Assembly: GCF_001425235.1 (NCBI RefSeq)
Contig: NZ_LMEA01000001.1
Span: 781,855 to 845,854 of the forward strand
Direction: 5' to 3'
From: Devosia sp. Root413D1
GTDB lineage: Bacteria; Pseudomonadota; Alphaproteobacteria; Rhizobiales; Devosiaceae
Length of the DNA stretch: 64,000 bases
Under the pieces are notes generated by a model. It made no database searches, had not been told where the DNA came from, and saw nothing but the letters and a program-made list of their open reading frames with translations. This document shows positions 1-64,000 of this stretch, in pieces (the stretch's first letter is position 1; every line of letters begins with the position of its first letter). The translations under genes were made by a program, and so were the position numbers.

Positions 1-624
1 TCGGTGCACCTCAACCCGTCCGACACCAACCTGATCGGCGAGACCATCATCAAGCTGGCCGCCGACTATCTGCCGGATGGCGGCGATGTGGCGATCCTGT
101 CGGCCTCCTCCACCGCGACCAACCAGAACGCCTGGATCGAAGCGGCCAAGAAAGTGCTGCCCGAGAAGTTCCCCAAGATCAACCTCGTCGCCACCGTCTA
201 CGGCGACGACGACTCGGTGAAATCCACCAACGAAGCCAAGGGCCTGATCGCCTCCTACCCGAACCTCAAGGCGATCATCGCCCCGACCACCGTCGGCGTC
301 GTTGCCGCCGCGCAGGTGGTGACCGATGACAACCTGATCGGCAAGATCAACGTCACTGGCCTGGCGCTCCCGTCCGAGTTCAAGCAGTTCATCGACAACG
401 GCGCTTCGCAGGCCGTGGCGCTGTGGAACCCGATCGACCTCGGCTACTCGGCCGTGCAGATCGCCTACCAGCTCGCGACCAAGAAGGCCGAAGCCAAGCC
501 CGGCGCCACCATCTCGATCGGCCGCGTCGGCTCGATCACCCTGGACGACACCAACTCGGCCGCCATGGCCGCGCCGTTCCAGTTCGACAAGTCGAACATT
601 GAAGAGTTCTCGAAGATCTATTGA
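1..624 (+). CDS. rhaS: Rhamnose ABC transporter substrate-binding protein, C-terminal part
   Basis: This is the C-terminal 207 codons of a periplasmic sugar-binding protein; the start and signal peptide lie outside the window. The fragment has the periplasmic-binding-protein type 1 fold seen in ribose and rhamnose binders, with alternating segments such as GGDVAILSASSTATNQNAW and LKAIIAPTTVG, and a closing INVTGLALPSE segment. It delivers substrate to the RhaT/RhaP/RhaQ importer encoded next. The rhamnose assignment comes from the order SBP, double ATPase, two permeases and a RhaK-like kinase, which matches the rhizobial rhaSTPQ(U)K operon. The TGA is at 622-624, followed within 20 bases by a stem-loop that could limit read-through. 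The family is secure; the exact sugar is inferred. Confidence 0.82.
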   Translation, partial: SVHLNPSDTNLIGETIIKLAADYLPDGGDVAILSASSTATNQNAWIEAAKKVLPEKFPKINLVATVYGDDDSVKSTNEAKGLIASYPNLKAIIAPTTVGVVAAAQVVTDDNLIGKINVTGLALPSEFKQFIDNGASQAVALWNPIDLGYSAVQIAYQLATKKAEAKPGATISIGRVGSITLDDTNSAAMAAPFQFDKSNIEEFSKIY

Positions 625-639
625 TCCGAGGATGTAGGC

Positions 640-672
640 GCCCGGCGGCTCTGGTCGCCGGGCTTTCTGTTT
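640..672 (+). terminator. Stem-loop with T-rich tail between rhaS and rhaT
   Basis: An 8-bp perfect stem (GCCCGGCG at 640-647 with CGCCGGGC at 656-663) is followed by TTTCTGTTT. It lies just after the rhaS stop and before the rest of the same operon. It is more likely a partial terminator or mRNA-stabilising hairpin that favours the binding protein than a full stop. Confidence 0.6.
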
Positions 673-682
673 CGTGGCCCGG

Positions 683-812
683 CCCCTCATCCGGCGCTAC
701 GCGCCACCTTCTCCCCGACGGGGAGAAGAATCCCGAGAGGCCGGAGCCAGGCACCATTCCTCTCCCCGTCGGGGAGAGGGTGGATCGCGCGAAGCGCGAG
801 ACGGGTGAGGGG
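683..812. repeat. Intergenic palindromic repeat (CCCCTCA / TGAGGGG family)
   Basis: The block opens with CCCCTCAT and closes with GGTGAGGGG. Inside are two hairpins, CTCCCCGACGGGGAG and CTCTCCCCGTCGGGGAGAG, and short GCGC palindromes. The same kind of element recurs at about nine other intergenic sites in this window. Here it sits inside the rha operon between rhaS and rhaT. Confidence 0.75.
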
Positions 813-834
813 TTCACCCACAGAAGTGAGATAA

Positions 835-2340
835 ATGTCCCAACCCAAGCTCACCCTTTCCGGCGTCACCAAGTCCTTTCCCGGCGTGCGGGCGCTGCAT
901 GAGGTGAGCCTCGAGCTCTATCCGGGAGAGGTGACCGCGCTGATCGGCGAGAACGGCGCCGGCAAGTCGACGCTGGTGAAAGTCCTCACCGGCATCTACC
1001 AGCCCGATGCCGGCGAGATCGTGCTCGACGGCAAGCCGGTAAGCCTCAGCTCCGCCCACAAGGCGTTCGAGCTCGGCATCACCGCCATCCACCAGGAAAC
1101 CGTGCTGTTCGACGATCTGAGCGTTGCCGAGAACATCTACCTGGGCCATGCGCCAAAAACCCGCTTCGGCACCATCGACTGGACGCTGATGCGCAGCAAT
1201 GCCCGCCGCGTGCTCTCCGACATGGGCGCCGGCCACATCGATGCCGAGGCCCGGTTGCGCGACCTGTCGATCGCCAACAAGCACCTCGTCGCGGTCGCCC
1301 GCGCCATGTCGATCGACGCCGAAGTGGTGATCATGGACGAGCCGACTGCGGCGCTCTCCCACAAGGAGATCGAGGACCTGTTCGTCCTCATCGAGCTCTT
1401 GAAGGAGGACGGCAAGGCCGTGCTGTTCATCAGCCACAAGTTCGACGAGATCTACCGCATCGCCGACCGCTTCACCGTGTTCCGCGACGGCGAGATGGTC
1501 GGCAAGGGCCTGATCGGCGAGACGCCGCAGAACGACATTATCCGCATGATGGTCGGCCGCTCGGTCGATCACATCTTCCCCCAGCGGGCTCCGGCCATCG
1601 GCGACACGGTGCTGAAGCTCGATGGCCTGAGCCACCCCACCGAGTTCGACGATATCGGCTTCGAGCTCCGGCGCGGCGAGATCCTCGGCTTTTACGGCCT
1701 CGTCGGCGCCGGCCGCTCCGAGGTGATGCAGGCGATCTTCGGGCTGACCCGGACGTCACGTGGCGCGATGACGCTCGACGGCGCGCCGTTCGAGCCGCGC
1801 TCACCCGCCGACGCCATCGCAGCGGGCATCGTCTATGTGCCCGAGGAGCGCGGCAAGCAGGGCGTCGTGGTCGACCTGCCGATCGTCCAGAACGTCTCGC
1901 TGCCCTCGCTCAAGAAGACGTCGCGCCAGGGCTTTCTGCGGATGGCCGAGGAGTTTGCGCTGACCCGAAAATATACCGAGCGGCTCGACCTGCGCGCCGC
2001 CTCGCTGAGCCAGAACGCCGGCACGCTGTCGGGCGGCAACCAGCAGAAGGTGGTGATCGCCAAGTGGCTGGCGACGCAACCCAAGGTGATCATCCTCGAC
2101 GAGCCGACCAAGGGCATCGATATCGGCTCCAAGGCCGCCGTCCACGCCTTCATGGCCGAACTGGTGGCCGAGGGGCTGGCGGTGATCATGGTCTCGTCCG
2201 AACTGCCCGAAGTGATGGGCATGTCCGACCGCGTCGTGGTGATGCGCGCCGGCCGCATCGACGCCGTGCTCGACAACCGGGACCTGACCGCCGACGGCCT
2301 GGTCAAGCGCGCCATCGGCGCCCATGAGGTGGCGGCATGA
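835..2340 (+). CDS. rhaT: Rhamnose ABC transporter ATP-binding protein (two ABC domains)
   Basis: 501 aa with the duplicated ABC layout of the carbohydrate-importer class 2 family (RbsA, RhaT). The first Walker A is GENGAGKST at about residues 38-46, with DEPTAALSH as the first Walker B region. The second domain keeps the signature SGGNQQKV and DEPTKGID but has a degenerate P-loop (GLVGAGRSEV), as is normal for this family. It powers import through RhaP and RhaQ at the inner membrane. The stop overlaps the rhaP start (ATGA at 2337-2340), so the two are translationally coupled. The ATG at 835 has only a weak upstream purine stretch. Confidence 0.88.
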   Translation: MSQPKLTLSGVTKSFPGVRALHEVSLELYPGEVTALIGENGAGKSTLVKVLTGIYQPDAGEIVLDGKPVSLSSAHKAFELGITAIHQETVLFDDLSVAENIYLGHAPKTRFGTIDWTLMRSNARRVLSDMGAGHIDAEARLRDLSIANKHLVAVARAMSIDAEVVIMDEPTAALSHKEIEDLFVLIELLKEDGKAVLFISHKFDEIYRIADRFTVFRDGEMVGKGLIGETPQNDIIRMMVGRSVDHIFPQRAPAIGDTVLKLDGLSHPTEFDDIGFELRRGEILGFYGLVGAGRSEVMQAIFGLTRTSRGAMTLDGAPFEPRSPADAIAAGIVYVPEERGKQGVVVDLPIVQNVSLPSLKKTSRQGFLRMAEEFALTRKYTERLDLRAASLSQNAGTLSGGNQQKVVIAKWLATQPKVIILDEPTKGIDIGSKAAVHAFMAELVAEGLAVIMVSSELPEVMGMSDRVVVMRAGRIDAVLDNRDLTADGLVKRAIGAHEVAA

Positions 2341-3344
2341 TGCGCAACATCTTTGCGCTCGCGCCGCGCGTGCTGCGTCTTCGCGAGTTCTGGCTCGCCA
2401 TCGGCATCGCCGTGATGATCGGCGCCATCGCCACCCGCGCCCCGAGCTTTGCTGCTCCGGCCAATCTTGCCGATATCTTCAACAACACCGCCATCCTGAT
2501 GATCCTGGCGCTCGGCCAGATGGTGGTGATCCTGACCCGCTCGATCGACCTGTCGATTGCCGCCAACGTGGCGCTCTCGGGCATGGTCATCGCCCTGCTC
2601 AATTCCACCATGCCGTGGATCCCGGTGCCGCTGCTGATCGTCGCGGCGCCGCTGCTCGGGCTGGCGCTCGGCGCCATCAACGGCTTCCTCGTCTGGAAGC
2701 TCGATATCCCGGCGATCGTCGTAACGCTGGGCACCCTCACCATCTATCGCGGCACCACCTTTCTGGTCGCTGGCGGGCAGTGGGTGAACGCCGCCGAGAT
2801 GACGCCTGACTTCATTTCCATCACCCGCCTTGAACTGCTCGGCCTGCCGCTGCTCAGCTGGTCCGCGGTGCTCATTGCCGCCGCCTTCTATGTGCTGATG
2901 ACCCGCACACCGATCGGCCGCTCGATCTACGCCATTGGCGTCAACCCGACCGCCTCGGTCTATGCCGGCATCAACGTGGGGCGCACCAAGTTCATCGCCT
3001 TCTGTATCTCGGGGCTCGTCGCCGGGCTCTGCGGCTACCTCTGGGTGTCGCGTTACGTCATCGCCTCCTCCGAAACGGCAGTGGGCTATGAGCTGCAGGT
3101 GATCGCCGCCTGCGTTATCGGCGGCGTCTCGATCGCCGGTGGCGTCGGTACGGTCGGCAGTGCACTGCTCGGGGCGCTGTTCCTCGGCGTCATCAGCTCG
3201 GCTTTGCCGGTGATCGGTGTCTCACCGTTCTGGCAGATGGCCATTTCGGGCGCCGCGATCATCCTCGCCGTCATCCTCAACGCCCGCGCCGGCAAGAAGA
3301 CCGGCCGCATCATTCTGAAGCGGGCGGAGGGAGGCGCAGCATGA
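2337..3344 (+). CDS. rhaP: Rhamnose ABC transporter permease
   Basis: 335 aa multi-pass inner-membrane permease of the RbsC-like (BPD_transp_2) family. The sequence shows repeated hydrophobic segments, the ITRSIDLS-type motif (VVILTRSIDLSIAANVALSG), NGFLVWKLDIPAIVVTLGT, and the C-terminal IGGVSIAGGVGTVGSALLGA region typical of the family. Two ATGs are adjacent (2337 and 2340); the first overlaps the rhaT stop. It pairs with RhaQ to form the pore. A 145-base gap holding a 22-bp-armed inverted repeat separates it from rhaQ, which is unusual inside a tight operon. Confidence 0.85.
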   Translation: MMRNIFALAPRVLRLREFWLAIGIAVMIGAIATRAPSFAAPANLADIFNNTAILMILALGQMVVILTRSIDLSIAANVALSGMVIALLNSTMPWIPVPLLIVAAPLLGLALGAINGFLVWKLDIPAIVVTLGTLTIYRGTTFLVAGGQWVNAAEMTPDFISITRLELLGLPLLSWSAVLIAAAFYVLMTRTPIGRSIYAIGVNPTASVYAGINVGRTKFIAFCISGLVAGLCGYLWVSRYVIASSETAVGYELQVIAACVIGGVSIAGGVGTVGSALLGALFLGVISSALPVIGVSPFWQMAISGAAIILAVILNARAGKKTGRIILKRAEGGAA

Positions 3345-3370
3345 TGCACTGCTCGCTTGCCACCCACCGG

Positions 3371-3453
3371 GTCATTCCCGCGAAAGCGGGAACCTCCGTT
3401 TACCGGACCCTCGGCGCGCGCGAAAACAGAGTTTCCCGCTTTCGCGGGAATGA
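3371..3453. repeat. REP-like inverted repeat, 22-bp perfect arms
   Basis: The left arm at 3371-3392 (GTCATTCCCGCGAAAGCGGG plus AA) is the exact reverse complement of the right arm at 3432-3453. Each arm is itself a small hairpin around CGAAAGCG or CTTTCG. The element lies between rhaP and rhaQ. Related GTCATCCC / GGGATGAC elements occur at 31308-31387 and 38722-38806. Confidence 0.85.
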
Positions 3454-3489
3454 CACCGCGTTTGGGGCTGGCCCCTTGGATTTCCTGAA

Positions 3490-4482
3490 GTGAACGACCA
3501 GACCCCCACCACCCGCCACGTTCCGGATCGGCTCGACAATCCGCTGCGCTCGGCGCTGTTCAGCTGGCCCAGTCTGCTGCTCGTCGTCGCGGTGGCGATC
3601 TTTATCGTCAACTCGCTGGCTTCGCCCTATTTCCTGTCGCCCTGGTCGCTCAGCGATGCGACCTTCAACTTCACCGAGAAGGCGCTGATCGCGCTCGCCA
3701 TGGCGCTGCTGATCATCTCGGGCGAGATCGATCTGTCGGTCGCGGCAATCATCGCACTGGCCTCGACGGCGATGGGCTTTGCGCTGCAGTTCGGCATCGA
3801 TACGCCGGGGCTTGTCGCCATCGGCATCGGCACGGGGCTCGCCTGCGGTGCCTTTAACGGCTTCCTCGTCACCCGGCTGGGGTTGCCTTCGATCGTCGTC
3901 ACCATCGGCACGATGAGCCTGTTCCGCGGCATCAGCTTCATCGTCCTGGGCGACCAGGCCTTCAAGGGCTACCCCGAAAGCTTCGCCTTTTTCGGCCAGG
4001 GCTATGTCTGGTGGGTGGTGTCGTTCGAGTTCGTGCTCTTTATCGCAGCGGCCGCCATCTACTACGTGGCGCTGCACCGGACGAGCTTCGGCCGCCGCAT
4101 CTTCGTCATCGGCAACAATGCGACCGCCGCCCAGTTCTCCGGCGTCCGCGTCGAGCGCGTCAAGTTCGTGCTGTTCTGTCTGACCGGGCTGATGGCCGGC
4201 ATCGCCTCGGTGCTGCTGACCAGCCGCCTCGGCTCCACCCGTCCGTCGATCGCCCAGGGCTGGGAACTCGAGGTCATCACCATGGTTGTACTGGGTGGCG
4301 TCTCCATCCTTGGCGGCGCCGGTTCGATCGTCGGGGTGGTGATCGCCGCCTTCATCATGGGGCTTGTCACCTTCGGCCTCGGGCTCTTGAATGTCCCCGG
4401 TATCGTCATGTCGATCTTTATCGGACTGTTGCTCATCGTGGTGATCGCCCTGCCCATCGTCTACCGGATGGTTCGCAAGTGA
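3490..4482 (+). CDS. rhaQ: Rhamnose ABC transporter permease
   Basis: 330 aa RbsC-like permease, the partner of RhaP. It has the ISGEIDLSVAAI motif, NGFLVTRLGLPSIVVTIGT and the C-terminal VVLGGVSILGGAGSIVGV segment. The likely start is GTG at 3490 (MNDQTPTTRH), since no ATG fits better and the hydrophobic core begins about 25 residues later. Its TGA (4480-4482) overlaps the GTG start of the kinase gene. It lies downstream of the palindromic repeat that interrupts the operon. Confidence 0.83.
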   Translation: MNDQTPTTRHVPDRLDNPLRSALFSWPSLLLVVAVAIFIVNSLASPYFLSPWSLSDATFNFTEKALIALAMALLIISGEIDLSVAAIIALASTAMGFALQFGIDTPGLVAIGIGTGLACGAFNGFLVTRLGLPSIVVTIGTMSLFRGISFIVLGDQAFKGYPESFAFFGQGYVWWVVSFEFVLFIAAAAIYYVALHRTSFGRRIFVIGNNATAAQFSGVRVERVKFVLFCLTGLMAGIASVLLTSRLGSTRPSIAQGWELEVITMVVLGGVSILGGAGSIVGVVIAAFIMGLVTFGLGLLNVPGIVMSIFIGLLLIVVIALPIVYRMVRK

Positions 4483-5843
4483 CCGTCAGCACCGTCGGGG
4501 TCATCGACATTGGCAAGTCCAATGCGAAAGTGGCGGTCGTCGATCTCGACAGCCGCACCGAGATCGCTGTGCGCAAGCGGCCGAATACTGTGCTGCGCGA
4601 CGGCAAGTATCCGCATTTCGACATCGACGGCCTCTGGGACTTCGTCATCGGCGCATTGCGCGAGCTCAACGCCGAGTTCCCGCTCGACGCCATCAGCGTC
4701 ACCACCCATGGCGCCTCGGCGGCGCTGCTCGACGCCGATGGCGAACTGTCGCTGCCGGTGCTCGATTACGAGTTCGCCGGTCCCGACCAGTTCTGGGGTG
4801 AGTACGACCGGGCCCGTCCGGATTTCTCCGAGAGCTTCACCCCGCGGCTGCCCGGCGGGCTCAATGTCGGAGCGCAGCTGTTCTGGCAGGCGCGGGCCTT
4901 TCCCGCCGAATTCGCCCGCACCCGCTGGATCCTGACCTATCCGCAATACTGGTCGTTCCGGCTGACCGGTGTCGCCGCCGAGGAGATCACCTCGCTCGGC
5001 TGCCACACCGACCTGTGGGACTTCACCACCAACCTCTATTCGTCGCTGGTGATGAAACAGGGGTGGCTCGAAAAGTTCGCCGAGGTGCGGCCGGCCTCCG
5101 ACGTGCTCGGCGTGACCTTGCCCGAAGTGACGGCGGCGCTGGGGCTCAAGCGCCCGCTGCCGGTCTATTCCGGCATCCACGATTCCAACGCTTCGCTGCT
5201 GCCGCATCTCCTCGAGCGCGATCCGCCATTCGGGCTGGTCTCGACCGGGACCTGGGTGATCGTCGCTTCGCCCGGCGGCGACATCGACAATCTCGACCTC
5301 AAGCGCGACTGCCTCGCCAATATCGATGCGCTGGGCCGTCCGGTGCCGTCGGCGCGCTTCATGGGCGGGCGCGAATTCGAGATGCTGACCACGCCGCGCG
5401 AGCCCTCGGCCGAGACCATCGAGCGGGTACTGAACAAGGCGATCCTCCTGACCCCGTCGGTGGTGCAGGGTTCGGGCCCGTTCCCCGGGCGAGAGGCACA
5501 GTGGAGCCAGCCACGCGAAACGCTCGGCGATGACGAGGTCTATGTCGTGACCTCGTTCTACCTGGCGATGATGACAGCCGAATGCCTCAGGCTGACCGGC
5601 GCCGAGAACCACACGGTGGTCGAGGGACCATTCGCCGGCAACGCGCTCTATCTGCGGATGCTGGCGGCGGCGACCGGGCGGCCGGTGGAGCCGGTAAAGC
5701 GCAGCGCCACTGGCACCTCGATCGGCGCGGCGCTGCTGGCGCGAATGGATCGGCCGCGGCCCGACGGACATGCGCCGGTGCTGGTCGAGGGGGATGCTAC
5801 GGCGGCAGCGTATGCGGCGGCGTGGCGAAAGCTGGTGAGCTAG
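4479..5843 (+). CDS. rhaK: FGGY-family sugar kinase, RhaK-like
   Basis: 454 aa kinase of the FGGY family. The N-terminal phosphate-binding motif DIGKSNAK is at about residues 9-16, and the C-terminal ATP-binding region includes GPFAGNALYLRML and ATGTSIGAALLA. In Rhizobium leguminosarum the equivalent RhaK sits in the rhaSTPQUK operon and is needed for rhamnose transport as well as phosphorylation (known for that family). The GTG start at 4479 overlaps the rhaQ stop (GTGA), which indicates coupling. The mutarotase gene rhaU, usually found between rhaQ and rhaK, is absent here; a mutarotase of that family lies at 31445-31774. Confidence 0.82.
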   Translation: MTVSTVGVIDIGKSNAKVAVVDLDSRTEIAVRKRPNTVLRDGKYPHFDIDGLWDFVIGALRELNAEFPLDAISVTTHGASAALLDADGELSLPVLDYEFAGPDQFWGEYDRARPDFSESFTPRLPGGLNVGAQLFWQARAFPAEFARTRWILTYPQYWSFRLTGVAAEEITSLGCHTDLWDFTTNLYSSLVMKQGWLEKFAEVRPASDVLGVTLPEVTAALGLKRPLPVYSGIHDSNASLLPHLLERDPPFGLVSTGTWVIVASPGGDIDNLDLKRDCLANIDALGRPVPSARFMGGREFEMLTTPREPSAETIERVLNKAILLTPSVVQGSGPFPGREAQWSQPRETLGDDEVYVVTSFYLAMMTAECLRLTGAENHTVVEGPFAGNALYLRMLAAATGRPVEPVKRSATGTSIGAALLARMDRPRPDGHAPVLVEGDATAAAYAAAWRKLVS

Positions 5844-5846
5844 CGT

Positions 5847-5986
5847 CCCCTCTCCCCTCTGGGGAGAGGGTTAGGGTGAGGGGTAGCCAAGCACTCCGAA
5901 GAGTGGTTAGCGCTTCAATTGCTCACGCATGGTCCGGTGCGCTTGGCGCCCCTCACCCCAGCCCTCTCCCCAGAGGGGCGAGGGGG
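5847..5986. repeat. Intergenic palindromic repeat (CCTCTCCCC / GGGGAGAGG family)
   Basis: A hairpin CCCCTCTGGGG-type core at 5847-5882 is mirrored by CCCCTCACCCCAGCCCTCTCCCC-type sequence at 5949-5986. It is a composite inverted repeat of the same family as at 683-812 and closes the rha operon region. Confidence 0.7.
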
Positions 5987-6032
5987 CGCGGTGGCACTGC
6001 CGGTGCAACACCTGCGGCGAGCGCTTCACGGA

Positions 6033-6242
6033 TCACGCTTCCGGACGCAGTGCGTCGCGGACGGCCGCCTCGGCGGCTTCGATCGATGCAAACACCTGGC
6101 CATCCACTCCGAACGCGTCGAGCTTGACGGCGAGGAAGCGGAAACCGGCATCGTGCGCGACCAGGACGCCCTTTGGTTCACCGTCGATATCGACAGCTAT
6201 GGGCTTGGCGCTATGTGGCTTTTCGAAGTGGGCATGCTGCAT
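6033..6242 (-). CDS. Small conserved-type hypothetical protein
   Basis: 69 aa acidic protein beginning MQHAHFEKPHSAKPIAVDID. The start at 6242 is backed by a clear GGAGGT Shine-Dalgarno six bases upstream, and codon use is GC3-rich as in the neighbouring real genes. No catalytic motif is visible. Its promoter region holds the nested inverted repeat at 6280-6345. I do not recognise a function. Confidence 0.62.
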   Translation of the reverse strand: MQHAHFEKPHSAKPIAVDIDGEPKGVLVAHDAGFRFLAVKLDAFGVDGQVFASIEAAEAAVRDALRPEA

Positions 6243-6279
6243 GGAATGACCTCCATCGGCACGTCTCTGGGGACGGCCG

Positions 6280-6345
6280 GGGTGTTACCTGAACTGTGAG
6301 ACGAATGGGTGACAGAGGTCACATTCGTTTGGGTCGGTAACACCC
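6280..6345. promoter_or_regulatory. Nested inverted repeat upstream of the small gene
   Basis: The outer arms GGGTGTTACC (6280-6289) and GGTAACACCC (6336-6345) are perfect complements. Inside are ACGAAT (6301-6306) with ATTCGT and GTGAC with GTCAC around an AGAG loop. This could be an operator pair or an RNA hairpin in the leader of the 6033-6242 gene. Confidence 0.5.
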
Positions 6346-6670
6346 GTTGGAGCGATCTACCCATTTACCAATAAGCCCGGTTTGGAGAGTGGTGCGAATA
6401 GCGAAGTGCATGTTCGTCTCCTTCCGGCGGCCGATGGCCTGGGTGATTCCAATGCGGACGAGACTAGCTCGTCGCCCGCAGCTTTTGTGTGGCGAAGCTG
6501 AGTCCGCCATCGGGTACTTGTACGGCGTCGAGGCCCCGAGGTCTATCCGGCTTTCGTCGACGCTGGCGGAAAGATAGGTGAGCCTCGGCGGTTTCGCCAG
6601 CCCCAGCCGTTCCAAATAGCTAGCATGAAAGCGAAATTTCCTGCCCGGCAGATTCGATCGGACGAAAACT
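6346..6670. other. 325-base stretch with no supported gene
   Basis: Base composition is visibly less GC-rich than around it. Short open frames exist on both strands, but none has a Shine-Dalgarno sequence, family resemblance or GC3 bias. I see no repeat or RNA gene here. Confidence 0.5.
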
Positions 6671-7237
6671 TCAGAGCGTGGCGAGCAGCGCCTCCCCGCG
6701 CGGCGACAGCCGGTAGCCGACTTCGAGGCTGATGGTTAGCCCGAGCGCCTTGAGCTTGCGGATGTTGAGCTTGAACTCGGCTCGCTCTATGCCGGCGCTT
6801 TCGGCGAGCGTGGTGGAGACGATGCCGGGATGGTCGGCGATCAGTTGCAGTGCCTGTTTCGTCCACGGCGCCGGCGCCGCCTTGTCGAGCTTCAGCAACC
6901 TGACTGCCAGCGTCTCCAACTCGAGAGCATCTGGTTCGGCTTCGCGCAGCGCCTCGCGCGGGTCGGGTCCGGCGGGGTGGAGGCGAATACGGTAGCAGGT
7001 GCCCTGCTGCGCCTCGAACATGGCGATGACGCCAGCCCGGTCCTTGTAGCCGGCAGCGCGCGCCTCGTCCTCGGTGACTTCGCCCGGCTCGATCGCTTCG
7101 ACCGAATCGATGCCGACCATGCCGAGCGCCGTCCGTACCGTACCGCCGGGCTTCACCGTCGGCTTCTTCCAGCGGCGGAAGGCCAGCGTGCACTGGCCGC
7201 CAAAAATGGCTTCGAGGTCTTTGGTGCGGAACAGCAT
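6671..7237 (-). CDS. ASCH-like domain protein with C-terminal winged-helix-like region
   Basis: About 188 aa, taking the start at MLFRTKDLEAIF (7237), because the residues upstream of it look non-coding. The first 50 residues (LFRTKDLEAIFGG and LAFRRWKKPTVKPGG) resemble the ASCH/PUA-like fold that binds RNA or nucleotides. The last 80 residues (WTKQALQLIADHPG, ESAGIERAEFKLNIRKL) look like a winged helix-turn-helix ending in GYRLSPRG. A regulatory or RNA-binding role is possible but is not shown by context; the divergent neighbour is a LacI-type regulator. Start choice is uncertain. Confidence 0.6.
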   Translation of the reverse strand: MLFRTKDLEAIFGGQCTLAFRRWKKPTVKPGGTVRTALGMVGIDSVEAIEPGEVTEDEARAAGYKDRAGVIAMFEAQQGTCYRIRLHPAGPDPREALREAEPDALELETLAVRLLKLDKAAPAPWTKQALQLIADHPGIVSTTLAESAGIERAEFKLNIRKLKALGLTISLEVGYRLSPRGEALLATL

Positions 7238-7268
7238 GGGCCGAACTCTACCCGGAGTTTCACTCGAC

Positions 7269-7279
7269 GCAACGGTTGC
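7269..7279. promoter_or_regulatory. Possible LacI-family operator
   Basis: GCAAC-G-GTTGC is an odd-centred palindrome in the divergent promoter region between the ASCH-like gene and the LacI-type gene. LacI-family proteins commonly bind this kind of dyad and regulate themselves. This is the only site seen, so support is weak. Confidence 0.3.
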
Positions 7280-7435
7280 TACGAAAGTATGCCAACCGGA
7301 TAAGGGGCGTGGGCTTCCCGCCTTGAAATCGATTGCATAACATGTTGAGCTACGCCTGAGCGGATCCTGGGGGAGCATCGCCGCTCACCCAAAATGCCTC
7401 GCGAGTAGGCACCATCCGTTCGAGGGAGGACATCG

Positions 7436-8497
7436 TTGGCCGATACGGAGACGCGCGACAACAAGCGCGCCAAGGCTCGCCAGCCGCGTCGCGCCGCCGG
7501 CAAGCCGGGCGGCAAACCGACCCTGCGCACCATTGCCGAAATGACCGGGCTCGCCATCACCACGATTTCGCGGGCCCTCAACAACGCCCCGGAGCTGTCC
7601 GAGGAAACCCGCGTCCGGGTGCAGAAGATCGCAGCCGAGGTCGGCTATGTGCCCGACCGCACGGCCCTGAGGCTGAAGACCGGGCGCACCCATGTGGTCA
7701 GCCTGATTCTCGACCCGCATGATGAAATCCTCGGCTTCGGCCAGTCGATGGTGTCGGGGCTGACCGAGGCGTTGCGCGGCACGCCCTATCATCTGGTCAT
7801 CACCCCGATGTTCACCGGCGGCGCGCCGATCGACCCGATCCGCTATATCCTGCGTAACAAGGCAGCGGACGGAGTGATCTTCTCGCGCACCCAGCCGGAC
7901 GACGACCGGGTGAAGCTGTTGATGGAAGAGAACTTCCCCTTCGTCTCGCATGGCCGCACGGCTTTCCCCTCGGCCCACCCCTATGTCGACTACGACAACT
8001 ATGCCTTCGCCCACCATGCGGTGATGCGGCTCAAGGCCAAGGGCTGCCGCAAGGTGACGATCATCCTGCCGCCCGACCGCTTCAGCTTCGGCCACCACCT
8101 GCGCGATGGCTTCATGGCGGCGATCCGCGAGACTGGGCTCGACTATGAAATCATCGATGGCGCGACGCTCGATAACACCGCCGACCAGATCCGCCTTGCC
8201 ACCATGCGGCGGATCGCCGAACCGGATGCGCCGGACGGCTTCATCTGCACCGGCGATGCCGCGGCTCTGTCGATCATGGCCGGAATCACCGATGCCGGCT
8301 TCGAGATCGGCAAGGACGTGCAGATGGTGGTGAAGCAGACCTCCGGCATCTTCAGCCAGGTGCGGCCCAAGGTCGACGCCATCTTCGAGGACACGGCGCT
8401 GGCCGGCAAGCAGATGGGCGAACTGCTGCTCCGCCGCATCAATGGCGAACCGGCCGAGCAATTGCAGATCCTGCATGAGCCGGAGATCTGGTTTTAG
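7436..8497 (+). CDS. LacI-family transcriptional regulator
   Basis: 353 aa. After a 25-residue basic lead, the LacI helix-turn-helix is clear: TLRTIAEMTGLAITTISRAL then NNAPELSEETRVRVQKIA and GYVPDRTA, followed by a periplasmic-binding-protein-like effector domain. The start is TTG at 7436 with a strong GGGAGGA Shine-Dalgarno just upstream. The effector is unknown. It is not adjacent to a transporter; the nearest enzyme is the convergent aldo/keto reductase at 8713-9744. It may act on the rha operon or another sugar operon in trans. Confidence 0.88.
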   Translation: MADTETRDNKRAKARQPRRAAGKPGGKPTLRTIAEMTGLAITTISRALNNAPELSEETRVRVQKIAAEVGYVPDRTALRLKTGRTHVVSLILDPHDEILGFGQSMVSGLTEALRGTPYHLVITPMFTGGAPIDPIRYILRNKAADGVIFSRTQPDDDRVKLLMEENFPFVSHGRTAFPSAHPYVDYDNYAFAHHAVMRLKAKGCRKVTIILPPDRFSFGHHLRDGFMAAIRETGLDYEIIDGATLDNTADQIRLATMRRIAEPDAPDGFICTGDAAALSIMAGITDAGFEIGKDVQMVVKQTSGIFSQVRPKVDAIFEDTALAGKQMGELLLRRINGEPAEQLQILHEPEIWF

Positions 8498-8526
8498 CGG
8501 ACGTCGACTGGCTGTAGCGCGTGTGG

Positions 8527-8690
8527 CCACCCCCACCCTTGATCCCTCCCCACAAGGGGACGCGGTAGCGCCCTGAGGGGAGGGAGATTCGACTGCAAGC
8601 TCTCGGTTCCTGCGTCTCCCTCCCCCTTGTGGGGAGGGCAGCAAGGCTTGTGAGCGAAGCGAACTAGCGTCGCTGGGTGGGGGTAGCACC
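8527..8690. repeat. Intergenic palindromic repeat (CCACCCCCACCCTTGATCCCTC family)
   Basis: This composite element has hairpins around CCCCACAAGGGGA and CCCCCTTGTGGGGAGGG, flanked by CCACCCCCACCC on the left and GGGTGGGGGT on the right. It lies between convergent genes and may also act as a bidirectional transcription stop. Confidence 0.7.
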
Positions 8691-8712
8691 ACGCTCAGGG
8701 TTTAGCCGGCGC

Positions 8713-9744
8713 CTACCGCCCACCCTCGATCTTCCGGTGCCGCTGGTTCACCCCGCCCTTGCCATAGGGATAGTCGGCGACTTCGGGGGCGCTGGCGTCG
8801 GTGAGCTGCTGAGTGTGCTCGGCATCGAGCTTGAGACCCGCGGCCGCCAGGTTGTCGGCGAGCTGTTCGCGGGTGCGGGCGCCGAGGATCACCGAAGTGA
8901 CGGCCGGGCGATCGGCGAGCCAGGCGAGCGCCACCCGCGCCATCGGGACACCGAGCGATTTTGCCACCGCTTCGACGGCAGCGATGACGCGCCAGGTCCG
9001 TTCCTGCTCATTGCGCGGTCCATACGATTCCTGCCCGCGGTTGGGGTTTTCCCCCAGCCGTGTTGAACCCGTCGGCATCTGGTCGCGCTTGTACTTGCCG
9101 GTGAGCCAGCCGCCGCCGAGCGGCGACCAGGGCAGGAGCCCGATATTGGCGTCGAGCGCCGCCGGTACGATCTCGTGCTCGATATCGCGGACCAGGAGGT
9201 TGTAGTGCGGCTGCAGCGTGATCGGCGGCGCGAGACCGCCGGCTTTGGCGATCCACGACGCCTTGGTCAGCTGCCAGCCGATGAAGTTGGAAAAGCCGTA
9301 ATAGCCGATCTTGCCGTTGCGGATGGCGTCGTCGAGGAACCTCAGCGTCTCCTCCAGCGGGGTCAGCGCATCGAAGGCGTGCATCTGGTAGAGGTCGATA
9401 TGTTCAACCCCGAGCCGGCTCAGCGAGGCGTCGAGCGCCTGGTTGAGATGACGGCGCGACAGCCCCAGATCGTTCGGCCCGTCGCCCATCGGGAAGCGCG
9501 CCTTGGTGGTGACCAGCACCTGTTTGGCCGCCTCCGGCCGGGCCTTCAGCCAGCGCCCGACGATCTCTTCCGATGTGCCGGCCGAATAGACGTCGGCGGT
9601 GTCGAGGAAATTGCCGCCCGCCGCCACATAGTCGTCCATCAGCTGGAACGATGTCGCCTCATCCGCCTCGGCCCCGAACGTCATGGTGCCCAAGGTCTGC
9701 GATGAGACAATGGCGCCGCTATTGCCGAGCTTACGATACTGCAT
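8713..9744 (-). CDS. Aldo/keto reductase
   Basis: 343 aa with start MQYRKLGNSGAIVS at 9744, preceded by GAGGGA. It has the AKR TIM-barrel features: the catalytic Asp/Tyr region FLDTADVYSAGTSEE, the Lys in VLVTTKARF, the His segment DLYQMHAFDALTPLEETL and the C-terminal cofactor motif VILGARTREQLADN. It is an NAD(P)H-dependent oxidoreductase on aldehydes or sugars. A second AKR with a similar layout lies at 19903-20949. The true substrate cannot be read from sequence; a sugar or aldose role fits the region. Confidence 0.85.
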   Translation of the reverse strand: MQYRKLGNSGAIVSSQTLGTMTFGAEADEATSFQLMDDYVAAGGNFLDTADVYSAGTSEEIVGRWLKARPEAAKQVLVTTKARFPMGDGPNDLGLSRRHLNQALDASLSRLGVEHIDLYQMHAFDALTPLEETLRFLDDAIRNGKIGYYGFSNFIGWQLTKASWIAKAGGLAPPITLQPHYNLLVRDIEHEIVPAALDANIGLLPWSPLGGGWLTGKYKRDQMPTGSTRLGENPNRGQESYGPRNEQERTWRVIAAVEAVAKSLGVPMARVALAWLADRPAVTSVILGARTREQLADNLAAAGLKLDAEHTQQLTDASAPEVADYPYGKGGVNQRHRKIEGGR

Positions 9745-9927
9745 GATTTCCCTCGATCGATTGAATCGCTTCAAGCGACTTCATAGTCGGTGCGGGTGTC
9801 ATGGTCGAGTTGAACTATCGAAGGGTGGGGGTGGCCATCAGGCTGGCCGCGGCTCAGCCGATGGCGCAGATCCGCGACCCGTCCGACTGCCTTGTGTTCC
9901 CGAGGAGCGGGCAGCCTGGCTTGACCA

Positions 9928-10884
9928 TTACTCCGGGATTGCTGGTGTCGAACGGCCGCCATAGGACTTGTCGATCAGGGTGACGTTGTTGCCGTGCAGC
10001 CAGCGATAGGGCTCGTGCATGGCGAGAACGCCGCGATCGATCCAGGGCTGGATGAAGCTTTCGAGCGGGGCGGTCAGGTAGTCCGGCTCGTCCTTCCGCT
10101 TCAGCAACTGGACATTGTAGTCGAGGATCGCCTCGGTGAACTCCTGCGTATAGCCGCCATTGTCGATGACCTCGAACCGGCCGTGGCAGGGGTAGATGGA
10201 TCTGGCGTCCATCGCCAGCAGCGAGCGATAGGTCATGATCTGCGCCGCGATTTCGCTGGTCATGGCCGGCGTGTTGAACGTCACCGTGTCCTCCACCGCA
10301 TCAGCGGCGAGCAGGATCTTGTCCTTGGGCAGGTAGGCGACGAGGTGGCCGAGCTGGTGCACGAAGGTCTCGATCAGCTCGATCTGCAGGTCCTTGAGCC
10401 ACACCGTCATCCGCCCATCGAACGTGCGGTTCGGCAGCACGACTTCCTTGACGCCGGGATAGTTCGGATCGCCCGCGCCCCAGATCTCGCCGCTCAGCAT
10501 CTGCGGTGCATAGGCCTGCAGCTTCCAGCGGGTGCGATTGGTCGCGATGATATCGGCGTTCTTATACAGGTAGTTGCCGGCGATGTGGTCGCAGTCCCAG
10601 TGCGAGTTGATCACCGAGACATGCTTGATCCCCATCTCGCGGATATAGGCGTCGATGGCTTCCATCTGCTCGCCATAGACCATGGTGTCGAAGACGATGG
10701 CGCTGTCGCCGCGGTGCAGCACGTAGTTGCAGACACCGAGCTTCATGTCGATGTTGCCCTTTATCCACTCTGGATAGTCGGCGATGTCGCGGCCATCGTA
10801 GAAGCAGATCAGGTAGTCGTTGATGTGCGAAACGCGCAGCTTCGGCACGAAGGGTTCGCGGACGATGTCCGTCTTGCTCGGCAT
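9928..10884 (-). CDS. Metallo-beta-lactamase-fold hydrolase in the guanidine-riboswitch locus
   Basis: 318 aa, start MPSKTDIVREPF at 10884 with a GGAGG Shine-Dalgarno. The MBL fold is indicated by the metal-site motif at residues 95-100, which reads HWDCDH. The usual pattern is HxHxDH, so the second His is Asp here. Later ligands fit: HQLGHLVAY, ILLAADAVED and IYPCHGR. It lies directly downstream of the riboswitch-controlled binding-protein gene, 135 bases away and on the same strand, with a palindromic repeat between. It may be expressed from the same guanidine-responsive transcript. A role in hydrolysing the imported nitrogen compound is inference only. Confidence 0.83.
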   Translation of the reverse strand: MPSKTDIVREPFVPKLRVSHINDYLICFYDGRDIADYPEWIKGNIDMKLGVCNYVLHRGDSAIVFDTMVYGEQMEAIDAYIREMGIKHVSVINSHWDCDHIAGNYLYKNADIIATNRTRWKLQAYAPQMLSGEIWGAGDPNYPGVKEVVLPNRTFDGRMTVWLKDLQIELIETFVHQLGHLVAYLPKDKILLAADAVEDTVTFNTPAMTSEIAAQIMTYRSLLAMDARSIYPCHGRFEVIDNGGYTQEFTEAILDYNVQLLKRKDEPDYLTAPLESFIQPWIDRGVLAMHEPYRWLHGNNVTLIDKSYGGRSTPAIPE

Positions 10885-10930
10885 GATGCCTCCGGTCACT
10901 TGATGAGATAGGGGCGGTCATCTTCCTGGT

Positions 10931-10999
10931 CGTGCTTTCGAGGCGGAAAAATCTGCAATCCCCGCCTTCGCGAGGACAGGCATTTTCCTGAAAGCACTC
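10931..10999. repeat. GCGCTTTC-type palindromic repeat, copy A
   Basis: The element runs from CGTGCTTTCGAGGCGGAAAA to TTTTCCTGAAAGCAC, with an inner CCCGCCTTCGCGAGGACAGG segment. It shares the TTTCGAG...GGAAAA and TTTTCC...GAAAGC arms with the copies at 14836-14888, 18867-18944 and 42429-42483. It sits between the SBP and MBL hydrolase genes. Confidence 0.75.
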
Positions 11000-11019
11000 G
11001 GCGACGACCGCCCGGATGG

Positions 11020-12567
11020 TCACTCGGCCCAGCGCACCGAGCCGTAGTCGATATTGCCCGGCGCATAGGCGGCGCGGAGGTCGAGATCGACGAGGCCCTT
11101 GGGGGCGACCACCACGTCGTCGACGCCGACCAGCGGGATGAACAGGCCATTGTCGAAATACAGATGCCCTGCCTTCTCGTAGAGCGCGTTGCGCGCCGTG
11201 ATATCGGTCAGCGTACCGGCTTGCTGCAGCAGCGCATCGGCCTCGGGCAGGCCGCGGCCGTAGAAGTTGATCGGCGCGCCTGAGGCAAAGAAGATGCCTG
11301 ACTGGTTCTCGGGATGGAGCGCATCCGGGGTCAGCTTGCCGATGTAGAAGTCGGGGCCATCCGGATTGTCCTTGAGCCCGAATGCGGCGCCCTGCGGCAG
11401 GATGGTGACAGTGGCGTTGATGCCGATGCTGGCGAGCTGCGCGACCAGCAGGTCGCCGACACGGCCGAGCGCGTTCGACTCTTCGGTGCTGATGCCGATG
11501 GTGAGGGTGACCGGCCCCTTGGCCGTGACCGTGGCCTTGGCGGCTTCGAGGTCAGCAGGGAACACGACCGGGGCTACCGGGTCGAGCATGGCCTCGGGAT
11601 AGACCGACTTGGCCGGATGGCCGAAGGCGCCGAAGGCGTCTGCCACCCAGGTCGCCGGGTTGATGGCGGTGAGGAAGGCCTTGAGGACTTCAGGGTCGGC
11701 AAGCGGCCCGGTCGGCTTCACGAAGCCGATGATTTCCGATGTGCTGGGCGCCGCAGTTGCTTCGAGCTCGGGCGGAAGCGAGGCGAGCTGGGCCCACGGG
11801 TAGTTGGCGGGAACCGCGTCGGTTTCCTGCGCCTGCAGGTTCAGCACCTGCTGGCCGATATCGGGCACCAGTGGCAGCTCGATGGTCGAGAAGAACGGCG
11901 CCTTGCCGTAGTAGCTGTCATTGCGCTCGAGCGTGTAGCCCTGGCCGCGCTCGAAGCTCGTGAGCTTGAACGGCCCGGTGCCGTCGGCGTTGCTGTCGAG
12001 CCACGCGCCAGCCGCCTTGCCACCGCCATTGTCGGCGAGCGCCTTGGGGCTGATGACCTTGGGGCCCCAGGGGCTCGCGAAACTGTCGAGCAGCGAGGGC
12101 TGCGGCATGCCGAGCGTGATGACGACGGTCTTGTCGTCCGGTGCGGCGATGTCCTTCACGTTCCACAGGAAGTAGCTGAGGATCAGCTCGCTGTCGCGGC
12201 GACGCTCGAACGAGGTTTTGACCGCTGCGGCGTTGAATGGGGTGCCATCATGGAAGCTCGCGCCCTCGACGAGATTGAACGTGTAGGTGAGGCCATCGTC
12301 CGAGATGGTCCAGTCCTTGGCGAGGAGGCCGCGGATTTCGGCGCTGCCCGGCACGTATTCGACGAGACCCTCGTAGACATTGTTGATGGCGGCGAGGCCG
12401 TCCATCTCGAAGGCATTGTCCGGATCGAACGAGTCGAAGTCGGTGGCGATCGGCAGGCGCAGGGTTTCCTGGGCCTGGACAGCGCCAGCGGACAGGATGG
12501 CGAGAAGTGCAGCGCCGGCAAGCAGCCGGCCCGTGACGTGGCTGAATGGTTTCATTGTTGACGACAT
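11020..12567 (-). CDS. ABC transporter substrate-binding protein, family 5 (Dpp/Opp type)
   Basis: 515 aa with start MSSTMKPFSHVTGR at 12567, chosen because GGGAG lies just upstream and a normal signal peptide (LLAGAALLAILSAGAVQAQ) follows. The mature protein has the family 5 solute-binding fold (DFDSFDPDNAFEMDG, YEGLVEY, TYTFNLVEGASFHDGTPF). Homologues bind peptides, nickel, opines or small amines. The gene is headed by a guanidine-I riboswitch and a sigma-54 promoter, so the cargo is probably guanidine-related or another nitrogen source. The permeases and ATPase are in the separate upstream unit on the same strand. Confidence 0.87.
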   Translation of the reverse strand: MSSTMKPFSHVTGRLLAGAALLAILSAGAVQAQETLRLPIATDFDSFDPDNAFEMDGLAAINNVYEGLVEYVPGSAEIRGLLAKDWTISDDGLTYTFNLVEGASFHDGTPFNAAAVKTSFERRRDSELILSYFLWNVKDIAAPDDKTVVITLGMPQPSLLDSFASPWGPKVISPKALADNGGGKAAGAWLDSNADGTGPFKLTSFERGQGYTLERNDSYYGKAPFFSTIELPLVPDIGQQVLNLQAQETDAVPANYPWAQLASLPPELEATAAPSTSEIIGFVKPTGPLADPEVLKAFLTAINPATWVADAFGAFGHPAKSVYPEAMLDPVAPVVFPADLEAAKATVTAKGPVTLTIGISTEESNALGRVGDLLVAQLASIGINATVTILPQGAAFGLKDNPDGPDFYIGKLTPDALHPENQSGIFFASGAPINFYGRGLPEADALLQQAGTLTDITARNALYEKAGHLYFDNGLFIPLVGVDDVVVAPKGLVDLDLRAAYAPGNIDYGSVRWAE

Positions 12568-12574
12568 GAGTCGC

Positions 12575-12590
12575 TCCCTTGAACAGGGAT
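12575..12590 (-). promoter_or_regulatory. Shine-Dalgarno sequestering hairpin of riboswitch 1
   Basis: On the minus strand TCCCT (12589-12585) can pair with AGGGA (12579-12575) across a GTTCA loop, hiding the Shine-Dalgarno AGGGAG that serves the ATG at 12567. ATCCCT (12590-12585) can instead pair with AGGGAT at 12615-12610 at the end of the aptamer, which would free the site. This is a hand-built model; the matching arrangement occurs in riboswitch 2. Confidence 0.6.
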
Positions 12591-12605
12591 CGACGGACCA
12601 TCGTC

Positions 12606-12733
12606 GCCAATCCCTTGGCTTACGAGGTCTCCCGGGCTTTTGTCCCGCCGTGCGTCCGGCGGACTGTGGCGCCCGCCGGTGGCAGCTCTCGGACCAGACA
12701 CGCAAAAAGCGTCGGAACCCTAGCCACCAGTCT
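12606..12733 (-). promoter_or_regulatory. ykkC / guanidine-I riboswitch 1 (upstream of SBP gene)
   Basis: Reading the minus strand, the conserved ykkC blocks appear in order: CTAGGGTTCCG, then GGTCCGAGAG, then ACGGCGGGACAAAAGCCCG followed by GGAGA. The P1 arms TGGCT (12726-12722) and AGCCA (12620-12616) close the aptamer. The P3 block matches the guanidine-I form rather than the ppGpp or PRPP variants as far as I can recall. Immediately after P1, GCCAA-GGGA-TTGGC (12619-12606) can form a competing hairpin. The element is ON-type in known family members. The controlled gene is the SBP at 11020-12567. Confidence 0.88.
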
Positions 12734-12744
12734 CGGGGATGACG

Positions 12745-12762
12745 ATGCAAGGGTCATGCCAG
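12745..12762 (-). promoter_or_regulatory. Sigma-54 (-24/-12) promoter of the SBP unit
   Basis: The minus strand reads CTGGCATGACCCTTGCAT, one mismatch from the consensus YTGGCACGRNNNTTGCW and with the correct 10-base spacing between GG and GC. The predicted start of transcription lies about 12 bases downstream, almost exactly where the riboswitch begins. This suggests nitrogen-type (RpoN) control on top of ligand control. Confidence 0.75.
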
Positions 12763-12910
12763 TGGTGTGGAATAGGTAAGGGGTTGGAATTGCTGACGAT
12801 TGCGACCGCGATGGGCGACATCAGCGGTTAGATATGACCAAAAAATATGCGGTAGAGCAAATCTGCACAATTGTAAGGCGTGATGTGGCTCGTTGTATGA
12901 CGAGATGGTG

Positions 12911-12946
12911 CAGTGGTCCTCCCCTGCGCAGCGGGGAGGACCACTG
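12911..12946. terminator. 14-bp perfect stem-loop after the permease gene
   Basis: CAGTGGTCCTCCCC (12911-12924) pairs perfectly with GGGGAGGACCACTG (12933-12946). It lies 15 bases past the stop of the minus-strand permease gene and separates that unit from the SBP unit. There is no clear T-run, so it may be an mRNA-stabilising or factor-assisted terminator hairpin. Confidence 0.6.
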
Positions 12947-12961
12947 AGAGACCGAGGCTTA

Positions 12962-13960
12962 CTAAAGCGCGATCCGCGGGTCCGCCACCGACTGCAGCAC
13001 TTCCACCAGCATCGTGACGAGGATGTAGAACGCCCCGAACACCATGGCGATGCCGAGCACCGCCGGCAGGTCGGAACTCCCGAACGACTGCACGGTGTAA
13101 AGACCGAGTCCCGGCCACGAGAAGATGCGCTCGACGATCAGGAGGTTCCCGTACAGCAGGCCGACCTGCAGCCCGAGCATGGCGAGCGGGGCCGAGGCGG
13201 CGTTGCGCAGGCCGTGGCGGAAGAAGATGCGGCCGCCGCTGAGGCCCTTGCCGCGCGCGGTGCGGATATAGGGTTGGCGCATCACATCGACGAGTGCCGA
13301 GTTGAGCGAGCGACCCACCGAAATGGCGATCGGGACCGACAGGGCCAGTGCCGGCAGGAAGAGGTGCCAGATGGCATTGAGGGCGATGTCGGGACGTCCC
13401 AGCAGCAGCCCGTCGAGGACGAAGAAGCCGGTCGGTCCGGTGAAGCGGCGGATGTCGAGGCGACCGCTGCCGGGGAACCAGCCGAGCTTGAACCAGAGGA
13501 AATAGGCGAGCAGCAGCGCGGTCAGGAAGATCGGGAACGAGCCTGCCGCCAGCATGCCGAGCCGTACGCCGCCCGAGCGGGTCATCGTCGTCTGCGCAAA
13601 GGCGAGGAGGAACGCGAAGCTGGTGCCCAGCAGCATGGCGAAGACGATCAGCTCGAGCGAGGCCGGACCGTATTTCAGCACATCGGCGGCGATCGGCTGC
13701 CGGGTGCGGATCGAGGTGCCGAGATCGCCCTGTGCGAGGCGGCTCATGAACTGCCCGTATTGCACCAGCAGCGGCTGATCGAGGCCGAGTTCGGCGCGGA
13801 TGCGCTCGATCGTTTCGACCGGCGCCGAGGGGCCGGCAAGGGCGCGGGCCGGGTCAGCCGGAATGATCGCCTGGAGGCAGAAGACGATGAAGCTCATCAC
13901 CACGAGGACGAGGACGAGGCCGCCGAGGCGTTTGGCGAGATATGCCAGCATGTCATGCAC
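12962..13960 (-). CDS. Dpp/Opp-type ABC permease (DppB-like)
   Basis: 332 aa from MHDMLAYL (13960), or 329 aa from the next Met at 13951; the first overlaps the preceding gene by 8 bases. It has the DppB layout: an N-terminal membrane segment, the soluble loop PADPARALAGPSAPVETI then IRAELGLDQPLLVQYG, and the EAA-type cytoplasmic loop RQPYIRTARGKGLSGGRI that contacts the ATPase. The end FGAFYILVTMLVEVLQSV then ADPRI is typical. It forms the channel with the DppC-like protein encoded next to it. It is the last gene of the unit headed by riboswitch 2. Confidence 0.87.
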   Translation of the reverse strand: MHDMLAYLAKRLGGLVLVLVVMSFIVFCLQAIIPADPARALAGPSAPVETIERIRAELGLDQPLLVQYGQFMSRLAQGDLGTSIRTRQPIAADVLKYGPASLELIVFAMLLGTSFAFLLAFAQTTMTRSGGVRLGMLAAGSFPIFLTALLLAYFLWFKLGWFPGSGRLDIRRFTGPTGFFVLDGLLLGRPDIALNAIWHLFLPALALSVPIAISVGRSLNSALVDVMRQPYIRTARGKGLSGGRIFFRHGLRNAASAPLAMLGLQVGLLYGNLLIVERIFSWPGLGLYTVQSFGSSDLPAVLGIAMVFGAFYILVTMLVEVLQSVADPRIAL

Positions 13961-14807
13961 CTCGAAGGGCGGAGCGGATGCCGTCGCCGGCGAGGTTGGC
14001 GAGGATCGACATTACGAAGATCACCAGCGCCGGGATGATGGGCAGCCACCAGTAGACGGTGAGGCTGTCGACCGAGCGTGAGGTCATGGCGCCGAGTTCG
14101 GGGGCCGGGGCGGGGAGGCCGAGGCCGAGGAAGGAGATCACCGACAGGGTCAGGATGATGTTGGCGACATCGAGCGTCGCCGCCACCGCCAGCGCCGGCA
14201 CCGCCCCCGGCAAGAGGTAGCGCAACATCAGGCGCGAGCCCTTCACCCCGGCGATGCGGGCTGCCTCGACATGCGGCCGGGCCCGGATGCGGCGGACTTC
14301 GTCGCGGGCCATGCGGGCATACCACGGCCACCAGAAGATGGTGATGGCGATCATGGTGTTGATGAGGCCGGGCCCGAGCGCCGCGACGACAGCGAGGGCG
14401 ATCAGCGTCGAGGGGAGCACGAGGAACAGCTCCACCACTCGCTGCAGCAGCGCATCGACCCAGCCGCCGACCATGCCGGCGAAGACGCCGATCACCGTGC
14501 CGATGAGCAAGGCGATGCCGATGACGGCGAGGCCCGGGAGCCAAGTGTAGCGGACACCGAGGACGACGCGCGAGAACAGGTCGCGGCCGATTTCGTCGGT
14601 GCCGAACCAGTGCGCGGCGTCGGGCGGCAGGTAGGCGGCGGCGACGCGCAGCATCGGGTCGTAGGGTACGAAAAACGGGCCAAAGATGGCGACGAGCGTG
14701 ATGACGAACACACCGGCAAGGCCGATGCGTTCGAGCCAGCCGACGCGGCGGAGCCACGCGAAGGCGGGGGGTGCGGTGGGGGCGGAGAGTTCGGTTGCGA
14801 GGGCCAT
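13953..14807 (-). CDS. Dpp/Opp-type ABC permease (DppC-like)
   Basis: 284 aa. An N-terminal membrane segment is followed by the family loop PYDPMLRVAAAYLPPDAAHW then FGTDEIGRDLFSRVV, and the EAA loop RRIRARPHVEAARIAG then KGSRL. These are hallmarks of DppC/OppC permeases. The stop overlaps the start of the DppB-like gene, and the start lies 12 bases after the ATPase gene, so ATPase, DppC and DppB are one tight operon. The order ATPase first and channel genes after is less common than the reverse. Confidence 0.88.
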   Translation of the reverse strand: MALATELSAPTAPPAFAWLRRVGWLERIGLAGVFVITLVAIFGPFFVPYDPMLRVAAAYLPPDAAHWFGTDEIGRDLFSRVVLGVRYTWLPGLAVIGIALLIGTVIGVFAGMVGGWVDALLQRVVELFLVLPSTLIALAVVAALGPGLINTMIAITIFWWPWYARMARDEVRRIRARPHVEAARIAGVKGSRLMLRYLLPGAVPALAVAATLDVANIILTLSVISFLGLGLPAPAPELGAMTSRSVDSLTVYWWLPIIPALVIFVMSILANLAGDGIRSALRGA

Positions 14808-14819
14808 TGTCGGTCTCGG

Positions 14820-16652
14820 TCAGCTGGCTAGAGCATCTGATTGGTCGCGCTCTCGAGGTGGAAAAGTCTGCAACTTTTCCTGAGAGCCCCCCAAGCGCGG
14901 CACGGCGCCGACCAGCATTTTCGTGTAGGGTGCTTGCGGGGCGGAAATGACCTGATCAGCCTCGCCGACTTCGACGAGATGGCCTTTCTCCAGCACCGCG
15001 ATGCGGTCGGCGATAAGCCGGGCAGCGGCGAGATCGTGGGTAACGAACAGCATGGCCATGCCCATGGAGCGGCGGAGGCTCCCGAGGAGGTTGAGCGTCT
15101 GCGCCGCGAGGGAAACGTCCATAGCGCTGATCGGCTCGTCGCAGAGCAGCAGCTTTGGCGGCACGACCACGGCGCGGGCGACGGTGATGCGCTGGCACTG
15201 GCCGCCAGAAAGTTCGCTCGGCAGGGCGTGCTGCAGCGCCGGATCGACGCCAACAAGCTTCAGCGCTTCAGCGATCTTCTTGTCCTGCTCATGCCGGCTA
15301 AGCCCCAGCGGGCGGAGGCGGTCGCGGATCTGTTCGCCGACGGTCAGCCAGGGTGTAAGTGCCGCGACGGCATCCTGAAACACCACTTGCGGCGGGATGC
15401 CGCCGAACCATGATACGTCGCCTTCGTCGGGGGCGAGGAGGCCCGCCGCGATGCGGAGCAGGGTGGATTTGCCCGAGCCACTTTCACCGACGAGCGCGAC
15501 GCACTCGCCCTGCTGGATCCTGAGGTCGATGCCGGCGAGGACCTGGGTCTGGCGGGCAGGACGTAGGATCCCGCGTTTCGGGCCGAAGCTCTTCTCGATG
15601 CGGTAGAGCTCGAGCGCGTTGGCTTCGCTCGCCGATGCCTCGGGCCAGCTCGGAGCTTCGCGGACGCGGGCGAGCAGGTCCGGCACCCGATTGGATTGGA
15701 AGCACGCGACCTGTCGCCCATCCTGCCGGCGCACCAGGTCCGGCTTGCGCTCGGAGCACTCGGCTTCGGCAAGGGGGCAGCGGGTGACGTAGTTGCAGTG
15801 CGCGCCGCTCGGCCGCGCCCGCAGCTGCTCGGAGGCGAGCGTCCCAAGCTGGCGGCTGCGGTCGGAATCGAGATCGAAGCGGGCGGCGAGGAGGCCCGCC
15901 GAGTAAGGGTGCGACGGCGCGGCGATCAGCGCGCGGGTGTGCCCGACTTCGGCAACGCGCCCGCCATAAAGCACCATCACCCGGTCGGCGAGTTCGGCGG
16001 CGACAGCGAGGTCGTGCGTGATGAAGAGCGTGGCGGTGTTGTGCTCACGGGCGAGATCGCGGAGCAGGGTGAGGATCTGCGCCTGCACCGTGACATCGAG
16101 TGCAGTCGTCGGCTCGTCGGCGATCAGCACGCGCGGCTTTGCCGCCATGCTCATCGCGATCAGCACGCGCTGGCGCTGGCCGCCCGACAGGCGGTGCGGC
16201 ATGTCGGCGGCAATACGCCTGGGGTTGGGCAGGCCGGTGCGGGCGAGCCACTCGAGCACTTCGTCGGCGCTGAGCCCGCTCTCACGCAACTGCGCGCCGA
16301 TGCTCATCGTGGGGTTGAGCGCGCCCATCGGATCCTGTGGGACAGCGCGGACGAGGCTAAGTCGGAGGTCGCGCAACTCACGCGGCCTGGCGCCGACGAT
16401 CTCGCGCCCGGCGAGGCGGATGCTGCCAGATATCTCGGGCTGCGCTTCGGCTGGCAGGAGCCCCTGCAGCGTCAGGCCGATGGTGGACTTGCCGGAGCCG
16501 CTCTCGCCGACGAGCGCCACGACTTCGCCCGGGGCGAGATCGAAGTCGATGCCGTCGAGCACAGTGCTGGCGCGGCCATCGCGGCTGAGGCGGACGTGGA
16601 GGCCGCGGATGGAAAGAACAGGGGCTTCGGGTTCGGTCGCTGGAAGAGTCAT
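14820..16652 (-). CDS. Fused double ATP-binding protein of the Dpp/Opp-type transporter
   Basis: 610 aa, equivalent to DppD and DppF joined in one chain. ABC domain 1 has Walker A GESGSGKST (about 53-61), LSGGQRQR and ADEPTTALD, then the oligopeptide C-terminal domain with the Cys cluster CNYVTRCPLAEAEC. Domain 2 has its own Walker A GESGSGKST, LSGGQCQRI and CDEPISAMD. The ATG at 16652 is preceded by GAGGGAG that lies within the riboswitch 2 expression platform. The last codons (KLQTFPPRERDQSD) are supplied by a copy of the GCGCTTTC repeat at 14836-14888, suggesting the repeat inserted at the 3' end and altered the tail. Confidence 0.9.
   Translation of the reverse strand: MTLPATEPEAPVLSIRGLHVRLSRDGRASTVLDGIDFDLAPGEVVALVGESGSGKSTIGLTLQGLLPAEAQPEISGSIRLAGREIVGARPRELRDLRLSLVRAVPQDPMGALNPTMSIGAQLRESGLSADEVLEWLARTGLPNPRRIAADMPHRLSGGQRQRVLIAMSMAAKPRVLIADEPTTALDVTVQAQILTLLRDLAREHNTATLFITHDLAVAAELADRVMVLYGGRVAEVGHTRALIAAPSHPYSAGLLAARFDLDSDRSRQLGTLASEQLRARPSGAHCNYVTRCPLAEAECSERKPDLVRRQDGRQVACFQSNRVPDLLARVREAPSWPEASASEANALELYRIEKSFGPKRGILRPARQTQVLAGIDLRIQQGECVALVGESGSGKSTLLRIAAGLLAPDEGDVSWFGGIPPQVVFQDAVAALTPWLTVGEQIRDRLRPLGLSRHEQDKKIAEALKLVGVDPALQHALPSELSGGQCQRITVARAVVVPPKLLLCDEPISAMDVSLAAQTLNLLGSLRRSMGMAMLFVTHDLAAARLIADRIAVLEKGHLVEVGEADQVISAPQAPYTKMLVGAVPRLGGSQEKLQTFPPRERDQSDALAS
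14836..14888. repeat. GCGCTTTC-type palindromic repeat, copy B (inside the ATPase gene end)
   Basis: TCTGATTGGTCGCGCTCTCG then AGGTGGAAAAGTCTGCAACT then TTTCCTGAGAGC matches the repeat copies A, C and D with small changes. Here it overlaps the last 20 or so codons of the minus-strand ATPase gene, so the repeat contributes coding sequence. Confidence 0.7.
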
Positions 16653-16655
16653 CGC

Positions 16656-16673
16656 TCCCTCACGTTGAGGGAT
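16656..16673 (-). promoter_or_regulatory. Shine-Dalgarno sequestering hairpin of riboswitch 2
   Basis: On the minus strand TCCCTC (16672-16667) can pair with GAGGGA (16661-16656) over an AACGT loop, masking the ribosome site of the ATG at 16652. ATCCCT (16673-16668) can alternatively pair with AGGGAT (16700-16695) right after the aptamer. The stem and loop differ in sequence from riboswitch 1 while the pairing is kept. Confidence 0.6.
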
Positions 16674-16690
16674 GACGAGACGCTGCGCTC

Positions 16691-16817
16691 GCCAATCCCT
16701 TGGCTAACGAGGTCTCCCGGGCTTTTGTCCCGCCGTGCACCTGGCGGGATGTCTCTCCCGGCCAGTGGCAGCTCTCGGACCAGCCGCGCCGAAGCGCCGG
16801 AACCCTAGCCACCAACT
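16691..16817 (-). promoter_or_regulatory. ykkC / guanidine-I riboswitch 2 (upstream of ATPase-permease unit)
   Basis: The same conserved blocks as riboswitch 1 appear on the minus strand: CTAGGGTTCCG, GGTCCGAGAG and ACGGCGGGACAAAAGCCCG with GGAGA. The P1 arms TGGCT (16811-16807) and AGCCA (16705-16701) close it. The variable stems differ from riboswitch 1 (for example GGCGCTTCGGCGC here against ACGCTTTTTGCGT there) but stay paired. The competing hairpin GCCAA-GGGA-TTGGC is identical (16704-16691). It controls the ATPase and two permease genes. Confidence 0.88.
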
Positions 16818-16829
16818 CTCAGCTAGTGA

Positions 16830-16846
16830 AGCAAGCTCCGTGCCAG
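16830..16846 (-). promoter_or_regulatory. Sigma-54 (-24/-12) promoter of the ATPase-permease unit
   Basis: The minus strand reads CTGGCACGGAGCTTGCT, a full match to YTGGCACGRNNNTTGCW. Transcription would begin about 12 bases downstream, at the edge of riboswitch 2. Together with the similar site at 12745-12762 it shows both halves of the transporter are under RpoN. Confidence 0.8.
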
Positions 16847-16895
16847 GCGGGAACGGCCAGAAACTATGGAATTATGCGGGTCGACACATCCACGC

Positions 16896-16912
16896 TGCTC
16901 CAATTCTGAGCA
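16896..16912. promoter_or_regulatory. Possible enhancer-binding-protein site
   Basis: TGCTC-N7-GAGCA is a dyad about 50 bases upstream of the -24 element at 16830-16846, a plausible distance for a sigma-54 activator site. It does not match the NtrC consensus closely. No activator gene is visible nearby. Confidence 0.3.
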
Positions 16913-16980
16913 ACGCACATCGCCTTGCTTATTGGATTGGCATAACGGCCGGCAGCCGACAGCAACTGGATGCCTTGGCG

Positions 16981-18795
16981 CTACCCCTCGATTTCCTCGC
17001 GCAGGGCTTCGAGTTCCAGCCATTCGTCCTCAGCCTTGCCGAGCGCTGCCTGGGCCTTCTCCAGCACCTTGCCGGTGTCGGTGAACTTCTGCGGGTCGCG
17101 GGCATAGAGGTTGCCATCGGCCAGTACTGCATTGAGCTTGGCGATCTCGGCTTCGAGCCTGGCGATCTCCTTGGGCAGGGTCTCGAGCGCATGCTTCTGC
17201 TTGAAGCTGAGCTTCTGCTTGGCGGCGGGGTGCGAGCTGGTCTGCGGCAGTGCTGCCTGGCGTCCGCCCTTCGGCTTCGGGGCGCTGGCGGGCGCCGTGA
17301 CACCATAGCCGCGCTGGCTCACCATGTCGGAATAGCCGCCCGGGTACTCGGTCCATTGCCCGCCGCCATCCGACACCACCACCGAGGTGGCGACGCGGTC
17401 GAGGAAATCGCGGTCGTGGCTGACGACGATCACTGTGCCCGGGTAGTCGGCCAGCATTTCCTGTAAGAGGTCGAGCGTTTCGAGGTCGAGGTCGTTGGTC
17501 GGTTCATCCAGCACCAGCACGTTCGAGGGCAGCGACAGCACCCGCGCCAGCACCAGCCGGCCACGCTCGCCGCCTGACAGCTTGCTGACAGCGGTGCCGG
17601 CCTGCTCGGGGCCGAACAGGAAGTCCTTCAGATAGCCCATGAAGTGCTTGGGCTGGCCGTTGATGACGAGGGTATCCGAGCCGCCGCCGGTCACTGCCTC
17701 CTTGAGCGTCATGTCGGCGCTGAGCGTGGCGCGGCGCTGGTCGAGGCTGGCGAGTTCGAGGTTGGCGCCGAGCCGCACCGTGCCGCTGTCGGGCGGCAGC
17801 TCGCCGGTCAACAGCTTGATCAGGGTGGTCTTGCCCGCGCCATTGGCGCCGATGATCCCCAGCCGGTCGCCCCGGATCACCCTTGTGGTGAAATCCTTGA
17901 CGATGACCCGCTCGCCAAAGGCCTTCGAGATATCCTTGGCCTCCATCACCATCTTGCCCGAGGTCTCGCCCTCGGCGACCGAGATCTTCACCTCGCCGAC
18001 GCCGCGCTTCAGGTCGCGCCGTTCCTGGCGCAGCGCGAACAGCCCGTCGAGCCGGCGCACGTTGCGCTTGCGCCGGGCGGTGACGCCATAAGTCAGCCAG
18101 TGTTCTTCGCGGACGATCTGCCGGTCGAGCTTGTGCCGGGCGGTTTCCTCCTCCTCCAGCACCTGGTCGCGCCATTCCTCGAAGCCGCCGAACCCCTTGT
18201 CGAGGCGGCGGGTGACGCCGCGGTCGAGCCAGACGGTCGAGCGGGTGAGGTCGGCGAGAAAGCGCCGGTCGTGGCTGATGATCACCAGCGCCGAGCGGAT
18301 GCTGGAAAGCTCGTTCTCCAGCCACTCGATGGCCGGCAGGTCGAGGTGGTTGGTCGGCTCATCGAGCAGGATAATGTCCGGTTCGGGGGCCAGCACCCGG
18401 GCCAGGGCGGCGCGGCGCGCCTCGCCGCCGGAGAGTCGATGTGGCTCCTCGTTGCCGGTGAGGCCGAGCGCGTTGAGCAGGTAGGTGGCGCGGTAATGGT
18501 CGTCGCCTGCCTGCATGCCGGCTTCGACATAGGCAAGCACGTTGGGGTAGCCCGAGAGGTCCGGCTCCTGCGGCAGGTAGCGGATGGTGGCGCCCGGCTG
18601 CAGGAAGCGGCGGCCGCCATCGGGCTCGATTTCGCCGGCGGCGATCTTCAGCAGCGTCGATTTGCCGGAGCCGTTGCGACCGACCAGCGCCACCTTCTCG
18701 CCCGGCAGCAGCGACAGCTCGGCGCCCTCCAGCAGCTCGCTGGAGCCGAGGCGCAGGCGGATTTGCTGCAGGAAGAGAATGGGCGCGGCGGCCAT
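16981..18795 (-). CDS. ABC-F family ATPase (Uup-like)
   Basis: 604 aa soluble protein with two ABC domains and no membrane segments, the ABC-F layout. Walker A sequences are GRNGSGKST (about 39-47) and GANGAGKTT, signatures are LSGGEARR and LSGGERGR, and Walker B regions are LDEPTNHLDL and LDEPTNDLDL. The linker between domains is charged, and the C-terminal 90 residues (KPKGGRQAALPQ, KQKLSFKQKHALETL and the following acidic helices) form the coiled coil typical of Uup. ABC-F proteins act on the ribosome or on branched DNA intermediates. It stands alone on the minus strand. Confidence 0.88.
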   Translation of the reverse strand: MAAAPILFLQQIRLRLGSSELLEGAELSLLPGEKVALVGRNGSGKSTLLKIAAGEIEPDGGRRFLQPGATIRYLPQEPDLSGYPNVLAYVEAGMQAGDDHYRATYLLNALGLTGNEEPHRLSGGEARRAALARVLAPEPDIILLDEPTNHLDLPAIEWLENELSSIRSALVIISHDRRFLADLTRSTVWLDRGVTRRLDKGFGGFEEWRDQVLEEEETARHKLDRQIVREEHWLTYGVTARRKRNVRRLDGLFALRQERRDLKRGVGEVKISVAEGETSGKMVMEAKDISKAFGERVIVKDFTTRVIRGDRLGIIGANGAGKTTLIKLLTGELPPDSGTVRLGANLELASLDQRRATLSADMTLKEAVTGGGSDTLVINGQPKHFMGYLKDFLFGPEQAGTAVSKLSGGERGRLVLARVLSLPSNVLVLDEPTNDLDLETLDLLQEMLADYPGTVIVVSHDRDFLDRVATSVVVSDGGGQWTEYPGGYSDMVSQRGYGVTAPASAPKPKGGRQAALPQTSSHPAAKQKLSFKQKHALETLPKEIARLEAEIAKLNAVLADGNLYARDPQKFTDTGKVLEKAQAALGKAEDEWLELEALREEIEG

Positions 18796-18866
18796 TGGTT
18801 AGTCCGGGTTCAGTGGGTTCGGGGGCATAGAGCATGGGGGCGCCGCGAGATCAACGCGGGGCCCGA

Positions 18867-18944
18867 AGCGCTTTCAGGAAAATGCCTGTCCTCGCGAAGG
18901 CGGGGATTGCAGATTTTTCCAGCTCGAAAGCGCGACAAATCAAG
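18867..18944. repeat. GCGCTTTC-type palindromic repeat, copy C
   Basis: AGCGCTTTCAGGAAAATGCC at the left, CTCGCGAAGGCGGGGATTGC in the middle and TTTTTCCAGCTCGAAAGCGC at the right, ending GACAAATCAA. The middle is the same as in copy A but in opposite orientation. It lies in the gap between the ABC-F gene and rirA; the rest of that gap (18945-19172) shows no gene. Confidence 0.75.
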
Positions 18945-19172
18945 ACGGGTGCAGGTGGCAAAGATGAATGAACCGAGCCTGACGACCAGAGTCACAAGCC
19001 GTTCAACTGCCACTTGGCAAAAGCGCCCGGCCTCGGGCTTCGGGGCAGGTCGGGCAGGTGAGCGAGGGCCATGGGTTTGGGCCTTTGTCCGTCTGCCGGC
19101 AACCCCAGAGAGAGAGAGACTGGGTTCCGCCGCACGATCAACGCCCTTCGGGTCGGGCGCGTGTGGCGAAAG

Positions 19173-19211
19173 GGCGGATGCCGGACGGTTGGAGTCGGTC
19201 CGGCATCCGCC
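19173..19211 (-). terminator. Stem-loop downstream of rirA
   Basis: GGCGGATGCCGGAC (19173-19186) pairs perfectly with GTCCGGCATCCGCC (19198-19211). On the minus strand it starts 16 bases after the rirA stop and is followed by CCTTTC, so it is a likely terminator. Confidence 0.7.
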
Positions 19212-19226
19212 GCTAAGTCAGAGGGT

Positions 19227-19703
19227 TCAGTGCGCCGCTTCGCGGATCAGCACCGGCTCCATATCTTCGAACTTGAGGCCAAGCCGATCCCGCAACGACC
19301 GCCGCTTCGAAGCGAGGTCGGCGATAGTGTAGCTCTCGAGCACGTTGAAAAACGCGCCCAGTGCCTCGCGCAACGCCGCATTGACGTCGCAGCTGTCGGC
19401 CAAGGGGCAGGTCACGTCGCCATCCTCGAAGCACTCGGCCATCGAGAAGCTCTCTTCGGTAAGGCGGACGGTGTCGAGCAGGGTGATCTCTTCGGCCGGA
19501 CGGCCGAGCTTGATGCCGCCGCGGCGGCCGCGCACCGTCTCGATCAGGCCGTTTTCAACCAGCGGCTTGATCAGCTTGAACAGGAACAGTTCCGAAATCG
19601 CATGTGCCTTGGCGATGTCGGCGACCCGGCTGAGGCCGGGCGCATTGACCGCACAATAGATCAGAGTGCGGATGGCGTAGTTGGACTGGCGAGTCAGTCT
19701 CAT
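19227..19703 (-). CDS. rirA: Rrf2-family iron-sulfur regulator, RirA-like
   Basis: 158 aa from MRLTRQSNYAIRTLIY (19703), with GGAGA upstream. The winged helix-turn-helix is in residues 1-60 (AHAISELFLFKLIKPLVE, VRGRRGGIKLGRPAEEI). The three cysteines of the [Fe-S] site are in CFEDGDVTCPLADSC, spacing CX8... as in RirA. RirA is the main iron-responsive regulator of rhizobia and relatives and represses iron uptake when iron is present. Its upstream region (19704-19902) contains an AT-rich stretch near 19810-19850 suitable for a promoter. NsrR or IscR are less likely, given the close match of the first 60 residues to RirA. Confidence 0.85.
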   Translation of the reverse strand: MRLTRQSNYAIRTLIYCAVNAPGLSRVADIAKAHAISELFLFKLIKPLVENGLIETVRGRRGGIKLGRPAEEITLLDTVRLTEESFSMAECFEDGDVTCPLADSCDVNAALREALGAFFNVLESYTIADLASKRRSLRDRLGLKFEDMEPVLIREAAH

Positions 19704-19902
19704 CGAATCTCCGATTCGGCGCGTCACGCCGACTTCTTGCTGCTTCCCCACGCAAAGCCCCGGATACCGGGCAATCTTTTGCGGCTGGATGGGGTCTGGA
19801 ACCGCCCACAGTTTATAACGGTTCTAAACTTAGTCAAGAAAACATGACGCCTGCGTTCAGGATTGTGCCGGCGGGGGAGATCGGCCCGCCCGCACAACAT
19901 GG

Positions 19903-20949
19903 TCACTTGTCGAGATAGGGCCGGTGCAGCGCCAGGTCAGGCTCGCTGAGGCGATCCTGCGCGGTAAAGTTCTGGTGCCAGTAGGGGTAGGGGAGGTTCG
20001 GCTGGCTGACCGCGTCGAGTCTGCCCAGTTCCTCGGCGGTGAGCTGCAGCTCGGCGGCTTTCAGGTTGTCCTCGAACTGCTCGATATTGCGGCCGCCGAC
20101 GATCACCGAGGCAACGATCGGCTTACTCAACAGCCAGGCCAGCGACACCTGCGCGCCGGAGACGCCATGCGCGCTGGCCACTTCGTTGACCACATCGACG
20201 ATCTTCCACAGGTGCTCCGGATCATAGATCGGCGGCTCCTTGAAGCCGCGCACCTGCCGGCCATCGCTCGGCTTCGAGTTGCGGGTGTACTTGCCCGACA
20301 GCCACCCGCCGGCCAGCGGCGACCACACCAGCACCGAAACGCCCTGGTCGAGCCCGGCCGGGATCAGCTCGAACTCGGCCTCACGCGAATGCAGCGTGTA
20401 GTGGATCTGCTGGGAGACGAAGCGCTGGTAGTTGCGCTCGTTCGAGGTGGCGAGCGCCTTCATCAGGTGCCAGGCCGAATAGTTCGAGCAGCCGATATAG
20501 CGGACCTTGCCCGAGCGGACGAGCGTATCGAGCGCCTCCAGCGTTTCCTCGAGCGGCGTCTGCCCGTCCCACTCATGCACCTGGTAGAGGTCGATGACGT
20601 CGGTCTTCATCCGTTTGAGCGACGCTTCCGCCTCGCGGATGATGTGCCAGCGGCTGAGGCCGCGATCATTGGGCCCCTTGCCGCGTGGGAAGCGCACCTT
20701 GGTGGCGATCAGCAGCCGATCACGCCGGCCATCGGTCAGCGCCTCGCCGATGATCGTCTCCGAGACGCTCCCCGAATAGACATTGGCGGTGTCGATCAGG
20801 TTGACGCCATGGTCGAGGCAGAGGTCGATCTGGCGCTGCGCCTCCTTGACGTTGGTATCGCCCCACAACCCATCGCCGCCGAACGTCGCCGTGCCGATCG
20901 ACAGCGACGAGACCTTGAGGCCGGAACGGCCGAGCAATCGATAGTCCAT
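19903..20949 (-). CDS. Aldo/keto reductase
   Basis: 348 aa with start MDYRLLGRSGLKVSSLSIGT and a GGAGGG Shine-Dalgarno. AKR family features: NLIDTANVYSGSVSETIIGE (Asp/Tyr), Lys in LLIATKVRFPRGKG, His in DLYQVHEWDGQTPLEETLEA, and the cofactor motif VIVGGRNIEQFEDN. It resembles the long-loop AKRs similar to YajO/PdxI or L-glyceraldehyde 3-phosphate reductase. It is the second AKR of the window and about as long as the 8713-9744 protein, but the two differ clearly in sequence. It stands alone; substrate unknown. Confidence 0.86.
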   Translation of the reverse strand: MDYRLLGRSGLKVSSLSIGTATFGGDGLWGDTNVKEAQRQIDLCLDHGVNLIDTANVYSGSVSETIIGEALTDGRRDRLLIATKVRFPRGKGPNDRGLSRWHIIREAEASLKRMKTDVIDLYQVHEWDGQTPLEETLEALDTLVRSGKVRYIGCSNYSAWHLMKALATSNERNYQRFVSQQIHYTLHSREAEFELIPAGLDQGVSVLVWSPLAGGWLSGKYTRNSKPSDGRQVRGFKEPPIYDPEHLWKIVDVVNEVASAHGVSGAQVSLAWLLSKPIVASVIVGGRNIEQFEDNLKAAELQLTAEELGRLDAVSQPNLPYPYWHQNFTAQDRLSEPDLALHRPYLDK

Positions 20950-21180
20950 GCTACCCTCCAGGAAATGTCGGCGCGGACCCTAAACCAGCGCGATGACAAT
21001 GGGGAGTGTCCAAAGGCACGACGGAGCGCCGGCCGTCGGAAGCGGGGACAGAGACCGGCAGAAGAGCCTTCCAGGGGCTGATCTCGCAACCCGCTTTGGC
21101 GTGAGTTAACAAACCGCTACCCGGGTCGTCAGGCAACGGTCAGCACGACCGCCTTACTCTACGGCTCGGAGGTGGTGGAG

Positions 21181-21519
21181 GTGATCGCTTACATCGTGCA
21201 ATTGCCAAGGGGCGACATCAGGCGCTTCGGCATGTTCAGCAGCATCGTGGTGCAGTCCGAGGAGATTCCCAGCATCGTCAGCATCGAGCCCGGCTACGCC
21301 GTGCGGCTGATGCGAGCCCACACGCAAATGGCTGCCATCATGGGGCAGATGTTCCCGACCTGGCGGATCGAACGGCTGACCGAGACGACGCGGCGCCCGT
21401 CATCAGGCCGGCCAGTGCTGCTGCACCCGCCCATCCTCGCTTTCAAGAAAGACCCGGTTATCGCCTCGGGTCCGCCGGGCCATGTCGACCGCGGCGCGGA
21501 CCGCCCGATCCAGCGTTGA
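21181..21519 (+). CDS. Small hypothetical protein
   Basis: 112 aa if translation starts at GTG 21181 (IAYIVQLPRGDIRRFGMFSS), which has GGAGG 8 bases upstream. Codons up to about residue 75 are GC3-rich, like real genes here; the C-terminal part overlaps tail-to-tail with the minus-strand gene at 21403-21603. No known domain is recognised. It could be a real small gene that runs into its neighbour, or chance. Confidence 0.4.
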   Translation: MIAYIVQLPRGDIRRFGMFSSIVVQSEEIPSIVSIEPGYAVRLMRAHTQMAAIMGQMFPTWRIERLTETTRRPSSGRPVLLHPPILAFKKDPVIASGPPGHVDRGADRPIQR

Positions 21520-21603
21520 GTGGTTCGCGAGGACGGTAGGGCCGACGCTCAGGGTCCAGCGACCCTGGTTCGGGGAGACGAGAAATCGGAGGGGCTGCAT
21601 CAT
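21403..21603 (-). CDS. Small DUF2188-like protein
   Basis: 66 aa. The pattern RWTLSVGPTVLANHSTLDRA followed by RAAVDMARRTRG and VFLESEDGRVQQHW resembles the DUF2188 family (one beta-beta-alpha-beta unit, W near the start, EDGRV near the end). No Shine-Dalgarno is evident, so ATG at 21603 or 21600 is possible. Function unknown. It overlaps the 3' part of the plus-strand ORF at 21181-21519. Confidence 0.5.
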   Translation of the reverse strand: MMQPLRFLVSPNQGRWTLSVGPTVLANHSTLDRAVRAAVDMARRTRGDNRVFLESEDGRVQQHWPA

Positions 21604-21682
21604 CTGTTGCGTGCGCCGATCCTGTTACGAGGACACCAGCGTGCGCAATGCCGCGTTATCGGCGCGTTAACCGTTTGGCTGG

Positions 21683-22780
21683 TCAGGAGACCACGGTGAT
21701 TTTCTCGCTGGCGCGGGTGACCCCGGTGTAGAGCCAGCGCTGCCGATCCTCGCGGAAGACATAGCTTTCGTCGAACAGGTAGACGTTGTCCCACTGGCTG
21801 CCCTGGGCTTTGTGCACGGTGAGGCAATAGCCGAAAGTGAACTCGTCGTACTGGCGGCGCTCGGGCCAGCTCAGCTGGTCTTCTTCGCCCGAAAAGAACG
21901 CCGCGTGCGTCACCACTTTGGCCTGCGTCGCCTTGGCGCCGGTGACTTCGTCCGGGTCGAGCGTCATCGAGTAGCGGGCGTTGGAGCGCTTCTTGACCTC
22001 GGCAGCCGTCCAGATCTGGCCATTGAGCAGCTTCTTGACCGGGTTGTTCCTGAGGCACACCAGGCGATCGCCGGCCACCGGCTCGTGCCGTGGCAGGTTC
22101 TTGATCTCGCGGATGCGGTCATTATAGGCCACCCGCGTCTTGTTGCGGCCGGCCAGCACCTGGTCAGCTTCCATCACCGCGTCGCGGTCGACATCGGCGC
22201 GCGGAATGACGAGGCTCTCGCCATAGCGGCCATGCTCGAGATAGCCGCCCTCGCGGATTTCCATCGACATGCGGATGATCGGGTTGTCCGCCGCCTGGCG
22301 GTGGATCTCGGTGAGCATATAGTCGGGCTCGTCGGCGGTGAAGAAACCAGCGCCCTGCACCGGCGGCAGCTGGAACGGATCGCCCAGCACCAGCACCTTG
22401 GTGCCGAAGCTGAGCAGGTCCCGGCCGAGCTGCTCGTCGACCATCGAGACCTCGTCGATGACGATCAGGTCGGCGGTCAGCGCCTCGCTCTCCGGGTCGA
22501 GCGCGAATTTCGGCTCGCCATCTTTCTCCGACACCAGCGCGTAGATCAGCGAGTGGATGGTCGAGGCGCCGCGCGCCCCGTATTTCCGCATCACCATCGC
22601 CGCCTTGCCGGTGAAGGCGGCATATTTCACCGACTTCACCCCCTGGGCGAGATGGCGGGCGAGCGTCGATTTGCCGGTGCCGGCCCAGCCGAACAGCCGG
22701 AACACCTGCTTGCCGTCCTTGTCCTTCAGCCAGCGCGATACCGACTGCAGCGCTTCATCCTGTTGCGGCGACCACTCCAT
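21683..22780 (-). CDS. RecD/Dda-like ATP-dependent DNA helicase
   Basis: 365 aa superfamily 1 helicase. Motif I is GWAGTGKST at residues 31-39, motif II is VIDEVSM, motif III is LGDPFQLPPV, and the last motifs are TVHKAQGSQWDNVYLF and YTGVTRASEKI. The short length and absence of RecD-specific N-terminal domains match the phage Dda-like or RecD2-like stand-alone helicases often found in alphaproteobacteria. The start ATG overlaps the stop of the upstream hydrolase gene (TGATG at 22778-22782), so the two are cotranscribed. Confidence 0.87.
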   Translation of the reverse strand: MEWSPQQDEALQSVSRWLKDKDGKQVFRLFGWAGTGKSTLARHLAQGVKSVKYAAFTGKAAMVMRKYGARGASTIHSLIYALVSEKDGEPKFALDPESEALTADLIVIDEVSMVDEQLGRDLLSFGTKVLVLGDPFQLPPVQGAGFFTADEPDYMLTEIHRQAADNPIIRMSMEIREGGYLEHGRYGESLVIPRADVDRDAVMEADQVLAGRNKTRVAYNDRIREIKNLPRHEPVAGDRLVCLRNNPVKKLLNGQIWTAAEVKKRSNARYSMTLDPDEVTGAKATQAKVVTHAAFFSGEEDQLSWPERRQYDEFTFGYCLTVHKAQGSQWDNVYLFDESYVFREDRQRWLYTGVTRASEKITVVS

Positions 22781-23466
22781 CAGGCGATGCGCACCGTGAC
22801 GGTTCCGATGCCTGATATTGAGCCTTCGAGCAGGTCGCCCTTGACCACAGCCGAAACCCCGGCCGGGGTGCCGGTGAAGATCAGGTCGCCGGGGAACAGT
22901 TCAAAGTACTTCGAGAGTTCGGCGATCACATGCGGCAGGTCCCAGGTCATGTCGGCGATATCGGCCGACTGGCGGGTCTCGCCGTTGACGCGGAGCTCGA
23001 TGGCGCCCCTGAGCGGGGTTGGAATGCCCGCGGCCGGGACCAGTGTGCCGATCGGGGCAGAATGGTCGAACCCTTTGGCCACTTCCCAGGGCTTGGCGCC
23101 CTTCTTGGCCCAGGCCTGCAGGTCGCGGCGCGTCAGGTCAATGCCGACCGCATAGCCCCAGACGTGGTTCATCGCATCGGCGACGGCGATGTTCCTGCCG
23201 CCGGCGCCGATGGCGGCGACCAGCTCGATCTCGTGGTGGTGGTTCTGCGTCTCGGACGGGTAAGGCGAATCGGCGCCCTCGATCACCAGCGCATCGGCGG
23301 GTTTGGCGAAGAAGAACGGCGGCTCGGCATTGGGATCGTGCCCCATCTCGCGCGCGTGCTCGGCATAGTTGCGGCCCACGCAATAGATGCGGCGAACCGG
23401 GAACAGTCCTCCGCCGGCAACGGGGACGGCAGGCTGCGGCGGCGGCGCGATAACGTAATCGGACAT
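22780..23466 (-). CDS. Fumarylacetoacetate hydrolase family protein
   Basis: 228 aa with start MSDYVIAPPPQPAVPV at 23466. FAH-family features: IYCVGRNYAEHAREMG, PFFFAKPADAL, the metal-binding HHHEIELVAAIG and GYAVGIDLTRRDLQ, and a C-terminal ELFPGDLIFTGTPAGV. The size and the NYAEHAREMG motif favour the fumarylpyruvate or acylpyruvate hydrolase branch, which cleaves a C-C bond in a beta-diketo acid. Relatives also act as 2,4-diketo-3-deoxy-sugar-acid hydrolases in deoxyhexose pathways, so a sugar-acid role is possible here. It overlaps the helicase gene by a base. Confidence 0.85.
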   Translation of the reverse strand: MSDYVIAPPPQPAVPVAGGGLFPVRRIYCVGRNYAEHAREMGHDPNAEPPFFFAKPADALVIEGADSPYPSETQNHHHEIELVAAIGAGGRNIAVADAMNHVWGYAVGIDLTRRDLQAWAKKGAKPWEVAKGFDHSAPIGTLVPAAGIPTPLRGAIELRVNGETRQSADIADMTWDLPHVIAELSKYFELFPGDLIFTGTPAGVSAVVKGDLLEGSISGIGTVTVRIA

Positions 23467-23635
23467 CGTGGTTCCCATACTCTGAGGCGCGCCACACTAA
23501 TCGAATCGGTCGTGGGACAAAATGAGAACTTTGCTCGTCGGCAAGTTCCCTGGGGGCGGCGGCTGCACCGTTTGGGGTGCTTGACTTGGCGGTTGCGGTC
23601 GGGCTCGGGTTGACCTGAGCTTGAGGGAGTACGCC

Positions 23636-24493
23636 GTGACCGCCATCGACCCGTTCGACATTCCCAACCTGGTGCCGGACTTCGAGGCGGTGAAGAATGG
23701 CAACCTCGCCGCCAGCGCCCGCACCCGCGCCACACTGAAGAGCCGGTTCGACCTCAGCTACGGCGACGGAGCGCGGCAGCGGCTCGACCTGTTCTTTCCC
23801 GAGAACGCCACCGGGCCGCTGCCGATCCACATGTTCATCCACGGCGGCTACTGGTTCTTGAACGACAAGGAAATGTTCGCCTTTCCCGCCGAGACCATCA
23901 CCCGCAGCGGCGCCATCGCGGCGATCGTCGAATACACGCTGATCCCCAATGCGCGCCTGGCGCAGCTGGTCGACGAAGTGCGGCAGGCGGCGCGCTGGCT
24001 GATCGGAAATGCGGCAAGCTTTGGCGGCGACCCCAATGCGTTTTCGGCCTCGGGGCACTCGGCCGGCGGGCACCTCGCGAGCTATCTCGCGGCGCGCGCC
24101 CCGCACGAGGCGCATGCGCCCAATATCCCGGTGAAGTCGCTGCTGCTGGTGTCCGGGCTCTATGACCTGAGGCCGATCACCCAGAGCTACCTGCAGCCTG
24201 ACCTGCTGCTGACCGACGAGGAGGTGGCCAACTTCTCCCCGCTCGGCGCCGAGCAACTGGCCGGCCCCGAGGTGGTGGTGGCGGTCGGCCACAACGAGAC
24301 CGAGCCGTTTCACCTGCAGGCGCAGGACCTCTGCTTTGCCGCCGAGCGGCGCGGCCTCAACTACGAGCGGATCACGTTGCCCGATCTCGACCACATGACC
24401 ATCGTCCGCGACCTCGGCCGGCCCGAGAGCCGCATGGGCGGGTTGCTGGCCGAGACTATTGCGGCGTCGCGGGGATGGGGGATCACGACGTGA
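23636..24493 (+). CDS. Alpha/beta hydrolase, kynurenine formamidase-like
   Basis: 285 aa, GTG start at 23636 with GAGGGAG just upstream. The oxyanion motif HGGYW and the nucleophile elbow GHSAGGH are characteristic of the kynurenine formamidase and arylformamidase branch; the catalytic Asp and His fall in LTDEEVANFSP and LPDLDHMTIV. It would hydrolyse an ester or N-formyl group in the cytoplasm. It is divergent from the FAH-family gene, so they may share a promoter region. No tryptophan-pathway genes are nearby, so the natural substrate is open. Confidence 0.82.
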   Translation: MTAIDPFDIPNLVPDFEAVKNGNLAASARTRATLKSRFDLSYGDGARQRLDLFFPENATGPLPIHMFIHGGYWFLNDKEMFAFPAETITRSGAIAAIVEYTLIPNARLAQLVDEVRQAARWLIGNAASFGGDPNAFSASGHSAGGHLASYLAARAPHEAHAPNIPVKSLLLVSGLYDLRPITQSYLQPDLLLTDEEVANFSPLGAEQLAGPEVVVAVGHNETEPFHLQAQDLCFAAERRGLNYERITLPDLDHMTIVRDLGRPESRMGGLLAETIAASRGWGITT

Positions 24494-24501
24494 GGATAGT
24501 T

Positions 24502-24634
24502 CGGTGTGGGAAGAGTACCCCCACCCTGTCCCTCCCCCGCAAGGGGGGAGGCGACCAAAACACTGGCGTCGGTGAGAGCGTCTCCCTCCCCCTTGCGGGG
24601 AGGGGACAGGGGTGGGGGTACTCTTCCCACACCG
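24502..24634. repeat. Large inverted repeat with about 25-bp perfect arms
   Basis: The left arm starts CGGTGTGGGAAGAGTACCCC then CACCC, and the right arm ends GGGTGGGGGTACTCTTCCCA then CACCG. In between are CCCTCCCCCGCAAGGGGGGA-type hairpins. The whole element is an imperfect palindrome of about 130 bases. It follows the alpha/beta hydrolase gene and could end transcription in both directions. Confidence 0.8.
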
Positions 24635-24664
24635 GCTTCTCTGGCGGGTGGCGAATACGCCCCC

Positions 24665-24973
24665 TCAAACCTCGATATCGAACACCAGCAGGCCCTTCAC
24701 CCCTCCCTCGAGCGCCGCAACGAGCCGCTTGCCCGCTTCCTTGTGCTTGCCGTCGGCGAGATAGGCGTCGCGGGCGGCGGCGTCCGGGAAGTCCATGGTG
24801 AAGCCGTCGACAAAGCCCTGGTGCAGGCCTTCGGGCGAGAGGTTCGGGCCGTAACTCATGTGCTCGATCTCGAGGTGCACGCCGAGCACGGCGAGCTGGT
24901 CGTAGATCGACTGTATCTCGCTCAGGGGGACATCGTCGCGGAATTTCAGGAACACGCAGTGCCGGATGGTCAT
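24665..24973 (-). CDS. Dabb-family (stress-responsive A/B barrel) protein
   Basis: 102 aa. It starts MTIRHCVFLKFRDDVPLSEI and ends VKGLLVFDIEV, with the typical HMSYGPNLSPEGLHQGF middle segment, all features of the dimeric alpha-beta barrel Dabb fold. Family members are small monooxygenase-like or cyclase-like proteins, but the function here is unknown. The start overlaps the stop of the upstream SDR gene (TGATG), so it is cotranscribed with the SDR. Confidence 0.8.
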   Translation of the reverse strand: MTIRHCVFLKFRDDVPLSEIQSIYDQLAVLGVHLEIEHMSYGPNLSPEGLHQGFVDGFTMDFPDAAARDAYLADGKHKEAGKRLVAALEGGVKGLLVFDIEV

Positions 24974-25719
24974 CAGTAGGTGGTCCTGCCGCCCGAGAGA
25001 TCGAACACCGAGGCGGTGGTAAAACTGTTTTCCTTCGACACCAGCCAGGCGACCATGTTGGCGAGCTCATCCACCTCGAGAAAGCGGCCGCGCGGGATGC
25101 GGCTCAGCATGTACTCGATGAACTCCTTGGTGACTTCCTTGAGGATGGCGGTATTGGCCACCGCCGGGGTGATGGCGTTGACCGCGATATCGTACTTGGC
25201 GACTTCCTTGCCCAGCGCCTTCACCAGCCCGAGCACGCCGGATTTTGAGGCGGCATAAGCGGCGGCATTGGGGTTGCCCTCTTTGCCGGCGACCGACGAG
25301 ATGTTGACGATTCGGCCATAGTTGCGCGCCTTCATCGAGGGGATCACCACGCGGTTGACGTAGAACGTGCCGTTGAGGTTGATCTCGATGACGCGCCGCC
25401 ATTCGTCGAGCCCATACTCGTCGAGCGGCGCGTTCTTGCCGGCAATGCCGGCCGAGTTGAGGAGGATCGAGACCGGGCCGACCTGCTTCTCCACCGTAGC
25501 ATGCGCGGCAGCCAGCCCGTCATAATCGGTGATATCGACCGTCTGGCTCGATGCCTCTGCGCCGAGCAGCCCCGTTGCCAGCTTCAAGGCCTCGGCGTCG
25601 CGGTCCCAGAGGCTGACTTTGGCGCCCGAGGCGATGAAGCGCTTGGCGCAGGCCAGGCCGAAGCCCGAGGCGCCGCCGGTGACCACGGCCACCTGCCCGT
25701 TGAGATCGATCTGATTCAC
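24973..25719 (-). CDS. Short-chain dehydrogenase/reductase
   Basis: 248 aa classical SDR. The nucleotide-binding motif is TGGASGFG at about residues 15-22, NNAG is replaced by LNSAG, the catalytic Ser is in VNISSVAGKEG, and the Tyr/Lys pair is in AAYAASKSG. The product is an NAD(P)-dependent oxidation or reduction of an alcohol, probably a sugar or sugar acid by neighbourhood. A perfect 12-base palindrome CTAACATGTTAG lies 50 bases upstream. The next gene, a Dabb protein, overlaps it. Confidence 0.87.
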   Translation of the reverse strand: MNQIDLNGQVAVVTGGASGFGLACAKRFIASGAKVSLWDRDAEALKLATGLLGAEASSQTVDITDYDGLAAAHATVEKQVGPVSILLNSAGIAGKNAPLDEYGLDEWRRVIEINLNGTFYVNRVVIPSMKARNYGRIVNISSVAGKEGNPNAAAYAASKSGVLGLVKALGKEVAKYDIAVNAITPAVANTAILKEVTKEFIEYMLSRIPRGRFLEVDELANMVAWLVSKENSFTTASVFDLSGGRTTY

Positions 25720-25768
25720 GTTTGTTCCCTCGCTGCCGGTTTCCCCGGCCGTTTCCTCGCCACAAGCG

Positions 25769-25780
25769 CTAACATGTTAG
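25769..25780. promoter_or_regulatory. Perfect 12-bp palindrome, likely operator
   Basis: CTAACATGTTAG lies 50 bases before the SDR start (minus strand) and 150 before the AtzG-like gene (plus strand). It is AT-rich in a GC-rich region and perfectly symmetrical, so a repressor site for the SDR unit is likely. The regulator is unknown. Confidence 0.5.
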
Positions 25781-25929
25781 TTCCGGCGAAACCAGTCGCT
25801 GCCGTGTCGTTGCCCCGCGACCATCAAGATGATTGCCGCGCAAGGCGCTGTCGTGTGAGGGTTATTTACGGCTGGTGGCACGAGAGCAGGGGGCTGCACT
25901 CGGCTGGCCGATGCGAGGCATGACGCGCC

Positions 25930-26118
25930 ATGGCCTACAAACCCTTCGATGCCGATGCGCTGATCGACGCTGCGGCGCCGCTGCTGCAGCTGCGTATCGC
26001 GCCCGAGCACCGGGCCGGCATCAAGCTCAACCTGAAGACCGCCTCGAAGATGGCGGCGCTGGTCGAGCAGATCAAGCTCGACGATGACGCCGAGCCCGCG
26101 CCGGTCTATCGCGCATGA
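25930..26118 (+). CDS. AtzG-like small subunit (DUF4089)
   Basis: 62 aa. The sequence PFDADALIDAAAPLLQLRIA then PEHRAGIKLNL and KMAALVEQIKL matches the short GatC-like AtzG family. AtzG stabilises the amidase AtzE (known from the cyanuric-acid pathway). The stop overlaps the start of the amidase gene (ATGA at 26115-26118), so both are made together. The residues that contact the amidase cannot be checked by eye. Confidence 0.78.
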   Translation: MAYKPFDADALIDAAAPLLQLRIAPEHRAGIKLNLKTASKMAALVEQIKLDDDAEPAPVYRA

Positions 26119-27509
26119 AGGCAACCGCCGACGCCGTCGAGATTGCCGAAGCCGTCAAAGGCGGCCAGGTCACGGCACGCGCCGTGACCGAGGCGGCGCT
26201 CAAGCGCATCGAACGGCACAACCCGATGCTGGGCGCCTTCACCGACGTGACGGCGGAGCGGGCGCTGGAGCAGGCCGAACTGGTCGACAGCAAGATCCGC
26301 AACGCCATGGATCCCGGCCCGCTCGCCGGCGTGCCGTTCGCGGTCAAGAACCTCTACGACATCAAGGGCATCACCACCCGCGCCGGCTCGAAGATCAACC
26401 GCGACAACCCGCCGGCAGCGCGCGATGCAACGCTGGTGAGCCGTCTCGAAGCCGCTGGCGCCGTGCTGCTCGGCGGCCTCAACATGGACGAATACGCCTA
26501 CGGCTTCACCGGCGAGAACGCCCATGACGGCCCGTCGCGTAACCCACACGCCCTCGACCGGATGACCGGCGGCTCCTCAGCCGGCCCGGCTGCTGCGGTG
26601 GCTGGCGGGCTGGTGCCGTTGAGCCTCGGCTCCGACACCAACGGCTCGATCCGCGTGCCGGCCTCGTTCTGCGGCTTGTTCGGGCTGAAGCCGACCTATG
26701 GCCGGCTGAGCCGGGCGCATAGCTTCCCCTTTGTCTCCAGTCTCGATCACCTCGGTCCGCTCGCCCGCTCGACCCGCGACCTGGCGCTGGCCTATGACAC
26801 GCTGCAGGGTTTTGACGAGGCCGATCCGGCGCAGACCAAGCGGGTGAACGAGCCGACCTTCGCGCGGCTGAAGCATCCGATCCCCGGGCTGCGCATCGCC
26901 GTCGCCGGCGAGTATTTCCTCGGCGCGCCGGAAGTGCAGGCGCAGGTGCAGAAGGTGGCGAAGGCCCTCGAGGTGACCAAGACCGTCACCCTGCCCGATG
27001 CGCAGGCAGCCCGCGCCGCAGCCTTCCTCATCACCATGGCCGAGGGGGCGACGCTGCATCTTGAGCGTTTGCGCGAACGTCCCGACGATTTCGACCCCGA
27101 GGTGCGCGATCGGCTGCTCGCCGGGACCATGCTGCCTGCTGTCTGGGTGGAGCGGGCGCAAAAACTACGCCGGGTGTTCCGCGATCGGGTGCTGAAACTG
27201 TTCGACGGGGTCGACGCCATCCTCGCCCCGGCAACGCCGATGAAGGCGCCGCTGCTCGGCCAGAAGACCGCGATGTTCGGCGGCGTCGAGCTGCCAGTGC
27301 GGCCCAATCTGGGGATCTTCACCCAGCCGATCTCGTTCATCGGCCTGCCGGTGGTGACGGTGCCGGTGTGGCAATATGGCGAGGACCTGCCACTCGGCGT
27401 CCAGGTGATCGCCGCGCCGTGGCGCGAGGATGTGTGCTTGAGGATCGCCCACCAGCTGGAAACGGCAGGGGTGTGCAAGGCCCCGGTGGCGCAGGGGTTT
27501 GCGGACTAG
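26115..27509 (+). CDS. AtzE-like amidase (amidase signature family)
   Basis: 464 aa with the amidase-signature motif: catalytic Lys in FAVKNLYDIKG, and the Ser-rich stretch DRMTGGSSAGPAAAVAGG containing the cis-Ser and nucleophile Ser, followed by DTNGSIRVPASFCG. The family includes GatA and AtzE (1-carboxybiuret hydrolase). The overlapping AtzG-like gene makes the AtzE branch the best guess. It would hydrolyse an amide or biuret-like C-N bond and release ammonia. Nothing else of the cyanuric-acid pathway is visible, so the substrate could be another carboxyl-amide. Confidence 0.85.
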   Translation: MKATADAVEIAEAVKGGQVTARAVTEAALKRIERHNPMLGAFTDVTAERALEQAELVDSKIRNAMDPGPLAGVPFAVKNLYDIKGITTRAGSKINRDNPPAARDATLVSRLEAAGAVLLGGLNMDEYAYGFTGENAHDGPSRNPHALDRMTGGSSAGPAAAVAGGLVPLSLGSDTNGSIRVPASFCGLFGLKPTYGRLSRAHSFPFVSSLDHLGPLARSTRDLALAYDTLQGFDEADPAQTKRVNEPTFARLKHPIPGLRIAVAGEYFLGAPEVQAQVQKVAKALEVTKTVTLPDAQAARAAAFLITMAEGATLHLERLRERPDDFDPEVRDRLLAGTMLPAVWVERAQKLRRVFRDRVLKLFDGVDAILAPATPMKAPLLGQKTAMFGGVELPVRPNLGIFTQPISFIGLPVVTVPVWQYGEDLPLGVQVIAAPWREDVCLRIAHQLETAGVCKAPVAQGFAD

Positions 27510-27529
27510 GTTGACCACCGGAGTTTGCG

Positions 27530-27650
27530 GCCACCCCCACCCTTGATCCCTCCCCACAAGGGGGAGGGAGAGCGATCGAGTTTCACTGGACTTTCAGTCG
27601 TCTCTCCCTCCCCTCGATGGGGAGGGATCAAGGGTGGGGTGGGGCCACCC
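27530..27650. repeat. Intergenic palindromic repeat
   Basis: CCACCCCCACCCTTGATCCC at the left is mirrored by GGGATCAAGGGTGGGGTGGG at the right. Inner hairpins are CCTCCCCACAAGGGGGAGGG-like. It is the same family as at 8527-8690 and lies between convergent genes. Confidence 0.75.
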
Positions 27651-27666
27651 GCACCGGATCCGTGGC

Positions 27667-28398
27667 TTAAGCCGTCCAGCCGCCGTCGATGATCTGCACC
27701 TGGCCGGTGGTGTAGGTGGCGCCGGCGAGATAGACGGCGAGGTCGGCAACCTCTTCCGGCTGGCCGATGCGGCCAATCGGCTGGCGGGCGATGAAGGCTT
27801 TCTTTGCCGCTTCGAAATCGCCGGTGGCGTGCCAGCGTTCGTGCAGCGACGGCGATTCGACGGTGCCCGGGCAGATGGCGTTCACCCGGATGCCCTTGTC
27901 GGTATAGTCGGCGGCCATCGACTTGGTGAGCCCGACCACGGCGGCCTTCGAAATGGTGTAGGCGGCGCGGTTCGGCACCGCGGTCACCGACGAGGCGACA
28001 GTCGCCATGTTGATGATGCAGCCATCCTTGCGCTCCAGCATCTGCGGCAGCACCGCCTTGATGGCGCGGATCTGCGCCCAGACGTTGAGGTCGAAGGCGA
28101 ACTCGAGGTCCTTGTCGGGCATCTCGAGCACGGTACCCGACTGCACCACGCCGGCGCAGTTGAACAGGATATCGATGCGGCCGATCTCGGCCACCGCCTT
28201 GTTCACTTCTTCGGTGCTCAGCACGTTGAGCACCCGGGTGGTGACACCGGGAGTGCCGTCCAGCTCTTTGAGCTTTGCCGCATTGACGTCGGTGGCGATC
28301 ACCTTGGCGCCGGCCTTGACGAAGGCATGCACCGAGGCAAGGCCGATACCCTGCGCCGCGGCGGTAATGAGAACGATCTTGCCGCTGATATCGGCCAT
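27667..28398 (-). CDS. Short-chain dehydrogenase, 2-keto-3-deoxy-sugar-acid type
   Basis: 243 aa SDR. TAAAQGIGLASVHAFVKAGA then KVIATDVN gives an NAD-preferring acidic residue after beta-2. Catalytic residues lie in CIINMATVASS and AAYTISKAA. The overall resemblance to DHRS6 / 2-keto-3-deoxy-L-fuconate dehydrogenase is clear in the CPGTVESPSLHERW segment. It ends a run that begins with an acid-sugar dehydratase (29277-30383), which fits a non-phosphorylated sugar-acid pathway producing a 2,4-diketo acid. This is family-based inference. Confidence 0.84.
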   Translation of the reverse strand: MADISGKIVLITAAAQGIGLASVHAFVKAGAKVIATDVNAAKLKELDGTPGVTTRVLNVLSTEEVNKAVAEIGRIDILFNCAGVVQSGTVLEMPDKDLEFAFDLNVWAQIRAIKAVLPQMLERKDGCIINMATVASSVTAVPNRAAYTISKAAVVGLTKSMAADYTDKGIRVNAICPGTVESPSLHERWHATGDFEAAKKAFIARQPIGRIGQPEEVADLAVYLAGATYTTGQVQIIDGGWTA

Positions 28399-28426
28399 GG
28401 GAAGTCTCCAGTTCTTGCTTGGTGTC

Positions 28427-29266
28427 TCAGGCAGCGAGATGCGCGTCGGGCGCGCGCCTCGCGGTGTAGAGGGCGGTGGTCATGTTGCGCTCGACGCGAC
28501 CGCCGAATTGCATGCCTGCGACGTCGAAAAGCCCGTCGAGCAGGCGCGTCCGCTCAAGCGGAGGCAGCGCAGTCACGTTGGAATAGGTGGAGTAGAGTGC
28601 GCGTACCCCTCGGGGGTCGAGGGCGAGCGTCCAGCGCAGGAACTGCGGCTCGTCTGCAACGAACCCTGCAGCGTCAAAATCTGCGAGACGAGCGTCGGCA
28701 TCGCTGGCGAACGAAAGTCTGCCCGAACCACGACCGGTGCTGACACGGTGTCCTTCGAACAGGTGTGCCGTGGCCTCATGGAACGGATCGGGACGTCCGG
28801 CGTCGCCAAAGTCGTTCCAGATCAACGCCACCGAGCCGTTATCTCGCAGCAGGCCGCCGATGCGCTTGAGGGCTGGAACCGCATCAAGCCAGTGGAAGGC
28901 CGTCGCGCTGACCACCAGGTCGAAAGACGTGGGCCGCAGTTCGGCATCCTCGAAGGTTTCGCCGACCACCGTGAGGCGTGGGTCGGCTGCGGTCTTGGCG
29001 AGGAATGCTGCAAGCCGCGTATCAGGCTCGATCGCGACCAGCCGCGCCGGATCGTGCGTCAGCAGCGGAATCGTCGCGAGGCCGGTGCCCGCCCCAATCT
29101 CGAGGATGTCGATGCCGGCGCGAAGACCGGCCCGCTGCACCAGCGCATCCCAGGTCGCCTGCGGATAGGGCGGCCGGGCGGCATGATAGTTCGCCGGATC
29201 GGCGCCGAACGCTTCCCTGCCGAAGCTCCGCTCCAGACTGGCTGGTTCGCTGGCGACGATCGGCAC
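28427..29266 (-). CDS. Class I SAM-dependent methyltransferase
   Basis: 279 aa. Motif I is ILEIGAGTGLATIPLL at about residues 54-69, with an acidic loop LVAIEPDTRLAAF and the later FDLVVSATAFHWLD, typical of ubiquinone/menaquinone-type methyltransferases. It sits between the dehydratase and the dehydrogenase genes with short gaps, so it is likely cotranscribed, though its part in sugar breakdown is not evident. The substrate is unknown. Confidence 0.85.
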   Translation of the reverse strand: MPIVASEPASLERSFGREAFGADPANYHAARPPYPQATWDALVQRAGLRAGIDILEIGAGTGLATIPLLTHDPARLVAIEPDTRLAAFLAKTAADPRLTVVGETFEDAELRPTSFDLVVSATAFHWLDAVPALKRIGGLLRDNGSVALIWNDFGDAGRPDPFHEATAHLFEGHRVSTGRGSGRLSFASDADARLADFDAAGFVADEPQFLRWTLALDPRGVRALYSTYSNVTALPPLERTRLLDGLFDVAGMQFGGRVERNMTTALYTARRAPDAHLAA

Positions 29267-29276
29267 GATGGCGCTC

Positions 29277-30383
29277 CTAAAGGTGGATCGAATGCGAGCC
29301 TTCGACGGTCATCCGCTCGATGGCATCGAAATCCCAGGCGATGCCCAGCCCCGGCTTCGATGACGGGATGGCCTTACCATCCCGGATGGTCATCCGTTCA
29401 GTCGTCAATTGGTCTAGCTGCGGGATGTATTCGACCCAGCGGCCATTCGGAATGGCGGCGCAGAGCCCGACATGCAGCTCCATCAGGAAATGCGGGCAGA
29501 CCGCGATGTTGAAGGCTTCGGCCATGTGCGCGACCTTCAGCCAGGGGGTGATGCCGCCGACCCGGCCGACATCGACCTGGATGATCGAGCACGCATGGCG
29601 CTCCAGATACTCGCGGAAATGCATCGCCGAATAGAGGCTCTCGCCGATGGCAATGGGGATCGAGGTGTGTTCCGAGAGCCGGGTGTGGCCGGAAATATCC
29701 TCGGCGGTCAGCGGCTCCTCGAACCAGCCGATATCGAGCGGCTCGTAGGCGCGCGCCCGGCGGATCGCCTCGTCGACATTGAAGCGCTGGTTGGCGTCGG
29801 TGAAGATTTCGAAGCCGGGGCCGACCGCCTCGCGCACCGCCGAAATACGGCGCACATCCTCATGGATCGGTCGCCCGACCTTCAACTTGCAGCCGCCGAA
29901 CCCGTCGGCTTTGGCGCGCAGCGCATCTTCGATCAACGCCGCTGCTTCGAGATGCAGCCAGCCGCCCTCGGTGGTGTAGAGCGGAATGGCGTCCTGCGCA
30001 CCACCGGCGAGGATGTGCAGCGGCAGCCCGAGTTTGCGCGCCTGCAGATCCCAAAGCGCCGTGTCGATGGCGGCCAGTGCGATCGAAGTAATGGCGCCGG
30101 TGGTGGTGGCGTGGGTGAGGAACAACAGCTCGCGCCAGAGCTTTTCGATCTCGTTGGCTTCGCGACCGATAATGGCGGGAACCAGCGTGCGCTTTAAGAG
30201 CTCGATCACCGAGTGACCGCCGGTGCCGATGGTGTAGCTGTAACCGGTGCCAGTGACGCCATCCGCATCGGTGATGCGGATGATCGGGGTCTCCTGCGAC
30301 ACGAAGGACTGGATGGCGTCGACCCGCTTCACCTTGGGTTTGAGGTCGACCATCAGCACTTCGACCCGCGCGATCCGCGCCAT
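29277..30383 (-). CDS. Enolase-superfamily acid-sugar dehydratase (mandelate racemase type)
   Basis: 368 aa from MARIARVEVLMVDLKPKV at 30383 (GGAGG upstream). Catalytic residues by position: Lys166-x-Lys168 in GCKLKVG, metal ligands Asp196 (TDANQ), Glu222 (FEEP) and Glu248 (AIGES), and His298 (VCPHFL). The KxK pair and late His define the mandelate racemase subgroup, whose members dehydrate or racemise acid sugars. It is the first gene of a minus-strand group with a methyltransferase and an SDR, divergent from an IclR regulator. The exact acid sugar is not readable from sequence. Confidence 0.86.
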   Translation of the reverse strand: MARIARVEVLMVDLKPKVKRVDAIQSFVSQETPIIRITDADGVTGTGYSYTIGTGGHSVIELLKRTLVPAIIGREANEIEKLWRELLFLTHATTTGAITSIALAAIDTALWDLQARKLGLPLHILAGGAQDAIPLYTTEGGWLHLEAAALIEDALRAKADGFGGCKLKVGRPIHEDVRRISAVREAVGPGFEIFTDANQRFNVDEAIRRARAYEPLDIGWFEEPLTAEDISGHTRLSEHTSIPIAIGESLYSAMHFREYLERHACSIIQVDVGRVGGITPWLKVAHMAEAFNIAVCPHFLMELHVGLCAAIPNGRWVEYIPQLDQLTTERMTIRDGKAIPSSKPGLGIAWDFDAIERMTVEGSHSIHL

Positions 30384-30507
30384 GGCTTCCTCCCCGAGGC
30401 GATGCGCACACCGGCTGAATCCGGCTTGTTGTGCATATGTGAAAAGACTATTCGTGAGTAAGCACGTGAGGTTTGCGGCGTCAATTGCGCCGAAGGGAGG
30501 AAGGCGC

Positions 30508-31266
30508 GTGGTTCCCCTCGAGGATCTGGAGAAGTACCGCGCCCCGGCCCTCGATAAGGGGCTGGATATCCTCGAGTTGCTGGCGGCGACCGAGGAGAGC
30601 CTGAGCCAGGCCGAGATCGCCAAGGCGCTCGACCGCTCGCCCAACGAAATCTACCGCATGCTCGACCGGCTGGTGCGCCGGGGCTTCGTGCGCCGCACGT
30701 CCGCGGATCGGTATGAGGTGACGCTGAAGCTGTTCGAGCTGGCGCATGCCCGCCCGCCACTGCAGCGGCTGTTGAGCCAGGCCATGCCGGTGATGCGGCG
30801 CTTCGCGAGGGATGCGCAGCAGGCCTGCCATCTCGCCATCTATGACCGCGGCAACCTGGTGGTGGCGGCGCAGGTCGATGGCCCCGGCTACTGGAATGTC
30901 TCGGTGCGGGTGGGCTCGCGCATCAGCCTGATCAACACCGGTTCCGGCCATGTGCTGCTCGCCTTCGCCGCGGCCGACGAGCGCCGGCTGATGCTCGAGG
31001 AGCAGGATCAGCCCGAGCAGCTGACGCCGGCGCTGGAAGAGCGGCTGACCCGGGTGCGCCAGCAGGGTTTTGAGAATATGCAGAGCCTGCAGATCGCCGG
31101 GGTGAACAATCTCTCCGTGCCGATCCTCGGGCCGATGGGCCGGGTGCTGGCAGTGTTCACCTGCCCCTATTCGGAGCGGCTGGACGTCAAGACCGCGCCG
31201 GGGTGCGATGCGGCCTTGCAGCTGCTGATCGCCTGCGGCCAGGAAATTTCGCAGCGGCGGAGCTGA
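30508..31266 (+). CDS. IclR-family transcriptional regulator
   Basis: 252 aa from GTG at 30508 (VPLEDLEKYRAPALDKGLDI), with GGGAGG eight bases upstream. Residues 20-80 form the IclR winged helix-turn-helix (LSQAEIAKALDRSPNEIYRM then LDRLVRRGFV), followed by the IclR effector domain (QACHLAIYDRGNLVVAAQVD, SGHVLLAFA, NNLSVPILGPMGRVL). It is divergent from the dehydratase gene and most likely controls it and the downstream mutarotase and dehydrogenase genes. The region between the divergent genes (30384-30507) is AT-richer (TTGTGCATATGTGAAAAG) and is where an operator would lie. Confidence 0.88.
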   Translation: MVPLEDLEKYRAPALDKGLDILELLAATEESLSQAEIAKALDRSPNEIYRMLDRLVRRGFVRRTSADRYEVTLKLFELAHARPPLQRLLSQAMPVMRRFARDAQQACHLAIYDRGNLVVAAQVDGPGYWNVSVRVGSRISLINTGSGHVLLAFAAADERRLMLEEQDQPEQLTPALEERLTRVRQQGFENMQSLQIAGVNNLSVPILGPMGRVLAVFTCPYSERLDVKTAPGCDAALQLLIACGQEISQRRS

Positions 31267-31307
31267 GCGTCTGGCGCGAGTTGGCCGAGAATATCGTCCA
31301 CATTCGA

Positions 31308-31387
31308 TGTCATCCCTGCGAAAGCGGGGATCCAACTCGCAGCCCGCGACAGCGGAGAAATGGGTCCCAGCTTTCGCTGGGATGACA
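31308..31387. repeat. REP-like inverted repeat (TGTCATCCC / GGGATGACA)
   Basis: TGTCATCCCTGCGAAAGCGG at the left is mirrored by TCCCAGCTTTCGCTGGGATG then ACA at the right. Each half is a hairpin around CGAAAGC or GCTTTCG. It lies after the iclR gene and before the mutarotase gene. Confidence 0.8.
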
Positions 31388-31444
31388 CCGGTGGGTGGGA
31401 GAGGCCGCCCGCCTGACAAATGAGTTGAAGGGAGAGACGAGACG

Positions 31445-31774
31445 ATGAAGCGTTATGGGGCGGTGCTGGGGCTGAAGCCCGAGGCGGTGGCGGATTATGT
31501 GCGGGTGCATGCCGCGGTGTGGCCGGATGTGCTGAAGCAGATCAGGAACTCCAACATCCGCAACTACTCGATCTTTTTGAAGCAGCCGGAGAACCTGCTG
31601 TTCTCCTATTTCGAGTATGTCGGCACCGACTACGCCGCCGATATGGCGGCGATGGCGGCCGATCCGGTGACGCAGGAATGGTGGTCGGTCTGCATGCCGA
31701 TGCAGTCGCCGCTCGAGACCCGCAAGGATGGCGAATGGTGGGCCTCGATCGACGAAGTGTTCCACACCGATTGA
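31445..31774 (+). CDS. rhaM: L-rhamnose mutarotase-family protein
   Basis: 109 aa. The features KRYGAVLGLKPEAVADYVRV then HAAVWPDVLKQIRNSNIRNY, and FEYVGTDYAADMAAMAADP with QEWWSVCMPMQSPL, are those of the RhaM/RhaU (DUF718) family that interconverts alpha and beta anomers of rhamnose or similar deoxysugars. It is preceded by GGGAGA. The downstream dehydrogenase gene starts within 10 bases, so the two form an operon. Placement with an acid-sugar dehydratase suggests an oxidative deoxyhexose route. Confidence 0.85.
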   Translation: MKRYGAVLGLKPEAVADYVRVHAAVWPDVLKQIRNSNIRNYSIFLKQPENLLFSYFEYVGTDYAADMAAMAADPVTQEWWSVCMPMQSPLETRKDGEWWASIDEVFHTD

Positions 31775-31782
31775 GTGAACCG

Positions 31783-32787
31783 ATGCAGCCCAGGCTCGCC
31801 TTCGCCTACGATCCGCAATTCACCGAGCACGTCTTCGCCGCCGAGCAGTTGCAGCGGCTGGCGGGCCTCTGCGACATCCTGCGGCATGAGCCGCTGCTCG
31901 AGCTCACCTCGCCTGATGCGAAGGCCATACTGGCAGAGACCGAGATCCTCATCACCGGCTGGGGGCCGCCGCAGCTCGATGCGAGCACCCTCGCGGCCGC
32001 ACCGAAACTCCGGCTGATCGCCCACTCGGCCGGCTCGATAAAGTACTTCATCGCGCCCGAGGTGGTGGAGCGCGTCGCCGTGACCTCGGCGGTAACCGCC
32101 AACGCAGTGCCGGTGGCGGAGTTCACCGTCGCGGCGATCCTCTTTGCCAACAAGGGCGTGCTGCAGTTCCGCGACATTTACCGGCGCGAGCGGCGGCACC
32201 TGCGTTCGCACCCGCTGATGGCTTCAGGGCTCGGCAATTATCGGAAGACCGTCGGCATTATCGGCGCTTCACGCATCGGGCTCAAAACCATCGAGTTGCT
32301 GGCCCCCTACGATTTCGAGCTGCTGCTGACCTCGACCAGCACCACGCCGGAGCAGGCGGCGGCGCTTGGGGTGGAACTGGTCGAACTCGACGACCTCCTG
32401 GCTCGTTCCGACGTCGCATCGCTGCATGCCCCGGCGCTGCTCTCGACCCGGCACATGATAGACGCAAGGCGGCTGGCGCTGCTGCGGGACGGGGCGACCT
32501 TCATCAATACCGCCCGCGGCAGCATCGTCGACCAGGATGCGCTGCTCAGTGAGCTGGTCGCCGGGCGCCTCAATGCGGTGATCGACGTCACCGAGCCTGA
32601 AGTGCTGCCGGCGGAGTCGCCGCTTTACGATCTGCCCAATGTGCTGCTGACCCCGCACATCGCCGGCGCCATCGGCGGCGAGCGCGAACGGCTCGGCACG
32701 CTCGTCGTCGACGAGGTCGAACGCTTCGTCCGCGGCGAGCCGCTGCTCTACCGGGTGCCGCACGAGTTGCTGGGGCAACTCGCCTGA
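31783..32787 (+). CDS. D-2-hydroxyacid dehydrogenase family protein
   Basis: 334 aa from MQPRLAFAYDPQFTEHVF; a TTG at 31771 overlapping the previous stop is an alternative start. The NAD-binding turn is GIIGASRIG, the catalytic Arg lies in INTARGSIVDQDALL, and the Glu/His end is in ITEPEVLP-type (VIDVTEPEVLP) and LTPHIAGAIGGERE. It is cotranscribed with the mutarotase. It probably reduces or oxidises a 2-keto acid or 2-hydroxy acid of sugar origin; the exact substrate is unknown. Confidence 0.86.
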   Translation: MQPRLAFAYDPQFTEHVFAAEQLQRLAGLCDILRHEPLLELTSPDAKAILAETEILITGWGPPQLDASTLAAAPKLRLIAHSAGSIKYFIAPEVVERVAVTSAVTANAVPVAEFTVAAILFANKGVLQFRDIYRRERRHLRSHPLMASGLGNYRKTVGIIGASRIGLKTIELLAPYDFELLLTSTSTTPEQAAALGVELVELDDLLARSDVASLHAPALLSTRHMIDARRLALLRDGATFINTARGSIVDQDALLSELVAGRLNAVIDVTEPEVLPAESPLYDLPNVLLTPHIAGAIGGERERLGTLVVDEVERFVRGEPLLYRVPHELLGQLA

Positions 32788-32853
32788 GCTTCGTTTGACT
32801 GTACCGAACTTCCTGATACAAACGCCCTTCAGCGTTTGGGAGCGTCACGATTC

Positions 32854-33780
32854 ATGAGCCGCAACTTCCTGCTCATCGACCCTGAGGAGAGGCCGGAGGT
32901 ATTGAAGGCGCTCGCCTCCGAAGTGCGCGTCGCCATCCTCAAGCTGCTGCACGTGCAGGGCGCGATGAACGTCAACGATATCGCGGCCAAGCTTGGCCAG
33001 CCGCAATCGACGGTCAGCTCGAATATGCAGACCCTGGTGGAAGCCGGGCTGGTGCGCACCGAGACGCAGAAGGCGCGCAAGGGCAACCAGAAGATCTGCC
33101 ACAGCCTGTTCGACGAAGTGCTGGTGATGTTCAAGGAGGACATCCGCCCCTTGAAGGCCAATGCCATCGAAGTGGCGATGCCGCTCGGGCTCTATACCAG
33201 CTGCGAAGTCTCGGCGCCGTGCGGGCTCTGCTCCACCGAGGGGATCATCGGGCTGCTCGACGTGCCCGATACCTTCCTCGATCCTGACCGCATGAAGACC
33301 GGGCTGATCTGGTTCACCCGCGGCTATGTCGAATACCAGTTCCCCAACAATGCCCGGCTGGCGCAGCAGAAGATCACCTCGATGGAGTTCAGCTTCGAGC
33401 TGAGCTCGGAAGTGCCCGGCACCAGCGCCGATTGGCCAAGCGACATCACCGTCGGCGTCAATGGCCAGGATATCGGCACCTGGACCTCGCCCGGCGATTT
33501 CGGCGACAAGCGCGGCGTCTACACCCCGGATTGGTGGAAGCTGAAGGGCAGCCAGTACGGCAAGCTCAAGAGTTTCCGCGTCAACGGGACGGGGACTTAC
33601 GTCGACGGCATGAAGATCTCGCCGGTCTCGCTGAAGGACCTCGATCTCGACACCCACCACTCGATCCGGCTCCGGGTCGGGGTGAAGGAAGATGCCAAGC
33701 ACCCGGGCGGCATCAACATTTTCGGGCGCGGCTTCGGCAATTACGATCAGGACATCGTGCTCCGGATCGAGACGGAGTGA
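32854..33780 (+). CDS. ArsR-type regulator with a C-terminal beta-rich domain
   Basis: 308 aa from MSRNFLLIDPEERPEVLKAL. The ArsR helix-turn-helix spans about residues 10-80 (SEVRVAILKLLHVQGAMNVN, AAKLGQPQSTVSSNMQTLVE), with no metal-site cysteines at the usual place but CGLC and CEVSAPC in the middle. The last 170 residues (GYVEYQFPN, DWPSDITVGVNGQDIGTWTS, YTPDWWKLKGSQYGKLKSFR) look beta-rich, like a sugar-binding jelly roll. This size and makeup are unusual for ArsR proteins. It sits just before the arabinofuranosidase gene on the same strand and may sense a sugar and control it. Confidence 0.78.
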   Translation: MSRNFLLIDPEERPEVLKALASEVRVAILKLLHVQGAMNVNDIAAKLGQPQSTVSSNMQTLVEAGLVRTETQKARKGNQKICHSLFDEVLVMFKEDIRPLKANAIEVAMPLGLYTSCEVSAPCGLCSTEGIIGLLDVPDTFLDPDRMKTGLIWFTRGYVEYQFPNNARLAQQKITSMEFSFELSSEVPGTSADWPSDITVGVNGQDIGTWTSPGDFGDKRGVYTPDWWKLKGSQYGKLKSFRVNGTGTYVDGMKISPVSLKDLDLDTHHSIRLRVGVKEDAKHPGGINIFGRGFGNYDQDIVLRIETE

Positions 33781-33945
33781 GCAGAGGCGCATAGCGGGTG
33801 GCGATGGCGAGCAGGCAGGGAGCCTGTTTCGCGCGACATGCCATTCGCCGCGCACGACTCGCCACCCGCCCCTTGACGCGCCGCGACCTGTTCCATATCA
33901 AGCTAGGCGATATAGATCACCAAAGCTGGTGACATGGAGGAGCGT

Positions 33946-35502
33946 ATGCGGGCGACGGTAACGGCGCACAAGGACTATACCATCTCGAAGATCGACGACC
34001 GGGTGTACGGGGCTTTCCTCGAACATCTCGGCCGCGCCATCTATACCGGCATCTACGAGCCCGGCCACGCCACCGCCGACAAGAACGGCATGCGCGGCGA
34101 CGTCGCCCAACTGGTACGCGACCTCAAGGTGCCGATGGTCCGCTATCCCGGCGGCAACTTCGTGTCGGCCTATAACTGGGAAGATGGCGTGGGGCCGCGC
34201 GAGCAGCGCCCGACCCGGCTCGACCTCGCCTGGCACACCTCCGACAGCAACGCCGTGGGCGTCCACGAATTCGCCGACTGGTGTGAGCTGGTCGACACCG
34301 AGATGATGCTCGCCATCAACCTCGGTTCGCGCGGCCTCGACGATGCCCGCAACTTCCTCGAATACGTCAACGGCCCGACCGGTTCGTACTGGGGCGACCT
34401 CAGAAAGAAGAACGGTCGCGCCGATCCGTTCAACGTCAAGCTCTGGTGCCTCGGCAACGAGATGGACGGCCCCTGGCAGGTCGGTCACAAGACCGCCCAC
34501 GAATATGGCCGCCTCGCCAACGAAGTCGCCAAGACCATGCGTGCCTTCGACAAGAAGCTCGAGCTGATCGTCTGCGGTTCGTCGCATGCGAACATGCCGA
34601 CCTATCCCGATTGGGAACGCGAGGTGCTCGAGCACACCTACGACAATGTCGACCACATCTCATTGCACATGTACTTCGCCAACCGCGAGAACGAGCGTGC
34701 CCTGGCCGAAGGCGGCACCGCTGAGGTGCTGGCCAAGAACACTGCCAACTACCTGGCGCTCAACGAAAAGCTCGACCGCTACATCGCCACGGTGGCCTCG
34801 ACCATCAGCTTCGTGAAGTCGAAGAAGCGCAGTAAGCACGACGTCTATATCAGCTTCGACGAGTGGAACGTCTGGTACCACTCCAACAAGCAGGATCGTA
34901 AGATCCTCGATGGCAATGACGGCTGGCCGCATGCGCCGCGCCTGCTCGAAGACATCTACAACTTCGAGGATGTGCTGCAGGTCGGCCTGATCCTCAACAC
35001 CTTCATCCGCCGCTCCGACGTGGTGAAGCTCGCCTGTATCGCCCAGCTGGTGAACGTCATCGCGCCGATCATGACCGACCCCAAGGGGCAGGCCTGGCGG
35101 CAGACCATCTACTACCCGTACTATTTCGCCTCGGTCTATGGCCGCGGCACGGCGCTGCAGCTGGCGATCAACACCCCCGGCTATGACGCCGAGCACGGCG
35201 ACAATATCGGCTATGTCGACGTCTCGGGTGTCCACAACCAGGAAGATGGCACCATCAGCTTCTTCGCAGTGAACCGTCACGCCACCGAAGCGATCGATGT
35301 CGACCTGAGCCTCGAAGGCTTTGGTGCCGCAACGGTGATCGACCACCAGGTGATGACCCACGCGAACCTGCGCGCCGTCAACACTGCCACCGAGCAGACC
35401 AATGTCGCCCCGTCCAAGGGTTCGGGCGCCAAGGTCGACGGCAAGGTGCTGAGCGTGAAGCTCCAGCCCCACTCCTACCAGATGATCCGCGTGAAGGTCT
35501 GA
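33946..35502 (+). CDS. abfA: Alpha-L-arabinofuranosidase, GH51
   Basis: 518 aa from MRATVTAHKDYTISK at 33946 (GGAGG just upstream; an earlier ATG at 33934 overlaps that site). GH51 catalytic residues are visible: acid/base Glu172 in LGNEMDG and nucleophile Glu306 in SFDEWNVW; VRYPGGNF and HMYF are also conserved. No signal peptide, so it is cytoplasmic and acts on imported arabino-oligosaccharides. The C-terminal beta domain ends LQPHSYQMIRVKV. No arabinose transporter is adjacent, but several sugar importers are nearby. Confidence 0.92.
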   Translation: MRATVTAHKDYTISKIDDRVYGAFLEHLGRAIYTGIYEPGHATADKNGMRGDVAQLVRDLKVPMVRYPGGNFVSAYNWEDGVGPREQRPTRLDLAWHTSDSNAVGVHEFADWCELVDTEMMLAINLGSRGLDDARNFLEYVNGPTGSYWGDLRKKNGRADPFNVKLWCLGNEMDGPWQVGHKTAHEYGRLANEVAKTMRAFDKKLELIVCGSSHANMPTYPDWEREVLEHTYDNVDHISLHMYFANRENERALAEGGTAEVLAKNTANYLALNEKLDRYIATVASTISFVKSKKRSKHDVYISFDEWNVWYHSNKQDRKILDGNDGWPHAPRLLEDIYNFEDVLQVGLILNTFIRRSDVVKLACIAQLVNVIAPIMTDPKGQAWRQTIYYPYYFASVYGRGTALQLAINTPGYDAEHGDNIGYVDVSGVHNQEDGTISFFAVNRHATEAIDVDLSLEGFGAATVIDHQVMTHANLRAVNTATEQTNVAPSKGSGAKVDGKVLSVKLQPHSYQMIRVKV

Positions 35503-35542
35503 GGCCTGCCGCACGGCGGCCCCGGCCGTCGTCCGTCAAGCA

Positions 35543-35678
35543 CCGGTGCGGGCTGACCCCCACCCCTGTCCCCTCCCCCAAACAGGGGGAGGGAGACCAA
35601 AACACTGGTATTCGTGAGAGCGTCTTCCTCCCTATGTTTAAGGGGGAGGGATCAATGGTGGGGGTCAGCCCGCGCCGG
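35543..35678. repeat. Large intergenic inverted repeat
   Basis: CCGGTGCGGGCTGACCCCCA at the left is mirrored by TGGGGGTCAGCCCGCGCCGG at the right. Inner hairpins are CCCTCCCCCAAACAGGGGGA-type. It follows the arabinofuranosidase gene and could act as a terminator. Confidence 0.75.
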
Positions 35679-35740
35679 ACGTGCATTAGCCTTTGCCCCC
35701 ATCCGCAGAGCATGATTGGGTCCGCCGCTGCAGCGAGACC

Positions 35741-35866
35741 CATGCAGTGGCGAAATTGATCAACTACAGCTTCGTGCTCCGCGAGCTCGGCTGTGACGGC
35801 TGGGTCGGCTGCGAATACCGCCCGCTGGCCGGGACCAGCGCCGGCCTCGGCTGCCGTTACCGCTGA
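35741..35866 (+). pseudogene. Remnant of a hydroxypyruvate isomerase C-terminus
   Basis: Translation in the frame ending at TGA 35864-35866 gives [20 protein letters not shown] then SAGLG. The GYDGWxGCEYxPxAGTxxGLG pattern is the conserved C-terminus of hydroxypyruvate isomerase (Hyi, TIM-barrel family). No upstream part of the gene is present in any frame, so this is a decayed fragment. The surrounding 35503-36006 gap otherwise holds only the palindromic repeat. Confidence 0.65.
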
Positions 35867-36006
35867 GGCACATCGTTGGCGCGTCGGCGCGGGCCATCTG
35901 AGGGCATCGCCCCGAGTTGCCCCGGCCTGCCCCGAGTGACCAGCTACGCCGGCCGCGGCAGCCCTTCTAGGCTCGATCCACTTGGTCGGGTTCGGGCAGT
36001 GGGGCA

Positions 36007-38670
36007 ATGAGGTCTTCGGGGGGTTGGCGGCGCCTGTTCGCCGCAACGCTGGCAGTCGAGCTGTCGCTCGCCATGATGCTGGCGCCGGCACGGGCGGCCG
36101 ATGTCGACATTTCCACCAGCACCACCACCGGGGTGAACCTCAACCTCTATGCCGGTACCACGGTCGACATCCTCTCGGGCGTCGCGGTCAGCAACACCCT
36201 GGGCGGGCCGACGGTCAGCGGCACCGGCACCTGGGCGCTCGGCAACCACGGCAGCGTCAGCGGGCAGATCAAGCTCGACGGTGCCGGCTCCATGGTCACC
36301 AATTCGGGCCTCGTCACCGGCGGCAATGCCATCACGCTGCTCGGCGGCGGCACCGTGGTCAACGAGCTGGGCGCGACCATTAACGCCACCAGCAGCGGTA
36401 TCAGCATCGGCAAGTTCCCCAGCGGCGGGAATCCCGGCGTCGGCCCGGGCGTCGTCGTCAATTCCGGCACCATCACCCAGGTCGTCGCCGGCGGCGACCT
36501 GGTGCTGCTGCAGTTCGGCGGCTCAGTGACCAACACCGCCACCGGCGTGATCACCGGCAACAGTTCCGGCAACGCCGTATCGATCGGCCAGGGCAGCGAG
36601 CGCACGGTGATCAACTCGGGCTCGATCATCAACACGCGGCTGACTGGCTTCTCCACCGGCGTGTTCGTGCAGGGTGGGCCGAGCATCATCACCAACAACG
36701 CCGGCGCCGTGATCAAGGGCGGCTATAATGGCGTCTATGCCAGCGCCACCGGGGTGCTGACCTTCAGTAATGCCGGCACCGTCGAATCGACCGGCAGCAG
36801 CGCCAGTTCCAAGGCAGTGGAGGCGACCGGCGGCGGCACTTTCCTCAACTCCGGCACCATCAGGTCGGCAGCGGGCGACGGGCTCTACCTCAACGCCGCC
36901 GGCACGGTGACCAACTCGGGCACCATCACCGGCGCCGTCAACGCCATCAACTTCAACGGCAGCAGCACCCGCACCCTGAAGCTCGATACCGGCTCGGTGC
37001 TCAACGGGCTGGTAAAGGGCGGCACCGGCACTGACAACCTGATCCTTCTCGGAACCGGCAGCGAAAGCGTCGCCAAGTTCCTCAACTTCGATACCCTGTC
37101 CATGCAGGGCAGCGCCTGGACGCTGAACGACGCCGGCAGCTTTTCGACCAGTGCCGAGGTGCAGGCCGGCGTGCTGAGCATTCTGGGCACGCTCACCAGT
37201 CCGACGATCGAGATCCGGGCGCTCGGCACGGTCAAGGGCACCGGCACGCTGGCGGGCGCGGTGAACAATGCCGGCACCGTCGACGTCTCGGCCGGCACGC
37301 TGAACATCAGCGGCAGCTATGGCAACGAGGCGGGCGGCACCTTCAGGGTCGGCGTTACGCCCGCGGCGGCCGCTGGGCATCTCGCCGTCTCGGGCGTCGC
37401 CATGCTGGCCGGCGGCACGGTCAGCGTTACCGCTGCGAGCGGCTCCTATGCGCTGGGCAGCGCCTATCAGATCCTCACCGCCTCGAGCGTCAGCGGCGCG
37501 TTCACCGGCCTCGTCGACGACTCGGCGTTCCTGCAGTTCGTGCTCGACTACGACACACCTGGCGAGGTGTGGCTGCGCGTTTCGGCGATCGCCAACCTCC
37601 CCGCGATCGCCGAGACGCCAAACCAGCTCGCCACCGCCACCGCGCTGCAGGCGCTGCCATCGAGCCCGCTGTTCGATGTCGTGGTGCCGCTGAACACCGC
37701 CGATGCGCTCGAGGCCTTCGACGATCTCTCGGGCGAGGTGCATGCCTCACTGTTGCGCGCCCTGGCCGATGCCAGCCGACACCAGCGCGACGTGGGCCTG
37801 GACCGGGTCGACGCCGCGTTCGCGGCGCTTGCCGAAAGCCAGGTCGGCGCGCGCAACGTCTGGGCCCGCGGCTACGGCGGCGCCGGCACGGTGGATGGCG
37901 ACGGCAACGCCGCCGGCTTCGACTTCGGTGCCGGCGGCTTGCTGCTCGGCGCTGACGGCTTGGTGAGCCGTGAGGTGTTCCTCGGCGTATTGGCGGGGAT
38001 CGGTGGGGTCGCGGTCGACCTGCCCGAGCGGGACTCGCGGGCCGAAGCGACCACCTACCAGCTTGGCCTCTATGGCGGCGCGGCGCTGGGCGAAGTACGG
38101 CTGGCATTCGGCGCCGGTTTGGCTTCGAACCAGGTGTCGGCGACCCGCACCCCGAGCTTCACCGGCTTCAGCGAGACGGTCACGACGGACTACGCTACGA
38201 CGACGGCGCAACTGTTCGGCGAACTCGGCTATGCGTTCGAACTCGGTGAGGTGACGCTGACGCCGTTTGTCCGCGCCGCGCTGATCGGCCAGTCGGGCGG
38301 GCGTTACGGCGAGAGCGGCGGCGACGCGGCCCTGAGCGGCGCTTCAGAAGACATCGGGGCGGCAGTGCTGACCGCCGGTCTCAAGGCGGCGCGCCGCTTC
38401 GTGCTCGGTGATGGCCTGGTGGTCGCCGCTCGCGGCAGCATCGCGCTGCAGCGCACCACCGGCGACCAGCCGACCGCCACGCACGGTTTTGCCGGCGGCA
38501 CGCCATTCACGGGGAGCGGGGTCAAGCCGGATGACACCGCATTGCTGCTCGAAGCCGGGCTCGGCACTGAGCTGGCGCCGGGCGTGAGCCTCGATCTCGG
38601 CTACCAGGGCCAGTTCGGCAGCGCGCAATCGGCCCAGGCGGTGAAGCTCACGCTGTCGGGGAGGTTCTGA
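36007..38670 (+). CDS. Autotransporter-like outer-membrane protein
   Basis: 887 aa. It starts with a signal peptide (RRLFAATLAVELSLAMMLAP then ARA). The passenger, about residues 35-560, is a beta-helix built from short Gly/Ser/Thr repeats (NSGTIT, GGTVVNELGATIN, TNSGTITGA). The last 270 residues form a beta-barrel translocator domain (WARGYGGAGTVDGDGN, YQLGLYGGAALG, and the final LTLSGRF with terminal Phe). This is the type V autotransporter layout. Likely surface adhesion or a surface-exposed passenger; no protease or lipase motif is seen. Base use is like its neighbours. Confidence 0.85.
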   Translation: MRSSGGWRRLFAATLAVELSLAMMLAPARAADVDISTSTTTGVNLNLYAGTTVDILSGVAVSNTLGGPTVSGTGTWALGNHGSVSGQIKLDGAGSMVTNSGLVTGGNAITLLGGGTVVNELGATINATSSGISIGKFPSGGNPGVGPGVVVNSGTITQVVAGGDLVLLQFGGSVTNTATGVITGNSSGNAVSIGQGSERTVINSGSIINTRLTGFSTGVFVQGGPSIITNNAGAVIKGGYNGVYASATGVLTFSNAGTVESTGSSASSKAVEATGGGTFLNSGTIRSAAGDGLYLNAAGTVTNSGTITGAVNAINFNGSSTRTLKLDTGSVLNGLVKGGTGTDNLILLGTGSESVAKFLNFDTLSMQGSAWTLNDAGSFSTSAEVQAGVLSILGTLTSPTIEIRALGTVKGTGTLAGAVNNAGTVDVSAGTLNISGSYGNEAGGTFRVGVTPAAAAGHLAVSGVAMLAGGTVSVTAASGSYALGSAYQILTASSVSGAFTGLVDDSAFLQFVLDYDTPGEVWLRVSAIANLPAIAETPNQLATATALQALPSSPLFDVVVPLNTADALEAFDDLSGEVHASLLRALADASRHQRDVGLDRVDAAFAALAESQVGARNVWARGYGGAGTVDGDGNAAGFDFGAGGLLLGADGLVSREVFLGVLAGIGGVAVDLPERDSRAEATTYQLGLYGGAALGEVRLAFGAGLASNQVSATRTPSFTGFSETVTTDYATTTAQLFGELGYAFELGEVTLTPFVRAALIGQSGGRYGESGGDAALSGASEDIGAAVLTAGLKAARRFVLGDGLVVAARGSIALQRTTGDQPTATHGFAGGTPFTGSGVKPDDTALLLEAGLGTELAPGVSLDLGYQGQFGSAQSAQAVKLTLSGRF

Positions 38671-38721
38671 GACGCGGCCCCAGGGCCGGTGCGGGCTGCC
38701 CCCAGTACGTTCCACCTACTC

Positions 38722-38806
38722 GATGTCATCCCAACGAAAGCTGGGACCCAACTCACAGCCTGCGCCAGCGGAAGGATGGGTCCCTGCTTTCGCCGGGATG
38801 ACATCC
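38722..38806. repeat. REP-like inverted repeat (GATGTCATCCC / GGGATGACATC)
   Basis: GATGTCATCCCAACGAAAGC then TGGGACCCA at the left, TGGGTCCCTGCTTTCGCCGG then GATGACATC at the right. Very similar to the element at 31308-31387. It lies just after the autotransporter gene. Confidence 0.82.
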
Positions 38807-38903
38807 GGTTGGGAGGGGAGGCTGAGCATAGCTCCGGCTCGCAGTCAGTTTGTTTCTCTTTTGTTCCCATGCTACAATCGCGGGCGAACAAGGAAAACAC
38901 CCC

Positions 38904-40166
38904 ATGGCCAATCGAGGCGGGAGCGCCGATCTGCCCTTGCATGGCGGGCGGGTGCCGAAATGGCTGAGCGAGCGCATGGCGCGGCTCGGCGCGGTGATCT
39001 GCCAGGCCATCGTCATGGAATATGGCCGCGACGAGCTGCTGAGCCGGCTGGCCCATCCGTTCTGGTTCCAGTCGTTCGGCGCGGTCATGGGGATGGATTG
39101 GCACTCCTCCGGCATCACCACCAGCGTGATCGGCGCGCTGAAGGGCGGCCTCCGGCCGCTGGAGCGCGAACTGGGTCTGCATGTCTGCGGCGGACGCGGC
39201 CGGCATTCGCGCAAGACCCCCGACGAACTGGTGGCGATCGGCAACCGCGTCGGCTTTGACGGCGCGGCGCTGGCCAAGACCAGCCGGCTGGTCGCCAAGG
39301 TCGACAGCGCCGCGGTGCAGGATGGGTTCGAGCTTTATCTGCACGGCTTCATCGTCGCCGATGACGGCCATTGGGTGGTGGTGCAGCAGGGGATGAAGGG
39401 CGATACCAAAACCGCGCGACGCTATCACTGGCGCTCTGAGGGTCTCAGGAGCTTTGTCGAGCAGCCGCACGCGGCGATCGAGGGCGCCGGGCAGGGGACG
39501 ATCGTCAACCTGACCGATGTTCGGGCGGCGCGCTCGCGCAGCTCGCAGGTCGATATCCTCGGCGGCATGGGCCCGGATGCCATCGTGCGCGAGGTCGGTC
39601 GGATCGAGGGGATCGCCGAACCGGCGCCGGTCGAAGACGATCAGCCGCTGCTGCCGCATCTGGTGATGCCGGAGCATCACGACATCCGCCCCAAGGACGT
39701 GATGCTGCGCCGGCTGCACGGCAGTCTCGCCGCGGCGGCCGATCGGGCGCCCACCGATTTCACCGAACTGCTGCTGGTGCCGGGCGTTGGGGCGCGCACC
39801 GTGCGGGCGCTGGCCCAAGTGGCCGAGGTGGTGCATGGCGCACCACACCGCTTCGCCGATCCGGCCCGCTTCGCCATGGCGCATGGCGGCAAGGACAGCC
39901 ATCCGTTCCCGGTGCCGCTGAAAGTCTACGACGAGACCATCCGGGTGCTGAAATCGGCGGTCGGCAAGGCGAGGCTCGGCCGTGACGAGGAGCTCGACGC
40001 GATCAAGCGGCTCGACCGGCAATCGCGCCAGCTCGAGGCCGGCGCCACCGGCCCGAGCTTTAGCGAGTTCATCGCCGAGGAGCGTCGCCGGGCTCCCGAA
40101 TATGGCGGGCGCACCGTGTTCGATGACCTGCCCAGCGCTTATGCCCGGGCCAAGATGCGGGTATAG
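38904..40166 (+). CDS. DUF763-family protein
   Basis: 420 aa from MANRGGSADLPLHGGRVPKW. The pattern LPLHGGRVPKWLSERM followed by ICQAIVMEYGRDELL and FWFQSFGAVMGMDWHSSG is the DUF763 signature. Further conserved stretches are LHVCGGRGRHSRKTPDEL, LYLHGFIVADDGHW and LLLVPGVGARTVRALAQVAE, the last of which resembles a helix-hairpin-helix DNA-binding element. The function is unknown; a DNA-related role is suspected from the hairpin motif. It appears to be a single-gene unit. Confidence 0.83.
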   Translation: MANRGGSADLPLHGGRVPKWLSERMARLGAVICQAIVMEYGRDELLSRLAHPFWFQSFGAVMGMDWHSSGITTSVIGALKGGLRPLERELGLHVCGGRGRHSRKTPDELVAIGNRVGFDGAALAKTSRLVAKVDSAAVQDGFELYLHGFIVADDGHWVVVQQGMKGDTKTARRYHWRSEGLRSFVEQPHAAIEGAGQGTIVNLTDVRAARSRSSQVDILGGMGPDAIVREVGRIEGIAEPAPVEDDQPLLPHLVMPEHHDIRPKDVMLRRLHGSLAAAADRAPTDFTELLLVPGVGARTVRALAQVAEVVHGAPHRFADPARFAMAHGGKDSHPFPVPLKVYDETIRVLKSAVGKARLGRDEELDAIKRLDRQSRQLEAGATGPSFSEFIAEERRRAPEYGGRTVFDDLPSAYARAKMRV

Positions 40167-40203
40167 CGATCGGGTCTGACCAGCGGACGCCCGAGAGATC
40201 AGC

Positions 40204-40986
40204 ATGTCTACCGATGATCAGTTCACCCTCGTTTCGGCCGAGCAGCGGCCGGACCTGATCCCGGCATTCGCCGAGCTTGCAGCGCCGGTCTGGCCGGCCT
40301 TCATGGACGGCGACCGGGCGATCATCGAGTGTTGGGATCGCCTGTTCGATGCCGGCCTGTCCCGCTTCCAGTTCGTCGTGTTGCGCACCGGGCCCCGCGG
40401 AGCTGAACAGGTCGTGGCCAGCTCCAACAGCATTCCCTTCGCCTGGGCGCAGCCCGAGGACGATGCGTCCCTGTCCGATGACGGCTGGGATGCGGTGCTC
40501 AGCGCCGGCGTGGAGGCCTTTGTCGCCGGCCGGCCCGTCAACACGCTCTCGGCGCTGTCGATCGTCGTGGCGCCCGAGCTTCGCGGCTCCGACTTGGCCG
40601 AGCGTCTGCTGCGCAACATGAAGGCCCGCGCCACAAAGGACGGCTTGCAGGCGCTGGTGGCGCCGGTCCGTCCGACACGGAAGCCGAGCTACCCGCTGAC
40701 CTCGTTCGCCGACTATCTGGGCTGGACGACCGACAGCGGCGCTCCGTTCGATCCCTGGGTGCGCAAGCACTGGCAACTGGGGGCCCGCATCGTCAAGGTC
40801 GCGCCCCGCTCGATGACCGTGGCGGCACCGCTGTCACAATGGACGGACTGGACCGGTCTCCGCTTTCCGGTCTCGGGCCGCTTCCACCTGCCGGGTGGCC
40901 TGGCGCCACTCGTCGTCGACTGCTCTGCCGGAACCGGGCTGTATGAGGAACCCAACGTCTGGATGCGGCATCCGCTGGAGCCGTGA
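40204..40986 (+). CDS. GNAT-like acetyltransferase
   Basis: 260 aa. The acetyl-CoA-binding motif A region is LSIVVAPELRGSDLAERLLR, and the N-terminal part has the strand pattern typical of GNAT proteins. The C-terminal segment (PFDPWVRKHWQLGARIVKVA) is like long GNAT proteins of unknown substrate. It follows the DUF763 gene by 37 bases and may be cotranscribed. Confidence 0.7.
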   Translation: MSTDDQFTLVSAEQRPDLIPAFAELAAPVWPAFMDGDRAIIECWDRLFDAGLSRFQFVVLRTGPRGAEQVVASSNSIPFAWAQPEDDASLSDDGWDAVLSAGVEAFVAGRPVNTLSALSIVVAPELRGSDLAERLLRNMKARATKDGLQALVAPVRPTRKPSYPLTSFADYLGWTTDSGAPFDPWVRKHWQLGARIVKVAPRSMTVAAPLSQWTDWTGLRFPVSGRFHLPGGLAPLVVDCSAGTGLYEEPNVWMRHPLEP

Positions 40987-41059
40987 GCTGGGGTGCCTGC
41001 TCGCGGCCTGCGCCGGATGACACCGGTCACTGGGGAAAGCCGCACTCAAACAGCAGAAA

Positions 41060-41094
41060 ATGAACGGGCCGGGCGGAGACCATCCGCCCGGCCC
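41060..41094 (-). terminator. Rho-independent terminator of the 41115-42317 gene
   Basis: GGGCCGGGCGGA (41066-41077) pairs perfectly with TCCGCCCGGCCC (41083-41094). On the minus strand this hairpin follows the dehydratase stop and is trailed by GTTCATTTTCTG. Confidence 0.8.
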
Positions 41095-41114
41095 GGACTC
41101 AATACCGCCGACGA

Positions 41115-42317
41115 TCAGTCGAAGAAGCCGGCGTCCTCTTCCTTGAGGTAGCGCTTGGCCGCCTTGGCATCGATGTCGAGGCCGAGGCCGGGCCCCGGCA
41201 AGAGGTCGACATGGCTGTCGACGACGATCGGTCCGGAGGGCAGGCCCGTGACGATCTCGTTCCAGAACTCGTCGGAGGCCGACGGATACTCGAAGGCGAT
41301 ATAGTTGGCCGGCAGCGTGGCGCAGACATTGATCAGCGCGCCGAGACCGAGCAGGCCATTCGCCGTGCCGTGCGGCGCCATCATGATCGAGTGCATATAG
41401 GCGTGCTCGGCCACCCACTTGAGCTCGGCAATGCCGCCGATATCGGCCGGATCCGGACCGACGACGCGCACCGCCTGGGTCTCGATCAGTTCCTTGAAGT
41501 TGTGGCGCAGGTAGATCTGCTCGCCGGTATGGATCGGCGTGGTGGTGGAGTTGGTGAGCTCACGATAGGCCTGCGGGTTGACCCACGGCACGTAGTCGCC
41601 GGTGAGCATGTCCTCGAGCCACATGATGTTGTATTTTTCGACGGCATTGGCGAACTTGATGGCGTCGTTGAGGAACCAGCCGGGGCCGCAGTCGAGCGCC
41701 AGGCTCACTTTGTCGCCCAGCGCTTCCTTCATCGCGATGACGCAGTCGAGCAGGTAGTTGAAGCCGTGCTCGGAGATCTGCCCCTGGTCCATGGCGCCAT
41801 GGTAGCCGGCCTTTTTGCCGATCGGGCCATAGTGGAAATCGGGGTAGCTGTCCTTCTGGCTGGAATGGAAGCTCAGCCCCTGCTTGACCATGAAGAAGTT
41901 CTGCGGCTGCTCGGCCATCCACTTGACGTCGGCGGCGAAATCCTCGGGCCGGTCGCCCGAGCGCTTGCGGCGCACCGAACCGTTATAGACCCGCACCTTG
42001 TCGCGCACCTTGCCGCCCAAGAGCTTGTAGGCAGGGACACCCGCTGCCTTGCCGGCAATGTCCCACAACGCGTGCTCGATCACCGACACCGCCGCGCCAT
42101 AGGGCTTGAAGCTGCCGCGCTGGCGGATTTTCATCATGCAGCGCTCGACGTCGGTCGGGTCCTCGCCGATCAGCGCGTCGCGGAAATGCAGGATGAACGG
42201 CTTCAGGTAGGTCTTGGTGTATTCCACCTCGCCGATGCCGTAGATGCCCTCGTCGGTGACGATGCGGACGATCGGATGCTTGCCGATAACGGCAACGCGC
42301 AGGTCGGTGATCTTCAT
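41115..42317 (-). CDS. Enolase-superfamily acid-sugar dehydratase
   Basis: 400 aa, start MKITDLRVAVIGKHPIVR with AGGAGT upstream. Enolase-superfamily features are the N-terminal capping domain (DEGIYGIGEVEYTKTYLKPF), the Lys-x-Gln stretch FMVKQGLSFH, metal ligands in LALDCGPGWF (Asp), MWLEDML (Glu) and HTGEQIYL (Glu), and the late His in MMAPHGTAN. The VKQG replaces the usual KxK, so the catalytic details differ. It is followed by a terminator and preceded on the same strand by a GntR regulator gene 175 bases away. The substrate is unknown. Confidence 0.85.
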   Translation of the reverse strand: MKITDLRVAVIGKHPIVRIVTDEGIYGIGEVEYTKTYLKPFILHFRDALIGEDPTDVERCMMKIRQRGSFKPYGAAVSVIEHALWDIAGKAAGVPAYKLLGGKVRDKVRVYNGSVRRKRSGDRPEDFAADVKWMAEQPQNFFMVKQGLSFHSSQKDSYPDFHYGPIGKKAGYHGAMDQGQISEHGFNYLLDCVIAMKEALGDKVSLALDCGPGWFLNDAIKFANAVEKYNIMWLEDMLTGDYVPWVNPQAYRELTNSTTTPIHTGEQIYLRHNFKELIETQAVRVVGPDPADIGGIAELKWVAEHAYMHSIMMAPHGTANGLLGLGALINVCATLPANYIAFEYPSASDEFWNEIVTGLPSGPIVVDSHVDLLPGPGLGLDIDAKAAKRYLKEEDAGFFD

Positions 42318-42428
42318 GATAACTCCTCGTGCCTGCCGGGCGGCAGGCGTCTCCCAATCTGGCCGCCGGGGAGGCGGCCCCTCAAATAACTTTCGGCCGG
42401 CGGGACGGACCTTCCGCTGGCCCCTCGG

Positions 42429-42483
42429 AGCGCTTTCAGGAAAAGTTGTGAGACTTTTCCGGTTCGAAAGCGCGACAAATCAA
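42429..42483. repeat. GCGCTTTC-type palindromic repeat, copy D
   Basis: AGCGCTTTCAGGAAAAGTTG then TGAGACTTTTCCGGTTCGAA then AGCGCGACAAATCAA. It shares both ends with copy C. It lies between the GntR gene and the dehydratase gene, both on the minus strand. Confidence 0.75.
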
Positions 42484-42492
42484 ATACACGCC

Positions 42493-43185
42493 CTATCGGC
42501 GCAGGCTCCTCTGGGCGACGCCCATCTGCTCGATGATGTGGCGCCCCGAGCCCTCGACGTGGCGGGCGACAACCGCGGCGGCGCCATCGGCGTCCTGCGC
42601 CCGGATGCGGTCGATCAGGTCGCGATGCTCGCGCAGCACCGATTGGCGACGGCTCAGCGAGGTCGGAAAGCGCCGGCTGATGGCGCGCAGGATCTCGCGA
42701 TGCTTCCACCACAGTTCGGCGGCGTGGCGGTTGTAATGGCGGTCATAGATGAACTGGTGAAAGCGGGTGTCGAGCCGGCCATGCAGCATCGGATCGGCAA
42801 AGTTCAGCGCTTCGATTTCGGCCTGGATGCGCTCCAGCTCGAGGATGTCGGCGTCTGAGACGATCGACACGAACCAGCGAGTCAGCGCCGGCTCGATCAG
42901 CATCTCGATCTCGATGATGTCGCGCACGAAATCGGCATCGATCGGCCGCACCCGCGCCCCGCGGTTGGGCTCGATCAGGACGAAGCCTTCGCCACGCAAC
43001 TGCTGCAGCGCTTCACGCACCGGATTGGTCGAGGTCTGGTAGTGCTCGGCAAGGTCCGCGACCTTCAGTCGCTCATTGGGCCCCAACCGTCCCGAAACGA
43101 TGTCCTCGCGGATCATCTCGTAGACGGAGGCCTGCTGCTCGAGGGTCTCCTCGGGCTGGTCCGACTTGACGGTCACCTCGCTCAT
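42493..43185 (-). CDS. GntR-family regulator, FCD (FadR) type
   Basis: 230 aa. The winged helix-turn-helix is at about residues 20-85 (YEMIREDIVSGRLGPNERL, HYQTSTNPVREALQQLRGEG), followed by an all-helical FCD effector domain with possible metal His residues in RFHQFIYDRHYNRHAAELWW and the final HVEGSGRHI. It is divergent from the SBP gene at 43424, so it most likely controls that operon, the dehydratase at 41115 and itself. The likely effector is a sugar acid. Confidence 0.87.
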   Translation of the reverse strand: MSEVTVKSDQPEETLEQQASVYEMIREDIVSGRLGPNERLKVADLAEHYQTSTNPVREALQQLRGEGFVLIEPNRGARVRPIDADFVRDIIEIEMLIEPALTRWFVSIVSDADILELERIQAEIEALNFADPMLHGRLDTRFHQFIYDRHYNRHAAELWWKHREILRAISRRFPTSLSRRQSVLREHRDLIDRIRAQDADGAAAVVARHVEGSGRHIIEQMGVAQRSLRR

Positions 43186-43261
43186 TGGTTCTGTTTATGC
43201 AGCTTTTTTGGGCAAGCCAAGCCCCGTTCGCACGCAAAGCGCGCAAAATAATGTACGACTT

Positions 43262-43282
43262 TGGTGATGTTGACATACACCA
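43262..43282. promoter_or_regulatory. Candidate GntR operator
   Basis: TGGTG (43262-43266) and CACCA (43278-43282) flank ATGTTGACAT, which is itself a near-palindrome containing TTGACA (43270-43275) like a -35 box. It lies in the divergent region between the GntR gene and the SBP gene. A site overlapping the -35 would allow repression. Confidence 0.45.
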
Positions 43283-43423
43283 GTTTTGCTGGAAATCTGC
43301 CATACTAGTTGGGAAAAGCCGGCGCCAAGCCCGGTTCCCGAGGCGAGAACAGCGCACGCTGTAAAGGGCTTTGCTGCGGCTATGGGCCGGGCAACGCCCT
43401 GATTTGAGGAGGAGGATTTCTCA

Positions 43424-44914
43424 ATGCATATGAACACCGGCCGGCGTCTGCTTGGCCTTTCGATGGCGGTGCTGAGCGCTGCCACCATGCTGACGACGGC
43501 GACGACCGCGTCCTACGCCCAGAGCGTGGACCTGAGCAAATGGTCGCCGGAATACGTCAAGTCGATCGCCGGCACCAAGCAGTTCGACGCTGCCAAGGAT
43601 TGCGGCGCGGTTGTGCCGAACGATTACACCGGTTCCGTCAGCTACTGGTACACCGGCCCGTTCGAAGCCGACCCGCAGATCGCGCATGACCAGGACAAGG
43701 CGTTCTGGGAGGCCTTCAAGGCCGCCTATCCGAACATCACCACCGAAGTCCAGTCGATCACCTATAACGAACTGCTCGACAAGTTCCGCACCTCGCTGCT
43801 CGGCAACTCGGCTCCGGCCGTTATCCGCCTGCAGATCCTGGGTGGCGTCGAGTTCGCCGCCAAAGGCTACCTGCAGCCGCTGAAGCCGGAAGATGTCGGC
43901 TACACCGCCGCGGACTTCTGGCCCGGCGCGCTGAAGTCGGTGACTTACGAGGGTGTCAGCTACGGCCTGCCGACCAACAACGAAACCATGGCGATGATCT
44001 GGAACGCCAAGGTGTTCAAGGATGCCGGGCTCGACCCGGAAAGCCCGCCGGCCACCTGGGACGATGTCGTCGCCTATTCCAAGCAGATCAACGAGAAGCT
44101 GGGCATCCCGGGCTACGGCCTCGTCGCCAAGCAGAACGCCGGCAATACCCCGTTCCGCTTCATGCCGCAGCTCTGGGCCTATGGTGGCGGTGCCCTCGAC
44201 GAGGCCTCGGCCGAGCCGGGCTACAAGGACGTCTGGATCAACAACGCCGGCTCCAAGCAGGCGCTGCAGGCTGCCTACCAGATGTACGCCGTCGACAAGT
44301 CGGTCCCGACTTCGGCGCTGACCAACACGCAGGGTGAAAACCAGGCGCCGTTCATCGCCGGCAAGCTCGGCATGATGATTGCCCACCCGGCCGAATACGC
44401 CAAGATGAACGATCTCGCGTCCAAGGCGACCGGCACCGACAAGGTAGTTGCCGACGAAGTGGTCGCCAACATGCGCTACGGCCTGATCCCCACCGGTCCC
44501 GACGGCAAGCGCGCCGTGGTGTTCGGCGGCTCCAACATCCATGTGGTGAAGCCCGAGTTCGTGCAGGGTGGCAAGGTGGACGAGCAGGCCGTCAAGGCGC
44601 TGATCTGCTTCTGGGACAGCCCGGAATGGTCGACCAAGCTCGCCTGGGTCGGCTCCAACCCCGGCAACATCAATGGCTTCCTGACGGACGCCATGAAGGA
44701 ACGTCTCGACACCATCAAGTTCCTCGACGTCACCACCTCGATGCTGCCCAATGGTATCCCGTTCCCGGTGATCCCGCAGGCGCCGGAAATCATGAACATC
44801 ATCGTTCCGGATATGCTGCAGAACGCCCTCACCGGCAACATGACCGTCGACCAGGCGGCCGAGGATGCAGCCACCAAGGTCAAGGCCATCGTCGACGGCG
44901 GCGGCGGCATCTGA
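43424..44914 (+). CDS. Extracellular solute-binding protein, family 1
   Basis: 496 aa. The signal peptide (RRLLGLSMAVLSAATMLTTA) ends near SYAQ. The mature protein has the type 1 sugar-binder layout (PNDYTGSVSYWYTGPFEADP, TTEVQSITYNELLDKFRTSL). It starts with ATG at 43424 or 43430 after an AGGAGGAGG stretch. It is the first gene of an operon encoding two permeases, an ATPase, three dehydratases and an RraA-like protein. It presumably binds the acid sugar or oligosaccharide that this operon breaks down. Confidence 0.88.
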   Translation: MHMNTGRRLLGLSMAVLSAATMLTTATTASYAQSVDLSKWSPEYVKSIAGTKQFDAAKDCGAVVPNDYTGSVSYWYTGPFEADPQIAHDQDKAFWEAFKAAYPNITTEVQSITYNELLDKFRTSLLGNSAPAVIRLQILGGVEFAAKGYLQPLKPEDVGYTAADFWPGALKSVTYEGVSYGLPTNNETMAMIWNAKVFKDAGLDPESPPATWDDVVAYSKQINEKLGIPGYGLVAKQNAGNTPFRFMPQLWAYGGGALDEASAEPGYKDVWINNAGSKQALQAAYQMYAVDKSVPTSALTNTQGENQAPFIAGKLGMMIAHPAEYAKMNDLASKATGTDKVVADEVVANMRYGLIPTGPDGKRAVVFGGSNIHVVKPEFVQGGKVDEQAVKALICFWDSPEWSTKLAWVGSNPGNINGFLTDAMKERLDTIKFLDVTTSMLPNGIPFPVIPQAPEIMNIIVPDMLQNALTGNMTVDQAAEDAATKVKAIVDGGGGI

Positions 44915-44935
44915 TCGCCTGCTGAAGCACTCTCG

Positions 44936-44959
44936 GACCGGCGGCACCCGTCGCCGGTC
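44936..44959. terminator. Stem-loop between the SBP and permease genes
   Basis: GACCGGCG (44936-44943) pairs with CGCCGGTC (44952-44959) over an 8-base loop. It is directly after the SBP stop, as in the rha and other operons here, and could stabilise the SBP mRNA or attenuate read-through. Confidence 0.5.
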
Positions 44960-44988
44960 TCTCCTCTTCACAACCAGGGTTATGCGCT

Positions 44989-45948
44989 GTGAGCACTGTT
45001 CCGGGACAAGCCATCTTTCGCGACGTACCCGAGCCCAGGCGCATCGGCCTCAGCCAAAAGGTGTGGAACAGCCGCTTCGATTATCTTTATGTGGCGCCTG
45101 CCCTGATCGTGATGCTGATCGTCATCGGCTATCCGATCTACTACACCATCGAGCTGAGCTTCTTTAACACCCCGGCGAGCCTGGCGCTCAGCGCCAAGCA
45201 GTTCAACGGCCTCGACAATTACGTCACCATCCTGACCAGCCCGGTGTTCTGGAAGGTCACCTGGCAGACGGTGCTGTGGACGGTCCTTTCCACCTTCTTC
45301 GCCTTCATGATCGGGCTGGGCGCCGCGCTGGCGCTGCATCGCGAGTTCGCCGGCCGCGGGGTGCTGCGTGCACTGCTGCTGATTCCGTGGGTGGTGAGCG
45401 CGGTGGCCGCCTCCTATGTGTGGAAGTGGCTCTATCACTCCGATTTCGGCGCTATCAGCGCCATGCTCACCCAGGTCGGGTGGATCGATAAGCCGATCAA
45501 CTTCATCGACAACACCAACACCTCGCTCTACGCGCTGATCGTCGTGAACGTGTGGAAGGAATTCTCCTTCGCCATGATCATGCTGATGGCCGGTCTGCAG
45601 ACGGTTCCCGATACGCTGCTGCGCGCCGCGCAGGTCGATGGCGCCAGCCCCTGGCAGCGCTTCTGGCATGTCACCTTCCCACACTTGCAGGGTGTGTCGA
45701 TGGTCACCCTGCTGCTGCTCGCGGTGCAGAACTTCAACTCCTTCATCATCCCCTGGATCATGACCGGCGGCGGCCCGGCCGGCTCGTCGGACATCTGGAT
45801 CACCCATATCTACCAGCTTGCCTTCGGGCGGCAGCGCTGGGGCGTCGCCTCGGCCTATGCGGTGATCCTGTTCATCGTGATGATGGTGCTCGGCTACTTC
45901 TATGTCCGTGCATTGACCAAGGGCGATGACGCGAGGGCCGCCGGATGA
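44989..45948 (+). CDS. Carbohydrate ABC permease (MalF-like)
   Basis: 319 aa from GTG at 44989. It has six membrane segments and the MalF-type EAA loop GLQTVPDTLLRAAQVDGASP followed by WQRFWHVTFPHLQG. The N-terminal 25 residues are cytoplasmic. It overlaps the next permease gene by 4 bases (ATGA at 45945-45948). It is the channel half of the importer for the SBP at 43424. Confidence 0.88.
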   Translation: MSTVPGQAIFRDVPEPRRIGLSQKVWNSRFDYLYVAPALIVMLIVIGYPIYYTIELSFFNTPASLALSAKQFNGLDNYVTILTSPVFWKVTWQTVLWTVLSTFFAFMIGLGAALALHREFAGRGVLRALLLIPWVVSAVAASYVWKWLYHSDFGAISAMLTQVGWIDKPINFIDNTNTSLYALIVVNVWKEFSFAMIMLMAGLQTVPDTLLRAAQVDGASPWQRFWHVTFPHLQGVSMVTLLLLAVQNFNSFIIPWIMTGGGPAGSSDIWITHIYQLAFGRQRWGVASAYAVILFIVMMVLGYFYVRALTKGDDARAAG

Positions 45949-46823
45949 CCATGGAACTGAGTGCAGGCGCCGCCAAGCGCCGTGGTGCAGGTGGCTGGCG
46001 CTGGAGCGGGCGGATCTTCCTCCTCCTGCTGCTCGGCTTCACTGTGATGCCGATGATCTGGATGTTCATCACCTCGCTGAAGACCGGCTTTGCGGCGATG
46101 CAGTATCCGCCGCAATGGTGGCCGGCCGAACCGACGCTGGAGAACTACTGGCGGCTGATCGACCCCTCGGGCAATGTCGGCCGCGACTTCATCCAGTATT
46201 TCTGGAACAGCATCTGGGTCTCGACCCTCACCACCATTCTCGCGGTGGTGGTGGCGGTGCCGGCCGCCTACGCCTTCTCGCGCTTCCGCTTCCCCGGCCG
46301 CAACTTCCTGTTCTTCGCCGTGCTGCTCAGGAACATGTTCCCGGCCGTGGTGTTCCTCGTGCCGCTGTTCATCCTGATGAAAGCGCTGGGGCTGGTGAAC
46401 ACCCACGGTTCGCTGATCCTCACCTACCTGACCTTCGGCCTGCCGCTCGCCATCTGGCTGCTCAAGGGCTTCTACGACAACATCCCGGTGCAGCTCGAAC
46501 AGGCGGCCCGCATCGATGGCGCGACGCGCTTCCAGGCCTTCTTCCTGATCGTCATGCCGCTGTCGACGCCGGGCATCATCGCCACCTCGATCTACAGCTT
46601 CATCGGCGCCTGGAACGAGTACATCTACGCCTACACCTTCCTCACCCGGCACGATCAGATGACCCTGCCGGTCGGCATCCAGCGCTTCTTTTCGGAGAAC
46701 GCCACGGATTGGCCGGGGCTGATGGCCGCCACCTTCATGATGAGCATCCCCGTCGTGGTGCTGTTCCTCGTCCTGCAACGCTACTTCGTGCGCGCCCTGA
46801 CCGAGGGCGCCGTGAAGCACTAA
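45945..46823 (+). CDS. Carbohydrate ABC permease (MalG-like)
   Basis: 292 aa. The MalG features are [18 protein letters not shown]-type N-terminal loop ([18 protein letters not shown]), the EAA loop [20 protein letters not shown] and [13 protein letters not shown]. It overlaps the MalF-like gene by 4 bases and is 22 bases from the ATPase gene. It forms the other half of the channel. Confidence 0.88.
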
Positions 46824-46845
46824 CGGAAAGCTCAAGGAAACCCAT

Positions 46846-47943
46846 ATGGCTCAGGTTATCCTCAAGGACGTGGTCAAGAACTACGGCGATGTCTACGCCG
46901 TGAACCACGTGTCGCTGACCGTCGAGGACGGAGAGTTCGTCGCGCTGGTCGGCCCCTCCGGCTGCGGCAAGACCACGACGCTCAACCTGGTCGCCGGGCT
47001 GATCCCGATGTCGGGCGGCACCATCAACATCGGCGACCGCGACGTCACCGACCTCGACCCCAAGGACCGGGACATCGCCATGGTGTTCCAGAACTACGCG
47101 CTCTACCCGCAGAAGTCGGTCTACAAGAACCTCGCCTTCCCGCTGCAGATGCGCAAATTGCCGAAGGAAGAGATCGACAAGCGGGTCCAGGCCGCCGCCA
47201 AGACCCTCGATATCGTCCATCTGCTGGAGCGCAAGCCGCGCGAACTGTCGGGCGGCCAGCAGCAGCGCGTGGCGCTGGGCCGGGCGCTGGTGCGCGAGCC
47301 GCGCGCCTTCCTGATGGATGAGCCGCTGTCGAACCTCGACGCCAAGCTGCGCGTGCAGATGCGCTCCGAGATCAAGCGTTTCCACCAGGATCTCAACGCC
47401 ACCATCATCTACGTGACGCACGACCAGCTCGAGGCCGTCACCATGTCCGACAAGATGGCGGTGATGAATGGCGGCTTCCTGCAGCAATATGACAGCCCGG
47501 CCAACGTTTTCGCCAACCCGGTGAACATGTTCGTTGCAAGCTTCGTTGGCTCCCCTGCCATGAGCCTCGTGCCGCTGACCGCCGCATCGAAGGATGGGAA
47601 GGTCGTGCTCCAGAGCCCCGAGGGCTGGGAGATGCCGCTCTCCGACGCCAATGGCCGGAAGGCGCTGAGCGCCAAATCCAGCAAGGTGGTGCTGGGCGGC
47701 CGGCACTCGACCATCACGGTGCACAAGTCTCAGGTGCCGGGTGCCGTACCGGGCAAGGTCTATACGGTCGAGCCGACCGGCGACGTCACCTTCGCCCAGG
47801 TCTTCGTCTCCGGCGCCGTGGTCAATGTCAGCGTCGCCCCGACCTTCCAGCTCAGGCCCGACGAGCCGGTGTTCCTCGAGTTCGATCAGGACCGCATGCA
47901 TCTGTTCGACGGCGAAACCGAAATGGCACTCAAGCTCGCATAA
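46846..47943 (+). CDS. Carbohydrate ABC ATP-binding protein (MalK/UgpC/MsmK type)
   Basis: 365 aa. Walker A is GPSGCGKTT at about residues 36-44, the signature is [19 protein letters not shown], Walker B is [12 protein letters not shown], and the H-loop is [15 protein letters not shown]. The C-terminal 130 residues form the OB-type TOBE domain ([20 protein letters not shown]). ATPases of this type are often shared among importers. The second MalFG system at 54685-58043 has no ATPase gene, and this protein is the nearest candidate to serve it. Confidence 0.9.
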
Positions 47944-48014
47944 GCCGCCAATCGATTTGTCCTTCCATCGGGCGGCCCGGTAGCGACCGCTCCCCAGCCA
48001 AGGCTTAACCCCCA

Positions 48015-49370
48015 ATGACTTCGAACCCTGCCGAAGACGCGCTTAATCGCGTCAACACCAGCTCCCGCCCGTCTGATTTGAGGATCACCGATATCCGCGT
48101 GGCCGAGATCACCGGTGCGCCGTTCCGCTCGGCGCTGCTGAAGATCTATACCAACCAGGGCATCGTGGGCTTGGGCGAAGTGCGCGACGGCGCCAGCGCC
48201 ACCTACGCGCTGATGCTGAAGAGCCGGCTGCTCGGCGAAAACCCTTGCGATGTCGACCGGCTGTTCCGTCGCATCAAGCAGTTCGGCGGCCACGGCCGGC
48301 AGGGTGGCGGCGTCTCGGCCATTGAGATCGCGCTCTGGGATCTCGCCGGCAAGGCCTATGGCGCGCCGATCTACCAGATGCTGGGCGGCAAGTTCCGCGA
48401 CAAGGTGCGCTGCTATTGCGACACCGACGCCGATCGCCCGAGCGGCACTGAGATGGGCAAGCGTTTGAAGGAGCGCATGGACAAGGGGTTCACCTTCCTG
48501 AAGATGGACCTGGGGCTGATGGAGATCGCCCATATCCCCGGCGCCGTCGTTGGCCCGGCGGGCGTACTCGAAGGCTTCAAGCAGCACGCCGGCGGCATCC
48601 GCGCGACCAACAACGAGGAGCGCAAGGCGCGTAACCTCGTTTACGACGCGCAGAACGTCATGCACCCGTTCACCGGGCTGCACTTCTCCGAAAAGGGTCT
48701 CGACCTGCTCGAGCAGTACATTGCCGAAGTGCGCGACGTGATCGGGCCCGAGATCCCGCTGGCCATCGACCATCTCGGCCATATCTCGCTGCAGGACGGT
48801 ATCCGGCTGGCGCAGCGCATCGAGAAATACACCCCGGCCTGGCTCGAGGACGTGATCCCCTGGCAGCATGCGGAGAGCTATCGCCGGTTGCAGGAAGCGA
48901 CCTCGGTGCCGATCTGCACCGGCGAGGATATCTACCTGAAGGAAGGTTTCGAGCCGCTGTTCAACGCCGGCATCTCGGTCATCCATCCCGATATCCTCAC
49001 CACCGGCGGCATCCTCGAAACCAAGAAGATCGGCGACGCGGCGCAGGACCATGGCATCGCCATGGCCATCCACATGGCCGAGAGCCCGATCGCCGCGATT
49101 GCCGCGGCCCATATCGCCACCGCCACCGAGAACTTCCTGGCGCTCGAATATCACTCGGTCGATGTGCCGTGGTGGGATGACATCGTCACCGGCTTCGACG
49201 GTCCGATCGTCAAGAACGGCTTCATCGAGCTCAGCGACAAACCGGGCCTCGGCATCGACGACGTCAACGACGAGCTGCTGCGTCAGCACCTGCAGCCTGG
49301 TGTTACCGACATCTGGCAGCCGACCGACCAGTGGGACAATGACATGTCCTGGGACCGCACCTGGTCCTGA
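48015..49370 (+). CDS. Enolase-superfamily dehydratase, mandelate racemase group
   Basis: 451 aa. About 20 extra residues precede the capping domain ([20 protein letters not shown]). Catalytic parts: Lys-x-Asp in [10 protein letters not shown], metal ligands in LAIDHLGHI (Asp), WLEDVIPW (Glu) and CTGEDIYL (Glu), and a late His in [11 protein letters not shown]. It is longer than the usual 370-400 residues because of an insertion after the KxD region (about 170-230). It lies between the transporter ATPase and the ManD gene in the same operon. Substrate unknown, probably an acid sugar. Confidence 0.85.
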
Positions 49371-49410
49371 GGAACATCCAGTCCCGAGCGAGCGTGGAGC
49401 GACGCATCAA

Positions 49411-50625
49411 ATGAAGATCAAGGAAATCAAGGTCATCGTCTGCTCGCCCGGGCGGAACTTCACCACGGTGAAGGTGATCACCGACGAGGGTGTCTACGGC
49501 ATCGGCGATGGCACGGTGAACGGCCGCGAGCTGTCGGTCGCCAGCTATCTCGAGGATCACGTCGCTCCGGCGCTGATCGGCATGGATCCGCTGCGCACCG
49601 AGGATATCTGGCAGTATCTCTATAAGGGCGCCTACTGGCGTCGCGGCCCGATCACCATGGCGGCGATCTCGGCCATCGACATGGCGCTGTGGGATATCAA
49701 GGCCAAGGTTGCCGGCCTGCCGCTCTACCAGCTGCTCGGTGGCCGCTCACGCGACAAGGTGATGGTCTACCGCCACGCCTCCGGCCTCGAAATCTCCGAG
49801 GTGGTCGAGGGCGTCCTCGCCATCAAGGAAACCGGCGTCGAGGCGATCCGCGCCCAGGTCGCCATCCCCGGCCTGCCGCCGATCTACGGCACCGGCGATT
49901 CCACCGATACCGCAGCGCTGAAGGGCCGTGGGGCCATCGTGCCGCACGAGGAAGTCTGGGCGACGCACAAATACCTGCCGCTGGTGCCCAAACTGTTCGA
50001 GAAGGTGCGCGACGCGGTGGGCTGGGACGTGCACCTGCTGCACGACGTGCATCACCGCCTGACCCCGATCGAAGCCGCCCGCCTCGGCAAGGACCTCGAG
50101 CCCTACCGGCTGTTCTGGCTCGAGGACGCCATTCCCGCCGAGCTGCAGGAAGGCTTTCGCATCATCCGCCAGCACACCACGCAGCCCCTCGCGGTGGGCG
50201 AGGTGTTCAACTCGATCTACGACACCCACACGCTGATCACCGAGCAGTTGATCGATTATGCCCGCGTCACCTCCACTCATGCGGGCGGCGTCACCGGCAT
50301 CAAGAAGATTTTCGATCTGGCGGCGATCTACCATGTGAAGTCGGCGTGCCACGGCCCGCAGGACGTGTCGCCGATCGCCATGGGCTGCAACATCCATGTC
50401 GACGTGGCGATCCCGAATTTCGGTATCCAGGAATTCGCCAACTACTCCGAGCTGATGTTCGACGTGTTCAAATGCGCCTGGTCGTACGATCGCGGTTACC
50501 TGCAACCGGGCGAAGTACCCGGCCACGGCGTCGATTTCGACGAAAGTCTCGCTGCCAAATACCCCTACAAGCAGGCTTACCTGCCGATCGCCCGTCTCGA
50601 AGACGGCAGCATGACCAGCTGGTGA
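49411..50625 (+). CDS. D-mannonate dehydratase, ManD type (enolase superfamily)
   Basis: 404 aa from [17 protein letters not shown]. The ManD-specific residues are Arg147 (AIRAQ) and Tyr159 (IYGTG). Metal and catalytic residues are Asp212 and His214 (LLHDVHHRL), Glu238 (WLEDA), Glu264 (VGEVF) and His314 (CHGPQD). These match the described ManD family, in which Arg147/Tyr159 take the place of the usual Lys. ManD makes 2-keto-3-deoxy-D-gluconate from D-mannonate, though some homologues prefer D-gluconate. A separate UxuA at 53566-54615 could do the same reaction with a different fold. Confidence 0.88.
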
Positions 50626-50635
50626 GGAACCAACA

Positions 50636-51793
50636 GTGAAGATCACCGCCATCAAGCCGTTCCCGGTCTGGGTCGGCCATCGCAACCAGCTGATCGTCAA
50701 GATCGAAACCGATGCGGGCATTTTCGGCTGGGGCGAAAGCGGGCTCAGCGGCCGCGAGAAGGCCGTCGTCGGGGCGCTCGAGCACTATGCGCAGTTCCTC
50801 GTCGGGCGCGACCCGATGCAGATCGGCGCGCTGTGGCAGGAGATGTACCGCAGCCAGTACTTTGAGGGCGGGCGCGTGCTCACCGCGGCGCAGTCGGCGC
50901 TCGATATCGCGCTCTACGACATCAAGGGCAAGGCACTGGGGGTACCCGTTTACGAACTCCTCGGCGGCAAGCACCGCGACTTCATCCCGACCTTCGCCTC
51001 GACCGGCTCGATCAGCGGCGACGAGACCATCGAGGACGCAAAAAAGCTGATGGCCCGCGGCTGGTCCACCATCCGCTTCTTCCCCGCCGAATGGAACGAC
51101 GCCCAGGGCATTTTCGAGCCGCGCGAGTCGATCGGCAAGACCGCCAAATTCCTCACCAAGGCGCGCGAAGCGCTGGGCGAAGACGTGGTGCTGGGCATCG
51201 ACTACCACCACCGGCTGAGCGTCGCCGAGACGGCGAGCTTCTGCCAGAAGATGCCATCCGGCACGCTCGATTTCCTCGAGGAGCCGATCCGCGACGAGAC
51301 GCCCGAGGCCTACGAAAACCTGCGGAAACTCACCGACGTGCCCTTCGCCATAGGCGAGGAGTTCTCCTCCAAGTGGCAGTTCCTGCCCTATATCGAACGC
51401 GGCATCCATCAGTACAACCGGCTCGACCTCTGCAATGTCGGCGGCTTCACCGAGGCGATGAAGGTCGCCGGCTGGTCCGAGGCGCACTATGTCGACCTGA
51501 TGCCGCACAACCCGCTGGGGCCGATCTGCACTGCGGCGACCATCCACTTCTCGGCGGCGACGCCGAACTTCTTCGCGCTCGAAGTGCGCGCCAACGCCAC
51601 CGACCTCTATGCCGGCACGCCTACCGCGGAGCTGTTCCCCACCATGCCGCTGCTCGATGGCGCGTTATTCCGCGTGCCGGACGCGCCGGGGCTCGGCATC
51701 GAAATCAACGAAAAGCTGCTCGACAAGGACAGCTTCAAGTTCTGGGAGGCGCCCCACCTGAAGCGCCGCGACGGTTCGGTTACGAACTGGTAG
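50636..51793 (+). CDS. Enolase-superfamily dehydratase, galactonate dehydratase-like
   Basis: 385 aa, GTG start at 50636, 10 bases after the ManD stop. Features: capping domain WVGHRNQLIVKIETDAGIFG, active-site stretch TIRFFPAEWND, metal ligands in LGIDYHHRL (Asp), DFLEEPI (Glu) and AIGEEFSS (Glu), and late His in MPHNPLGPI. The MPHNPLGP segment is like D-galactonate dehydratase. It is the third enolase-superfamily gene in a row in this operon. Confidence 0.86.
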   Translation: MKITAIKPFPVWVGHRNQLIVKIETDAGIFGWGESGLSGREKAVVGALEHYAQFLVGRDPMQIGALWQEMYRSQYFEGGRVLTAAQSALDIALYDIKGKALGVPVYELLGGKHRDFIPTFASTGSISGDETIEDAKKLMARGWSTIRFFPAEWNDAQGIFEPRESIGKTAKFLTKAREALGEDVVLGIDYHHRLSVAETASFCQKMPSGTLDFLEEPIRDETPEAYENLRKLTDVPFAIGEEFSSKWQFLPYIERGIHQYNRLDLCNVGGFTEAMKVAGWSEAHYVDLMPHNPLGPICTAATIHFSAATPNFFALEVRANATDLYAGTPTAELFPTMPLLDGALFRVPDAPGLGIEINEKLLDKDSFKFWEAPHLKRRDGSVTNW

Positions 51794-51821
51794 ACCCGAA
51801 ACTCATCTGGAGGAGATACTT

Positions 51822-52592
51822 ATGGTCCACATCATGCAAAGCCCGATCCCGGCGTTCAAGCGTCCGAGCAAGGACGTCATCGCCGCGCTGAAGGATATCG
51901 GCACCGCCACCGTGGCCGGGTCGCTCGGCCACTCCGGCTTCCGCAACCCGCACATGGTCGGCCCGGTCAGCCAGTATAAGGGCAAGTCCATCGTCGGCAC
52001 CGCCCTGACGCTGCAGTTCATGCCGCAGCGCCCGGATCTCTTCAGCGAAGGTGAATATTCGGATCCCGAAAAGCAGCTGCATCGCCACGTTCTCTATGAA
52101 GTCGAAGAGAACGACGTGGTGGTGGTCGACGCGCGCGGCGACCTGAGCTCGGGCGTCTTCGGCGATATGATGTCGACCTACTTCAAGGGCCGCAAAGGCG
52201 CCGGCATCGTCATTGACGGCGTGATGCGCGACAAGCCCAACGTCGACAAGCTCGATCTCGCCATCTGGATGCGCGGCTGGACCCCGAACTACCACGTCCA
52301 GGTCTCGATCTGGCCGGCGGCAGTGAACGTGCCGATCTCCTGCGGCGGCGTCATGGTCATCCCGGGCGACATCATCATGGCCGACGATGACGGCGTCGTC
52401 GTGCTGCCGCAGTCGATGGCCGAAAAGGTCATCGAGGATTCGAAGAAACACGCCGAGTGGGAAGTGTTCAGCCGCGAAAAGCTCACTGCCGGTGAATCGC
52501 TCCGCCGCTACTACCCGCTGCACCCCGATGCCGAAGAAGAATACCAGGCCTGGCGCAAGGCCAAGGGCCTGCCGCCGAGCCCCAGCCACTGA
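51822..52592 (+). CDS. RraA-family protein, probable aldolase or decarboxylase
   Basis: 256 aa from MVHIMQSPIPAFKRPSKDVI (GGAGGAG upstream). The RraA/HMG-aldolase fold is shown by GTATVAGSLGHSGFRNP, VVVVDARGDLSSGVFGDMMS and GIVIDGVMRDKPNVDKLDLA, where VxDxxxRD-type residues bind a divalent metal in aldolase members. At the end of an acid-sugar dehydratase operon it more likely cleaves or decarboxylates the 2-keto-3-deoxy product than inhibits RNase E. It is longer than E. coli RraA (about 160 aa), with a C-terminal extension. Confidence 0.82.
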   Translation: MVHIMQSPIPAFKRPSKDVIAALKDIGTATVAGSLGHSGFRNPHMVGPVSQYKGKSIVGTALTLQFMPQRPDLFSEGEYSDPEKQLHRHVLYEVEENDVVVVDARGDLSSGVFGDMMSTYFKGRKGAGIVIDGVMRDKPNVDKLDLAIWMRGWTPNYHVQVSIWPAAVNVPISCGGVMVIPGDIIMADDDGVVVLPQSMAEKVIEDSKKHAEWEVFSREKLTAGESLRRYYPLHPDAEEEYQAWRKAKGLPPSPSH

Positions 52593-52618
52593 GGCGACGA
52601 GCTTAGCTGTGAAACGAG

Positions 52619-52647
52619 AAGGGCGCCCAAGTGGCGCCCTTACTTTT
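52619..52647 (+). terminator. Rho-independent terminator ending the 43-52 kb operon
   Basis: AAGGGCGCC (52619-52627) pairs with GGCGCCCTT (52633-52641) over CAAGT, then ACTTTT follows. It is 27 bases past the RraA-like stop. Confidence 0.85.
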
Positions 52648-52687
52648 GGTGCTGGATGGTGGCCGGATGCCGGCATCCAGCCCGGTT

Positions 52688-52840
52688 CGCACCCCCTCCG
52701 AGCTGCGCTAGGTCGCTTCGCTCCCAAGCTCCGCTTGCCTCCCCCGTCGAGGGGGAGGTGGGGCCGGTGCTTGTGGCTTGGATGTGCCCGATACACCGGC
52801 GGGCACCTCCCCCTCGACGGGGGAGGTTGGGAGGGGTGCG
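52688..52840. repeat. Intergenic inverted repeat (CGCACCCC / GGGGTGCG)
   Basis: The outer arms are CGCACCCCCTCC and GGGAGGGGTGCG. Inside are the near-mirror halves CCTCCCCCGTCGAGGGGGAG and CACCTCCCCCTCGACGGGGG. It belongs to the CCTCCCC family but has CGTCGA cores. Confidence 0.72.
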
Positions 52841-52944
52841 CAGCGCGCTCGATGTCGAGGTGGCCAGCGTGGCGCGATATTTCCATTTCTCGCAACTGTG
52901 CCGCCGCCGCTATTACTAGCCGGCGCAGTCGCTCGTGGCGGTCA

Positions 52945-53478
52945 CATGGTTCCCAGCATCCTCTCGCATTACTACGCCCGTGAGCGCGGTCCGTTCCGAT
53001 CGCTTTCGGACCTGCCACACGCGGAGGCCGAGAGCGTGCTCGAGGCCATTCGCCAGCGCGGCGACGGCTTTGCCAGCCAGCGGCGGCCCGACTACCTGGT
53101 CATCCGGCGTGACCTGGAAGCGCTGGTCCGGCAGCGCTTCATCGACAAGGGTGGCCGTCCGGTCCGCAGCACGCCGCGCTACATGATCCTGGGGCAATGC
53201 GACTGGGTGCGCGATTGGTATCTCGAGGGATGTTCGCTGGCGGTGCCGCTGGCGCGTTTCGACCCCCGGATCGTCAGCTTCACCTATGGCGACAGCTTCC
53301 CCGCCATGCGGCACATGACGGCAAGCCGCACCGCGGGCAGGTGTTTACCCTCGGCGAGCTGCCTTGGCTCGTCGAGCAGTTCGGCCTCCCCCAGCAACGT
53401 GCCGAAACCACCGGTCCGGACCGGTACATCGAAGCGCAGGTATGGGACGATGAGCCGCTTGGCGAGTGGTTGGGTTAG
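52945..53478 (+). pseudogene. Frameshifted conserved hypothetical gene
   Basis: The first part (from MVPSILSHYYARERGPFRSL to FTYGDSFPAMRH) reads in one frame. The second part (HDGKPHRGQVFTLGELPWLV to WDDEPLGEWLG) reads in another and ends with TAG at 53476-53478. The break is at about 53310-53320, where CGGCACATGACGG would read through if CA were removed (CGGCATGACGG). So a two-base insertion, or a sequencing error, has split a protein of about 177 aa. Function unknown; both parts have coding-like codon use. Confidence 0.65.
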
Positions 53479-53518
53479 CCTCGCCGGCGCGCTGCTTGTG
53501 CGAGGGCCACAAGACAAA

Positions 53519-53539
53519 GGGCGGCCCACTGGACCGCCC
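53519..53539 (-). terminator. Terminator downstream of uxuA
   Basis: GGGCGG (53519-53524) and CCGCCC (53534-53539) form a GC stem with a partial inner pairing. On the minus strand the hairpin lies 27 bases after the uxuA stop and is followed by TTTGTCTTG. Confidence 0.7.
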
Positions 53540-53565
53540 ATGAAGCGCCGTTGCGGCGTGCCGGA

Positions 53566-54615
53566 TCAAGCCTTGCCCAAAAACTCGGCCATCCGGATCA
53601 ACCCCTGCATATACCCAATCGCGTGCGAGCGGCCGCGGTGGTTCCAGTCGCTGTCACCGTCCATCTTGGGCACGTGGTCGTCGAGCAGGAAGCCATCGAA
53701 GCCGTTCTTGGCGAGCAGCACGATGACTTCGGCCGGGTCGAAATTGCCATCGCCGATGAAGCACTCGACGAAGTTCGGCACCGACCCCTTCACGTCGCGG
53801 AAGTGGATGTAGGAGATCCGGCCCTTGGGCGCGAAATACTCGATCATCTCGTTGACGTTGGCCTTGCCGCCTTCCATCTCCGAGCAGCAGCCGAGGCAGA
53901 GGTCGAGCGACCAAGCCTCCGAGCGGCCGACCAGGTCATAGGCCTTCTTGAAATTCTCCGGCTTGTAGAACAGCCGCGCCACGCCGCCCAGCATCGGCAC
54001 CGGCGGATCGTCCGGGTGCAGCGCCAGCTTCAGGCCTTCCTCTTCGGCCACCGGCAGCACCGCCTTCATGAAATACTCGTAGTTGCTCCACATCTGCTCT
54101 TCGGTGATCAGCGGGCCGTCCTTGCCGAACAGCGGCATCGAGGAGGCGCGTCCGAGCGTCGTCGGCATGAACGAGCGGAGCAGCTCGAGATTGTCGATAT
54201 TGGCTTCGACCACCGCCATGTCGAATTGCCGGGCCACGGCGCCGCCGCGGGTCGCGGCATCGCGCTTGGTGGTCCACACCGAGTTGGGCATGAAGTGCAG
54301 CCCGAGCACCGGGATGCCGGCGCGCGCCACGGCGCGGATCGTTGCCTGGTAGTTCTCGATCTGCTCGTCGCGGCCCTCGAGCCCCATCATCGCCTTGTGG
54401 TAGAAATGGGTGGGGACGTTCTCGATCGCTTCGAACTTGAGGCCGGCTGCCTCCACCTGGTCGACCAGCGCCCTGACGTCCTTTTGCTCCCAGCGATTGT
54501 CGCCCGGCAGCGTCGGGTTGTTCATCTGCAACCCGGTGGCGCCGATCTGCGCCGCGAAGCGGAGCCTTTCCTCGCTCAGTTCATGGAACTGGCCGACCGC
54601 AACTCTGATACCCAT
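53566..54615 (-). CDS. uxuA: Mannonate dehydratase, UxuA type (TIM barrel)
   Basis: 349 aa from MGIRVAVGQFHELSEERL (54615). The UxuA/xylose-isomerase-like TIM barrel is indicated by ATGLQMNNPTLPG, the metal motif LALHPDDPPVPMLGGVARL, SLDLCLGCCSEM and SYIHFRDVKGSVPNFVECFI. It ends with LLDDHVPKMDGDSDWNHRGR then SHAIGYMQGL. It is unrelated in fold to the ManD protein at 49411 but can catalyse the same step, D-mannonate to 2-keto-3-deoxy-D-gluconate. It is the last gene of a minus-strand operon with an SBP and two permeases. UxuA of this short type is about 40 residues smaller than the E. coli enzyme. Confidence 0.88.
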   Translation of the reverse strand: MGIRVAVGQFHELSEERLRFAAQIGATGLQMNNPTLPGDNRWEQKDVRALVDQVEAAGLKFEAIENVPTHFYHKAMMGLEGRDEQIENYQATIRAVARAGIPVLGLHFMPNSVWTTKRDAATRGGAVARQFDMAVVEANIDNLELLRSFMPTTLGRASSMPLFGKDGPLITEEQMWSNYEYFMKAVLPVAEEEGLKLALHPDDPPVPMLGGVARLFYKPENFKKAYDLVGRSEAWSLDLCLGCCSEMEGGKANVNEMIEYFAPKGRISYIHFRDVKGSVPNFVECFIGDGNFDPAEVIVLLAKNGFDGFLLDDHVPKMDGDSDWNHRGRSHAIGYMQGLIRMAEFLGKA

Positions 54616-54655
54616 TCTCTTGTTCCTAAATTGCACTGCAGTTGGTGTGTCACCG

Positions 54656-54680
54656 GGTCATTCCCGCATAGGCGGGAACC
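54656..54680. repeat. Half REP-like hairpin (TTCCCGC-ATAG-GCGGGAA)
   Basis: GGGTCATTCCCGCATAGGCG then GGAACC forms one short hairpin, like one arm of the element at 3371-3453. It lies between the permease and uxuA genes. Confidence 0.6.
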
Positions 54681-54684
54681 CCCG

Positions 54685-55569
54685 TCATCCCTTGACCGAT
54701 CCCTCGGTCATGCCCGCCACCATGAAGCGCTGGGCAACGAAATAGAGGATCATCAGCGGCACCGACGAGATCGCTGCGCCGGCCATCAGCGGGCCCCAGG
54801 GCAAGACGTCGGAGGTGATGAGATAGTTGAGCGCCAGCGGCGCGGTGCGCACGCTTTCCGACGTGGTGAGCACCAGTGCGAACAGCAGCTCGTTCCAGGC
54901 GCCGGTGAAGGTGAAGATGGCGACCGCCGCGAGGCCGGGCGCCGAGAGCGGCAGGGTGATGCGCAGCAGCGCCCCGAACCGGGTCAGCCCGTCGATCATC
55001 CCCTGCTCCTCGAGCTCACGCGGTACGCCGCGGAAATAACCCTGCAGCAGCCAGGTGGAGAGCGGCAGCGAGAAAGTGAGGTAGACGAGGATCAGGCCCT
55101 GCAGCGAGTTGCCGAGCTTCAGCTGCGCCATGACGATCGACAGCGGAATGAACAGCAGCGAGCCGGGGGTGAGGTAAGCGAAGAGGATCAGCCGGCCGAT
55201 GACGCCGCGAAAGCGATAGCGGAACCGCACCATCGAATAGGCGGCGAACGACGAGATGATCACCGAGATCACGGTGACGGTCGAGGCGACAATGAAGCTG
55301 TTGCGGATCGACAGCAGGAACTGCCCGTCGGCGAGCAGCTTCTCGAAGTTGGCGAGGCTGAAGCGGGACGGCCACAGAGACGGCACACGCAGGATGTCGC
55401 GTGGCAGTTTGAGCGACGTCGCCAGCATCCAGTAAACCGGGAACAGCACGAGGATGACCGCGACGATCAACGCGGCATAGCTCAGCAGCCGGGCGATCAG
55501 GAACCGGCGACGCGCCGAGGCGCCGGCATTGGTCGGCGCCGCACTGGCGATTTCGGCGAGACTGGCCAT
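54685..55569 (-). CDS. Carbohydrate ABC permease (MalG-like)
   Basis: 294 aa. The EAA loop is VPRELEEQGMIDGLTRFGAL, with GAWNELLFALVLTTS and the hydrophobic end PLMAGAAISSVPLMILYFVA. The N-terminal 20 residues are cytoplasmic. The start overlaps the MalF-like stop at 55569, so the two are coupled. Confidence 0.88.
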   Translation of the reverse strand: MASLAEIASAAPTNAGASARRRFLIARLLSYAALIVAVILVLFPVYWMLATSLKLPRDILRVPSLWPSRFSLANFEKLLADGQFLLSIRNSFIVASTVTVISVIISSFAAYSMVRFRYRFRGVIGRLILFAYLTPGSLLFIPLSIVMAQLKLGNSLQGLILVYLTFSLPLSTWLLQGYFRGVPRELEEQGMIDGLTRFGALLRITLPLSAPGLAAVAIFTFTGAWNELLFALVLTTSESVRTAPLALNYLITSDVLPWGPLMAGAAISSVPLMILYFVAQRFMVAGMTEGSVKG

Positions 55570-56480
55570 TATTCCTCCCTCCGCATCATCAGCGAAGTGG
55601 CAAAGATCACGAGGATGGCCAGCACCGGCAGCATGTAGACCGACACCGCGGCGGCTTCACCGATGCGCTGGGTCTGCATGCCGAAATAGGCCAGCACCGG
55701 GAACACCATGGTGGCGTCCGACGGGCCGCCGGCGGTCAACAGCCAGACATGCTCGAAGCCGTTGGCGGTCCAGATCGAAGAGAGCAGCGTGGTGACGATG
55801 ATCACCGGCAGAATGCTGGGGATGGTGACGTTCCAGAACCGCTGCCAGGTATTGGCGCCGTCAACGATCGCCGCCTCGTAAAGTTCTTTGGGCACCGATT
55901 GCAGGGCCGCAAGAATTGAGATGAACCAGAACGGAAAACCGCGCCACACCGAGGCGATGATCACCGAAGCCATGGCGGTGGTGCGGGTGCCGAGCCAGTC
56001 GACGGTGCCGGCGTAGAGCCCGGTCTGGTTGAGGATCAGATTAATGCCGCCGCCGATCGGCTGGTAAAGCACGCGCCAGGTGAGGAAGGCGACGAAAGCC
56101 GGCATGGCCCAAGGCAGCATCAGGAACGAGCGGAAGATACCTCGCCCCGGCAGGTTCTGGTGCACCAGCAGTGCCAGGCCCAGCCCGATCACCAGCTTCA
56201 GCACGTCCGAAACGAGGACGATGACAATGGTGTTGCGGATGGCGGCCCAGAAGGTCGCGGTCCCCGCCAGGTATTCGAAGTTCTTGAAGCCGATGAAGTT
56301 GCCGGTGCTGCCGATCACCATGTCGGTGAACGACACCCAGATGGCAAAGAAAAACGGATAGGCGACCAGCCCGAGGATCAGCAGCACCACCGGCGCCACC
56401 AGCGCATAGGCGAAGAGCTTGAGCTTGAACCCACCGCCGAAGCGGCGGCGGGGAGTGGAGTCTTGCGTTGAAACAGTCAT
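55569..56480 (-). CDS. Carbohydrate ABC permease (MalF-like)
   Basis: 303 aa. The EAA loop is LQSVPKELYEAAIVDGANTW then QRFWNVTIPSI. The first 20 residues are basic (TPRRRFGGGFKLK). It ends MMRREE and overlaps the MalG-like gene by one base. A 234-base gap with a large palindromic repeat separates it from the SBP gene upstream. Confidence 0.88.
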   Translation of the reverse strand: MTVSTQDSTPRRRFGGGFKLKLFAYALVAPVVLLILGLVAYPFFFAIWVSFTDMVIGSTGNFIGFKNFEYLAGTATFWAAIRNTIVIVLVSDVLKLVIGLGLALLVHQNLPGRGIFRSFLMLPWAMPAFVAFLTWRVLYQPIGGGINLILNQTGLYAGTVDWLGTRTTAMASVIIASVWRGFPFWFISILAALQSVPKELYEAAIVDGANTWQRFWNVTIPSILPVIIVTTLLSSIWTANGFEHVWLLTAGGPSDATMVFPVLAYFGMQTQRIGEAAAVSVYMLPVLAILVIFATSLMMRREE

Positions 56481-56489
56481 GATCGGTGC

Positions 56490-56629
56490 GCTTGGCTACC
56501 CCTCACCCTCACCCTCACCCTCACCCTAACCCTCTCCCCAGAGGGGCGAGGGGACGCACTTTGCGCCGGCAGTGCCACAACGCCCCCTCGCCCCTTTGGG
56601 GAGAGGGTGGGGGTGAGGGGCAGCCAAGC
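56490..56629. repeat. Intergenic inverted repeat with tandem CCCTCA hexamers
   Basis: GCTTGGCTACCCCTCACC at the left is mirrored by GGTGAGGGGCAGCCAAGC at the right. At 56499-56534 the hexamer CCCTCA (or CCCTAA) repeats six times in tandem, which marks a slippage-prone tract. It lies between the SBP and first permease genes. Confidence 0.78.
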
Positions 56630-56714
56630 ACTCAGGCCATGCAATGCGTAACTTTTCCAAAACATCCGCGGATGGCCCCGGGAGGAACCATCCGCGGCAG
56701 GGAGGAACTTGGGA

Positions 56715-58043
56715 TCAGTACTTGTCGTAGATCGCCTGGCCCTGGGTCTGCGCTTCGGCGATCGCCTTGTCGAAGTCCCAGCCATCCACCACCACGCGCT
56801 GGGCGAGCTTGGGAATGAGGAAGTTGGAGCCGAAATCAGCGAAGGCCGCGTTGTTGACATCCGGGTAGGCCGGAGCCGTGCCGTTCTTGGCGAGCCCGAG
56901 CAGGCCGACGAGGATGGTGTTGGTGCCGTCGAACGCCTGCAGCTTCTCCTGGTTGGTCAGCACCGGACCATAGATCGCCACGTTGAAATAGGCGTTCATG
57001 AACTCTGGCGACGAGAGGTGTTCGAGCAGCGCCTTGGCTTCGTCCTGCACCGGGCTCGCCTTGGTGATGGCGCGCAATTGCACGTCGATCGGCGAGATGA
57101 TGCCCTTGGGGCCGCCGGGCAGCGGCGAGAAGGCGCTGGATTCGAACAGTTCCGGATCGTCTTTCCGCGCGGCGATACCGACCGAGCCGGTATTGGCGAT
57201 GAAGCCGGCCTGGCCCGACAGATAAGCCTGGTTGTCGCCGGCGCCGTCCCAGGTGGTGTTGCCGGGCGAGAACAGGCCCTTGTCCCAGGCATTCTTCAGC
57301 CAGGTGAGCCACAACCGCGTCTCGGGCGAGTCGATCGTCACTTTCTTGCCGGCGTCGTCGGCGATGCGGCCACCGAACGACTGCAGCACCGCGACCTGCA
57401 GGTTGGCGTCACCGACATTGGAGAGGGCGAGACCCAGCCCCGAAACCGGTGCCTTGTTGATGGCTTCCGCCTGCGTCACCAGTTCGTCCCAGGTCTTGGG
57501 CGCCTCGGTGAAGCCGGCGGGCTCGAGCAGGTCCTTGCGCCGCAGCAGCAGGTTGCCGTTGACGCCGAACGGGATGCCGACGCGGGCAATGCCGCCATCC
57601 GCCGTCAGGTCGGATGCGGTATCGGGACCGGCGAACCAGCCGCCCTGCGCGTCGCCGATCTTCTTGTAGAGATCGCCGACATCGGAGAACTGGCTCTGCC
57701 GGGCGAGCAGCCGGGCGAGGCCGAGACCCATGTCGAGGGCATCCGGCATGGTGTTGGACGATACTGCCGCCGAGACCTTCTGGGTGGTCTCGTTCTGGTT
57801 GATCATCACCACTTCGGTGGCGACGCCGTTGGCGGCGCCCCAGGCGTTGATGGTGTCGGTCAGCAGCTTGTTGGCATCGTCCGAAAAGATCAGGCCACCC
57901 CAGTAGGTGAGCTTCTTGCCCTGCGCCAGGGCGGGCATCGGGAAGCTGCTCGCGGCGGCCAGCGCCAGGCCGCTTGCAGCGGTCTTCAGCACGCGGCGGC
58001 GCGACCAGCCGGCCGGCTTCTGGGTGTCGAATGATTTGGTCAT
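56715..58043 (-). CDS. Solute-binding protein, family 1, with Tat-type signal
   Basis: 442 aa. The signal region WSRRRVLKTAASGLALAAAS has a twin-arginine motif (SRRRVLK), so the protein may be exported folded by the Tat system rather than Sec. The mature part is a sugar-binding type 1 protein (LTYWGGLIFSDDANKLLTDT, NAWGAANGVATEVV). It starts with a strong GGAGGAGA site at 58043. It is the first gene of the transporter-uxuA unit; the ATPase is missing from the unit. Confidence 0.88.
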   Translation of the reverse strand: MTKSFDTQKPAGWSRRRVLKTAASGLALAAASSFPMPALAQGKKLTYWGGLIFSDDANKLLTDTINAWGAANGVATEVVMINQNETTQKVSAAVSSNTMPDALDMGLGLARLLARQSQFSDVGDLYKKIGDAQGGWFAGPDTASDLTADGGIARVGIPFGVNGNLLLRRKDLLEPAGFTEAPKTWDELVTQAEAINKAPVSGLGLALSNVGDANLQVAVLQSFGGRIADDAGKKVTIDSPETRLWLTWLKNAWDKGLFSPGNTTWDGAGDNQAYLSGQAGFIANTGSVGIAARKDDPELFESSAFSPLPGGPKGIISPIDVQLRAITKASPVQDEAKALLEHLSSPEFMNAYFNVAIYGPVLTNQEKLQAFDGTNTILVGLLGLAKNGTAPAYPDVNNAAFADFGSNFLIPKLAQRVVVDGWDFDKAIAEAQTQGQAIYDKY

Positions 58044-58302
58044 GGGCTCTCCTCCAAGATGAGCTCGTGTGCGGCTTGGCGATTGCGGCGACGTGCCGGA
58101 CTGATCGCTGGGGCGATCAACGTTCGGTGGATCGCGCCGCCTCCCCGCGGGGTCCCGATTTGCCTAGAGCGCGGTGGCTCAAATGGCCCGGCCGCTCCCA
58201 GTTTTCTCGCAGCGCCGGCTTTTAAATATATTTATTAGCGCTATTAAGAGCGTATTATGGGGCTCGAACAACTGTCAATGCGCCATTGGCTAGGAGAAAA
58301 GG
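58044..58302. promoter_or_regulatory. Divergent promoter region with AT-rich core and TAGCGCTA palindrome
   Basis: The stretch 58219-58260 is markedly AT-rich (TTTAAATATATTTATTAGCG then CTATTAAGAGCGTATTATGG), and TAGCGCTA at 58236-58243 is a perfect palindrome. It separates the SBP and GntR genes and is the expected place for their shared control. Confidence 0.45.
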
Positions 58303-58953
58303 ATGAGGGGTGAAATCGAGAATGCCGGTTACGCCGCGTTCTTTGACGCTCTCATCGACGGCCGTCTGAAGCTCGGCCAGACCCTGACGCAGGAGGAGCT
58401 GTGCAAGGTGCTGGGTCTGTCGCTGTCGCCGATGCGCGAAACGACGACGCTGCTCGAGGCCGAGGGGCTGATCACCGTCCGCCGCAAGGTGGGGATCACC
58501 ATCTTCTATCCGGACGTGAAGTTCGTCGGCAACTGCTTCCAGTTTCGCGGCCTGCTCGAACGCGAGGGCCTCAGGAAGTTCGCGCAGACCGTGACCCCAG
58601 CCTGGATCGACGCGATGCGCGCCGAACATCTCGGGATCATCGATTTCGTCCGCCAGACTAACGACATGGAACGCTACCGCGTGCCGGTAAAACTGCTCGA
58701 GCGGAAGTTCCACGACACCTTCGTCGCCGCCTTCGACAATGATCAGATCAGGGTCAACTACGCGCGGCTGACCCAGAAGATGTACCTGTTGCGCCTGCAC
58801 AACCTCAACGCGGTCGGCCCGGCCAACACCGTGACCTCGATGGAGGAGCATATGGTGATCATCGACGCGCTGAAGGCTGGTGATGTCGAGGCCGCCTGCG
58901 ACGGGCTCGACCGGCACCTGCAGGGCGTGCTGCACCGCGTGCTGACGACGTAG
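58303..58953 (+). CDS. GntR-family regulator, FCD type
   Basis: 216 aa with TAGGAGA upstream. The N-terminal helix-turn-helix is LTQEELCKVLGLSLSPMRET then TTLLEAEGLITVRRKVG, and the rest is the helical FCD domain with possible ligand residues in EREGLRKFAQTV, KFHDTFVAAFDN and EEHMVIIDALKAGD. It is divergent from the SBP gene and most likely represses that operon. It differs clearly from the GntR protein at 42493. Confidence 0.87.
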   Translation: MRGEIENAGYAAFFDALIDGRLKLGQTLTQEELCKVLGLSLSPMRETTTLLEAEGLITVRRKVGITIFYPDVKFVGNCFQFRGLLEREGLRKFAQTVTPAWIDAMRAEHLGIIDFVRQTNDMERYRVPVKLLERKFHDTFVAAFDNDQIRVNYARLTQKMYLLRLHNLNAVGPANTVTSMEEHMVIIDALKAGDVEAACDGLDRHLQGVLHRVLTT

Positions 58954-59020
58954 CACCGGCCTCACCGTGATCGCCTTCTCCCACAAGGGTAGAAGGCGAA
59001 GGAGCCGAAGCGACCGTGTC

Positions 59021-59467
59021 CTAAACCACGTTGCTTGCCGGCTTCCTTCCGCTGCGAAGGTTCGCTTCGTGGTCGTGCAGCACCACCAGCACCGAGGCGA
59101 TCAGCCCGGCGAACAGCCCGGCCAGCAATCCGATCATCATGCTGTCGGTGATGCCCATCAGCTGGCCGATGCTGCTGGTCGCAAGGCCTGCCGCGACGGC
59201 GGTAACGAAGGCGCCGACCCAGACCGACAGCGGCGCGTGTCGTTCGCGGTTGGAAAGGAAGAATTGCGGCATCGCCTCGCCCAGATAACGCCGGATGACG
59301 ATCTCGGCCGCCACCGCACAGAAGGCGGCGACGATACCGACCGAGGCGCGGCCGGCGTCGTTATCGGCGAACACGGCGCCGACCAGGGCGCCCACCAGCG
59401 TGGCGATGACGACGGCAGCAATGATGTAGGCTGTAACTTCGTAGCGCGCATTGGACGGACTGGGCAT
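59021..59467 (-). CDS. Small multi-pass membrane protein
   Basis: 148 aa with three to four hydrophobic segments (YIIAAVVIATLVGALVGAVF, VGIVAAFCAVAAEIV, WVGAFVTAVAAGLATS, MMIGLLAGLFAGLIASVLVV). No catalytic motif is visible. It is a single-gene unit between two sugar operons. Function unknown. Confidence 0.72.
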   Translation of the reverse strand: MPSPSNARYEVTAYIIAAVVIATLVGALVGAVFADNDAGRASVGIVAAFCAVAAEIVIRRYLGEAMPQFFLSNRERHAPLSVWVGAFVTAVAAGLATSSIGQLMGITDSMMIGLLAGLFAGLIASVLVVLHDHEANLRSGRKPASNVV

Positions 59468-59667
59468 TTTACACTCCAGGTCACTCGCTCACCCACTTCG
59501 ATGCTAGCGCCAACCTGACGGCCGGACAACTCCGCCGCACTCGTCGCTCAGTCGCAAGTCGTATCCCGCGCCCCGTTGACAAGCACCGGAGCCGGCGATT
59601 AGCTGTCCCTAATATGAAACGCCCGTTCCAGATGCGGAACGTACGACGGGCGATCGGGAGGAAGCTC

Positions 59668-60471
59668 ATGAGTGACGAGGCGCTCTCGCCTGTCCTTGAG
59701 GCACACAGTATTTCGCGCCATTTCGGTGCGGTGGTGGCGCTCGCCGATGCGTCGCTGACGCTGCGACCGCGCGAGGTGGTGGGGCTGGTGGGCGACAACG
59801 GCGCCGGCAAGTCGACGTTGCTGAAGATCCTCTCCGGCATCGTCACCCCGTCCGGCGGCGACATCGTCATCGATGGCAAGCCGGTGGTGCTGAAGCGCGC
59901 CCAGGACGCCATGGATGCGGGGATTGAGACGGTCTACCAGGACCTGGCGCTGGTCGACACCATGTCGGCCTACCAGAACGTCTATCTCGGCCGCGAGGAA
60001 CTCTCGAAGCACCCGCTGGCCCGGCTGTTCAACCTCGTCGATGACCGCCGGATGCGCGAGCGGGCCCGCGAAGTGCTGGACATGCTCAAGGTGAAGATCC
60101 CCTCGATCAACGTCTCGGTGAAGGGTATGTCAGGCGGCCAGCGCCAGTGCCTCGCCATCGCCCGGGCTTTGCTCTGGGGTCGTCGCATCGTCATCCTCGA
60201 CGAGCCGACAGCGGCGCTCGGGGTACGCGAGACCGGCCAGGTGCTCGAGGTGATCCGCGACCTGCGCCAGCACGACGTCTCGGTGATCATCGTCAGCCAC
60301 AATATGCAGCAGCTGATGAGCGTCGCCGATCGCATCACGGTGATGCGGCTGGGCCGCTCGATCGCCACCCGCACCGTCAAGGATACCGAGGTCAACGAGA
60401 TCGTCGGTTTGATTACCGGCGCCATTCCGGGCGACTCGCCCGAAGCGCGCGCCGCGGAGGTTGCGGCCTGA
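59668..60471 (+). CDS. Sugar ABC transporter ATP-binding protein, single-domain (FrcA-like)
   Basis: 267 aa from MSDEALSPVLEAHS with GGGAGG upstream. Walker A is GDNGAGKST at about residues 40-48, MSGGQRQCLAIARALLWG is the signature, and Walker B is IVILDEPTAALGVRETGQ. It resembles the single-domain FrcA that pairs with RbsC-like permeases, in contrast to the two-domain RhaT. It is the first gene of the operon, ahead of the SBP gene. Confidence 0.85.
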   Translation: MSDEALSPVLEAHSISRHFGAVVALADASLTLRPREVVGLVGDNGAGKSTLLKILSGIVTPSGGDIVIDGKPVVLKRAQDAMDAGIETVYQDLALVDTMSAYQNVYLGREELSKHPLARLFNLVDDRRMRERAREVLDMLKVKIPSINVSVKGMSGGQRQCLAIARALLWGRRIVILDEPTAALGVRETGQVLEVIRDLRQHDVSVIIVSHNMQQLMSVADRITVMRLGRSIATRTVKDTEVNEIVGLITGAIPGDSPEARAAEVAA

Positions 60472-60524
60472 GGCAAAGCCTCGGAGCCGATCAGACTATT
60501 TTCGCAAAAGGGAGGAGACCTATC

Positions 60525-61577
60525 TTGCGCAACTCAGTACGTGCATTCGCCGTCATGGCGCTTTCGGTTCCCGCGCTCATCGGCATTGCCGGTGTCGCGG
60601 AAGCCCAGGACAAGTTCAAGCTCGGCATGGCGGTGGGTGGCAACACCTGCTGCGAATGGATGAAGGCCCAGGGCGACGTCGCCCGCGCCCTCGCCGAGAA
60701 GGAGGGCTGGGACTACGTCGAGCTCTCCAACAATAATGACCCTGCGACGGCTCTGAAGAACGTGCAGATCTTCGCGCAGGAGGGTGTTGACGCGATCATC
60801 CAGTTCAATGGCCAGGCTGCATCCAACCCGGCCATCTCGGCTGTCGCCAAGCAGGCCAATATTCCGATCGTCACCTACGATATCGCCGATCCCGGCATGT
60901 ATTTCGTCGGCATCGACAACCTCGGTGCGGGCATTGCCGGCGGCGAGGGCCTCGGCGCCATCGTCAAGGAAAAGTGGAACTGCGAGCCCGATCTGGTGAT
61001 CTCGGCTGAAGGCGCCGGCGCCGGCATCGTCAACGAGTGGCGGACCGGCGGCATGCGCACCGGCCTCGGCAATGTCTGCCCGGACATTGCCAAGGAGAAA
61101 TATGTGAGCTTCGAGAGCCAGGGTGACGCGGCTGTCGGCCTGCCGGCCGCTCGCGACCTGCTCGCCGCCCATCCCGATGCCAAGAAGATCGCCGTGGTCG
61201 GCCTGAACGATGGTGGTGTGCTCGCCCTCATCAACGCCGCCGAGCAACTCGGCCGCGCCGACGAAGTCATCGGCTGGGGCCAGGACGGCGCCTTCATCAC
61301 CGGCGACAACGTCAACCCGCATCTGGTCGGTTCGGTGTTCTACTTCCTCGAGGGCTACGCCGTGTATGCCATCAAGGACGTGATCAAGCCGATTGCCGAA
61401 GGCAACACCCCTGCGCTGAAGGCCGATGCCGGCGATCCGGCCTCCAAGGTCCAGCCGTGCCCGGTCACCGCCGAGCAGGCCAAGTCGGTGCCCGACATGC
61501 CGGAACGCGTGAAGCAACTGCTCGCTGCCCCCGCCGGGACGACGGAGTACGAGCTGTTCTGCCCGAACAAGGGTTGA
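60525..61577 (+). CDS. Sugar-binding protein of the RbsB/FrcB type
   Basis: 350 aa, TTG start at 60525 with GGGAGGAG upstream. Signal peptide VRAFAVMALSVPALIGIAGV then AEAQ. The mature sequence KFKLGMAVGGNTCCEWMKAQ, IIQFNGQAASNPAISAVAKQ and IVTYDIADPGMYFVGIDN show the PBP type 1 fold. Two extra cysteines (NTCCEW) and a Cys-Pro near the C-terminus may form a disulfide. It is followed by a long palindromic repeat. Confidence 0.86.
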   Translation: MRNSVRAFAVMALSVPALIGIAGVAEAQDKFKLGMAVGGNTCCEWMKAQGDVARALAEKEGWDYVELSNNNDPATALKNVQIFAQEGVDAIIQFNGQAASNPAISAVAKQANIPIVTYDIADPGMYFVGIDNLGAGIAGGEGLGAIVKEKWNCEPDLVISAEGAGAGIVNEWRTGGMRTGLGNVCPDIAKEKYVSFESQGDAAVGLPAARDLLAAHPDAKKIAVVGLNDGGVLALINAAEQLGRADEVIGWGQDGAFITGDNVNPHLVGSVFYFLEGYAVYAIKDVIKPIAEGNTPALKADAGDPASKVQPCPVTAEQAKSVPDMPERVKQLLAAPAGTTEYELFCPNKG

Positions 61578-61598
61578 GTCCGACTGGCAGGACGGTGC

Positions 61599-61796
61599 GC
61601 GGTGCCTCACCCCCACCCTAGCTTTGCTACAGGGCCGCTGGCCCTTAGCGACGCTACCCTCCCCACAAGGGGGAGGGAGAGGCAGCGGCACCAGCACCGT
61701 CCTCACCACCCTCCCTCCCCTTGATGGGGAGGGTAGTGAAGCTTGCCTCTCGCGACAGCGAGGGCCTAGCGGGTGGGGTGGGGCGACGCGCACCGC
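61599..61796. repeat. Large intergenic palindromic repeat
   Basis: GCGGTGCCTCACCCCCACCC then TAGC at the left is mirrored by CTAGCGGGTGGGGTGGGGCG then ACGCGCACCGC at the right. Inner hairpins include CCTCCCCACAAGGGGGAGGG and CCTCCCCTTGATGGGGAGGG. It separates the SBP gene from the permease genes. Confidence 0.78.
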
Positions 61797-61819
61797 TTCA
61801 CACTTCACACTGACTGCCG

Positions 61820-62833
61820 ATGAACCCCTCGGAACCACCGCCGATGTCCCTCACCCAAGCCACCGAGACCGCGCCGCCGGCTGTACCGTTAACGGTCCGG
61901 TTCGGTGGCTGGGGCACCGGCATCATGCTGCTTGCCGTGTGGCTGCTGCTGATCGCCGCCACCGGCCTCTACCGCCCCGACTTCCTGTCGCAGCAGACGG
62001 TGCTGGCCATCGCCTTCACCATGTCGATCGTCGGCGTATTGGCGATCGGGCAGGGGCTCGTCGCCATCTCGGGCGGCTTTATCGACCTGAGCCAGCCGGC
62101 CGGCATGATCACCGCCAGCCTCGTCGCGGTGCGGCTGTCGGAGGCCGGCATGCCGCTTGCCGTCGTGATCGTCGGCGCTGTCCTCACCGGCATGGTGTGG
62201 GGCGCCTTCAATGCGGCGATCATCGTCTTTGCCAAGCTCAATCCGGTGATCGTGACACTGGCCACCAATTTCATCGGCCTCGCCGCCTTGTTCCTGGTGT
62301 TCCAGCTCGCCGAAGTACCGCTCAACTCCGACATCTATCATTTCGGCCGCGCCAGCTTGTTCGGCCTGCCGGCGATCTTCTGGCCGATGCTGGGGCTGGT
62401 GCTGGTGGTGGGGTTCCTCGTGCCGCGCACGAAGTACGGCCGCCGCGCCACCGCCGTTGGCGGCAATCGCGCTGCCGCCAAGGCGCGCGGCATTTCGCTG
62501 AGGGCGACGCGTTTCGCCATCTTCATGGCCGCCGGGGGCTTCGTCGGTTTTGCCGCAGTGCTGTTCGCGGCGACCGCCGGACCGTTCAACCCGGGTTCGG
62601 GCAACGCCATGCAGCTCAACATCATCGCCGGGGTGATCCTCGCCGGCATTTCGCTCGCCGGTGGGCGCGGCAATTTCTGGATGCTGCTGCTGAGCGTCGG
62701 CTTCCTCTCCACCATTCCCACCTCGCTGGTGTTCTTCGGGCTCAGCTCTGACACCCAGTCGATCTTCCAGGGCCTGATCCTCGTCATCGCGGTCGCCATC
62801 GACGGCTTCCGCGCGAGAAAGGGAACGCCGTGA
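61820..62833 (+). CDS. Sugar ABC permease (RbsC/FrcC-like)
   Basis: 337 aa from MNPSEPPPMSLTQATETAPP; a second ATG at 61844 is also possible. It has the RbsC motif ISGGFIDLSQPAGMITASL, NPVIVTLATNFIGLAAL and the C-terminal IIAGVILAGISLAGGRGNFW. Its stop overlaps the GTG start of the next permease by four bases. It pairs with that permease. Confidence 0.86.
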   Translation: MNPSEPPPMSLTQATETAPPAVPLTVRFGGWGTGIMLLAVWLLLIAATGLYRPDFLSQQTVLAIAFTMSIVGVLAIGQGLVAISGGFIDLSQPAGMITASLVAVRLSEAGMPLAVVIVGAVLTGMVWGAFNAAIIVFAKLNPVIVTLATNFIGLAALFLVFQLAEVPLNSDIYHFGRASLFGLPAIFWPMLGLVLVVGFLVPRTKYGRRATAVGGNRAAAKARGISLRATRFAIFMAAGGFVGFAAVLFAATAGPFNPGSGNAMQLNIIAGVILAGISLAGGRGNFWMLLLSVGFLSTIPTSLVFFGLSSDTQSIFQGLILVIAVAIDGFRARKGTP

Positions 62834-63837
62834 GCAACGTCACCGCTGATACCACCGCGTCCACCCTGCCGCCCGCGCCGCATAACCCCTGGCGCGAGCT
62901 GCTGACCGGCTCGGTCGCCTCGATCACCTTCACCTTCATCGCCGTGGTGGCGGTGGGCTGGTTCTGGGTCGGGCCAAAATTCCTGTCGTTTGGCAATATC
63001 TCGATCATGGGCACCTTCCTGATCGTGCCGCTGATCGTCGGCGCCTTCTCCGGCATGGCGCTGCTCTCGGGCGTCGTCGACCTGTCGATCGGCTCGATGG
63101 TCGGCTTCTCCTCGGCGGTGTTCGCGCTGCTGATTTCGCTCGGCTGGGATCCGGCCAGCGCCGCGGCGGTGACGCTCTGCGCCTGCCTTTGCTTCGGCGC
63201 CATCAACGCCATCGCCATTGTCGGCTTCGGCGCAGAGCCGATCGCTGCGACGCTCGGCATGCTGGTGGCTTTGCGCGGCATCGCCTGGGTGCTGCTCGGC
63301 TCGCAGGGCGCCATCTTTGCCTTCAACATCGACATGTTCAACCTGGTCAGCACCACGGTATTCGGGCTGCCGCTGTTCTTCCTCCTCGCCATCCTCTTGA
63401 CCGCCATCGCCGCGCTGATCGTTACCAAGACCCGCGTCGGTCGGCATGTGCAGGCGGTGGGCGGTGACGACAAGGCCGCGGGGCGCGCCGGCATTTCGGT
63501 GAAGAAGGTGCGGGTCGCGGCGCTGCTGCTCTCATCCTTCGGCGCCGGACTCGGCGGCATCGTCTATGCCGCGCAGCTCGGCAGCGCGGCGCGTGCCACC
63601 GGCGTCGGGCTCGAGTTCCAGGTCTATGCGGCGCTGATGATCGGCGGCTACTCGATCCTGCGTGGCGGCGTCGGCAACCCGGTCGGTGGTGCGCTTGGCC
63701 TCTTGGCGGTCGCCGGGGTCAGCAACATCCTCGATCTCAAGGCCATCAGCCCCTACTACGTAAACATCATTGTCGGCCTGCTGCTGCTCGCCGCAGTCCT
63801 GCTCGATCGCCTGCGTGGCGGCGACGCCTACGAATAA
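62830..63837 (+). CDS. Sugar ABC permease (RbsC/FrcC-like)
   Basis: 335 aa from GTG at 62830. LLSGVVDLSIGSMVGFSSAV and AEPIAATLGMLVALRGIAWV are family motifs, and the end MIGGYSILRGGVGNPVGGAL is typical. It is coupled by overlap to the previous permease. The next gene, an enolase-superfamily enzyme, begins 35 bases later and is probably in the same operon. Confidence 0.86.
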   Translation: MSNVTADTTASTLPPAPHNPWRELLTGSVASITFTFIAVVAVGWFWVGPKFLSFGNISIMGTFLIVPLIVGAFSGMALLSGVVDLSIGSMVGFSSAVFALLISLGWDPASAAAVTLCACLCFGAINAIAIVGFGAEPIAATLGMLVALRGIAWVLLGSQGAIFAFNIDMFNLVSTTVFGLPLFFLLAILLTAIAALIVTKTRVGRHVQAVGGDDKAAGRAGISVKKVRVAALLLSSFGAGLGGIVYAAQLGSAARATGVGLEFQVYAALMIGGYSILRGGVGNPVGGALGLLAVAGVSNILDLKAISPYYVNIIVGLLLLAAVLLDRLRGGDAYE

Positions 63838-63872
63838 CAACCAGTTATCACCCGACCCAAGGATTTTGTGCC

Positions 63873-64000
63873 GTGAAGATCTCGGACATCACCATCAAGA
63901 CGTTCCGCACCTATGCCGACCGCTGGGATGTCGGCCACGCGCTGCCTTTGCCCAACACGCAGATGATGCAGACGGTGCTCACCATCCACACCGACGAAGG
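63873..64000 (+). CDS. Enolase-superfamily enzyme, N-terminal part
   Basis: GTG start at 63873 gives MKISDITIKTFRTYADRWDV then GHALPLPNTQMMQTVLTIHT, cut by the window edge at DEG. This is the beginning of the capping domain of the mandelate racemase group (compare the KITDLRV and TDEGIYG starts of others here). It extends the ABC operon with a sixth family member. The catalytic residues lie outside the window. Confidence 0.7.
   Translation, partial: MKISDITIKTFRTYADRWDVGHALPLPNTQMMQTVLTIHTDE

Follow-up and report, generated by a model that had tools for sequence, protein, structure and literature searches.

Predicted sigma-54 promoters are fused to guanidine-I riboswitches at a cluster-C importer of Devosia and across its bacterial order

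Introduction

Why would the two halves of one ABC importer each be preceded by a guanidine-I riboswitch and by a promoter of the sigma-54 type? This question is raised by a 64-kb stretch of Devosia DNA (the window, by which we mean the whole of this stretch), for which a sequence-only reading had proposed such an arrangement. Among the titles and abstract openings of the open-licence literature, we found no report of a sigma-54/guanidine-I coupling and none that places the importer under guanidine-I. The portion consulted of a 2025 review of guanidine biology contains no mention of sigma or NtrC (PMC12186494). Likewise, a survey of the sigma-54 regulon, in the portion available to us, does not contain 'guanidin' and has 'riboswitch' in one reference title only (PMC12316311).

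Results

Our analyses have shown that both leaders of the window are guanidine-I by covariance model; guanidine binding and gene activation are predicted from this assignment. Using cmscan, aptamer 1 (12627..12734, minus strand) scored 82.5 bits and aptamer 2 (16712..16819, minus strand) 80.4 bits against RF00442. Both are full length (model positions 1-107) and lie above the gathering score of 63. A permissive scan of positions 12500-16950 with all 4227 Rfam families returned no further family up to E=1, and the aptamers are therefore without a competing ppGpp, PRPP or NDP subclass. The identification made earlier from the letters was thus upheld, as were the upper ends given for the two aptamers (within 1-2 nt), but the lower ends had been placed 21 nt too low.

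The genes behind the aptamers form two units on the minus strand, in the layout that had been described. Unit 1 consists of a solute-binding protein (SBP) of the SBP_bac_5 type (cluster C, 515 aa, PF00496 match; 11020..12567) and an MBL-fold hydrolase (318 aa; 9928..10884) that is conserved downstream of the SBP; from their adjacency on the same strand, the two are presumably co-transcribed. Unit 2 consists of a fused two-domain ABC ATPase of the Dpp/Opp/Nik type (610 aa; 14820..16652), a DppC/NikC-type permease (284 aa; 13953..14807) and a DppB/NikB-type permease (329 aa; 12962..13951). That these are two halves of one transporter is supported by the orthologous loci, which are arranged as two units in six genomes and as a single operon in G067. 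A long inverted repeat (12911..12946), read from the sequence, separates the permease gene from promoter 1; since a T-run is absent on both sides, it is not a classic terminator. An aldo/keto reductase gene follows the hydrolase (9744-8713). It probably does not belong to the system, because in L049 and L056, two relatives read past the hydrolase, no such gene follows.

An expression platform of the same design lies behind each aptamer. Platform 1 (12568..12626, minus strand) contains GCCAAGGGATTGGC, an anti-Shine-Dalgarno (anti-SD) element ATCCCT and a Shine-Dalgarno (SD) element AAGGGAG, which can form two alternative hairpins; platform 2 (16653..16711, minus strand) contains GCCAAGGGATTGGC, ATCCCTC and GAGGGAG. 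Most leaders of the family likewise carry, after the aptamer, this first element (R1) or a close variant, an anti-SD of the AATCCCT type and a purine-rich SD, and the anti-SD is able to pair with either the SD or R1. Between these folds the median difference is 2.2 kcal/mol, and up to 7.6 in single leaders, among 32 distinct leaders (37 leaders, minus two with another platform, with identical ones merged). An intrinsic terminator was considered as the common platform and rejected, since neither importer leader of the window has a U-run after the first hairpin; such a run is present in many guanidine-type-SBP leaders of the family. The missing U-run favours translational control, which is the most likely mode for the window leaders. 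Because guanidine-I is an ON switch elsewhere (PMC11410670), we infer that guanidine would choose the fold in which the Shine-Dalgarno sequence is free. Without guanidine, the leader would block the first gene, and with guanidine bound the gene would be expressed. In this competition of two near-equal hairpins, anti-SD:SD pairing would hide the Shine-Dalgarno sequence and R1:anti-SD pairing would free it.

Directly ahead of each aptamer is a -24/-12 site. We searched both strands of all 64 kb for TGGCACGN4TTGCW with at most one mismatch, using the published Sinorhizobium consensus (as given in the parts consulted of PMC2573895 and PMC2245857). Exactly two matches were found, at 16845-16830 and 12761-12746. 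Site 1 (12746..12761, minus strand; TGGCATGACCCTTGCA) agrees with the consensus at 11/12 positions, with one mismatch, and site 2 (16830..16845, minus strand; TGGCACGGAGCTTGCT) is perfect (12/12). Shuffled versions of the 64 kb gave a mean of 0.60 matches, and 13 of 100 shuffles reached two or more; what is remarkable is therefore where the two sites lie and not how many there are. The C of the -12 element lies 13 nt from aptamer position 1 at site 1 and 12 nt at site 2. When the start is placed 12 nt after the C in the -12 GC, the predicted +1 of promoter 2 is 16819, which is aptamer position 1, and that of promoter 1 is 12735, 1 nt ahead of its aptamer. The proposal of one perfect and one single-mismatch site, placed for transcription to start at the aptamer edge, is in keeping with these results.

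The sites could still have arisen by chance or have been inherited without function, with transcription from sigma-70 promoters, and the shuffles that reach two matches agree with such an origin. Comparison with other genomes argues strongly against it. Guanidine-I is present in 25 of 136 genomes of the family (23 above cut-off) and in 101 of 397 genomes of the order (77 above cut-off). The family and order searches yielded 123 aptamers above cut-off, and removal of one at a contig edge without flank (G445) left 122. Each was given the best site score out of 12 within the last 60 nt before the aptamer plus 10 nt of the aptamer. A site of at least 10/12 was found next to 106 of the 122 aptamers, a count that is made up of related genomes and hence not of independent events. 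Scores of 12, 11, 10 and 9 were obtained for 34, 54, 18 and five aptamers, respectively, and 11 had less or none. Sites of at least 10/12 occur in 19 of 20 families, 35 of 42 genera and 81 of 94 genomes. Their spacing is also conserved, with 11-16 nt between the C of the -12 element and aptamer position 1 in 98/106, 6-10 nt in six, and 17 and 40 nt once each. The site 40 nt from its aptamer belongs to L104.

Chance is rejected as the origin of this coupling, because in four controls (-160 to -90, -300 to -230, shuffled flanks and the opposite strand) 0/122 reached 10/12, each. We also reject the idea that riboswitches of these bacteria generally have such a promoter, since no site of at least 10/12 was present at TPP (0/26) or glycine (0/26) riboswitches (26 usable of 30 loci each, four each having been dropped at contig edges). 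A looser, earlier TPP test (both strands, 260 nt) had given 1/30 at 10/12. Outside the order, 7 of 45 aptamers have a site of at least 10/12 in the last 60 nt, two of them at 13-14 nt (L242 and L238) and five at 35-45 nt. With two tight sites among 45, the tight fusion belongs mainly to this order and is not a trait of the whole phylum.

Within the family of the window, TGGCA and TTGC are found at 38 of 38 aptamers above cut-off, with no score filter applied. The upstream flanks of the orthologues in three genomes can hardly be aligned, and the sigma-54 site is nonetheless kept. Sub-cut-off aptamers were excluded from all counts except for one of 58.7 bits in the set of 107 promoters used below; three occur in the family, of which the 58.7-bit one scores 12/12 and the other two are without a site. 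Exceptions exist: scores under 10 were obtained for 16 of the 122 aptamers. By eye, five of these have a correctly placed 9/12 site, L108 and L140 have the -24 half in place and the -12 half altered, and nine have no recognisable site. Some of the nine show TATACT-like -10 letters there (by eye), as transcription from sigma-70 promoters would predict. The first genes of the nine siteless leaders encode guanidinase-like proteins (2), UAAP proteins (2), guanidine-type SBPs (2), an MBL protein (1) and products not assigned (2), and among these nine we saw no simple rule by first-gene function. Given the 106/122 against 0/122 in every control, and the sites kept at 38 of 38 family aptamers while flanks diverge, we regard functionless sites as extremely unlikely. 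Taken together, these comparisons indicate that predicted sigma-54 coupling is the rule for the guanidine-I leaders of this order and not a peculiarity of the importer. The importer-associated aptamers all follow it (13/13 score 11-12). The double control that had been thought unusual for a Dpp/Opp-type importer is thus supported as a coupling but is not special to the importer.

Promoters of the sigma-54 type require an activator, and we were curious about its identity. 
Upstream of promoter 2 lies an NtrC-like box (16896..16912; TGCTCAGAATTGGAGCA) that scores 9/10, with its centre 59 nt upstream of the promoter's first T. The best box of promoter 1 scores 8/10 and is 161 nt away; its orthologues have a box of 10/10 in G012 and 9/10 in G050. 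We scored the palindrome TGCNCAN5TGNGCA with a threshold of at least 9/10. This form was defined after weaker matches to the classical NtrC palindrome (TGCAC-N7-GTGCA) had been viewed, and replaced the latter, which showed weaker enrichment. The box was found upstream of 38 of 107 sigma-54/guanidine-I promoters versus 1.3% of shuffles, with its centre 50-113 nt from the sigma-54 site in 34/38; five of the 13 promoters linked to the importer have it. In the 16 leaders with low sigma-54 scores, it is present in 5/7 with an imperfect site and in 0/9 without a site, and it was found at 0/45 leaders outside the order. These counts indicate that the box follows the sigma-54 promoter. It also recurs ahead of P-II genes in this genome and its relatives, in 15 of 25 regions (a raw count; 30 P-II loci, 27 scanned, two skipped at contig edges, and L295, L297 and L298 left out). 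Both P-II genes of this genome have it, and one of them (L277) combines it with an 11/12 sigma-54 site.

The genome encodes RpoN (TIGR02395, 418 bits, cut-off 277) as well as NtrC (682 bits), NtrX (647) and FlbD (808), each above its curated cut-off (559, 600 and 750, respectively). Seven proteins exceed the PF00158 cut-off and four of them are strong, three being NtrC, NtrX and FlbD. Since the box is present at these promoters, tracks the site and recurs at P-II promoters, NtrC is the likely activator. An enhancer-binding protein other than NtrC could drive the promoters instead, in line with the lack of a clear box at promoter 1 and with the presence of NtrX and of a fourth strong PF00158 protein. 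We consider this unlikely, because the box matches that of the P-II promoters, FlbD is of the flagellar type and none of the strong activators is encoded within the window locus. Overall, the sequence support for RpoN/NtrC control far exceeds what the window alone shows, and the control itself is a prediction.

The importer is less readily named. Its SBP belongs to PF00496 (191 bits, cut-off 32.4), yet it falls below the curated cut-offs of all nine matched NCBIfam models, which include DppA (65.6 bits, cut-off 1005), NikA (114.7 bits, cut-off 393) and GsiB. With the cluster-C importers (DppA, NikA, GsiB, AapF, MoaA) it shares the Pfam family, the fold, two permease genes and two ATPase domains; it differs in its low identity, its scores under those cut-offs and its guanidine-I regulation. 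'Dpp-type', the name first given to it, is therefore sound at the level of fold but not as identity with DppA, NikA or GsiB. The SBP model (pLDDT 83.6) has a Foldseek probability of 1.00 among the 50 matches listed, and identity to solved relatives is 17-25% among the matches listed. The hydrolase model (pLDDT 86.7) is nearest to 8d2z and to chlorothalonil dehalogenase 6uxu. We considered reading the substrate from structure, however, the SBP resembles many cluster-C proteins about equally and neither model names a ligand. In a profile alignment, the SBP keeps the Asp at DppA D436, and DppA R383 aligns to a Thr beside a Glu (by eye). We take both residues to matter in DppA, in part from an entry title. 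This pattern hints weakly at a cationic ligand without the carboxylate of a dipeptide.

It is conceivable that the importer is a nickel or nickel-metallophore system that supplies a nickel-dependent guanidinase, as the guanidinase GdmH requires Ni (PMC12186494, portion consulted) and the importer shows NikA/NikD-type similarity, with its ATPase above the NikD cut-off. The shortfall of the SBP against NikA, the biotin carboxylase route present in the genome and the lack of an agmatinase-like gene among the importer loci inspected make this reading very improbable.

Relatives of the importer provide a further view of its associations. The SBP lies under a sigma-54/guanidine-I gate in seven family genomes. 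Homologues (E<=1e-80) were found in eight of the 136 family genomes, and the seven strongest are the guanidine-I ones; in the eighth genome (G086), the homologue is on a different contig from that genome's aptamer. G045 and G048 have the importer genes inside their carboxylase locus, and G067 has them beside it. Six named Devosia records contain the SBP, and at least four of the six have a guanidine-I aptamer there. Records named Devosia sp. Root685 and Leaf420 carry the locus. The hydrolase is 67-81% identical in five of these six loci and 29% identical in the sixth; its MBL motif is HxDxDH in the window and HxHxDH in the 29% homologue of L303. The locus of Histidinibacterium lentulum has the aptamer and no sigma-54 site. 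None of ten rhizobial SBP loci (51-61% identity) has guanidine-I within about 8 kb on each side, so that the link between importer and guanidine-I is not obligatory. Either the importer joined the regulon in the Devosia line, or in rhizobia it dropped out. In the two rhizobial loci typed for both, a PAS kinase and a FixJ-type regulator adjoin the importer, and a PAS kinase was seen in a third; as clues to the substrate these neighbours were set aside, since they point to a regulator.

The window's genome (5.85 Mb) has three guanidine-I aptamers. The third precedes an SBP of the TIGR03427 cluster, and this sigma-54 unit is on another contig than the importer. Its locus also encodes a permease, a UAAP protein (the UAAP/DUF1989 family is COG3665), a guanidine/urea carboxylase with 78% identity and an allophanate hydrolase-like frame of 138 aa. 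By its shared predicted gate and its carboxylase-locus neighbours in relatives, the importer is linked to the guanidine-assimilation regulon.

Discussion

Based on these observations, we consider it very probable that each unit of the window is a two-input AND gate, with NtrC/RpoN as one input and the guanidine leader as the other, acting on the importer halves and the hydrolase within a guanidine-nitrogen regulon. Under nitrogen limitation, phosphorylated NtrC bound upstream would activate the RpoN holoenzyme at the -24/-12 site; we infer this input from where the site lies, from the NtrC-like boxes and from the presence of genes for NtrC and RpoN. The transcript would begin at the first base of the aptamer, and the leader would then add its requirement for guanidine. 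Both gates together would switch on the two halves of one cluster-C importer plus the MBL-fold hydrolase, and the core of the regulon (guanidine-type SBP, carboxyguanidine deiminase-type proteins and guanidine/urea carboxylase) would stand elsewhere under the third gate. In Devosia-like bacteria, genes for guanidine uptake and use, the unusual peptide-type importer included, would thus probably be expressed only if a shortage of nitrogen coincides with the presence of guanidine.

Two known kinds of system are combined in this arrangement. In common with guanidine-I (RF00442) carboxylase operons, it has the aptamer, its position in the leader and the core genes (SBP TIGR03427, UAAP, carboxylase and allophanate hydrolase). 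In contrast to them, it has a fused -24/-12 promoter, is accompanied by NtrC-like boxes and occurs twice at a cluster-C importer. NtrC/RpoN scavenging promoters of the glnK and glnB type share with it the consensus site and the upstream box, which is also that of its own P-II promoters, but here the transcript opens with a riboswitch, which would add a requirement for the substrate.

As to what the importer carries, free guanidine is one candidate, which would make it an additional system next to the guanidine ABC importer already known. Guanidine is the ligand of the riboswitch, three genomes have the importer genes inside or adjacent to the carboxylase locus, and the D436/R383 pattern would suit such a ligand. 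Nevertheless, the genome already has an importer of the TIGR03427 type with its own gate, peptides or opine-like compounds are, by the entry titles, the ligands of several solved cluster-C relatives, and the MBL partner would be left without a role. We therefore regard import of free guanidine as rather unlikely. As a weak suggestion, the importer would probably carry a compound that either bears guanidine or gives rise to it, and the MBL enzyme would process it. In its fullest form, which we put forward tentatively and with more doubt than belief, the importer and the MBL hydrolase(s) may be the way in for a natural compound, so far unrecognised, that bears guanidine. The hydrolase would release guanidine or a precursor of it, guanidine would signal through its own riboswitches, and NtrC would place the entire path under nitrogen control.

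Conclusion

With the coupling described here, the use of guanidine would be governed by the general nitrogen-starvation system throughout a bacterial order. This is an argument for guanidine being a food here and not only a poison. A riboswitch that opens at the predicted start base of an activator-dependent promoter would also be a clean natural AND gate. Where in nature the free guanidine assimilated by bacteria comes from is described as an open question (PMC12186494, portion consulted). The importer and hydrolase offer handles on the origin of environmental guanidine and, if they do form an entry route, one such natural source would be named.

Guanidine-I aptamers and MBL-fold genes also occur together in another family of the Rhizobiales. 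At locus L151 an MBL-fold gene (L151:3029-4198) is immediately preceded by a guanidine-I aptamer, here without a sigma-54 site, and this locus is a second link between guanidine-I and MBL enzymes. Guanidine-I operons also carry a gene of a single cluster at L167:4263-5435 and L134:6675-7721, in both cases in position two, directly 3′ of the gene for the guanidine-type (TIGR03427-type) binding protein. The L167 member was typed as a 2OG-Fe(II) oxygenase, and oxidation of a guanidino compound is a candidate role for the gene.

Three carboxylase loci were found to hold guanidine-II aptamers (L300:4063-4112, L301:3992-4041 and L303:3556-3507) as well as the guanidine-I gates.

The rhizobial importer homologues at L305, L309 and L312 lack the guanidine-I riboswitch and adjoin a PAS histidine kinase gene; two of these loci also yielded a typed FixJ-type regulator. 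Relative to the riboswitch-bearing loci, this is an apparent exchange of regulator.

The 20-nt core of a dispersed palindromic repeat, CGAGGYGGAAAARTCTGCAA, is present in 83 genome copies (≤2 mismatches), versus none for its reversed pattern. Within the window it lies in the gap between the SBP and hydrolase genes (10939-10958), at the permease-ATPase junction, within the 3′ end of the ATPase frame as annotated (14854-14873), and at 18926-18907.

Outside the order, guanidine-I aptamers with strong sigma-54 sites 35-45 nt upstream were observed at L249, L253, L261 and L243, and these pairings have perhaps arisen independently.
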